From NCBI RefSeq assembly GCF_016841685.1, contig NZ_JAENYR010000044.1:1-32029 (forward strand): a stretch of 32,029 bases of DNA, written 5' to 3'. Below the pieces are notes generated by a model. The model worked only from the letters and a program-made list of their open reading frames with translations. It had not been told where the DNA came from and did not search any database. This document shows, piece by piece, positions 1 through 32,029 of the stretch. The position numbers were made by a program, and so were the translations under genes. The DNA is from Thiohalomonas denitrificans. GTDB lineage: Bacteria > Pseudomonadota > Gammaproteobacteria > Thiohalomonadales > Thiohalomonadaceae. Position 1 is the first letter of the stretch. Every line of letters begins with the position of its first letter.

Positions 1-192
1 GAAGGGAGCCAGGCCCTGAAGACCGCCTACCAGTTCCGCAAGCGGCTCCAGACCATCTGGCAGTCGGCCGCCGGCCCCGACCAGGTCCGCACCGCCCTGC
101 AGGAGTGGTGCCGACAGGCCGAGGCCACCGGCATCGAAGCGCTGCAACGCTTCGCCCGCCAGCTGGGCGGCTACCGCCTCAGGGACGCCTGA
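1..192 (+). CDS. C-terminal end of a probable acyl (delta-9) fatty-acid desaturase, truncated by the window edge
   Basis: Frame 1 is open from the first base to a TGA at 190-192 and gives 63 residues. The visible part is a helical tail rich in Q, R, A and W (LKTAYQFRKRL, then ALQEWCRQAEATGIEALQRF). It resembles the C-terminal extension of gammaproteobacterial DesA-type membrane desaturases, which carry this Trp/Cys-containing helical tail after the histidine-box membrane domain. None of the histidine boxes lies inside the window, so the assignment rests only on remembered similarity of the tail. GC-rich codon use fits the host. The alternative is another protein ending in a similar helical tail. 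Confidence 0.45.
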   Translation, partial: EGSQALKTAYQFRKRLQTIWQSAAGPDQVRTALQEWCRQAEATGIEALQRFARQLGGYRLRDA

Positions 193-219
193 ACCCGCAT
201 AACCACGCAGGCCGCGTAG

Positions 220-287
220 GGTGGATTAGCGGCGCCCCGGCACACACGTTGACGATCCCGCCCCGTGTGTGCGCCGCGTAATCCACC
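220..287. repeat. Long imperfect hairpin (REP-like) behind the first gene
   Basis: GGTGGATTAGCGGCGC at 220-235 pairs with GCGCCGCGTAATCCACC at 271-287 apart from one extra base. Inside it CACACACG (241-248) pairs with CGTGTGTG (264-271). It lies 27 bases past the stop codon of the partial gene, so it could limit readthrough or protect the 3' end. There is no T-tract. The sequence type is common as a dispersed intergenic palindrome. Confidence 0.6.
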
Positions 288-315
288 GCCGTCCCGGTGA
301 ATCGCAACCCCAGCC

Positions 316-338
316 GTAGGAGCGGCTTCCAGCCGCGA
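316..338. repeat. REP-type palindrome
   Basis: GTAGGAG is followed by the hairpin GCGGCT-TCC-AGCCGC at 322-336. This 'GTAGGAGCGGCTTC...GCCGCGA' form is a widespread proteobacterial REP sequence and is normally mobilised by RAYT transposases. A RAYT gene lies later in the window (28712-29248), but its own flanking REPs have a different sequence. Confidence 0.6.
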
Positions 339-683
339 TATCCCCCCTTGCGATTCCCACCCCTAACCGATAATGTCAGTCAAAACAGACGCCACCGGAA
401 CATCAGGCGTCGGAACGATGAATAGAACGGACATCGCCATGGAAGCCGCTCCCGGGGCCCGACATCAGATTATCTACTGCACCGGCCGGCCAATGCCGAC
501 CCGGCTGCCGCCGTCGCGCCCTCAAAGCCAAACCTTTCCTGTCCGTCCGCTCAGTACGCCGATTTCCTTCGCATACCCGCCAGCGCGACCACCGGCCTGC
601 CCACTAACACCGGAATACACCTCCGCTGGGTGCAAACTTCGGAATTGCTACCACAGAATTCTGCGGTTACACGGGTCGCCGCC
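339..683. other. Intergenic stretch without a supportable gene
   Basis: I see no convincing coding region here. One reading frame is open from 373 to 816, but its product is proline-rich and low-complexity, has no ribosome binding site before its ATG, and runs into the candidate attC at 684-837. No integron integrase or attI site could be recognised in this gap or on either strand to its left. Confidence 0.5.
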
Positions 684-837
684 GCATAACCGGCTACGCG
701 GTGAGCGACCGCCTATCCGTCCAAAGCAGATCGGTAGTATTCGGTGCAAATGGTTGGTTTGGCGAGGGAGTCCCACGGTGCCCGTGGTTAATTGCTTATG
801 GTTTAGGCGGCATTGAGCCGCCTACTTATAGTTATGC
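684..837 (+). other. Candidate integron attC site (upstream of the first cassette gene)
   Basis: GCATAAC at 684-690 and GTTATGC at 831-837 are perfect reverse complements and match the R'' and R' core boxes of attC sites. Next to them TACGCGG (695-701) and CCGCCTA (818-824) give partial L-box pairing with one mismatch. The CATTGAGCCGC segment at 811-821 resembles the bulge side of Vibrio-type attC sites. The length, about 154 bp, is long but within the published range. It ends 21 bases before the ATG of the first cassette gene, as expected. The central part pairs poorly by eye, so confidence is moderate. Confidence 0.5.
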
Positions 838-858
838 CCACTGAATTGGTAAATCGCA

Positions 859-1818
859 ATGAATGAAGAAATGATGGAATTCGTTGAAAAGGAGCGCGCT
901 GAAAGAGAAAAAGAGCGGCTTGCGATGTATGAGGAATTAAACTTAAGAGAGAAAGAGCTCTCTAAGTATCGCGATAGGCTTCGAATGCAGGAGCGGGAGC
1001 TAGAAGACTATAAAGCTGATCTGAAGAAAGAGCAGTTAGAAAGAGAGCAAGCCTTCAGGCATGAGTTAGCTCAGCGCGATAAGCTCATTAAGGAGCGTGA
1101 GCAGGAGCTGTTTGCCAGACAAGCGAGGATGGAAGAACAGTTTCTTCATCGACAACAAGAAACAGAAAAACTACGCGATGAGCTTCAGAGTGAGTTGGCT
1201 CGGAAAGAGAAAGATCTAAACCTGCTTTTTGCAGAGGTCGAAAAGGAAAAAGAGAAGTATAGGGAAGATAGTCGGCAAGCTATCGAATCGAAGTCGCAAA
1301 AATTCGTAGATTCAGCCTTGAGTCTTCTTGAGCAAAAAGAATCGAAATTTCACAAAATTTCTAGGAACTGGTCAATAGTAGGCGCTTTATCAATTGTAAT
1401 TGGGGTGGTTTTTGCAATCTATACAATGATTTTTGGCGCAGACTCCTATTATCAAACAGGCAATACCGGCATTAGTTACTATCTATACACTCTGTTTAGA
1501 GGGTTAATCGTAGTCGGTCTGTTTGGTGCTTTGGCGCGCTACGCTTTTGTGCTGAGTAATTCTTTTATGCATGAGTCATTAAAAAGTGGTGAACGCTTGC
1601 ATGCTATTAAATTTGGGGAGTTCTATTTAGATGCATATGGAGCTGATGCTGAATGGGATCAATTGAAGGAAGCTTTTGAGCATTGGAATATTAGTGGAGA
1701 CAGTGCGTTTTCAAAAAAAGCAACCAATCAACTTGATAGCGAGTTAGATTTATCAGTTGCAAAAGCATTCGAGAAAGCTGTAAGTCAATTTGTTGAGACA
1801 CAGCCCAAAAAGGCATAA
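859..1818 (+). CDS. Cassette-encoded coiled-coil membrane protein of unknown function
   Basis: This encodes 319 residues. Residues about 1-160 are almost continuous charged heptads (E, K, R, Q and L, no proline), so a long coiled coil is likely. Two hydrophobic segments follow, at about 172-193 and 208-232, separated by a Tyr/Ser-rich loop, and then a roughly 85-residue C-terminal soluble part. The N-terminal coiled coil has no signal peptide, which suggests it faces the cytoplasm. The gene is visibly more AT-rich than the rest of the window (AAA, GAA and TTA codons), a sign of transfer. It starts 21 bases after one candidate attC, and its stop codon lies inside the next attC, the normal layout of an integron cassette. 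I do not recognise the family. Many cassette proteins of this kind are now being found in phage defence, but nothing here proves that role. Confidence 0.85.
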   Translation: MNEEMMEFVEKERAEREKERLAMYEELNLREKELSKYRDRLRMQERELEDYKADLKKEQLEREQAFRHELAQRDKLIKEREQELFARQARMEEQFLHRQQETEKLRDELQSELARKEKDLNLLFAEVEKEKEKYREDSRQAIESKSQKFVDSALSLLEQKESKFHKISRNWSIVGALSIVIGVVFAIYTMIFGADSYYQTGNTGISYYLYTLFRGLIVVGLFGALARYAFVLSNSFMHESLKSGERLHAIKFGEFYLDAYGADAEWDQLKEAFEHWNISGDSAFSKKATNQLDSELDLSVAKAFEKAVSQFVETQPKKA

Positions 1819-1895
1819 CAAGGGGCTCCAGTGGACGACAAAAAGCGTCGCTCGTTCCTCACTCTGCTTTTTGCTGCCACTGAGCTCGGCGTTAT
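1813..1895 (+). other. Integron attC site, right end split by a group II intron
   Basis: R'' GCATAAC (1813-1819) is followed by a five-base spacer and L'' GCTCCAGTGG (1825-1834). On the other side L' CCACTGAGC (1877-1885), with one base fewer than its partner, is followed by a five-base spacer and GTTAT (1891-1895). The inner stem CAAAAAGC / GCTTTTTG extends the palindrome. This is textbook attC architecture with an unpaired base in the L arm. The R' box should read GTTATGC. Only GTTAT is present before unrelated sequence begins, and the missing GC is found at 2654-2655 behind the intron. The stop codon of the cassette gene overlaps R''. Confidence 0.85.
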
Positions 1896-2653
1896 CGCGC
1901 CGGGATAAGCTCGGTGTATCTTGCAGGGTGAAAGTCCCTGTCGGATAAGGGTTAGCCACCCACTCGTATCGAGTGTTGATCTCAATGAGGAGCGGGTAAC
2001 CGCGAACGATAAGTGAGGTAAGCGTACACAGAGAATCCTGTAGGCCGTAGGGGAGACCGTGCTCCTTGAAGTGCTGGTACAGCTTCGAAATGCTCAATCC
2101 GGATGCCGAGGGTTTTAACGTGCACCGAAGGCAATACAGAGGCACCCGATTTGGCGAGGGTGTGGAGATCCGGCGGAGTCCTCAGGCCGTGGCATGCAGG
2201 AAGAGATACGTTAGAGAACCCGGGAAGCCCCATTGGGCTTCTGATCGAGGTGAGAAGATGAAGCCGTCAGAGTTGGGGCACATATCGGGTGACGAGCCCG
2301 GAAACGGTGTGGGCTCGGGTGGAATCCTGGAACAGGGAGCGGTCAGGTGGGCCAGAAGTGGCTATATGCCGGTGGGGTGTCTTATGGGGCATAGTAGTCG
2401 GAGGTTGGGAAAGCCAGCCACATGGCGAAGGACCCCACGGAAGTACGCAGCCCTCAAAGGAAACTCGTGCCGGACACAGTCGGATCGGAGAACACGAGCC
2501 AACCTCACTGAGGGGAATAGCAATTGGACCTTGAAACGGGTAACTGTGAAGGTCCGCGCGGAAGCGAGTGCAACTGAGGAACCCGATGCGGGAAAACTGC
2601 ACGTCCGGGTCTGTGCGGGGGGGCGCAGGGTAACCGGCGTTCCTACCGCGGAT
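1896..2653 (+). mobile_element. ORF-less group II intron (class C, attC-targeting type) inserted in attC
   Basis: About 758 bases carry group II intron features and no intact reading frame for the usual reverse transcriptase/maturase. Near the 5' end there is the stem CAGGG-TGAAAGT-CCCTG, typical of domain I, and then many short paired segments. Towards the 3' end come a 34-nt domain V-like hairpin and a domain VI with a CCTACC branch-point segment. The 3' boundary is placed at GGAT (2653) because the branch A at about 2645 is 7-8 bases away and group II introns end in AY. The 5' boundary is 1896 or 1897. Removing 1896-2653 joins GTTAT to GC and restores an attC R' box complementary to R''. 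Domain IV, where class C introns carry their roughly 1.3-kb gene, is reduced to a short link. Confidence 0.75.
2579..2653 (+). ncRNA. Group II intron domains V and VI
   Basis: Domain V is the hairpin GATGCGG-GAAA-ACTGCACGTC flanked by ACCCG / CGGGT (2579-2611). This is the catalytic hairpin with a GAAA-type loop and the usual two-base bulge on the 3' side. Domain VI follows (about 2613-2653), with a GC-rich stem and the branch adenosine at about 2645 in CCTACC. The catalytic-triad position reads ACC by my pairing rather than AGC or CGC. That could reflect my alignment or a real inactivating change. Confidence 0.65.
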
Positions 2654-2673
2654 GCGTAAAAGAGGAAAATAAC

Positions 2674-2940
2674 ATGGGTGCGATTTTTAAGATTCCAGGG
2701 TACATTGTCTATTTCGTTGCAGGATTATGGGGGTTCTTCATTTCTCTCGGCATAGTGGTCGATCATTTGGGTTTCATAGGTGGTGCTATCGCATTTTTTC
2801 TCGCACCAGTGACTTTGGCTTTTGCGCCATGGTACGAGGCAATAGCGAATTCAAATTGGTTTCCAATGTTGCTTGTGTACGGCGGCTTTATAGGTGCAAC
2901 AATACTTGTAACCATAGGATCAGCGATAGATGGTGAGTAA
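2674..2940 (+). CDS. Small two- or three-helix membrane protein of the second cassette
   Basis: This encodes 88 residues, largely hydrophobic, with predicted helices at about 8-27, 33-52 and 63-83 and the tail SAIDGE. A GAGGA ribosome binding site stands 7-11 bases before the ATG, immediately after the restored attC end, so this is the first gene of the cassette. It ends TAA, and the next gene starts within 4 bases. Codon use is more AT-rich than the chromosomal genes. No motif identifies a function, and the pairing with a second small membrane protein suggests a joint membrane role. Confidence 0.75.
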   Translation: MGAIFKIPGYIVYFVAGLWGFFISLGIVVDHLGFIGGAIAFFLAPVTLAFAPWYEAIANSNWFPMLLVYGGFIGATILVTIGSAIDGE

Positions 2941-2943
2941 GTC

Positions 2944-3357
2944 TTGAAAACGGCATTAGCAGTCATAGCAGCGTGTGTATTCATGCTGATAGGCTGGCTT
3001 ATACTGGCTGCGTTGCTTTATGGCGTAATGTATGTGGCTTCCCATGCGAGGGAAGGTGTTGGCCTGATGCATGTTCTAAACATTCTGCTTATGTGGGTTC
3101 TTGGCCCTGGGTTTGGGGGCTTCTTGGCTACTTACATAACGCCAAGGGTTTTTAAGACAATTGACGCCTCGACCATTGCCACAAGCTTCATCTCTGTCGT
3201 TGTAACGCTTACTATCGTATTGAGCTTATTGACCTTGATGCTCGCGCAACACGATGGCGCCGGGGTGGGCCAATTTATTCTGTTTGTTGTTCAGGTCGCT
3301 GCAATTATTGTCGGCGCCAAAATAGGCAAAAGCGTCTATGTCCCAAGCAACACATAA
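2944..3357 (+). CDS. Small four-helix membrane protein of the second cassette
   Basis: This encodes 137 residues with a TTG start and hydrophobic segments at about 5-28, 39-62, 76-100 and 107-128. GGTGAG, overlapping the stop of the preceding gene, is the likely ribosome binding site, so the two genes are translationally linked. The stop codon TAA lies inside the R''-like ACATAAC box of the following attC remnant, exactly as in the upstream cassette. I do not recognise the family. The start could also be the later in-frame ATG at the MLIGW position, but this would remove the first helix. Confidence 0.7.
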   Translation: MKTALAVIAACVFMLIGWLILAALLYGVMYVASHAREGVGLMHVLNILLMWVLGPGFGGFLATYITPRVFKTIDASTIATSFISVVVTLTIVLSLLTLMLAQHDGAGVGQFILFVVQVAAIIVGAKIGKSVYVPSNT

Positions 3358-3376
3358 CCAGGCACTCCAGCCGACC
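3352..3376 (+). other. Left half of a third attC site
   Basis: ACATAAC (3352-3358) followed by CAGGCACTCCAGCCGACCG closely parallels the left arm of the intact attC at 1813 (ATAACAAGGGGCTCCAGTGG). No complementary right arm or GTTATGT box is visible within the next 250 bases, so the right half appears deleted. This marks the right edge of the cassette cluster. Confidence 0.6.
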
Positions 3377-3864
3377 GTGAACCTCCCCCGATTTAGAGAA
3401 CATACCTGGACACCCATCGTAAGGAGAGGAAGGAAAAAGTTGCCGCGAGCCGTCGCGGGCCATTCGGTTTTTCCCGGATTCGAGAAAGGGCGTGCGTAAA
3501 TCGGACCTGATCGGAACAATTTTGGGTTAGTAGCAGAACTCGGTGCGAGCGAAGTTCGCGGGTTTGGGATCCGCGACAGAATAGCGCGACAGTAAAGAAG
3601 GGGCTAGGCCAGCAGTGTTCGGCAGGCGCCAATCCCGGGTGTTCGTCGGTAGCCGAGTTGCTGGCAGACTTGTTTGAGGTTGTGGGCCCCGCCCACCAAT
3701 CCCTTGAAGGGGCTCTCAGAATTAATAGGGTCAGAGTAACTTTTCTGACCGGGATGAAGGTTTGCCAAGCGCTGATCGTCTTGACGGTTTCGGTATTCTC
3801 TTCGTGGCCACCTATATTCGTGACAAATGAGCGTCAATCTGCAACGCGGGCAGGCGTCGCAAGT
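3377..3864. other. Decayed intergenic DNA
   Basis: No gene can be supported. A minus-strand frame running on from the hipA remnant gives a CPRC motif and then about 60 residues ending ...GIGACRTLLA at 3604, but I cannot match it to a family. At 3729-3750 GGTCAGA and TCTGACC form a hairpin of the type often seen around RAYT-mobilised repeats. The run of short unrelated pieces suggests successive insertions and deletions next to the cassette cluster. Confidence 0.5.
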
Positions 3865-3987
3865 AGCCGCGTGATTCCGCGCATGATCGTCGGTATTGCC
3901 GCACAGGATGTTGAAGACGAGCCGTGAATAGAGTTCGCGCAGGGTGGCGGACGCATCGGTGAGGCGCGCACCGCCAATGGACGCCAT
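3865..3987 (-). pseudogene. Remnant of a HipA-family Ser/Thr kinase toxin gene
   Basis: About 41 codons read through LRELYSRLVFNILCGN and then TDDHARNH. This is the HipA C-terminal kinase signature, where the Asn and Asp of the NxxDDHxRNH loop are catalytic. HipA proteins are about 400-440 residues long. An in-frame stop lies directly upstream, and the homology ends after NHAA. No hipB antitoxin gene is seen. It is a dead fragment, probably of an old toxin-antitoxin module. Confidence 0.65.
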
Positions 3988-4006
3988 TCATTGGGTGCGC
4001 GTCTAG

Positions 4007-4012
4007 TATAAT
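4007..4012 (+). promoter_or_regulatory. Possible -10 element upstream of mrcB
   Basis: A perfect TATAAT at 4007-4012 points toward mrcB about 235 bases downstream. No good -35 hexamer sits 16-18 bases upstream, so this is only a candidate. It could also be left over from the decayed hip locus. Confidence 0.25.
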
Positions 4013-4041
4013 GACCACGAAAATAGTCTTGAATGCCGTTC

Positions 4042-4061
4042 ATGACCATTAATCTGGTCAT
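4042..4061. promoter_or_regulatory. Perfect palindrome, possible operator
   Basis: ATGACCA-TTAATC-TGGTCAT is a perfect 7-bp inverted repeat with a 6-base centre, 30 bases past the TATAAT at 4007. Its size and symmetry fit a dimeric regulator site, for example the autorepression site of a toxin-antitoxin pair. No regulator gene is adjacent. Confidence 0.35.
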
Positions 4062-4246
4062 TCCTGTCCGTTTGGGCTCTTCCAACGGCAGCCGGCGGTC
4101 GACGGGCGCCCCCACGGTGGTTTTTGGTCTCTGCCGGACCAACAACACAGCACAAGCGCCCGGTTTCGGGCAAAATCGCGTATCCCACTGACGGAGGACA
4201 CCCGTCAGGTGCGGTTTTCTGCGTTTCTCTGACACAGGTGGCGGTA

Positions 4247-6541
4247 GTGGCCCGGAAACAGAAAAAGAAGACTTCGAAAAAGAAAGGTGTATTGCGTCGA
4301 CTTGCCGAGAACCGGTGGTTCCATCTGGGCCTGTTGGCTGTTTTCCTGGTGGGGGCGGTATTCGTGGCCTGGCTCGATTACCGGGTCCGTGACCAGTTCG
4401 AGGGGCGCCGTTTCGCGCTGCCGGCCCGGGTCTACGCCCGCCCCCTGGAGCTGTTTCCCGGCGCCAGGGTGAGCGCCGATACGTTTATCAAAGAGCTGCA
4501 GCAGGTCGGCTATCGGGAGGGGCTGCGCGGCCAGCAGCCCGGGCGCTTCGAGCGCCGCGGTGACGACTTCCGGTTGGTCACCCGACCGCTCACGTTCTGG
4601 GACGGCCCCCAATCTTCGCTGTCGCTGCAGGTCTCCTTTGGCGACCATGGCGTGCGAGAGCTCTCCGGCGCCGCCGGGCCATTGAACCTGGTGCGGCTCG
4701 ATCCCGAGTACATCGGTGGCATATACCCGGCCCACAACGAAGATCGTGTGCTGGTGAGGCTGGATGGTGTGCCGAAGGCACTGGTCAATGCGCTGCTTGC
4801 GGTCGAGGACCGCAAATTCTATTTGCATCGGGGTATCGACCCGATGGGTATGACGCGGGCACTGGTGAGCACACTTTCGGGGAGAGGTGTGCAGGGGGGC
4901 AGTACCATCACCCAGCAGCTGGTGAAAAACTTTTTCCTGACCCCGGAGCGCACCCTGCGCCGAAAGTTCACCGAAGTGGTGATGGCCCTGCTGCTGGAGG
5001 CCCACTACGAGAAAAATGACATCCTCGAAACCTACATCAACGAGGTCTATCTGGGGCAGGATCGCAACCGTGCGATCCATGGCTTCGGGCTTGGAGCGCA
5101 ATTCTATTTTGGCGAGCAGCTCCGGAACCTGAGCCTCGCCGAGTCGGCGCTGCTGGTGGGGATGGTAAAGGGACCCTCCTGGTACGACCCCCATCGCCAA
5201 CCGGAACGAGCCTTGAAGCGACGCAATCTTACCCTGACGCTGATGCGCCAGCAGGGCTTTATTTCCGACGAGCAGTACCTGCAGGCCAGCGCCGCGCCGC
5301 TCGGCGTCATCGACAAGCCGGCCATGGGGACCACCCGCTATCCGGCCTTCCTGGATCTGGTGCGCCGACAGCTGTCCCGCGACTACCGCGACTCGGACCT
5401 GCAATCGGAAGGACTGCAGATCTTCACCACCCTCGATCCCCGGGTGCAGGCCGTGGCGGAACACGCGCTCACCAGCCGTCTCAACCGGCTGGACAGCAGT
5501 CCGGACCAGGGGCTGCAAGGGGCCGTGATCGTAACCGACACGCAGAACGGGGAGGTTCAGGCACTGGTGGGTGATCGTGATCCCCGTTTCCCCGGCTTCA
5601 ATCGGGCCCTGGACTCCAACCGGCCCGTCGGTTCGGTGCTGAAGCCGGCTATCTATCTGACGGCACTCTCCGACCCGTCCCGCTACACACTGGCCACATT
5701 GCTGGATGACGAGCCGTTGCTCTGGCAGGAGCCGGGACGCCCGGACTGGTCGCCCAACAACTATGATCACAAGAGTCACGGACAGGTCCCCCTCTGGCGA
5801 GCCCTGGCCCGCTCCTACAACATTGCCGCCGCCCGTCTCGGCTTCGATCTCGGCGTACCCAATGTGCTCGACACGGCCCGCAAGCTTGGCGTCGAGCGCG
5901 ATCTGCCGCCCTATGCTTCCACGCTGCTGGGCGCCGTGGCACTGTCGCCCCTTGAGGTTGCTCAGCTGTACCAGACCCTCTCCAGCGGCGGGTTCCGCGT
6001 CCCGCTACGGGCCATCCGTGAAGTATTGACCCCGGAAGGGAAGCCGCTGCAACGCTATCCACTGGCTGTAGAGCAGGTGGTCGATCCGGCGTCAGCCTAC
6101 CTGGTTACGGCGGCGCTGCAGACCGTGGTCGAGGAAGGGACGGCGCGCGGTCTGCGCAGCCAATTGCCTGAAGGGCTGTCGGTGGCAGGAAAGACCGGTA
6201 CTACTGATGATATGCGGGATTCCTGGTTCGCCGGCTATAGCGGGGATCGGGTCGCGGTGGTATGGAACGGTTTCGATGATAACCGTCCGACTTCGCTCAC
6301 TGGTGCCAGCGGTGCCATGAGGGTGTGGGGTGATTTGATGTCCGGTCTCGATGCCGAGCCGCTATCGCTGCCATTACCGGATACTATGGAGCTGGTCTGG
6401 ACCGAACCGGTTTCCGGACTGCGTGCCGACAGCGAGTGTCCCGGGGCGGTGGAACTGCCTTTTGTCCGTGGGTCAGCTCCCACCGAGCATGCCCCTTGTG
6501 CACGCTCCAGAGGCAACTGGTTCAAAAGACTTTTCCGCTGA
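4247..6541 (+). CDS. mrcB: Bifunctional penicillin-binding protein 1b (peptidoglycan glycosyltransferase/transpeptidase)
   Basis: This periplasmic, membrane-anchored enzyme polymerises lipid II and cross-links peptidoglycan. From the GTG at 4247 it has 764 residues, close to the family norm of about 770-840. A basic cytoplasmic tail (RKQKKKTSKKK) is followed by one transmembrane helix (about 23-43) and a UB2H-type region. The GT51 domain starts with the catalytic Glu in EDRKFYLHRG (E187) and contains GGSTITQQLVKN. The transpeptidase domain has SVLK (S463, K466), SYN (523-525) and KTGTT (K649). The frame stays open upstream to 4124, but AGGTGG lies 5 bases before the 4247 GTG and the basic tail is the usual N-terminus. 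GTG 4238 is an alternative. A TPR lipoprotein gene follows 79 bases later, possibly as a partner, in analogy to LpoB-type activators. Confidence 0.93.
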   Translation: MARKQKKKTSKKKGVLRRLAENRWFHLGLLAVFLVGAVFVAWLDYRVRDQFEGRRFALPARVYARPLELFPGARVSADTFIKELQQVGYREGLRGQQPGRFERRGDDFRLVTRPLTFWDGPQSSLSLQVSFGDHGVRELSGAAGPLNLVRLDPEYIGGIYPAHNEDRVLVRLDGVPKALVNALLAVEDRKFYLHRGIDPMGMTRALVSTLSGRGVQGGSTITQQLVKNFFLTPERTLRRKFTEVVMALLLEAHYEKNDILETYINEVYLGQDRNRAIHGFGLGAQFYFGEQLRNLSLAESALLVGMVKGPSWYDPHRQPERALKRRNLTLTLMRQQGFISDEQYLQASAAPLGVIDKPAMGTTRYPAFLDLVRRQLSRDYRDSDLQSEGLQIFTTLDPRVQAVAEHALTSRLNRLDSSPDQGLQGAVIVTDTQNGEVQALVGDRDPRFPGFNRALDSNRPVGSVLKPAIYLTALSDPSRYTLATLLDDEPLLWQEPGRPDWSPNNYDHKSHGQVPLWRALARSYNIAAARLGFDLGVPNVLDTARKLGVERDLPPYASTLLGAVALSPLEVAQLYQTLSSGGFRVPLRAIREVLTPEGKPLQRYPLAVEQVVDPASAYLVTAALQTVVEEGTARGLRSQLPEGLSVAGKTGTTDDMRDSWFAGYSGDRVAVVWNGFDDNRPTSLTGASGAMRVWGDLMSGLDAEPLSLPLPDTMELVWTEPVSGLRADSECPGAVELPFVRGSAPTEHAPCARSRGNWFKRLFR

Positions 6542-6620
6542 GCCGGAGTTCGGCCGCTTGGCGATCCATTTTTAGGACGGACGCAGAACCGCGGCCGTTC
6601 CGGAGCAAGGTGATTCGAAG

Positions 6621-7046
6621 ATGATAAAACCTGTACGTCGTGCTGCCTTTTTCGGGCTGATTCTGGCTTCGCTGGTGTCGGGCTGCGCCATGCAGCCCCC
6701 CGCACCGGCAACCCCACAGAATCCGGCCGTGGCCGAATTGTTGGCCACAGCCAGTGCCGAAACCCGTGCCGGGCGGCTCCCGCAGGCCATCGCGGTGCTG
6801 GAGCGGGCCTTGCGCATCGAACCCCGAAATCCCCTGCTGTGGCAAGAACTGGCGCGGGTGTACCTGCAGCGTGACGATTACCGCCAGGCCGAACAGATGG
6901 CTGCCCGTTCCAATTCCTGGGTCGGTTCCAATCGTTCCCTGCTGGCGGAGAACTGGCGCATTATCGGGGTGGCCCGGGAGGAGCGGGGTGACCCGGCGGG
7001 CGCCAGGGCCGCCTTCGAGCGGGCTGCGCAGTTGGAGCACCTGTAG
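6621..7046 (+). CDS. TPR-repeat lipoprotein
   Basis: This encodes 141 residues. A lipoprotein signal (hydrophobic stretch, then LVSGC with Cys at about residue 22) is followed by a Pro/Ala linker and two to three tetratricopeptide repeats (AIAVLERALRIEPRNPLLWQ and the next units). AAGGTGA lies 8 bases before the ATG. The Asp-after-Cys retention rule is not met (Ala), so the outer membrane is the likely site. Position directly behind mrcB suggests a role in cell-wall synthesis, perhaps bridging PBP1b to other envelope proteins. That is inference from context. Confidence 0.85.
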   Translation: MIKPVRRAAFFGLILASLVSGCAMQPPAPATPQNPAVAELLATASAETRAGRLPQAIAVLERALRIEPRNPLLWQELARVYLQRDDYRQAEQMAARSNSWVGSNRSLLAENWRIIGVAREERGDPAGARAAFERAAQLEHL

Positions 7047-7102
7047 TGGGTCACCTGGATATAACTGCTCGCCCGGGTGATCGCGCACGGCCCGGGAAAT
7101 CT

Positions 7103-7148
7103 GTCATTCCCTGTTACCCCCGCCTGCGCGGGGGTGACAGGGAATGAC
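7103..7148. repeat. Strong dispersed palindrome after the mrcB/TPR pair
   Basis: GTCATTCCCTGT with CCCCCGC pairs with GCGGGGG and ACAGGGAATGAC around a CTGC loop, giving nearly 20 bp of stem. It belongs to the common 'GTCATTCC...GGAATGAC' intergenic palindromes. A related copy is at 31911-31985. It may act as a 3' boundary for both converging genes. Confidence 0.7.
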
Positions 7149-7279
7149 GGAGACACCTGGATCCTCCATTGCCCGACCATCCGATCCCCTCCAGGTCGCC
7201 TTCAGCCGTCATCGGAGTTCGACGGGCTAAAGCCCGACCTGCATCGCCAAGGACAGGCCGGCGCGCCTTTCAAGCGCAC

Positions 7280-7300
7280 AAATCCGCCGGGAGCGGATTT
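7280..7300. terminator. Hairpin at the marR stop codon
   Basis: AAATCCGC-CGGGA-GCGGATTT is a perfect 8-bp inverted repeat overlapping the marR TAA. It is in the right place to end marR transcription, but the minus-strand flank has no clear T-run. A REP-type origin is equally possible. Confidence 0.4.
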
Positions 7301-7727
7301 ATACCCAACCCGGCCAGTGGAGTTCCTCCTGCAGCAGTCGCAGTTCCGGCTGGTGGAGCTGTGCCACCTCCGTAACGACACGGTCGCCCTTGGGTAGCAG
7401 ATGGATTTCGATCTCCCGGCCGTCCCGACGGCCGGGCCGGCGCTCCACCAGACCCGCCCGCTGACAGCGATCAATGAGGGCTACTGTGCCATGGTGTTTC
7501 GCCTGCAGGCGCTCTGCGAGTTCGCCGACGGTGGCCCACTCCCGTCCCGAAAATCCCTTTAGATGCAACAGTAACTGGTACTGCAATGGGGTGAGACCGT
7601 GTTCCCGGCAGAGATCTTCACTCTGGCGCAGGAAACAGCGCAGGCGATAACGGAAGTGGGACAATCTTTCGAAATCGTGTTTGCCGAGAGAGCCGTCGCG
7701 TACGGCCTCTCCATGCGGGTTTTCCAT
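7299..7727 (-). CDS. MarR-family transcriptional regulator
   Basis: This encodes 142 residues from an ATG at 7727 preceded by AAGGA at a normal distance. The frame stays open further upstream into the neighbouring gene, but that extension has no ribosome binding site. The N-terminal dimerisation helix (about 15-45) is followed by a winged helix-turn-helix: LTPLQYQLLLHL, then ATVGELAERL and TVALIDRCQRAGLVERR, with the wing RRDGREIEIHLL at about 101-111. These are classic MarR landmarks. MarR dimers bind short palindromes and release on ligand binding or oxidation. The gene is divergent from a membrane protein gene, with a perfect palindrome between them, so autorepression and control of that neighbour are likely. 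Confidence 0.88.
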   Translation of the reverse strand: MENPHGEAVRDGSLGKHDFERLSHFRYRLRCFLRQSEDLCREHGLTPLQYQLLLHLKGFSGREWATVGELAERLQAKHHGTVALIDRCQRAGLVERRPGRRDGREIEIHLLPKGDRVVTEVAQLHQPELRLLQEELHWPGWV

Positions 7728-7763
7728 GATGAATCCTTGACGTTTGGCACTATAGGGTCTAAA

Positions 7764-7782
7764 TATATCATGGTGTGATATA
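7764..7782. promoter_or_regulatory. Probable MarR operator between divergent genes
   Basis: TATATCA-TGGTG-TGATATA is a perfect inverted repeat with 7-bp arms and a 5-base centre. It lies in the 70-base gap between marR and the Yip1-like gene and is AT-rich in a GC-rich context. Its size and position fit a MarR dimer site that would cover both promoters. The match is structural, because no consensus for this regulator is known. Confidence 0.6.
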
Positions 7783-7797
7783 GATGCGAGGTCCGCC

Positions 7798-8358
7798 ATG
7801 AAAACGACAGCGATTTTCCAGCTTCCCTTCTCCTCCGGCAGCGCGTGGGATGAAGTACATCGCCGCCACCCATCCATCCTGTCGCTGGTAACGTTCATCG
7901 TACTGCCTCTGGCGCTGATACCGCCGGTGATGCTGTACTATGCCGGCACCCATTACGGTGATGCCTTCCTGCCCGGTTTTGGAGAAAAGTCCTGGCGGTT
8001 CATCACGACCATTTTCTTTCTGGCCGAGCTGCTGACCTTCGCGGCGATGGGCTGGATGATCCATGAAGTGGCCAACAGCCGCAATCTCCCGGTGAGCGCC
8101 ACCGATGCCTATCGGCTGGCGGCGCTGGCGCCGATCCCGCTGTGGCTCTCCGCGTTTGGCCTGCTGATTCCCAGTTTTGGGGTGAATGTCGTCATATCCC
8201 TGGCCGCCCTTGGGCTTTCCATCAGCATCGTCTATCACGGCTTGCAGGGCTTGGCTCAGCGACACGAAGAGGTTGAGGCGATGTCGGTCACCCATACGAT
8301 CATGGGCGCAAGCGTCATGGCGTGGGTGCTTCTGCTGGCGCTGATATGGGCCTTCTGA
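7798..8358 (+). CDS. Yip1-domain integral membrane protein
   Basis: This encodes 186 residues with about five hydrophobic helices (at roughly 32-53, 71-92, 105-125, 130-150 and 165-185). The start region (WDEVHRRHPS, then LVTFIVLPLALIPPVMLYYAG) and the DAYRLAALAPIPLWLSAF segment are typical of the bacterial Yip1 family (PF04893), multipass proteins of unknown function. The gene starts 15 bases after the palindrome at 7764-7782, so binding of the divergent MarR protein there should affect its transcription. GAGGT upstream of the ATG is the likely ribosome binding site. Confidence 0.8.
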   Translation: MKTTAIFQLPFSSGSAWDEVHRRHPSILSLVTFIVLPLALIPPVMLYYAGTHYGDAFLPGFGEKSWRFITTIFFLAELLTFAAMGWMIHEVANSRNLPVSATDAYRLAALAPIPLWLSAFGLLIPSFGVNVVISLAALGLSISIVYHGLQGLAQRHEEVEAMSVTHTIMGASVMAWVLLLALIWAF

Positions 8359-8390
8359 ACCGAAGCACGTGAAGCTGTTGTTTCCCAAAC

Positions 8391-8421
8391 GGCGGGGGCG
8401 GGCGAGCGCTCCCGCCCTGCC
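8391..8421 (+). terminator. GC-rich hairpin after the Yip1-like gene
   Basis: GGCGGGGGCGGG and CCCGCCCTGCC pair around an 8-base loop, 33 bases past the stop codon. There is no T-tract, so it is either a rho-assisted end point or a simple intergenic palindrome. Confidence 0.4.
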
Positions 8422-8789
8422 GCTTATAGCATCTCCGGAAGGAACAGCTGTCGTCGGCTGATCATCTTCCCGGAGACCATGAACACCCCATCGCAGTGTA
8501 GTATCTGCGGGTGTTTGGGCGATACCCGCCGCCGGCGCTCTGATGATTTTCCAGCGAGGGTGAGACCTCCATTATGCCTGCTCATTGATGTGCTCCGAAT
8601 GAAACCGGGACCCGGGGGCTGAGCGCAAATGGAAAGACGCTTTCATGGTAAACCCCGTGATATGGGCATGCCCGGCAAACGTCCGGCGGGATACGGCGTG
8701 CTCTTGCTGACCTGGCGGTCGCAAATGGTTGGCGCCGTTGCCGATTTTCCTTTATCGTTTGTTAGGCGATTTCCTGAAGGAGTTGATTG
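8422..8789. other. Intergenic stretch of about 370 bases without a recognised feature
   Basis: No supported reading frame was found. The second half (8600-8720) contains several short complementary pieces around GCGCAAATGGAAAGACGC and CCCGGCAAACGTCCGG and could form a structured leader of the SPOR-protein gene. It does not fit a riboswitch family that I can name. Confidence 0.35.
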
Positions 8790-9446
8790 GTGACCTCATA
8801 CCTGAAGTTAGTAGCCCTTGCGCTTCCGCTGCTGGTGGCCGGCTGTGCATCCGGACCAACGAGGGATGTGGAGTTATCCGACAAGGGCTATCACGCCATG
8901 GTGGCCGGCGATATGGAAAAGGCCGAGACGCTTCTGACTCAGGCAGTGGCGGAAAATCCGAACAATCCTCATGCATTGCTCAATTTAGGTGCGTTGTACC
9001 AGAACACCGGCCGTGCCGAAGAGGCTGTTCCCCTCTATGAACGTGTGCTGGATATTGTGGCTGCGTCTGATAGTGAGTCGATAACTGAGCCACGCCGCAA
9101 GGAGCTACAGCGCCTTGACAGGATTGCACGGGAAAACCTCAGACTGACAGGGCAGATTGAGGCACCTGAGCCCGAATCGGTGAAGGAGGTTCCGAGGGCA
9201 GAAATGCCGATGGACTTCCCGTACTGGATCCAGATTGGTGCATTCGCCTCTTCGGAGGCAGCCGAACAGGTGCGCCGCGGTTTTAGGGAACAGCAGCGTC
9301 CCCTCTGTCAGCGGGAGATACGCGTGGTACGGGTGAATGGGCTGAACAAGGTCAGGATCGGGCCGTATACCAGCATGGATGAAGCCAGAAGCGTCTGTTA
9401 TCGGCTCCGCAGCACCGGTGTGGGCTGTTTCCCCGGCGGTAACTGA
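8790..9446 (+). CDS. TPR and SPOR-domain lipoprotein
   Basis: The start is GTG at 8790, with AAGGAG 7 bases upstream (TTG at 8787 is too close). There are 219 codons including the stop. The signal peptide ends in LVAGC (Cys 19), so the protein is a lipoprotein. Two TPR units follow (about 30-90, including ALLNLGALYQNTGRAEEAVPLYERVL), then a linker, and a C-terminal SPOR domain from about 140 to 217 beginning YWIQIGAFAS and containing VRIGPYTSMDEA. SPOR domains bind peptidoglycan stripped of stem peptides at the division septum. This suggests a periplasmic role in division or wall remodelling. Confidence 0.88.
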   Translation: MTSYLKLVALALPLLVAGCASGPTRDVELSDKGYHAMVAGDMEKAETLLTQAVAENPNNPHALLNLGALYQNTGRAEEAVPLYERVLDIVAASDSESITEPRRKELQRLDRIARENLRLTGQIEAPEPESVKEVPRAEMPMDFPYWIQIGAFASSEAAEQVRRGFREQQRPLCQREIRVVRVNGLNKVRIGPYTSMDEARSVCYRLRSTGVGCFPGGN

Positions 9447-9746
9447 CTTTGCGCTCTCCATCCGGGTGGGGAGCCCGCCAATCTCGTTGCAGTACAGAGC
9501 GGCGAATGGATAGGCGTTCCGTGACCTTCTGTCGCAGCTCCCCAGCCGCTCGGCGGCGGGCTGAATCATTTGTGCCTCCGGATAACGACGCGGTTCGCGC
9601 ACCTCGTTCGATCCTGATGCGCTCAGCTCGAAGAGTATCGGGATCGATCGGAGTGGTGCTCGGCGCATGGGCTCTGTTCCGGCCATCGTGTTTTGCCCAG
9701 TGATCTTGAGCACAAGGAGGTATCGTTCACCCTCCGTAGGGGGCAA
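9447..9746. other. 300-base gap between convergent genes, no feature recognised
   Basis: Neither strand has a convincing gene. A short frame from 9449 gives an Arg/Ser-rich product without a ribosome binding site. There is a GC-rich palindrome around 9541-9562 (CAGCCGC / GCGGGCTG) that might separate the two convergent genes. Confidence 0.4.
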
Positions 9747-9995
9747 TTAACTTCTGACAGCGCGATAACCCCAGAGCAGGAGCACCGCCCCGAGCACGGC
9801 CAGTGCAAAACTGCCAAGGCTGAAGCTGTCGACGGTCCCCAACCCCAGTGCGGAACCGATGAAGCCACCAACCACGGCACCCAGAATGCCGATAAGGATG
9901 GTTACGAAAAAACCTCCCGGATCGCGTCCGGGCATCAGCATTTTGGCAATCACGCCGGCAATCAGGCCGAAGATGATCCATCCAATGAATCCCAT
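9747..9995 (-). CDS. GlsB/YeaQ/YmgE-family small membrane protein
   Basis: This encodes 82 residues from an ATG at 9995 preceded by GGGAGG. The family signature is clear: MGFIGWIIFGLIAGVIAKMLMPG, followed by DPGGFFVTILIGILGAVVGGFIG. There are three hydrophobic, Gly-rich helices. These inner-membrane proteins (also called transglycosylase-associated proteins) are often stress-induced, and their biochemical role is unknown. The reading frame continues upstream of this ATG, but family conservation begins at MGF. Confidence 0.92.
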   Translation of the reverse strand: MGFIGWIIFGLIAGVIAKMLMPGRDPGGFFVTILIGILGAVVGGFIGSALGLGTVDSFSLGSFALAVLGAVLLLWGYRAVRS

Positions 9996-10131
9996 GAGGG
10001 TCCCTCCCGTGTTAGCGATCCTCCAAGATCTATAGTCGACGCCCGAGAGGGTGCATACTCCGGCAGTCTGTCGGGCCTCGGGCCGCTGAGAGTGAAACCG
10101 TATCGTGATTCGCTCTACCGAATGCTTTCCC

Positions 10132-10313
10132 GCACTCGTCGGCTCGGCATCCTTGAGAATAGGTTCCAGACATTCTCTACTGCCGCCATCCATGGCGGCA
10201 TGTCTCGGTCTAACGACTGCGTCCATGCAGTCGTAGTCGCCTCAAAGGACCGAAAAATCTGACTCAATAGTCTTGCCCTCGTGACGGTCGCTATTCTCGG
10301 ACAGACTCCTAGT
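10132..10313 (-). repeat. Dispersed repeat, copy A (GGAGYCTGTCCGAGAATAG family)
   Basis: Read on the minus strand the element starts CTAGGAGTCTGTCCGAGAATAG (10291-10312), continues through a CAGATTTTTCGG segment, and contains the perfect palindrome ACGACTGC-GTCCAT-GCAGTCGT at 10213-10234. The same order of segments is found in the opposite orientation at 31748-31895. It occupies the gap before the UPF0182 gene. It is non-coding and probably a MITE or REP-type unit. Confidence 0.65.
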
Positions 10314-10348
10314 CTAAAGGGAAACAGCTTCGGTCTCATGGGTGTGCA

Positions 10349-13129
10349 ATGTACAACCTCTTATTCCTTGCGTGTTTCACCCTTGGTGGTTGGCTGGCCT
10401 ACAGCGGGTTCGAGAACGGACGGCAGGCCCGTGTGGCGGCCGGCCTGGCCACGCTTGCAGCGACCGCCCTGTTTTTCGGGTTGCTCTCCTTTTGGGGTGA
10501 GATGCTCTGGTTCGAGGCGGTCGGCTACAGCCAGCGGTTCTGGACCATGGTTGCCGTCCGGTTGGGCATGGTGGCCCTGGGGGCGATTGTCGCCGGGCTG
10601 CTGGTTTGGGGTGGCGTGCGTTGGGTCGGTCGCGGCCAGCGGTTGTTGGTCTGGGCTGCCATCCTGGCAGGCATCCTCGGAGGGGGTGTCTGGGGACTTC
10701 GGGCGTGGGACGAATCACTGCTGTGGGTGACCGGCGAAGCGACAGGTGTCAGTGAACCGATACTGGGCCTGGATGCCGGCTTTTATCTGTTTGCCCTGCC
10801 GTTACTCGGGCAACTGCATACGCTGCTGTGGCTGATCGCGATCATCGTTATCGGAATCCATGGCGTGCTCCTCTGGCAGCAGGCCGAGCGGGGTCGGCCG
10901 GACTGGGGGCGTGCTCTGGTCCTCGCCTTCGGGCTGGCATTCCTGCTGGCTTTTGGCCACATTCTCGATCTGTTCCATCTGCTCTTTTCGGACTGGGGTG
11001 TGGTGAACGGTCCAGGCTGGACGGACGAGCACATTCGCCGGCCCGCTTACCTACTGATGGCCGTCATTACCCCGTTGCTGGCGGCACTGCCGCTGTTTTC
11101 CGTTTTCCGACGTCGGGTGGCGCCATTGGATCGCAGCCGCTCGCCGCATCTGGTCGCCGGCGGCATTGCCTGGATCGGGATCGGCGCCGTCTGGATCCTG
11201 CTCCTCGGAGCGACCCCGCGGCTCATACAGTGGCTCGTTGTGGAACCCAACGAGATCACCTTCGAGCGCCCCTATATCGCCAACAACATCGCCTTTACCC
11301 GTCGCGGCTTCGATCTGGAAAAGGTGGAGCAAAAGGCCTTTTCGGTCGGGGACCAATTCACCCGCTCGCAAGCCGAAGATAACGAGGGGGTTCTGTCCGA
11401 AGTGCGTCTGTGGGATCCGCGGGCGCTGGATTCGGTATTCAGGCAGTTCCAGGAAATCCGCCTCTATTACCAGTTCGAAGATGTCGATATTGATCGTTAC
11501 CAGCTTGGCGACGACTATCGGCAGGTGATGATTTCCGCACGGGAGTTGGAACTCGGCAACCTGCCGGCGCAGAGCCAGACGTTCGTCAATCGCCGTTTCA
11601 AATACACCCACGGTTACGGGGCGGTGATGACACCGGTGAGTGAATTCACCCCCAGCGGGTTGCCCCGCATGCTGGTCAAGGATATTCCGCCGCAGTCCGT
11701 CCACCCCAAACTCCAGATCGAAGATCCACAGATCTATTACGGTGAACTGACCACCGATCCGGCTGTGGCCAACAGTAAAGAGCGGGAGTTCGATTACCCG
11801 AGCGGTGAGCAGAATGTCTACATCCAATACCCCGGAGAGGGCGGGGTCGCCATGCGCAACCTCTGGCGGAAGTTTGTCTTCGGCTGGATGTTCGACGGTA
11901 CGCGGCTGCTGCTGTCCACCTACCCACGGCCGGACAGCCGGATGATGTTCCATCGCCAAATCACTGACCGGCTGAACACCCTGGCGCCGTTTCTCAAGTA
12001 CGATGCCGACCCCTACGTGACGATTATCGATGGGCGGCTGAAATGGATCGTCGACGCCTATACCCGCTCCTCCTTTTACCCCTATAGCGAAGTGTTTTCC
12101 TCACGTGAATTCATCCAGGTCCGGGACCGCACGGGACAACTCTCCGGCTCGGTGGCCGGTTACCTGTCAGGGGCGAACTACGTTCGCAACTCGGTAAAGG
12201 CAGTGGTGGATGCCTATGACGGGAGCGCCGACCTGTACGTGTTCGAAGAAGACGACCCGTTGATCAATGCCTGGTGGCGAGCTTTCCCCGATCTGTTCAA
12301 GCCGGGAACGGAGATGCCGGATTCCGTTCGTGCGCACGTGCGTTACCCGGAGGGATTCCTGCTGACCCAGGGGCTGGTCTATGCCAAGTACCACATGGAA
12401 GATCCCGAAGTGTTCTATAACCAGGAAGACCTCTGGGTCAGGGCGACGGAGAAATACTACGGCAATGTCCAGCCGGTAGAGCCCTATTACATTATGTGGA
12501 AACGTCCGGGTAGTGACAGGAAGGAGTTTGTCCTCATCCTGCCGTTTACCCCGAAAAATCGCCAGGTCATGATCGGCTGGATCGCCGGCTTGTCGGATGG
12601 TAAGGACTACGGACGTTTCATCGCCTATCAGTTTCCCAAGGAGACGCGGGTGCTGGGGCCCCAGCAGGTGGAAACCAAGATCGACCAGGACCCGCAGCTC
12701 TCCGGACAGTTGACGCTCTGGGATCAGCGCGGCTCCCGGGTGATCCGGGGCAACGTGCTGGCGATCCCGATCGATCAGACCCTGCTCTACGTCGAGCCCA
12801 TCTATCTTCAGGCGGAGACAGCCGCCTATCCTGAGTTGCGGCTGGTGACCCTGATGCACGGTGATACGCTCAGCTATGCCGAGAGCTTCGAAGAGGCCCT
12901 GGAGGGGCTGTTTAAAGGCGGCGTACGTGATGTGCCTGGTGCCGCACCGGGCGGTGAACTCGCGGAGCGCGCGGCCCGGGCCGGCCAAGTGTTCGAGCGA
13001 TATCTGCAGCTGCAGGGCCAGGGCCGTTTCGAAGAGGCCGCGCGACAGCTGCGTGAGTTGAGACGTCTGTTGCAGTCGATGGCCGGGGAGGCGACGGGTG
13101 CTGCCGATGGCGAAACGCCCGGTAATTGA
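10349..13129 (+). CDS. UPF0182-family large membrane protein
   Basis: This encodes 926 residues. The N-terminal third (about 1-310) has some seven or eight transmembrane helices, and the rest is a large soluble, probably extracytoplasmic, domain. Landmarks match the UPF0182/COG1615 family: ERPYIANNIAFTRRGFDL at the start of the soluble part, the YQFEDVDIDRY and NRRFKYTHGYGAVMTPVSE segments, and YPEGFLLTQ with the KYHMEDPEVFYNQEDLW segment near the end. The acidic and alanine-rich C-terminus is variable in the family. The molecular function is unknown. Ribosome binding before the ATG is weak (GGGTG). It converges with the hydrolase gene across a small inverted-repeat element. Confidence 0.93.
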   Translation: MYNLLFLACFTLGGWLAYSGFENGRQARVAAGLATLAATALFFGLLSFWGEMLWFEAVGYSQRFWTMVAVRLGMVALGAIVAGLLVWGGVRWVGRGQRLLVWAAILAGILGGGVWGLRAWDESLLWVTGEATGVSEPILGLDAGFYLFALPLLGQLHTLLWLIAIIVIGIHGVLLWQQAERGRPDWGRALVLAFGLAFLLAFGHILDLFHLLFSDWGVVNGPGWTDEHIRRPAYLLMAVITPLLAALPLFSVFRRRVAPLDRSRSPHLVAGGIAWIGIGAVWILLLGATPRLIQWLVVEPNEITFERPYIANNIAFTRRGFDLEKVEQKAFSVGDQFTRSQAEDNEGVLSEVRLWDPRALDSVFRQFQEIRLYYQFEDVDIDRYQLGDDYRQVMISARELELGNLPAQSQTFVNRRFKYTHGYGAVMTPVSEFTPSGLPRMLVKDIPPQSVHPKLQIEDPQIYYGELTTDPAVANSKEREFDYPSGEQNVYIQYPGEGGVAMRNLWRKFVFGWMFDGTRLLLSTYPRPDSRMMFHRQITDRLNTLAPFLKYDADPYVTIIDGRLKWIVDAYTRSSFYPYSEVFSSREFIQVRDRTGQLSGSVAGYLSGANYVRNSVKAVVDAYDGSADLYVFEEDDPLINAWWRAFPDLFKPGTEMPDSVRAHVRYPEGFLLTQGLVYAKYHMEDPEVFYNQEDLWVRATEKYYGNVQPVEPYYIMWKRPGSDRKEFVLILPFTPKNRQVMIGWIAGLSDGKDYGRFIAYQFPKETRVLGPQQVETKIDQDPQLSGQLTLWDQRGSRVIRGNVLAIPIDQTLLYVEPIYLQAETAAYPELRLVTLMHGDTLSYAESFEEALEGLFKGGVRDVPGAAPGGELAERAARAGQVFERYLQLQGQGRFEEAARQLRELRRLLQSMAGEATGAADGETPGN

Positions 13130-13140
13130 AAGTGGCCGCT

Positions 13141-13280
13141 TAACAGGCTGTTGAAAAAGGTTTTTGTCCCTTCTCCCTGAGGGAGAAGGTGACGATGAGG
13201 GGGGGATTAGTAACCTTTATTTAGCCGCCTCAACCCAGTCCTCTCTCTCGGGGAGAGGGAGTTTGTTTAACGGCCTGTTA
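13141..13280. repeat. MITE-like element with TAACAGGCYGTT ends
   Basis: TAACAGGCTGTTGAAAAA at 13141-13158 and its near reverse complement (TTTGTTTAACGGCCTGTTA, ending at 13280) form terminal inverted repeats of a 140-base non-coding unit. Inside are CCTTCTCCCTGAGGGAGAAGG (13169-13189) and a CTCTCTCGGGGAGAG hairpin. It lies exactly between two convergent stop codons, where an insertion is harmless and could serve as a bidirectional terminator. Confidence 0.7.
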
Positions 13281-13318
13281 CGCCTTCAAGCCGGCATCCT
13301 TTGCTGCTGCCCGTGGGT

Positions 13319-15343
13319 TCAGACCAAATCCCTCGGGATGCGGCGGTCCCAATTCTTCGAGTAGACCCTTTTGTCGCCCTCGAAGGCGTCCAGTTCAGCG
13401 TGAATATGAAAATGAGTCGTGTCCGCCGTGAGTACGGTGCGAGTCGTGGTTCGCACCGACCAGTCGCCCCGGCCAAAGAAACGCTCGGTACGGGTCTCGC
13501 CCCTCGGCGATCCGAAATCGCCATCTCGGTAGGTATACCAATCCCAGGTTCCGGCCCCTACCGTGAGGTCGATGGCTTCAATCCAGAACCTTCCCTCGTC
13601 CTTGATGACTTCCAGGGTCGAGACGTCTGCGGCGAGGTCGCGGTGGACCAGCCAGTTGTGGTGTTTGGGTTCCAGTTGCCGGGTGTGCGCCGGTGGTGCG
13701 ATTTCGGCGGGAGGAAAAGTCACCCGGCCATCCTCTTTCCGCGGTCGGCGTATGGGCAGGCACAGGGAGCTGGGCCCACAGTGGATGGTCAGGCGCGCCG
13801 CCTGGGGCGGCGGCCAGGCCAGAGGCCAATAGGAAGTGGAGATCGACAGGCGGATACGGTGACCCCTCGGGAACACCTGTGCGATGTAGTTGAGCTCTAC
13901 GGTTACCGGATACCGCTGGCCAGGCTCCAGCGCCTCGGGTTCGGCATGGCCGTTGCGATGGGTGAGGTTGAGCAGCCCGTAGGTGATACGCGTCGCCTTT
14001 CCGTCCGGCGCCACATCCGACAGGCGTACCGCCACCATAGCGACCGGTCGACTGGACTCCACCTCGAGTGCCACCGTGGGGGAACCCAGTAACTCTACCC
14101 TCTCCTCCAGCGGCGCGGTTTGGAAAATGAGAGCACCGCCATCTTCCTCGCGCTGATCGTGAGGCAGATCCGGTGCGGCGGTATAGGAGCACCACTTACC
14201 GGCAAACAGGCCGACGCTCAATGGCGACTGGATCGTCTGGATGGCATCGCCCCGGCGTCGCTGCTCATCGCTCAAGGCGAGGCGGCCGGGGGCCAGGGGC
14301 AGCCGCCAGGTATCGATGTTCGGTGAGGGCCAGGAGGGCTCCTCCACCCAGCGACCGGGGCGGTGTTTGTACCGGGTCGAGGGCGCAACGGAGTCGAGCA
14401 TGTAGGCACGCAGCATCGACTCCTCCATGATCCCGGTCTCCTCGTCTTTCAGCCAGTGATCCCACCAGCGCAGTGCCTCTTGCAGGAAACCGATGGCCGG
14501 TCCGGGTGCGCCCAGGTGGGGATACTTGTGCCCCCACGGCCCCACCAGTCCAAGGCGCGGCACCTGAAGATGCTTCAGCAGCCGAAATATCGCGTTGGTG
14601 TAGCCGTCTGCCCACCCGCCGACTGCCATCACGGGGCAGCGGATAGCCGAGTAGTCCTCCGCCACCGAACCGTGTTTCCAGTACTCGTCGCGGCGCTGGT
14701 GGCGCAGCCAGATGTCGAGCCAGTGGCCGCTGCCCTCAAGCCGCTCAAGCCACATTTCACGCCACCGTTCGCCCACCAGCTCTGGATCGGGCGGGCAGGT
14801 ATTGATCGAAAACATGGTGGTGGCCTCGGAGAGATTGTCCGAAAGCAGGCAACCACCCATGTAGTGCATGTTGTCGCGGTAGAGGTCGTCGGTGGAGCTG
14901 GCGGTGATGATGGCTTTGAGTTCCGGCGGCCTCATGGCGGCAATCTGCAGGCTATTGAAGCCGCCCCAGGAAATACCCATCATTCCCACCCGGCCATTGC
15001 ACCAGGGCTGTTCGGCGATCCAGCGAATCACCTCGATGCCGTCATCCATCTCCTGCTGCCGGTACTGGTCGGCCAGCGCCCCGTCGGATTCCCCCGAGCC
15101 GCGCAGATCCACCCGTACGCAGGCATAGCCGTACCCCGCGAACCAGGCATGGGTCATGGAATCCCGGGATCGGACCAGGTCCCGCTTGCGGTAAGGGATG
15201 TACTCGAAGATGGCGGGTATCGGGTCTTCTTCAGCCCCTTCAGGCATCCAGATCCTGGCAGCCAGTCGGGCGCCGTCGGACATCGGGATTAGCGTGTGCT
15301 CGATCTCGCGCACGGCATGGGGAAACTCGCTGATCACGCGCAC
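13319..15343 (-). CDS. CocE/NonD-family hydrolase (X-Pro dipeptidyl-peptidase S15 type)
   Basis: This encodes 674 residues. The start is GTG at 15343, with GGAGG 6 bases upstream. The alpha/beta-hydrolase core is clear: IPAIFEYIPYRKRD, the CVRVDLRGSGESDG oxyanion region, nucleophile Ser125 in GISWGG, probable acid Asp246 (GGWADGYTN) and His272 (GPWGHKYPH). The C-terminal half (about 360-600) is the jelly-roll X-Pro dipeptidyl-peptidase C-terminal domain, with SPTVALEVESSRPVAMVAVRLSDV. Members cleave ester or amide bonds (cocaine esterase, glutaryl acylases, X-Pro peptidases), and the substrate here is unknown. There is no signal peptide. It is the second gene of an operon, 12 bases behind an ATP-grasp ligase gene. 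It might hydrolyse or release the amide that the ligase makes. Confidence 0.9.
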   Translation of the reverse strand: MRVISEFPHAVREIEHTLIPMSDGARLAARIWMPEGAEEDPIPAIFEYIPYRKRDLVRSRDSMTHAWFAGYGYACVRVDLRGSGESDGALADQYRQQEMDDGIEVIRWIAEQPWCNGRVGMMGISWGGFNSLQIAAMRPPELKAIITASSTDDLYRDNMHYMGGCLLSDNLSEATTMFSINTCPPDPELVGERWREMWLERLEGSGHWLDIWLRHQRRDEYWKHGSVAEDYSAIRCPVMAVGGWADGYTNAIFRLLKHLQVPRLGLVGPWGHKYPHLGAPGPAIGFLQEALRWWDHWLKDEETGIMEESMLRAYMLDSVAPSTRYKHRPGRWVEEPSWPSPNIDTWRLPLAPGRLALSDEQRRRGDAIQTIQSPLSVGLFAGKWCSYTAAPDLPHDQREEDGGALIFQTAPLEERVELLGSPTVALEVESSRPVAMVAVRLSDVAPDGKATRITYGLLNLTHRNGHAEPEALEPGQRYPVTVELNYIAQVFPRGHRIRLSISTSYWPLAWPPPQAARLTIHCGPSSLCLPIRRPRKEDGRVTFPPAEIAPPAHTRQLEPKHHNWLVHRDLAADVSTLEVIKDEGRFWIEAIDLTVGAGTWDWYTYRDGDFGSPRGETRTERFFGRGDWSVRTTTRTVLTADTTHFHIHAELDAFEGDKRVYSKNWDRRIPRDLV

Positions 15344-15355
15344 GGTTATCCTCCG

Positions 15356-16675
15356 TCAGTACTTTACCCACTCGAACTGAATATCCTCCACCGGCGTCCC
15401 GTCGGCGAACTCGAAGTGCAATTCCCTGGATAACTCGCGGTACTTGTCGACCAGCTCGCGCTGGCTTTGTGCCCCGAGATAGATATTGGCGATCTCGAAG
15501 CTGTAGCTGTCCTGGTTGGATAGCTCCGACAGTGACATCCCCTCCCGGACCAGCAGGATGACAAGGCTGTCCTCGAAGGTCGCCTGCACGGCGGCGATCT
15601 CCTTTTCGCTGGGAACACGAGTGACCACGGTGTTGTGGTATTTGCGAAGTAAAAACTTTGCGGCCGATTGGTACTTGCCGGCATTGAGACAGAACTCCGG
15701 TTCCCTACCCATTGCAACGTCGATGATTACCTGATGGTTGGAGGCCCCTTCCACCTTGATGAACTGGTCGGAATGGGACTGGGAGATGCGCGGGTTGATC
15801 TCGACGATCGCCAGTTCATCGGTGTCCTCGTGCCAGAAGAACTCCACGCACCAGGCGCCGTTGTCGTAGCCGATATGCGCCATCAGGCGCTTGGAGGCCT
15901 CGATGATCCGTTGCTGCACAGGTTCCGGCCAGACGGAGGGATACTCGTAACGGGTAAAACTCCAGCGGCGCGCGTCTTTCACGGTGTCGATGAGACCGTG
16001 AACGCTGGGCTTACCCTCGAAGGTGTAGCCCTCCACCCCGCACTGCAGGCCGGAGGCGATCGCCTCGGCGATACAGTGGTTGCCGCCCACTTCGGCGATC
16101 TCCGGAGGTAGCTCGGCATACTTCAGTACATCATTGAACGCATCGCCGACGCGACGGATTCCCTGGCGCGTCTGTTTGATGGCATGCCGGAAATCATCCT
16201 CGTTGTCGATACGGAACCCCAGGTAGGACGAGAAAGACTTGATCGGCTTGAGCCAGAACGGAAAGGGCAGATCCAGTTTTTCCAGCGCCCGATCATCGAA
16301 GGGGTCGAGGGCTGCAAAATGCGGTGTGAATTCCGGTAGTATCCGTTGCTGTTCCAGTCTTGACCAATACTTGTGCTCGCACTTGAGGATCGCTTCCATT
16401 GAAGGCGAAGGCAGACCGAAACGTCCACAGAGGATCGGAAGCAGGGTACTGGACGGGAAGTCCCAGTGTTCGATGATAGCGTCGATGCGGCCGGAAAATC
16501 TCTTCAGCCGCGATTCGGCCATTTCCAGCATTTGATCAAAGGGGAATCGCTCTACCGAGATCGCCTCTTCCGTGGTGAGCAGGCAGTGAAAGGTGTAATC
16601 CTCGGCATGGCGTACTTGACGCATCTCTTTCAGATGGAAATCATCAAGCCCGATAACGAAGATGTTCTTATTCAT
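15356..16675 (-). CDS. ATP-grasp carboxylate-amine ligase-like protein
   Basis: This encodes 439 residues from the ATG at 16675. GGAGGTG sits 4-10 bases before it, so the ATG twelve bases upstream is not the start. An N-terminal Rossmann-like part (NIFVIGLDDFH) leads to the ATP-grasp domain. That domain shows KPIKSFSSYLG (K143), the IAEA segment (E204), and the metal-binding pair in VEFFWHED (E278) and VEINPRIS (E292, N294). Enzymes of this fold activate a carboxylate as acyl phosphate and join it to an amine or thiol, as in peptide and amino-acid conjugates. The substrate cannot be read from the sequence. The gene is tightly followed by the CocE-type hydrolase, and together they suggest synthesis and turnover of a small amide or dipeptide. 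Confidence 0.88.
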   Translation of the reverse strand: MNKNIFVIGLDDFHLKEMRQVRHAEDYTFHCLLTTEEAISVERFPFDQMLEMAESRLKRFSGRIDAIIEHWDFPSSTLLPILCGRFGLPSPSMEAILKCEHKYWSRLEQQRILPEFTPHFAALDPFDDRALEKLDLPFPFWLKPIKSFSSYLGFRIDNEDDFRHAIKQTRQGIRRVGDAFNDVLKYAELPPEIAEVGGNHCIAEAIASGLQCGVEGYTFEGKPSVHGLIDTVKDARRWSFTRYEYPSVWPEPVQQRIIEASKRLMAHIGYDNGAWCVEFFWHEDTDELAIVEINPRISQSHSDQFIKVEGASNHQVIIDVAMGREPEFCLNAGKYQSAAKFLLRKYHNTVVTRVPSEKEIAAVQATFEDSLVILLVREGMSLSELSNQDSYSFEIANIYLGAQSQRELVDKYRELSRELHFEFADGTPVEDIQFEWVKY

Positions 16676-16805
16676 AAACACCTCCATACATTATGGCCGT
16701 ACAGCCGGCGCGTAGTCAGCGTCAATTCTCTCCAGGCCGTGTCTGAACACACCCGGCATGGCCAATTGCTTACTGTTTCAGCCTATCTCCTTTAACATTC
16801 GATAG

Positions 16806-17132
16806 CTAGTGGTCCATGCGGGAAATAGTGTTGCACTCAGAGCCCCGCTAATGGGCCAAGGCCAGGCGGGCTGCGCAGGGAATGGCACGCCCTTTCCAAG
16901 CAGCGCAACGCGGGATTGGCCCATTAGCGGGGCTCCCTTCGGGCCGGCTCACAAGCCCCCTGGGAGCCTGTCCGAGAATAGCGGCCGCAGTAGGCCAGTC
17001 TATTTTTAGACAGGCTCCTAGGCTGCGTTGCATTCGCTTGAATTGATACGGCCAGTCCTGTGCTACTGCGCCTCGCCGAAGGCGCTTGTGAGACCAGCTG
17101 AGTATTACACTATTTCCCGCACGGAGCACTAG
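16806..17132. mobile_element. Nested MITE-like element with 35-bp inverted ends
   Basis: The left end CTAGTGGTCCATGCGGGAAA... (16806-16840) and the right end (17098-17132) are reverse complements with about five mismatches over 35 bases. Directly inside the left end AGCCCCGCTAATGGGCCAA (16841-16859) has a perfect reverse complement at 16916-16934. A further pair, GGCTCACAAGC and GCTTGTGAG, lies closer to the right. A second small element (16962-17019) is inserted in it. There is no coding region. It sits upstream of the ATP-grasp gene and accounts for most of the 560-base gap there. Confidence 0.75.
16962..17019. mobile_element. Short GGAGCCTGTCCGAGAATA element inside the larger one
   Basis: GGGAGCCTGTCCGAGAATA (16962-16980) and TATTTTTAGACAGGCTCCT (17001-17019) are inverted ends around a GCGGCCGC-containing core of 20 bases. 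The ends match the termini of repeats at 10291-10312 (minus), 24594-24727 and, in part, 31748. This copy is reduced almost to its ends. Confidence 0.7.
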
Positions 17133-17169
17133 CCGCCCTGAACAAGCAGCAGGGCAACCGCATATCTTG

Positions 17170-17224
17170 AAGCGAGCACTTGCTTCGCTCGCCACGCACA
17201 AGCTTGTGAGTATGCGTCTACCCC
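17170..17224. repeat. REP-like hairpin unit behind the GYD-protein gene
   Basis: GCGAGC-ACTTGCTTC-GCTCGC (17172-17192) is followed by CACAAGCTTGTG (17197-17208) and the string GTGAGTATGCGTCTACCC. The second half (TTCGCTCGCC...GTGAGTATGCGTYTACCC) recurs at 22714-22752 just behind tsaD, in the same orientation. Both copies lie downstream of minus-strand stop codons. Confidence 0.5.
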
Positions 17225-17251
17225 GGAACAAGCAGCGTTCCGGGAAACCGG

Positions 17252-17569
17252 CTACGCCTGTCCCCCGGGCAAGTTGCGGGTCATCTCTTTGAAGTGTCCC
17301 CAGTCGGTAGCGGGCCAGACTTCGCTCTGCGCGTGGCCGAATGTGCGCACGATGGTTGATACCTTGATGGCTGCGTCATTGTCTTTCGCCCGGAACACGT
17401 CTATGTAGTCGTAAGGGCCGCCCACGGCATAGCTGGCTACCCATTCGAGACCATCGGTACCGAGTGAATCCTGAATACGTTCCTTGACCTGGTGTTCGAG
17501 GCTCTCCAGGTTTTCCGGCGCATCGAGAGTGCTGTGGTTGAGTCGCGTCATCATTACGTAGGTCTGCAT
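17252..17569 (-). CDS. GYD-domain protein
   Basis: This encodes 105 residues from the ATG at 17569 with GAGAGG upstream. Longer in-frame extensions lack a ribosome binding site, and the family begins at MQTYVMMTRLN. The sequence fits the small GYD family (PF08734): an opening beta strand ending in TRL, an amphipathic helix, WVASYAVGGPYDYIDVFRAKD (with GPYDY in place of the eponymous GYD motif) and a final helix. The fold is ferredoxin-like, and the family often behaves as a small stress- or ligand-binding protein of unknown role. It is the last gene of a minus-strand series after the photolyase, separated from the next gene upstream by 60 bases. Confidence 0.8.
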   Translation of the reverse strand: MQTYVMMTRLNHSTLDAPENLESLEHQVKERIQDSLGTDGLEWVASYAVGGPYDYIDVFRAKDNDAAIKVSTIVRTFGHAQSEVWPATDWGHFKEMTRNLPGGQA

Positions 17570-17630
17570 CTTCAAGCCTCTCCCTGTTGAATGTCCGGCC
17601 CTTATGGCCAACCTTCTTGTGAAGGCTAGT

Positions 17631-17909
17631 TCAAGTCGGAAAAATAAACGGCTCGATCTTTTGTAGAAGCCGGTCACGGGAGCGAAGGATCGCGTCGGTC
17701 TGCGCAGGCGCATTGCGGACGAGGTGTGCCGCACGACGGCGGATGCGTTCGGGTAATCGGGCGGGTTGTCGTCCGGCGCTGGCGAGTAGTACATCCAGAT
17801 TTTCACGGGACGGCATATCCAGTGCGCAATCGATAACGTGATCGATGCGTCTTTCGTATCGGCGCTGCCAGGGATGGCGCATAGGGTGTCGGCTGGTTGT
17901 TTTTATCAC
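17631..17909 (-). CDS. Small basic protein of unknown function, translationally coupled
   Basis: The start is taken as the GTG at 17909, which overlaps the TGA of the preceding gene in the sequence GTGA. This gives 92 residues rich in Arg (RRYERRIDHV, RLPERIRRRAAHLV) and probably all-helical. An ATG at 17882 would give 84 residues but has no ribosome binding site. No family is recognised. The overlap with the upstream small gene is the main evidence that both are real. Confidence 0.5.
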   Translation of the reverse strand: MIKTTSRHPMRHPWQRRYERRIDHVIDCALDMPSRENLDVLLASAGRQPARLPERIRRRAAHLVRNAPAQTDAILRSRDRLLQKIEPFIFPT

Positions 17910-18154
17910 TTGCGGGTTCTGGGCCGCGGGGGCGTCTGCAGGCGGTTCATCGCCTCTCGCCATAAGCGGTTCTGGTGTGTTCTCGCTTCCTCGATCAGGT
18001 CCTGTACGGTACGGATGTAGTCGTGCAGGACGTTGTCGTTGATGGTGCTTGTCGAGGTACTGCGAAGTACCATCAACAACGCCTCGGCTTTGGTCAGGCG
18101 CGCTTCGACTGCGTCGGCCAGGTCCACCAGTTCAGCCAGTTCCTGCTCGGCCAT
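17906..18154 (-). CDS. Small helical protein of unknown function
   Basis: This encodes 82 residues and is predicted to be almost entirely helical: repeated A/L/E/D pattern, VDLADAVEARLTKAEALLMVL, then a Ser/Thr turn and a second long helix with IEEARTHQNRLW. It starts 98 bases behind the photolyase stop and ends in a GTGA overlap with the next gene. The ribosome binding site is weak (AAGCGAG). No family was recognised. It could be a two-helix coiled-coil partner of the coupled basic protein. Confidence 0.55.
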   Translation of the reverse strand: MAEQELAELVDLADAVEARLTKAEALLMVLRSTSTSTINDNVLHDYIRTVQDLIEEARTHQNRLWREAMNRLQTPPRPRTRK

Positions 18155-18252
18155 GGCTCGCTTTCAGGTTTGGGTTCTGCTTTTCAGGCTAGCCGAATTT
18201 ACGGCGAAGGGGGGATTCAGGGCGACAAAGAAAAATCGCCGACGTTGCTTCG

Positions 18253-19662
18253 TCAACGCCGTCCCTCCCGTTTCGGGAGTGTGCGAAATCGCAGCAAGGC
18301 CCGTTCACGAGTGGCTTTGAGGTCGACCATCGGTGGAGGGTAGTCAGTCGGGGGGCAGCCTTCCTTCCAGGGCTGGTGGGCGCTTTTGCCCTCCAGCTTG
18401 CGCAGGGCGGGCAGCCAGGCCCGCACATAATTACCTTCCGGATCAAACCGTTCTGCCTGGACTACCGGATTGAAGATGCGAAACCAGGGCGCGGCATCCG
18501 CACCGCAGCCGGCGACCCACTGCCAGCCCAGGGTATTGTTGGCAAGGTCCGCATCCAGCAGTGTTTCCCAGAACCAGTGCGCTCCTTCTTGCCAGGGCAC
18601 CAGCAGATTTTTGGTCAGAAAGGATGCCGTGATCAATCGTACCCGGTTGTGCATCCAGCCTGTTTCCCAGAGTTCCCGCAGACCGGCGTCGATGATGGGA
18701 AAACCCGTTTCGGCTCGTCGCCAGGCGGTCAGTGACTTCCGATAGTCGGGCTCCCATCGGAATCGTTCGAAGCGCAAGTCCAGAGGACGATTCGGTGTCT
18801 GCGGGAAGTGATAGAGCAGGTGATGGGCGAATTCACGCCAACCCAGTTGACGTAGGAAGCTTTCCGCTGCTGTTTCCTGGCCGCTCTCTGCAGCCCACGC
18901 TTGAACCGCAGCTACGATTTGCCGGGGCCCGATCTCGCCGAAGTGCAGGTGAGGTGACAGGCGCGATGTACCCGCCCGTGCGGGTACATCGCGGCAGCCC
19001 GGATACGCCCCGAGCCCATTGTTGATGAACTGCTGCAGTCGGCGTTCGGCGGCTCTCTCTCCGGGCTCCCAATGGGCCGAAAACCTGTCCGACCACTGGC
19101 CGGCCAGCGGCAGGTTGATGGCTGCTTCTGGCAGATGGGGAGGCGGCGGCAGACGGGCGGGAGCGGGTCGGACATCGAGATCGAGACCTGCCCTTTGTCG
19201 AGCTCGCCAGAAAGCGGTGAAAACCCGGTAGGGTGTTCCGTCGGGTTTGCCTGATGACTCGGGGATCGTCAGCAGACTTGTCCGTCCTGATTCCGCCCGG
19301 CAGCCAAGCAGCCGTAGTGCCGCCAAGGTATCGCGTTCTGTAGCCAGTGCCTGCGGTTCATAGCGACAGTTCCAATAAACCCGTTCAACGCCCAGGGTCC
19401 GCACCAGGTTGCGGAGAACCTCACTTGGCCTCCCACGGCGAACACTCAGCCGCGTCCCGCGTCGGTTCAGCTCACGATCGAGATTCATCAGGCTGCGTTG
19501 CAGCCACCATCGCGAGGCTGCACCTTCCGCCCATTCAGTCCCTTCTCCCGGGTCGTCGACATACAGCGGCAACAGTTGGTCGCACTCGTTAGCCGCCTTC
19601 GCCAACAGGGGATTGTCCGCCAGACGCAGATCGCGCCGAAACCAGAAAATGCCCGTGCTCAT
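18253..19662 (-). CDS. phrB: Deoxyribodipyrimidine photolyase, class I CPD type
   Basis: This encodes 469 residues, the usual length for class I. The N-terminal photolyase domain starts IFWFRRDLRLADNPLL and binds the antenna cofactor. The C-terminal FAD domain includes TSRLSPHLHFGEIGPRQ, LGWREFAHHLLYHFP, the strongly conserved TGFPIIDAGLRELWETGWMHNR, and GWQWVAGCGADAAPWFRIFNP. The enzyme uses blue light and reduced FAD to split cyclobutane pyrimidine dimers. AGGAG precedes the ATG. It is divergent from a lipoprotein gene and followed on the same strand by two small genes and the GYD-domain gene. Confidence 0.95.
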   Translation of the reverse strand: MSTGIFWFRRDLRLADNPLLAKAANECDQLLPLYVDDPGEGTEWAEGAASRWWLQRSLMNLDRELNRRGTRLSVRRGRPSEVLRNLVRTLGVERVYWNCRYEPQALATERDTLAALRLLGCRAESGRTSLLTIPESSGKPDGTPYRVFTAFWRARQRAGLDLDVRPAPARLPPPPHLPEAAINLPLAGQWSDRFSAHWEPGERAAERRLQQFINNGLGAYPGCRDVPARAGTSRLSPHLHFGEIGPRQIVAAVQAWAAESGQETAAESFLRQLGWREFAHHLLYHFPQTPNRPLDLRFERFRWEPDYRKSLTAWRRAETGFPIIDAGLRELWETGWMHNRVRLITASFLTKNLLVPWQEGAHWFWETLLDADLANNTLGWQWVAGCGADAAPWFRIFNPVVQAERFDPEGNYVRAWLPALRKLEGKSAHQPWKEGCPPTDYPPPMVDLKATRERALLRFRTLPKREGRR

Positions 19663-19821
19663 GTCGTTTCATCTCCTTCGATCGATTCCCATAGCGCTCC
19701 CGGAGCACTCGGTTCCAGGCAAGGTCATCCCTCCGCACAGAGCTACGAACCGACGCAAAAGGCGATCCTTGGCCGGATTGCTGACTAAACTCTCGCACAA
19801 CGGTTCAGGGAGGACGCAATC

Positions 19822-20259
19822 ATGGTTCGAATGTCGATTTTTACGGTTATAGCCGCTGTCTTTCTCCTGGTCGCCTGCGCTCAGGAGCCGACCAAAGAAA
19901 CGATCGGCACTGGCGCCGGTGCTGTACTCGGCGGCGTTATCGGTAGTGAGGTGGGTGATGGGACTGCGGGCACCGTGGTGGGTGGTGTGCTCGGTGCAGT
20001 ACTTGGCCGGGAAGTCGGTCGACGTCTTGACGCCCGGGATGAAGAGCAAGCGGCGCAGGCATTGGAAAACAATCAAACCGTCTCCTGGACGGATCGCGAA
20101 ACTGGCGACCAGTACACCGTGAACCCGACCGATACGTTCGAGCGCGACGGTCGGGTGTGCCGGCGATACACCACCACCGTCAGCATCGAGGGTGAGCCGC
20201 AGACGGCTAGCGGTACGGCCTGCAAACGGGACGACGGCACCTGGGAAGTCATCGACTGA
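19822..20259 (+). CDS. Glycine-zipper lipoprotein (RT0821/Lpp0805-type surface protein)
   Basis: This encodes 145 residues. The lipoprotein signal ends LLVACAQ (Cys about 19). A glycine-zipper membrane-like segment follows, with alternating Gly/Ala/Val from IGTGAGAVLGG through GTAGTVVGGVLGAVLGREVG. The C-terminal beta-rich domain has SWTDRETGDQYTVNPTDTF and CRRYTTTVSIEGEPQTASGTACKRDDGTWEVI, which is the 17-kDa-antigen-like fold. It is probably anchored in the outer membrane. GGGAGGA lies before the ATG. Function in the family is unknown, and envelope structure or stress is the usual suggestion. Confidence 0.88.
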   Translation: MVRMSIFTVIAAVFLLVACAQEPTKETIGTGAGAVLGGVIGSEVGDGTAGTVVGGVLGAVLGREVGRRLDARDEEQAAQALENNQTVSWTDRETGDQYTVNPTDTFERDGRVCRRYTTTVSIEGEPQTASGTACKRDDGTWEVID

Positions 20260-20480
20260 TCCCCGCGAGAGTTGGCCACAAAGCCGTTCCTGCGAGCCGC
20301 CCGGTTTGCAGGGGCGGCCTTCCATAACGCTATCATCAAGCGCCGGCTGGTTGGGGCGCGGGCTGTTGGGCCTCATACGTTCTACCCGGAGCATTGCATC
20401 CGCTCTCCATCACGCTAGCCTTAATGGAGTTAGGCAGCCTATTCAAAACAGTCCGGAACAGAAAAGAACGGGAGATGCGG

Positions 20481-21221
20481 ATGGGAAACCGGGGTGCGCC
20501 TGCTCAAATCTTTTTATTCCTGCTGCTGTTCGAGATTCTGCTGGTCGCCGCCCACTGGGGTGACCGGGCGCTGGGCTGGTATCTGGGGGATCCCGTCTGG
20601 ATTATCCGCCGCCTGGTCGATCTTAATGGCGAGATGAACATCCCCACCTGGTTTTCCTCCTTGCAGCTGGCGGCAATCGGCGGCGTTTTCGGCTACATCT
20701 GGTATCGCCAAAGACTGGTACGTGGGGGTGAAGGCCCGGTTACCACTATGTTTCTGTATGCCGGCCTGGGATTCCTGTTTTTTTCGCTCGATGAGAGTAC
20801 CGGCCTGCATGAATCGGTGAGCGTCGCCTTCGAAAAAGTGACATGGCTCCCGCGCTTTTCCGGCGATCACGGGCTCTGGGTTCCCATCTACGGTGCCCTT
20901 GGCATCACCGCGCTGTTCATCGCCCGGAAGCAGGTTCGCACCATCCGGGCACTATTTCCCCGTCTGTTCGCGCTGTTTGCCGCCGGTGTCGCCATTGTGC
21001 TGGCCGGTGCTGTCGGGGTCGAAATCATCACCTATGAATTCATCACGGCTCCCGGTTCGATGACCTATGCCCTGGCGGTCTCGGTGGAAGAGTTTTGCGA
21101 GATGCTCGGCGCCAGCGTCATCCTCTACAGCGCCTTGCGACTGCAGGGAGAGCTGGAAGGGGTACCGTTACCCTCCATAGCCGAGACCCGACTGGGCGTC
21201 GGTCAGCCGTCAGTTTCCTAA
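20481..21221 (+). CDS. Conserved multipass membrane protein of unknown function
   Basis: From the ATG at 20481, preceded by GGGAG at 20470-20474, it has 246 residues. The ATG at 20475 is too close to that site, and the frame's earlier start lacks one. There are about six hydrophobic helices. Two acidic motifs within or next to the membrane stand out: FFSLDESTGLHESVS (about 100-114) and SVEEFCEMLGAS (about 204-215), with a third Glu in GVEIITYE. Conserved acidic residues and a His in helices could indicate an enzyme or ion pathway, but the family is uncharacterised. The 3' end overlaps the convergent Slp gene by 12 bases. Confidence 0.8.
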   Translation: MGNRGAPAQIFLFLLLFEILLVAAHWGDRALGWYLGDPVWIIRRLVDLNGEMNIPTWFSSLQLAAIGGVFGYIWYRQRLVRGGEGPVTTMFLYAGLGFLFFSLDESTGLHESVSVAFEKVTWLPRFSGDHGLWVPIYGALGITALFIARKQVRTIRALFPRLFALFAAGVAIVLAGAVGVEIITYEFITAPGSMTYALAVSVEEFCEMLGASVILYSALRLQGELEGVPLPSIAETRLGVGQPSVS

Positions 21222-21698
21222 AATCACCCCGATGCCGAAGTGCACCGATGGTCCGGATGTGCCTCTCGCTTCCGGGCGCCACAGATGCATCTGGGACGGG
21301 CGAATAACGGGATAGTGATAGGGCGCCTGACCGACACGCCCTTCGCGGGTGTCGGTCAGTTGGCCCACCACCGTTATCGCTCGTCCCGGTGCGTAATCCG
21401 AAAGTTCCAGATAGCCTTCCTGGCGTACCAGGAATCGCCCGATCGGTCGGCGCTCGGTATCGGGGCGGTTGCTGGAGTCCAGGGGATAGGCAAGGATTTC
21501 CAGGCGGGTGGCTTCATCCAGATTGGTTCCGCCGACGATCCGACCGCCCCAAACCACTTTCTCGCCTTTGAAGGCACCAAACTCCTGAACGGCTTCCCCA
21601 GGCGTCAGGCTCGTCTGCGCGCCGGCTGTATCGAGTTCAGGCGCCGTTGCACAGGCGAACAGCAGCAGGGCCGGGATCAGCAAAACGAGGCTCTTCAT
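21210..21698 (-). CDS. slp: Slp-family outer-membrane lipoprotein
   Basis: This encodes 162 residues from the ATG at 21698. GGTGA, overlapping the stop of the upstream slp-like gene, is the ribosome binding site. A GTG nine bases earlier is possible. The signal ends LLLFACA. The Slp domain shows VWGGRIVGGTNLDEATRLEILAYPLDSSNRP, RPIGRFLVRQEGYLELSDYAPGR and VVGQLTDTREGRVGQAPYHYPV, followed by a MHLWR strand. Slp proteins are starvation- or stress-induced outer-membrane lipoproteins. This gene and the next form a tandem pair, most likely from duplication. Confidence 0.88.
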   Translation of the reverse strand: MKSLVLLIPALLLFACATAPELDTAGAQTSLTPGEAVQEFGAFKGEKVVWGGRIVGGTNLDEATRLEILAYPLDSSNRPDTERRPIGRFLVRQEGYLELSDYAPGRAITVVGQLTDTREGRVGQAPYHYPVIRPSQMHLWRPEARGTSGPSVHFGIGVILGN

Positions 21699-21703
21699 CG
21701 TAA

Positions 21704-22243
21704 TCACCAGTAGTACGGCCGGTATCCGAAGGGCCGGTATGGGTACCAGGGGTCATACCAGAACGGATCCCAAAACGGATCATAGTAATACGGGCGGCGG
21801 ACGCTTTCGGTTTCCCGCGGCCACAGATAGGAGGCCTCGACTTCAACCACCGGGAAGCGGTATTCGTACTCCCCCACCGGCTCCACGCGGGAACCGACGA
21901 TCTCCCCGGTGACCGTCAGGCGCCGCCCCTGGGTGTAGACCGCCGGATCCACGAAGCCGTCGATGCGGGCGATAAAGCGGCCGCTGCTGCGATCCTCCTC
22001 TTTCGGTTTTCCTGCGTCGGTCAGATCCCGTGCGACGATCTGGATTAGGGTTTCATCGGCCCGGTTCTGTACGTTGGCAATGGTGCCGCCCCAACGTACC
22101 CGGCTACCCTCGAAGCGCTCCGGATTGCTCCGAACTTCCGCAACCGGAGGGTTACCGGCCGGTGCAGTCTGGATGCGCTCCGGCACCTGGGTCGCGCAGG
22201 CGCCAAGCGTCAGTACTGCCGCCAAGAGTAAAAGTCTTTTCAT
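21704..22243 (-). CDS. slp: Slp-family lipoprotein with aromatic C-terminal tail
   Basis: This encodes 179 residues from the ATG at 22243 with GGGGAGGA upstream. The open frame extends about 66 codons further but without signal or ribosome site. The signal ends TLGACA (Cys about 17). The Slp domain has VRWGGTIANVQNRADETLIQIVARDL, SSGRFIARIDGFVDPAVYTQGR and LTVTGEIVG. The last about 25 residues are an unusual low-complexity run of Tyr, Trp, Phe, Pro and Asp ending in YYW, which is not part of a standard Slp protein. The stop overlaps a possible GTG start of the following slp gene, so the two are probably translated in series. Confidence 0.88.
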   Translation of the reverse strand: MKRLLLLAAVLTLGACATQVPERIQTAPAGNPPVAEVRSNPERFEGSRVRWGGTIANVQNRADETLIQIVARDLTDAGKPKEEDRSSGRFIARIDGFVDPAVYTQGRRLTVTGEIVGSRVEPVGEYEYRFPVVEVEASYLWPRETESVRRPYYYDPFWDPFWYDPWYPYRPFGYRPYYW

Positions 22244-22300
22244 GGCAAATCCTCCCCTCGGGACTTTTCCTAAGCGTGGCACGAATCGTGGATCCCGCGA

Positions 22301-22387
22301 GCTGTTTTTGAACCCGAAATTCGCCCTTTTTTCGCCCTTGGGCGAACTTCGCACCGCCCGGCTTCCGAGGTGAAAATCAAAAACAGC
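22301..22387. repeat. Small palindromic element upstream of the slp pair
   Basis: GCTGTTTTTGA (22301-22311) and TCAAAAACAGC (22377-22387) are perfect inverted ends. Between them TTCGCCC-TTG-GGCGAA (22331-22346) forms a tight hairpin. The 87-base unit lies 58 bases upstream of the slp start codon. It is either a MITE remnant or a structured part of the slp promoter region. Confidence 0.55.
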
Positions 22388-22499
22388 GTTTAACGGCGCG
22401 TTATGACGGGAATCGGTGGTGCCCATGCCGGCTTGAAGCACCGGCTAAGCTATTGGAATAACTAAACCAACATATTATTCCGTATATCAGGGAGACACC

Positions 22500-22574
22500 A
22501 TGATCACCGTCACCGTGAATGGACGCGAGCAGCAAATCGATGTCGATTCACAGATGCCGCTGCTGTGGCGCTGA
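22500..22574 (+). pseudogene. N-terminal remnant of an IorA-like [2Fe-2S] oxidoreductase subunit
   Basis: ATG at 22500 follows GGGAGAC and opens MITVTVNGREQQIDVDS, then QMPLLW. This is the first beta strands of the 2Fe-2S subunit of isoquinoline 1-oxidoreductase-type molybdenum hydroxylases. A stop comes two codons later, so the cysteine motifs are missing. Normal members have about 150 residues. The promoter-proximal region and ribosome site look intact, so an internal deletion is more likely than random similarity. The bases up to 22650 contain a short unidentifiable frame. Confidence 0.6.
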
Positions 22575-22713
22575 CGCATGATCCCAAACTGGATGACATG
22601 GCGCTGATGGTGCCGTCGAGCGTACACGGATGGAAGATGATTGCTCCTGCATAATCTTCACTTCCTACATCCCGGTAGGTCGTATTCACACGTACCGGCT
22701 ATCAAGGACTTAG

Positions 22714-22752
22714 TTCGCTCGCCGGCACCAAAATGTGAGTATGCGTTTACCC
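22714..22752. repeat. Second copy of the TTCGCTCGCC...GTGAGTATGCGT unit, behind tsaD
   Basis: TTCGCTCGCC, a variable centre and GTGAGTATGCGTTTACCC match the unit at 17183-17224. It begins 5 bases past the tsaD stop on the same side. The central palindrome of the other copy is degraded here. Confidence 0.5.
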
Positions 22753-22757
22753 TGTGC

Positions 22758-23771
22758 TCAGAGGGGAGAGAGTTCGTCCATCGGCCAGCGCGGGCGGGCG
22801 GTGAAGGAGAGGGGTTCGTGCTGGCCGGCCTGCAGTCGCAGGGCACCGGCGTACGCGATCATGGCGCCGTTGTCCGTACACAGTTCCGGTCTCGGATAGT
22901 AGACACGACCACCCTGATCTTCCGCCAGGCGCTCGAGGCGCTCTCGCAGGTGGACGTTGGCACTGACTCCGCCGGCGACCACCAGCCGTGTCAGTCCGGT
23001 CTGTTGCAGTGCCCGGCGGCATTTGATCGCGAGCGTCTCCACCACGGCCAGCTGGAAGGCTGCGGCTACGTCGGCTCCCGCGTTGGGGTCGTCCCGGTGC
23101 TGGTGGATGGTGTTCAGGGCAAAGGTCTTCAGCCCCGAAAAACTGAAGTCGAGCCCCGGCCGATCGGTCATCGGGCGGGGAAAGCGAAAGCGCGAAACAT
23201 CGCCCCTCTCCGCCGCACGGGCCAGGGCCGGGCCACCCGGATAACCCAGCCCGATCAGTTTGGCGGTCTTGTCGAAGGCCTCGCCGGCGGCATCGTCCAG
23301 GGATTGGCCCAGCATACGGTAGCGGCCGACCCCCTCCACCTGTACCAGCTGGGTGTGTCCGCCCGAAACCAGCAGCGCCACGAAGGGGAATTCGGGCGGA
23401 TCGCTCTCGAGCATGGGGGCCAGCAGGTGCCCCTCCATATGGTTGACGGCCACCGCCGGAACTCCAAGGGCAAAGGCCAAGCTGCGCCCTACTGCCGCTC
23501 CGACCAGCAGTGCACCGACCAGACCCGGCCCGGCGGTGTAGGCCACGCCGTCGATACTGTCGAGGGTGACCCCGCTGTCGGCCAGGAGCTTCCGCGCCAG
23601 TGGTACTACCTTCCGCACATGGTCGCGGGAGGCCAACTCAGGCACCACGCCACCGTATTCGGCATGCATCGGCACCTGGCTGTGCAGGACGTGTCCAAGC
23701 AGGCCCTGTTCGGTGTCGTAAAGGGCGACGCCGGTCTCGTCGCAGGAGGTCTCGATTCCCAGTACACGCAT
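22758..23771 (-). CDS. tsaD: tRNA N6-adenosine threonylcarbamoyltransferase (TsaD/Kae1)
   Basis: This encodes 337 residues, the family length. TsaD transfers the threonylcarbamoyl group to A37 of ANN-decoding tRNAs, together with TsaB and TsaE. The ASKHA ATPase start [17 protein letters not shown] is diagnostic, as is the metal-binding HMEGH with [10 protein letters not shown]. The [10 protein letters not shown] loop and [17 protein letters not shown] near the end also match, together with the [12 protein letters not shown] motif. It is divergent from rpsU, the usual gammaproteobacterial arrangement. Confidence 0.97.
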
Positions 23772-23840
23772 CCGCCCATTTTCGCGTTACCGGATGCTGA
23801 GGACAAGAAGTTTTGCATTCTGGCTATTGGGCCATTAAAC

Positions 23841-23869
23841 TTCCGTGTTCCCCCGACTCCGGGTAAAGT
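23841..23869 (+). promoter_or_regulatory. Candidate promoter of the rpsU-dnaG-rpoD operon
   Basis: TTCCGT (23841-23846) and TAAAGT (23864-23869) are spaced by 17 bases in the tsaD-rpsU gap, 36 bases before the rpsU ATG. The -35 match is poor, so this is tentative. The position is right for the major operon promoter. Confidence 0.3.
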
Positions 23870-23905
23870 TTGTGTCAAATTCTTCTACGAGGTGAAGAAG
23901 TACAT

Positions 23906-24121
23906 ATGCCTTCCGTACGTGTAAGAGAGAACGAGCCGTTCGACGTGGCGCTGCGTCGCTTCAAGCGTAGCTGCGAAAAGGCCGGTGTCTTGTCCGAAGT
24001 GCGCCGCCGTCAGGCCTATGAAAAGCCGACCGCAATCCGTAAACGCAAGAAGGCCGCTGCCGTCAAGCGCCAGCAGAAGAAGCTGTCGCGCGAACAGTCT
24101 CGCATGAAGCGTCTGTACTGA
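23906..24121 (+). CDS. rpsU: 30S ribosomal protein S21
   Basis: This encodes 71 residues and is highly basic. The sequence [28 protein letters not shown] and the tail [15 protein letters not shown] match gammaproteobacterial S21 at full length. The ATG at 23906 follows GAGGTGAAG. S21 binds near the anti-Shine-Dalgarno region of 16S rRNA and helps initiation. It is the first gene of the cluster with yqeY, dnaG and rpoD. Confidence 0.98.
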
Positions 24122-24143
24122 TTCGTCTCGGAACCGCTAAACC

Positions 24144-24593
24144 ATGGCCGAGAACCTTAAACAGCGTCTCCAGGACGAAATGAAGGCCGCAATGCGGTCC
24201 AAGGATAAAGAGCGCCTCACAACCGTGCGTCTTATCCTGGCCGCCATCAAGCAGCGTGAAATCGATGAACGTATCGAGCTTGATGACGCCGACGTCCTGG
24301 CCGTACTGGACAAGATGGTCAAGCAGCGTCACGACTCCATCACCCAGTACCGGGATGCCGGACGCGAGGAGCTGGCCGCCAAAGAAGAGGCGGAGCTTTC
24401 GGTCATTCAGGAATTCATGCCGGCACCGTTGTCGGAGGCGGAACTGGATGGCCTGATTGATCAGGCCGTCGCCGACTCCGCCGCCGTGTCCATGAAGGAC
24501 ATGGGCAAGGTGATGGGCGCCCTGAAACCAAAGGTGCAGGGGCGCGCCGACATGGGCGCACTCAGCGCCAAGGTCAAGGCCAAGCTTTCCTAG
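24144..24593 (+). CDS. yqeY: GatB/YqeY-domain protein
   Basis: This encodes 149 residues, 22 bases behind rpsU. LKQRLQDEMKAAMRSKDKERLTTVRLILAAIKQREIDER and the KQRHDSITQYRDAGREELAAKEE segment are the YqeY signature. The C-terminal part (MKDMGKVMGALKPKVQGRADMGALS) matches the small helical GatB-like domain. This domain binds tRNA in GatB, and in the free-standing form the role is not settled. The rpsU-yqeY-dnaG order is conserved in many Proteobacteria. Its TAG stop is the first part of an inserted repeat (24594-24727). Confidence 0.93.
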   Translation: MAENLKQRLQDEMKAAMRSKDKERLTTVRLILAAIKQREIDERIELDDADVLAVLDKMVKQRHDSITQYRDAGREELAAKEEAELSVIQEFMPAPLSEAELDGLIDQAVADSAAVSMKDMGKVMGALKPKVQGRADMGALSAKVKAKLS

Positions 24594-24727
24594 GAGCCTG
24601 TCCGAGAACATCATTTTTTGTAGGTTGGGGTGAGTTATGCGAACCCCAACGCTGATTTTGTTGGGCTTCGTTCCTCAGCGCCAACCTACATTTTGGAGCC
24701 CGTTACTATTCCCGGACAGGCTCCTGG
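24594..24727. mobile_element. MITE-like insertion between yqeY and dnaG
   Basis: GGAGCCTGTCCGAGAA at 24594-24609 and TTCCCGGACAGGCTCC (24710-24725) are inverted ends with one mismatch. Inside is a second palindrome, TGTAGGTTGG / CCAACCTACA, with GCGAACCCCAAC and GTTGGGCTTCGTTCC, a REP-type dimer. The element starts at the yqeY stop codon and stands 43 bases before the dnaG start. Transcripts of the operon must pass through this long hairpin, which could act as an attenuator or processing site. Confidence 0.75.
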
Positions 24728-24769
24728 TCTGTCGGGCGACTGAAAGTGGCCGTCGAACCCGAGGGGCAT

Positions 24770-26536
24770 GTGGCTGGCAAGATCCCGCAGACGTTTATCG
24801 ATGACTTAACCAGTCGCGTTGACATTATCGACGTGATCGATAGCCGTGTGCCCCTGAAAAAGGCCGGCCGCGAATATAAGGCCTGCTGTCCCTTCCACCA
24901 GGAAAAAACTCCCTCTTTCACAGTTAGCCCGAGTAAGCAGTTCTACTATTGCTTTGGCTGCGGTGCTCACGGCACCGCAATCGGCTTTTTGATGGAGTTC
25001 GAGCACCTGTCGTTCGTGGAGGCCGTCGAGGATCTGGCTTCAGCGAACGGGCTCACGGTTCCGCGTGAAGGGGGCCAGAAGGGGGCCTGGCCGGTCGAAG
25101 AAAGCAATACGGGAGAGCTCTACCGGCTTCTCGAACAGGCTGATCGCTTCTATCGGAAACAGCTTCGGGTTCACCCCCAGGCGGCACAGGCGGTCGAATA
25201 CCTGAAGGGACGGGGTCTCTCCGGCGAGATTGCCGCGGAATTCGGTATCGGTTTCGCACCGCCCGGCTGGCACAATGTCGGAAAGGCGCTGAGCAGTGCC
25301 CGCCCAGCCGATCTGGTATCTGCCGGTCTCTCGATTGAGAACGATGGAGGGCGCCGCTACGACCGTTTCCGGGAGCGGGTGATGTTCCCGATTCGCGACC
25401 GCCGGGGGCGGGTGATCGGCTTCGGCGGGCGGGTTTTGGGTGATGGGACACCCAAATATCTCAATTCACCGGAAACCCCTGTCTTTCATAAGGGTCGAGA
25501 GTTATATGGGTTGTGGGAGGCGCGGCAGGCGCTCAGGCAGTTGCAGCGCTTGTTGGTGGTGGAAGGCTACATGGACGTGGTGTCGCTGGCCCAATTTGGG
25601 GTCCGTTACGCCGTGGCCACCCTCGGTACATCGGTAACGCCTGACCACCTGCAGCTGATGTTCCGCGCCACCTCCGAGGTGGTGTTCTGTTTTGACGGCG
25701 ACCGCGCGGGGCGCGATGCCGCCTGGCGGGGACTGGAACACGTTCTGTCGCTGATCGGCGAAGGTCGCCAGGTGAAGTTCATGTTCCTCCCCGAAGGCGA
25801 GGATCCCGACACGCTGATTCGGGAAATCGGCCGGGAAGGATTTGAAGGGCGGGTCGAACGAGCCCAGCCGCTGGCCGATTTCGTGGTGGACCAGCTAAGC
25901 GGACGGGCCGATCTGAGCCAAATCGATGGCCCTGCCCGACTAGTGGAACTTGCAAGGCCGCTGTTGTCAAAAGTCCCCGTAGGAGCTTACCGCACGGCAC
26001 TGGCAGAAAACCTCGCGTCGCGAGCGAGAATGGGCGTGGCCGAGGTGAGCGAACTATTGGGCTTCGGGACTCCCAGGGGTCGCTCCGCAGCGGGTTCGCG
26101 AAGGCGACCTGCGAAAATGCGGGACGACCGTGCCACGTCGCCGGTACGCCATGCGATTTCGCTGCTGCTTCAGCAGCCCGGACTTGCCGCTCATGCGGGG
26201 AGGTCCACCCGTTTTGCCGGACTTCCGCTTCCGGGCGCCGCTTTGTTGGGCGAAATGCTTGAACTGGTGCAATCCAGGCCGCATCTAACAACCGGCGCCC
26301 TGATCGAACATTGGCGCGAGCGGTCCGAAGGGCCGCATCTGGCGAAGCTTGCAGCGCGTGAACTGCCCCTTGATGATGCAGAGGCGCTGCAGTGCGAATT
26401 TGAGGAAACGTTAGAGCGAATCGACCAATACCGGGTCGAGTTCCGCCGTGACGAATTGACTCGAAAGCCGTTCCGGGAGTTAACCGGTGCGGAGAAAATA
26501 GAATTGCAACAATTGCTTACAAGCAAAACGCCGTGA
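24770..26536 (+). CDS. dnaG: DNA primase
   Basis: This encodes 588 residues from the GTG at 24770, preceded by GAGG. With this start the zinc ligands of CPFH and CFGC fall at C40, H43, C61 and C64, the same numbers as in E. coli DnaG, which supports the choice over the GTG at 24746. The RNA-polymerase domain follows, with YAVATLGTS and the TOPRIM motifs VVEGYMDVVSLAQFG and FCFDGDRAGRDAA. The C-terminal helicase-binding domain (after about 430) is less conserved. DnaG makes RNA primers at the replication fork with DnaB. The gene is the third in the operon. Confidence 0.97.
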   Translation: MAGKIPQTFIDDLTSRVDIIDVIDSRVPLKKAGREYKACCPFHQEKTPSFTVSPSKQFYYCFGCGAHGTAIGFLMEFEHLSFVEAVEDLASANGLTVPREGGQKGAWPVEESNTGELYRLLEQADRFYRKQLRVHPQAAQAVEYLKGRGLSGEIAAEFGIGFAPPGWHNVGKALSSARPADLVSAGLSIENDGGRRYDRFRERVMFPIRDRRGRVIGFGGRVLGDGTPKYLNSPETPVFHKGRELYGLWEARQALRQLQRLLVVEGYMDVVSLAQFGVRYAVATLGTSVTPDHLQLMFRATSEVVFCFDGDRAGRDAAWRGLEHVLSLIGEGRQVKFMFLPEGEDPDTLIREIGREGFEGRVERAQPLADFVVDQLSGRADLSQIDGPARLVELARPLLSKVPVGAYRTALAENLASRARMGVAEVSELLGFGTPRGRSAAGSRRRPAKMRDDRATSPVRHAISLLLQQPGLAAHAGRSTRFAGLPLPGAALLGEMLELVQSRPHLTTGALIEHWRERSEGPHLAKLAARELPLDDAEALQCEFEETLERIDQYRVEFRRDELTRKPFRELTGAEKIELQQLLTSKTP

Positions 26537-26615
26537 ACGACTTTAAGACTCATCGCTAACAGCCGAATAGAACTCGGTAAATCCACTGGCGGATCCAAGT
26601 AGAGCGTCTATAGTC

Positions 26616-26621
26616 TATAAT
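26616..26621 (+). promoter_or_regulatory. Candidate -10 element for rpoD
   Basis: TATAAT at 26616-26621 lies 55 bases before the rpoD ATG in the dnaG-rpoD gap. No good -35 stands 17 bases upstream. An internal promoter is normal for rpoD (E. coli has a heat-shock promoter in dnaG), so the position is plausible. Confidence 0.35.
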
Positions 26622-26675
26622 ATTGCGTTTTTGTGTACGGCCCACTCCAACACGATTCAACCAGCGAGTGACGCG

Positions 26676-28480
<1,805 letters not shown>

Positions 28481-28484
<4 letters not shown>

Positions 28485-28510
28485 CCTGAACCCGCACCGC
28501 TGGGTATAAT
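28481..28510 (+). promoter_or_regulatory. Candidate promoter for tRNA-Ile
   Basis: GTGACC (28481-28486, overlapping the rpoD stop codon) and a perfect TATAAT (28505-28510) are 18 bases apart. A start at about 28517 would place the 5' end inside the rpoD terminator hairpin, 36 bases before the tRNA. Confidence 0.4.
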
Positions 28511-28512
28511 CC

Positions 28513-28549
28513 ATGCGCCCGAAGGCAAACCCTTCGGGCGCATTTGTTT
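28513..28549 (+). terminator. Rho-independent terminator of rpoD
   Basis: ATGCGCCCGAAGG pairs perfectly with CCTTCGGGCGCAT (13 bp) around a CAAAC loop, followed by TTTGTTT. It is immediately downstream of rpoD and upstream of the tRNA. Confidence 0.85.
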
Positions 28550-28552
28550 GCA

Positions 28553-28628
28553 GGGCCTATAGCTCAATGGTTAGAGCAGTGGACTCATAATCCATTGGTT
28601 CCAAGTTCGAATCTTGGTGGGCCCACCA
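28553..28628 (+). tRNA. ileX: tRNA-Ile2 (CAU anticodon), CCA encoded
   Basis: The gene has 76 bases. The acceptor GGGCCTA pairs with TGGGCCC and the CCA end is encoded. The D-arm is AGCTCAATGGTTAGAGC, the anticodon stem-loop is TGGACTCATAATCCA, and the T-arm is CCAAG-TTCGAAT-CTTGG. The loop ACTCATAATC is typical of the minor isoleucine tRNA, whose C34 is changed to lysidine by TilS so that it reads AUA. Automated callers may report Met. A location behind rpoD is common in Gammaproteobacteria. Confidence 0.93.
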
Positions 28629-28673
28629 TTAAAACAAGCACTTACGTGAACGGGCCAGAAGTAGGTGTCCGTC

Positions 28674-28709
28674 GTAGGTCGGGTTAGCGCAGCGTAACCC
28701 GACATCCCA
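28674..28709. repeat. REP sequence, left of the RAYT gene
   Basis: GTAGGTC precedes the hairpin GGGTTAGCGCAGCGTAACCC, then GACATCCCA. This is the standard head tetranucleotide plus palindrome of a REP. The same sequence in direct orientation is at 29375-29410, on the far side of the transposase gene. Confidence 0.8.
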
Positions 28710-28711
28710 CC

Positions 28712-29248
28712 TCACTCACTTCCCACACCCTCATCGATAACGACCCCACTTCCCCAATCGGCCGAATAGATACCCGCCTCCACGTCCCGCCGAAAGCTTG
28801 AAAACGGCCACGCCAACGGTAATGCCACGTAACCGTGCTTCACCGGGTTGTAATGGATGTATTCCACATGCCGGATGAAATCGGTCTCGTCGCGCAGCAG
28901 GTGTTCCCAGTAGCGATGCTGCCAGAGCGCCTGCTCCCCCTTCTTCGTTCGCGCCGGATTCTGGTTTACCCTCAGCGCCGGATCGCAGTGCTTCGTAAAC
29001 CAGGTCTTTATCAATCGCCAGCGCGTCGCGAAGTCAGCGTTTTCCGGCGGTAATGTCCAGATGCAGTGAATGTGATCGGGCAATACGACAATCGCGTCCA
29101 CACGGAATGGTCGCTTGTTGCGCACGACACGAAATGCCTCGCGCAGGACGCCCACCGCCTCGGACGATGCCAATATCGGCCGTCGCCGTTCGGTGACCAC
29201 TGTGAAGAACCAGGAGCCGCCGGGCATGAAAGCGCGTCGGTATTGCAT
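28712..29248 (-). CDS. REP-associated tyrosine transposase (RAYT)
   Basis: This encodes 178 residues, full length for this Y1-type HUH family. RRAFMPGGSWFFTVVTERRRPIL opens the fold, DHIHCIW carries the metal-binding His-X-His (59-61), and VEYIHYNPVKHG holds the catalytic Tyr (Y130 probably). These proteins are single-copy, domesticated relatives of IS200/IS605 transposases that spread REP sequences. Three REP units flank this gene, and two of them differ by only one base in the palindrome. No LE/RE ends of an IS are seen. The protein looks intact and may be active. Confidence 0.93.
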   Translation of the reverse strand: MQYRRAFMPGGSWFFTVVTERRRPILASSEAVGVLREAFRVVRNKRPFRVDAIVVLPDHIHCIWTLPPENADFATRWRLIKTWFTKHCDPALRVNQNPARTKKGEQALWQHRYWEHLLRDETDFIRHVEYIHYNPVKHGYVALPLAWPFSSFRRDVEAGIYSADWGSGVVIDEGVGSE

Positions 29249-29278
29249 CGGTTGCGGTAGCCCTCCCGTGACGGTTTT

Positions 29279-29311
29279 CGTCGGGTTACGCTTCGCTAAC
29301 CCGACCTACGA
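29279..29311. repeat. REP sequence, inverted copy right of the RAYT gene
   Basis: CGTCGGGTTACGCTTCGCTAACCCGACCTACGA is the reverse orientation of the REP at 28674 (loop AGCGAAGCGT instead of AGCGCAGCGT). With the copy at 29375 it forms an inverted pair (BIME-like). Confidence 0.8.
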
Positions 29312-29374
29312 TTGCTCATGCCCCCGGCAACCCCGCCATGAAATCACGCATCTACGAACCGATCAAAAAAACAC

Positions 29375-29410
29375 GTAGGGCGGGTTAGCGCAGCGTAACC
29401 CGACATCCCA
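29375..29410. repeat. REP sequence, direct copy next to the aldolase gene
   Basis: GTAGGGC is followed by GGGTTAGCGCAGCGTAACCC and GACATCCCA, identical in the palindrome and tail to the copy at 28674. It ends 3 bases before the stop codon of the aldolase gene, so it serves as its 3' end. Confidence 0.8.
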
Positions 29411-29413
29411 TGC

Positions 29414-30469
29414 TCATGTCGCCAGGGCGGCTAGGCGTGCGTGGTACGGCCCGTCGCCCATGAGGTCGAGGCTGCGGGCGAGTCGTCGACGATCGGCGGG
29501 GCGGGGTAGACCTTCGAGGGCGGCGAACACCCGTTCCACCTGTCCTTCCTCGACCGTCCCGGTAACGGGATGGCCGAGACCCATGATGTATTTGCCACGT
29601 TGCAAATCGGCGAAATGCTGCGGGTCGTCCTGCATGGCGCGAAAGAGCACTGTGGCCGCCTCCAGGGCCAGGTCCAACTCGTCCCACTCCCCCCGTTTGC
29701 CGGCCTCCAGCAGATGCAAATACTGGTATGCGGCCAGTGACATCAGGCCCGAGGTGATGCCGGCCCGCTGGCGTCCCTGTCGGTCGTAGCCGGGGCCTTC
29801 GCGTAGTGCGCGCCCGATGTGCGGGTCCCAACCCTGGACAATCTTCAGATGGGCCAGTTCGGGGTGGGCGAGAAAGCGGGCGGTGCTGGCCTCGTAGTCC
29901 GCCTCGGTGACCTTGACTGCGACGATGTTTGCGCCGCCGGGGCCGGCGACCAGGCGGGCTGCCGAATCGGGAGTCAGTGGTACACCGCTGACGTCGGGAA
30001 TGCTGTAGAGGCCGACAGCCAGATTGCGCTCGGTGGCGGCGGCGACCAGGGGTGTGAGCTGCTCGCTGACCCGGGTGTTGTCGGCTGCGGGCGGCAGATT
30101 GGTGCCGGGACGCAGGAAGACGACCGGGTAGCCGGCATCGGCCATCAGGTCGAGCAGGCGGGCATTGGCCGTTACACCGTCTTCGGGACGCAGCAGCGCC
30201 ATGGGGACGGTGTTGCCCAGCCGGGCCCGGGCCGCGCAGCGCAGCCACGCCTCCAGTTCCTCCACAGTGCGCAGGTGGCCCTGGCCGGTGGAGGAGGCGA
30301 TGAGCACGCCTTCGACGCCCAGCGCCGCCAGGCGTTCGAGAAAGGCGATGGTGCGCCCCGCGTCCAGCTGCCGGCGCGGCAGCTCGCCGCGAGTCGGATC
30401 GAAACAGGCCACTGTCGCCCGGGGATAGTGGCCAATAGGGTCGGCAATCAAATCGGCGCTGGTAAGCAA
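29414..30469 (-). CDS. DapA/NanA-family class I aldolase (dihydrodipicolinate synthase-like)
   Basis: This encodes 351 residues from a TTG at 30469 with GGGGGG upstream. Later starts would remove conserved sequence. The TIM-barrel family landmarks are present: the substrate-carboxylate loop ASSTGQGHLRTVEE (about 58-71), Tyr155 in GLYSIPDVSGVPLT, and the Schiff-base Lys186 in NIVAVKVTEADY. The protein is longer than true DapA (about 290) and lacks its exact GTTGE motif, so it is probably not lysine biosynthesis. 2-keto-acid aldol cleavage of another substrate is more likely. It is divergent from the conserved gene at 30563. Confidence 0.83.
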   Translation of the reverse strand: MLTSADLIADPIGHYPRATVACFDPTRGELPRRQLDAGRTIAFLERLAALGVEGVLIASSTGQGHLRTVEELEAWLRCAARARLGNTVPMALLRPEDGVTANARLLDLMADAGYPVVFLRPGTNLPPAADNTRVSEQLTPLVAAATERNLAVGLYSIPDVSGVPLTPDSAARLVAGPGGANIVAVKVTEADYEASTARFLAHPELAHLKIVQGWDPHIGRALREGPGYDRQGRQRAGITSGLMSLAAYQYLHLLEAGKRGEWDELDLALEAATVLFRAMQDDPQHFADLQRGKYIMGLGHPVTGTVEEGQVERVFAALEGLPRPADRRRLARSLDLMGDGPYHARLAALAT

Positions 30470-30562
30470 AATACCCCCCTCATCGACGTATTGCGAATGA
30501 TCGGTATGATGGAGGATAGCTTACCATCTCATCCTGAAGACCGTCCGTGTAAGGGGATAACC

Positions 30563-31492
30563 ATGCAAGATCTCGAACAGACGCTCAAAACGCTGGGACT
30601 GCCCGTCCACGACAACCATCACCTGCCGTCCTCCACCCGCGCCTTTCCCGACGGCGGCCAGTTCCGCATCGAGATCTCCGGCGTGGAGCGGGTCTCCGCT
30701 TTCGAAACGCTGATCGCCGAAGCGGAGCAGCAGCAGGTCCCCATCCATCGCATTATCGCCACTGTTGGCGGCGCCACCTACCTGACCTGGGCGGAATTGT
30801 ACGATTTCGCCCAACTGGCGCGGGAGCAGCGAATCGAAGTGGTGATGACACCGGGTCCGCGACGCGGGTGGGATGGCGGCCGGCAGATCGCCACATCCGA
30901 AGGCCTGGTCTCGGGCATGCGTCTTCGCGGCATGGACGGCGTGCGTCACTGGCTCAAGGATATCGAGCGCTGTGTGGAAGCAGGCTTTCGCGGCTTTTTG
31001 GTGGCCGATGAAGGGGTGCTGTGGCTTGCCGACCAGCTGCGCCAAGAAGGAGTCATCCCTGCGGAGGTGATCTTCAAGCTCTCGGTCTTCGCCGGTCACG
31101 CCAACCCGGCGGGCGCCCGTGTCGCCCAGCAGCTGGGCGCCGATACCTTTAACCCGCTCGCTGACTTGAGCCTGGCGATGCTCTCGGCCATCCGCACCAG
31201 CATCGAGATCCCCATGGATATCTATCTCTGCCTGGTCAACGCTATGGGCGGCTTCGTTCGCTTCTATGAGGCGGCCGAGATCGCGCGTATCGCGGCGCCC
31301 TGTTATTTCAAGATCGAACCGGGCCCCTCGGAGGAGGTGATCTATGCGCCGTGGAATGGGCCCGGCTATCACAATGAGATGATCCGCGAACGGGTGCGCA
31401 ACGCGGCGGTGGCCCTGGAGCTGATTGCGCGTGAAATCCCCGGCCTCAAGTGCTCGCCCACCGGCGGCGACGACCTGGCGGTGCCGCGTTAA
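30563..31492 (+). CDS. Conserved protein of unknown function, probable TIM barrel
   Basis: This encodes 309 residues from the ATG at 30563 with AAGGGGA upstream. The frame is open far upstream across the divergent aldolase gene, but that part is a shadow of it. The alternating beta/alpha pattern suggests a barrel: FRIEISGVERVSAFE, HRIIATVGGATYLTW, IEVVMTPGPRRGWDGG, GFRGFLVADEGVLWL, FKLSVFAGHANPAGARV, ADTFNPLADLSLAML and PCYFKIEPGPSEEVI. Such order resembles U32-like and other class I-type barrels, but the U32 peptidase signature is missing. The divergent neighbour is an aldolase, so a shared catabolic pathway is a reasonable guess. Confidence 0.8.
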   Translation: MQDLEQTLKTLGLPVHDNHHLPSSTRAFPDGGQFRIEISGVERVSAFETLIAEAEQQQVPIHRIIATVGGATYLTWAELYDFAQLAREQRIEVVMTPGPRRGWDGGRQIATSEGLVSGMRLRGMDGVRHWLKDIERCVEAGFRGFLVADEGVLWLADQLRQEGVIPAEVIFKLSVFAGHANPAGARVAQQLGADTFNPLADLSLAMLSAIRTSIEIPMDIYLCLVNAMGGFVRFYEAAEIARIAAPCYFKIEPGPSEEVIYAPWNGPGYHNEMIRERVRNAAVALELIAREIPGLKCSPTGGDDLAVPR

Positions 31493-31529
31493 CGCCGGCT
31501 CGTAAAAGAAAGAGGGATCATTTTCCTGG

Positions 31530-31746
31530 CCCGGAAACTTCACGAACTCACCGCGAAGCTTCCGCTCCTGCTCACGCCCTTACCTACATCCCTGTAGGCG
31601 AAGACGCCAAGAGCGCAAAGAATTCAATTGCTTATCGGCATACATGACCGAGAAACAACGGAAACAGCAGAACCTCGGCGATAATGCAAAATGCATTTTT
31701 AATCAAAGCTTTGCGTCCTTTGCGTCTTTGCGGTGAATAATCCGGG
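31530..31746. repeat. Inverted-repeat element of the ACCGCAAAGACGCAAAG type, left arm interrupted
   Basis: The right arm reads, reversed, CCCGGATTATTCACCGCAAAG, then ACGCAAAGGACGCAAAG (31704-31746). The left arm has CCCGGAAACTTCACG...CTCACCGCGAAG (31530-31558) and then GACGCCAAGAGCGCAAAG only after about 40 extra bases (31560-31598) flanked by CGAAG duplicates. The insert contains CCTACA-TCCC-TGTAGG. It looks like a small insertion into an older repeat. Confidence 0.55.
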
Positions 31747-31747
31747 C

Positions 31748-31895
31748 TAGGAGCCTGACGGACTTGACCGATCGTAGCGAGGGAAAGCCGGCGACAGATT
31801 TTCCGATCTTTCGAGGCGAATACGACTGCATGGACGCAGTCGGTAGGGCGAAGCAGGATGCCCGAGCCGAGTGGGTCTATTCAATGAGAAGGGTA
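31748..31895 (+). repeat. Dispersed repeat, copy B (GGAGCCTG family)
   Basis: TAGGAGCCTG at 31748 is followed by the CAGATTTTCCGATC segment, then CGACTGCATGGACGCAGTCG (31823-31842) and GAGCCGAGTGGG. The same segments occur in copy A at 10132-10313 in the opposite orientation. It lacks the matching right terminal repeat. Confidence 0.6.
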
Positions 31896-31910
31896 ACTGC
31901 TCACTCCCCC

Positions 31911-31985
31911 GTCATTCCCGCGGAGGCGGGAATCCAGAGAGCAGCGGCATGGCTCAAAATGGATCCCCGCCTGCGCGGGGATGAC
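31911..31985. repeat. Dispersed palindromic repeat (GTCATTCCCGC family)
   Basis: GTCATTCCCGC-GGAG-GCGGGAATCCAG (31911-31936) and GGATCCCCGCCTGCGCGGGGATGAC (31961-31985) form two hairpins that together make one long inverted repeat. It is a near-universal intergenic repeat in gammaproteobacterial genomes and is related to the palindrome at 7103. Confidence 0.65.
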
Positions 31986-32029
31986 GACGGAATTTCGCCA
32001 GGTCTGAGGGGCCACGGGACTGGATCCCC

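What the first reader, a model, noticed from the sequence alone, without database searches (positions are those of the whole stretch)
1890..2655. Group II intron lacking its maturase gene splits the R' box of an attC
Excision of 1896-2653 rejoins GTTAT and GC to a perfect R' complement of R'' (GCATAAC). Class C introns of the attC subtype are known to use attC as target, but they are usually reported in the opposite orientation to the cassette. Here the intron reads in the cassette direction and has entered the R' side, which carries the same GTTAT as the lower strand of R''. The domain IV gene is absent, so splicing or movement would need a reverse transcriptase supplied in trans. The domain V triad position also looks atypical.
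Basis: partly seen in the sequence, partly recalled or inferred. Interest (0 to 1): 0.75.

Follow-up and report, generated by a model that had tools for sequence, protein, structure and literature searches.

The report
Gene-less intron inside integron recombination site
A self-splicing (group II) intron that has lost its protein gene sits exactly inside the recombination site of an integron gene cassette, and it belongs to a family of introns, separate from the known integron-targeting one, that repeatedly enters these sites from the opposite strand.

Summary
It splits the R' box of a cassette attC in the cassette direction, and intronless attCs confirm the junction. Domains I-III and V-VI are there. 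The protein gene is replaced by a short hairpin, leaving a 29-codon remnant.

The class C reading is wrong. The RNA matches Rfam D1D4-6, not the models hit by three class 1 integron IIC-attC introns. The protein of its full-length relative in the same genome, also inside an attC R', falls in a fully supported clade away from IIC.

That family is attC-specific: 33 of 36 5' exons end in GTT (29 GTTA), 24 of 39 junctions sit on attC-like structures (p=7e-22), and at 18 the cassette gene ends at R''. So this is a second, non-IIC attC-targeting lineage, on the top strand, between GTTA and RRY.

One subclade, including the window, has triad AAC, U at the 5' end and a changed 3' end. Two 100% identical 2005-nt copies at different sites show that it moved recently. 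The window copy has probably decayed (unique C:C mismatch in domain V); trans-splicing is inferred. Closest prior art: Sonbol and Siam 2021.

The parts
1895..2652 (+). Group II intron, ORF-less (758 nt); 5' exon ...GTTA, 3' exon TGC...
1931..2188 (+). Domains I-III core (Rfam RF02005); invariant GAAC in the DI loop is the candidate EBS1
2189..2570 (+). Domain IV without reverse-transcriptase gene
2422..2511 (+). Remnant of the first codons of the intron protein, MAKDPTEVRSPQRKLVPDTVGSENTSQPH*; the DIV stretch that other ORF-less copies also keep
2526..2555 (+). Hairpin replacing the ORF (GGACCTT...AAGGTCC), shared with an ORF-less intron of another family of bacteria (L115)
2578..2611 (+). Domain V, triad AAC, with a C:C mismatch found in no relative
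2612..2652 (+). Domain VI with bulged A in CCTAC; extra G and an A:G mismatch in this copy
1816..1822 (+). attC R'' box GCATAAC, overlapping the stop codon of the cassette gene
1816..1894 (+). attC from R'' to the first half of R' (GTTA); R' resumes at 2653-2655 (TGC)
2653..2655 (+). Second half of the R' box (TGC)
859..1818 (+). Cassette 1 ORF, 319 aa, no NCBIfam or Pfam match
2674..3357 (+). Cassette 2 ORFs (2674-2940, 2944-3357), no family match
684..837 (+). attC-like site before cassette 1 (GCATAAC...GTTATGC)
362..604 (+). Sequence homologous to the intI end and its downstream flank on contig C12; the rest of intI is missing here

Best explanation
This is a gene-less member of an attC-specific group II intron lineage that is not group IIC. 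Shown: the intron, its exact place in R' in cassette direction, the lineage's repeated use of that site, and the loss of the protein gene. Inferred: the RNA, with a protein supplied by a full-length relative, reverse-spliced into the top strand of attC after the hairpin and GTT(A), directed by a short EBS1 (GAAC) instead of a long homing site. Because recombination cuts R' before its first TT, the intron lies at the front of the next cassette, so transcripts that run through the array could have it spliced out between the two cassette genes, and the DNA attC keeps its GTT core. The copy in the window probably splices poorly or not at all now, because domain V and VI pairs are broken and the nearest protein gene in the genome is frameshifted.
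For: RNA: (26 pairs, 14 with changes on both sides, 0 of 500 shuffles). Full-length relative in R' of another attC of the same genome. Not IIC. Target: 33 of 36 5' exons end in GTT; 24 of 39 junctions attC-like at p<0.05 against composition-preserving shuffles, binomial 7e-22; cassette gene ending -18 to +13 nt from R'' at 18 sites. Intronless attCs. ORF replaced by the same hairpin in a bacterium of another family at another attC-like site. ORF-less intron inserted between GTTA and an older intron in G236. Recent mobility of the subclade: two identical 2005-nt copies with unrelated 3' flanks. Trans-mobilised ORF-less introns have precedent in T. elongatus (PMC2882425).
Against: No splicing or mobility was tested. 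The protein of the C12 relative has a C-terminal frameshift, so a matching active protein in this genome is not shown. A few family copies are not at GTT sites (L050, L101, L125). The EBS1 assignment leaves the last exon base unpaired. Many relatives are 3'-truncated fragments, so much of the family is decayed. The ORF-less copies could also have spread by cassette exchange or recombination instead of retrohoming.
Confidence: 0.8

Rival explanations
1. A group IIC-attC intron in unusual orientation, as in the Enterobacter cloacae case cited in PMC7923331.
For: It is in an attC, in a family whose protein lacks an endonuclease domain, with a short exon-binding motif; the E. cloacae precedent has the same orientation.
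Against: Three IIC-attC references hit RF02001/RF01998 and insert after TTTGT on the other strand, with the intron opposite to the cassettes. The window lineage hits RF02005, its proteins form another clade, and it has neither the CGC triad nor the IIC site.
Confidence: 0.03
2. A dead remnant: the intron inserted full-length, lost its ORF in place, and neither splices nor moves.
For: Unique C:C mismatch in domain V, A:G mismatch and extra G in domain VI; sub-gathering RF00029 score; frameshifted C12 protein; intI remnant only.
Against: The ORF-for-hairpin replacement is shared with L115 in another bacterial family, so the ORF was probably not lost at this site. On splicing, this rival differs from the best explanation only in whether any activity remains.
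Confidence: 0.4
3. The intron reached this place as the front part of cassette 2, moved by the integron integrase, not by reverse splicing into this attC.
For: IntI cuts before TT in R' (established knowledge of integrons), so the intron would travel with the downstream cassette; the same intron 3' remnant precedes the same gene in two contigs, C56 and C123.
Against: The joined R' GTTATGC is the exact complement of this cassette's own R'', but R' bases after the cut come with cassette 2 in either case, so this is weak. The 758-bp repeat in C56 and C123 does not end at attC borders.
Confidence: 0.15

Closest known systems
Group IIB introns (IEP classes E and CL1) in integrons and CALINs: H.ha.F1, H.ha.F2, UHB.I2 (Sonbol and Siam 2021, PMC7923331)
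   Same: Non-IIC group II introns next to attC; H. halochloris is also a gammaproteobacterium; UHB.I2 is in cassette direction; attC-like structures were noted upstream.
   Different: H.ha.F1 and F2 are 5'-truncated, so their target junction was not seen; UHB.I2 has another class of protein. No lineage with a fixed R' site, no ORF-less copies and no altered triad were described.
Group IIC-attC introns (S.ma.I2, Kl.pn.I3 type)
   Same: attC as target, stem-loop plus short IBS1.
   Different: IIC RNA and protein, bottom strand at R'' after TTGT, opposite to cassettes; CGC triad.
E. cloacae group IIC intron in the top strand of attC (cited in PMC7923331)
   Same: Same orientation and strand.
   Different: A IIC intron; one reported case.
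ORF-less TeI3 introns of Thermosynechococcus elongatus (PMC2882425)
   Same: ORF deleted from DIV with remnants kept; spread with a protein acting in trans.
   Different: Another class, homing sites, no attC.

Membership tests
Group II intron | Domain I-III fold | tested here: met
   RF02005 105.9 bits
Group II intron | Domain V-VI with bulged branch A | tested here: met
   score reduced in this copy
Group II intron | AGC (or CGC) triad in domain V (usual, highly conserved) | tested here: not met
   AAC in this copy and in 11 other D5s of its subclade; AGC in 8 sister D5s. The fold and the recent mobility of the subclade still make it a group II intron
Group II intron | 5' GUGYG and 3' AY ends (usual consensus) | tested here: not met
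   UCGCG...GGA in the window subclade; GNGCG...GAC in sisters, some with exact GTGCG
Group II intron | Splices in vivo or in vitro | not testable with these tools
   needs RNA
Group IIC-attC | IIC RNA (RF02001 type) | tested here: not met
Group IIC-attC | IIC protein clade | tested here: not met
   for the C12 relative; the window copy has no protein
Group IIC-attC | Insertion in R'' on the bottom strand, opposite to cassettes | tested here: not met
Group IIC-attC | attC as target | tested here: met
Bacterial class E (IIB) intron | IEP groups with class E references | not tested
   No labelled class E sequence could be loaded; class E-like is inferred from PMC7923331 and from the exclusion of IIC
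ORF-less group II intron | No protein gene in DIV | tested here: met
ORF-less group II intron | Related intron with a protein gene in the same genome | tested here: met
   C12 copy; its gene is frameshifted near the C terminus

The most novel reading that the evidence does not exclude
The window's subclade is a naturally active group II lineage whose catalytic triad has changed from AGC to AAC together with the first intron base (G to U) and the 3' end (AC to GA), that is, three positions at the active site changed as a set, while the introns kept jumping into attC sites.
Probability: 0.45. Interest if true: 0.85.

Novelty: new variant of a known kind. Interest (0 to 1): 0.63.

Why it matters
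attC targeting was tied to one group of introns (IIC), with one report of other classes in halophile arrays; PMC4424553 states that all lineages but class C use homing sites. A second lineage with a fixed attC site on the other strand suggests that attC hairpins recruited group II introns more than once, and in an orientation where splicing can leave cassette transcripts intact. The AAC subclade gives a natural test of how far the group II (and spliceosomal U6) AGC triad can change if its partners change too.

Tried and rejected
IIC membership was tested against three IIC-attC loci and rejected. A first attC test with control sites from the same arrays was unusable because many controls were attCs themselves; a second with neutral controls gave Mann-Whitney p=8e-10; a third with shuffles is the one reported. 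Viral contigs gave no protein relative and one 5' end. Searches of other orders and of 398 genomes of the phylum (two genomes only) added little. IMP-4 plasmid accessions were not held. The idea that GTTA is intron sequence and not target was rejected: intronless attCs carry the same GTTAT, and in attC-borne copies GTTA pairs with the attC's own R''.

Full report
What was checked. The window carries a group II intron inside an integron cassette array. Domains I-III match RF02005 at 105.9 bits and domains V-VI match RF00029 at 32.6 bits, below gathering, ending at 2653. A model built from relatives finds V-VI at 2571-2652 with 90.4 bits. The V-VI structure is backed by covariation: 26 pairs, 14 with changes on both sides, none of 500 shuffles as good (the alignment is fitted to the structure, but the slid controls are far lower).

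Where it sits. Cassette 1 (ORF 859-1818) ends on R'' GCATAAC. R' is GTTA, then the intron, then TGC. Joined, R' is GTTATGC, the exact complement of R'', and the joined site folds as an attC hairpin. An uninterrupted attC in the same genome and one in genome G008 read GTTATGC and GTTATGT at this place. Aligned relatives put the border between GTTA and the intron, with the 3' end 10 or 11 bases after the start of CTAC. In G236 two introns stand head to tail, and that junction fits the same border. The intron is therefore 1895-2652.

Its family. The same genome has a full-length relative on contig C12 (86% identical in domains I-III), also after GTTA of an attC R' in cassette direction, in an array whose intI is a pseudogene. 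Its protein (422 aa, then a frameshift) falls in a 100%-supported clade with proteins from Chromatiaceae, Granulosicoccus, Cellvibrionaceae and others, apart from the 100%-supported IIC clade that holds GsI-IIC, another solved IIC protein (7uim) and three IIC-attC introns of class 1 integrons. Those three hit RF02001 and RF01998, never RF02005, stand opposite to their cassettes, and the two whose 5' end was read follow TTTGT. The window intron is thus not IIC. Class E is likely, from the report on H. halochloris, but no labelled reference was available.

The family's target. A 5'-end model found 36 matches in 20 of 369 gammaproteobacterial genomes. With the earlier loci, 33 of 36 5' exons end in GTT, 29 in GTTA. 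Against dinucleotide shuffles, 24 of 39 junctions follow an attC-like pairing of an AAC box and arm with the bases before the intron (p<0.05 each; binomial p=7e-22; copies are not all independent). attC is nearly a palindrome, so the strand was settled by genes: at 18 sites a same-strand ORF ends -18 to +13 nt from R''. One further 5' end with an attC came from a viral-contig collection. A GAAC in the domain I loop is present in every copy of the family whose loop could be read, apart from one weak match at a contig edge (L102), and can pair with GTT; that it is EBS1 is inference.

Loss of the gene. In domain IV 29 codons of the protein's N terminus remain, then a hairpin GGACCTT...AAGGTCC stands where the ORF was. 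The same hairpin is in L115, an ORF-less intron of G264, a bacterium of another family, at another attC-like site and before another gene. L115 is otherwise 97% identical to the full-length introns of its own genome, which suggests recombination. An ORF-less intron in G236 lies between GTTA and an older intron, so it arrived later; this rests on a 4-kb draft contig. ORF-less introns driven by a protein in trans are known from T. elongatus.

The triad. Twelve V domains of the window's subclade have AAC, eight sisters AGC. Wherever both ends are known, AAC goes with U as first base (10 of 10) and AGC with G (5 of 5), and the 3' ends differ accordingly (GA against AC or AT, where intact). These are not independent events; one change on one branch would give the same table. 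Two copies in G264, 100% identical over 2005 nt with unrelated 3' flanks and an open 578-aa frame, show that such introns moved recently, and mobility needs splicing. PMC4424553 gives AGC or CGC as the triad.

State of the window copy. Its domain V has a C:C mismatch found in no relative, domain VI an A:G mismatch and an extra G. The only close protein gene in the genome is frameshifted; two other group II proteins of the genome are distant. I think it likelier than not that this copy splices poorly. The intI of this array is reduced to a remnant.

Compared with the literature. [quoted passage not shown] Not found in the papers searched: a non-IIC lineage with a fixed R' site, ORF-less members of it, or an AAC triad. 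The library holds open-licence papers only.

Noticed in passing
L040:1285-3289 and L041:1301-3305 (genome G264): Two 100% identical full-length introns (2005 nt) at different sites with 86% similar 5' flanks and unrelated 3' flanks; open 578-aa frame.
   Followed up: yes
L131:2860-3987 (genome G236, contig C81): Two introns in direct tandem, the upstream one ORF-less and placed between GTTA of an attC and the first base of the other.
   Followed up: partly
L009:2994-3074, L010:4717-4797, L011:1363-1439: Three 5'-truncated domain V-VI remnants of the AGC type in the window's genome; two precede the same gene inside a 758-bp repeat at 97% identity.
   Followed up: partly
L115:536-2206: An insertion sequence, by its transposase of ISKra4 type (from memory), interrupts the ORF-less intron of G264.
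   Followed up: no
L113, L116-L118, L120-L122, L124-L127: Many family members are 3'-truncated pieces that keep the 5' junction, mostly in attC; the opposite of the 5' truncation expected from incomplete reverse transcription.
   Followed up: partly
L033:2990-3401 and 4058-5153: Two copies of the intron on a plasmid of Candidatus Thiodictyon syntrophicum, both after hairpin-rich sequence ending in GTTA (attC-like for the second); the first is internally deleted, the second has a broken gene.
   Followed up: partly
window 1-192: C-terminal piece of an ISL3-type transposase (PF01610) at the edge of the window, before the intI remnant.
   Followed up: partly
L136 (IMG/VR contig, 1289-1322 minus): A 5' end of this intron family in an attC on a contig filed as viral.
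   Followed up: no
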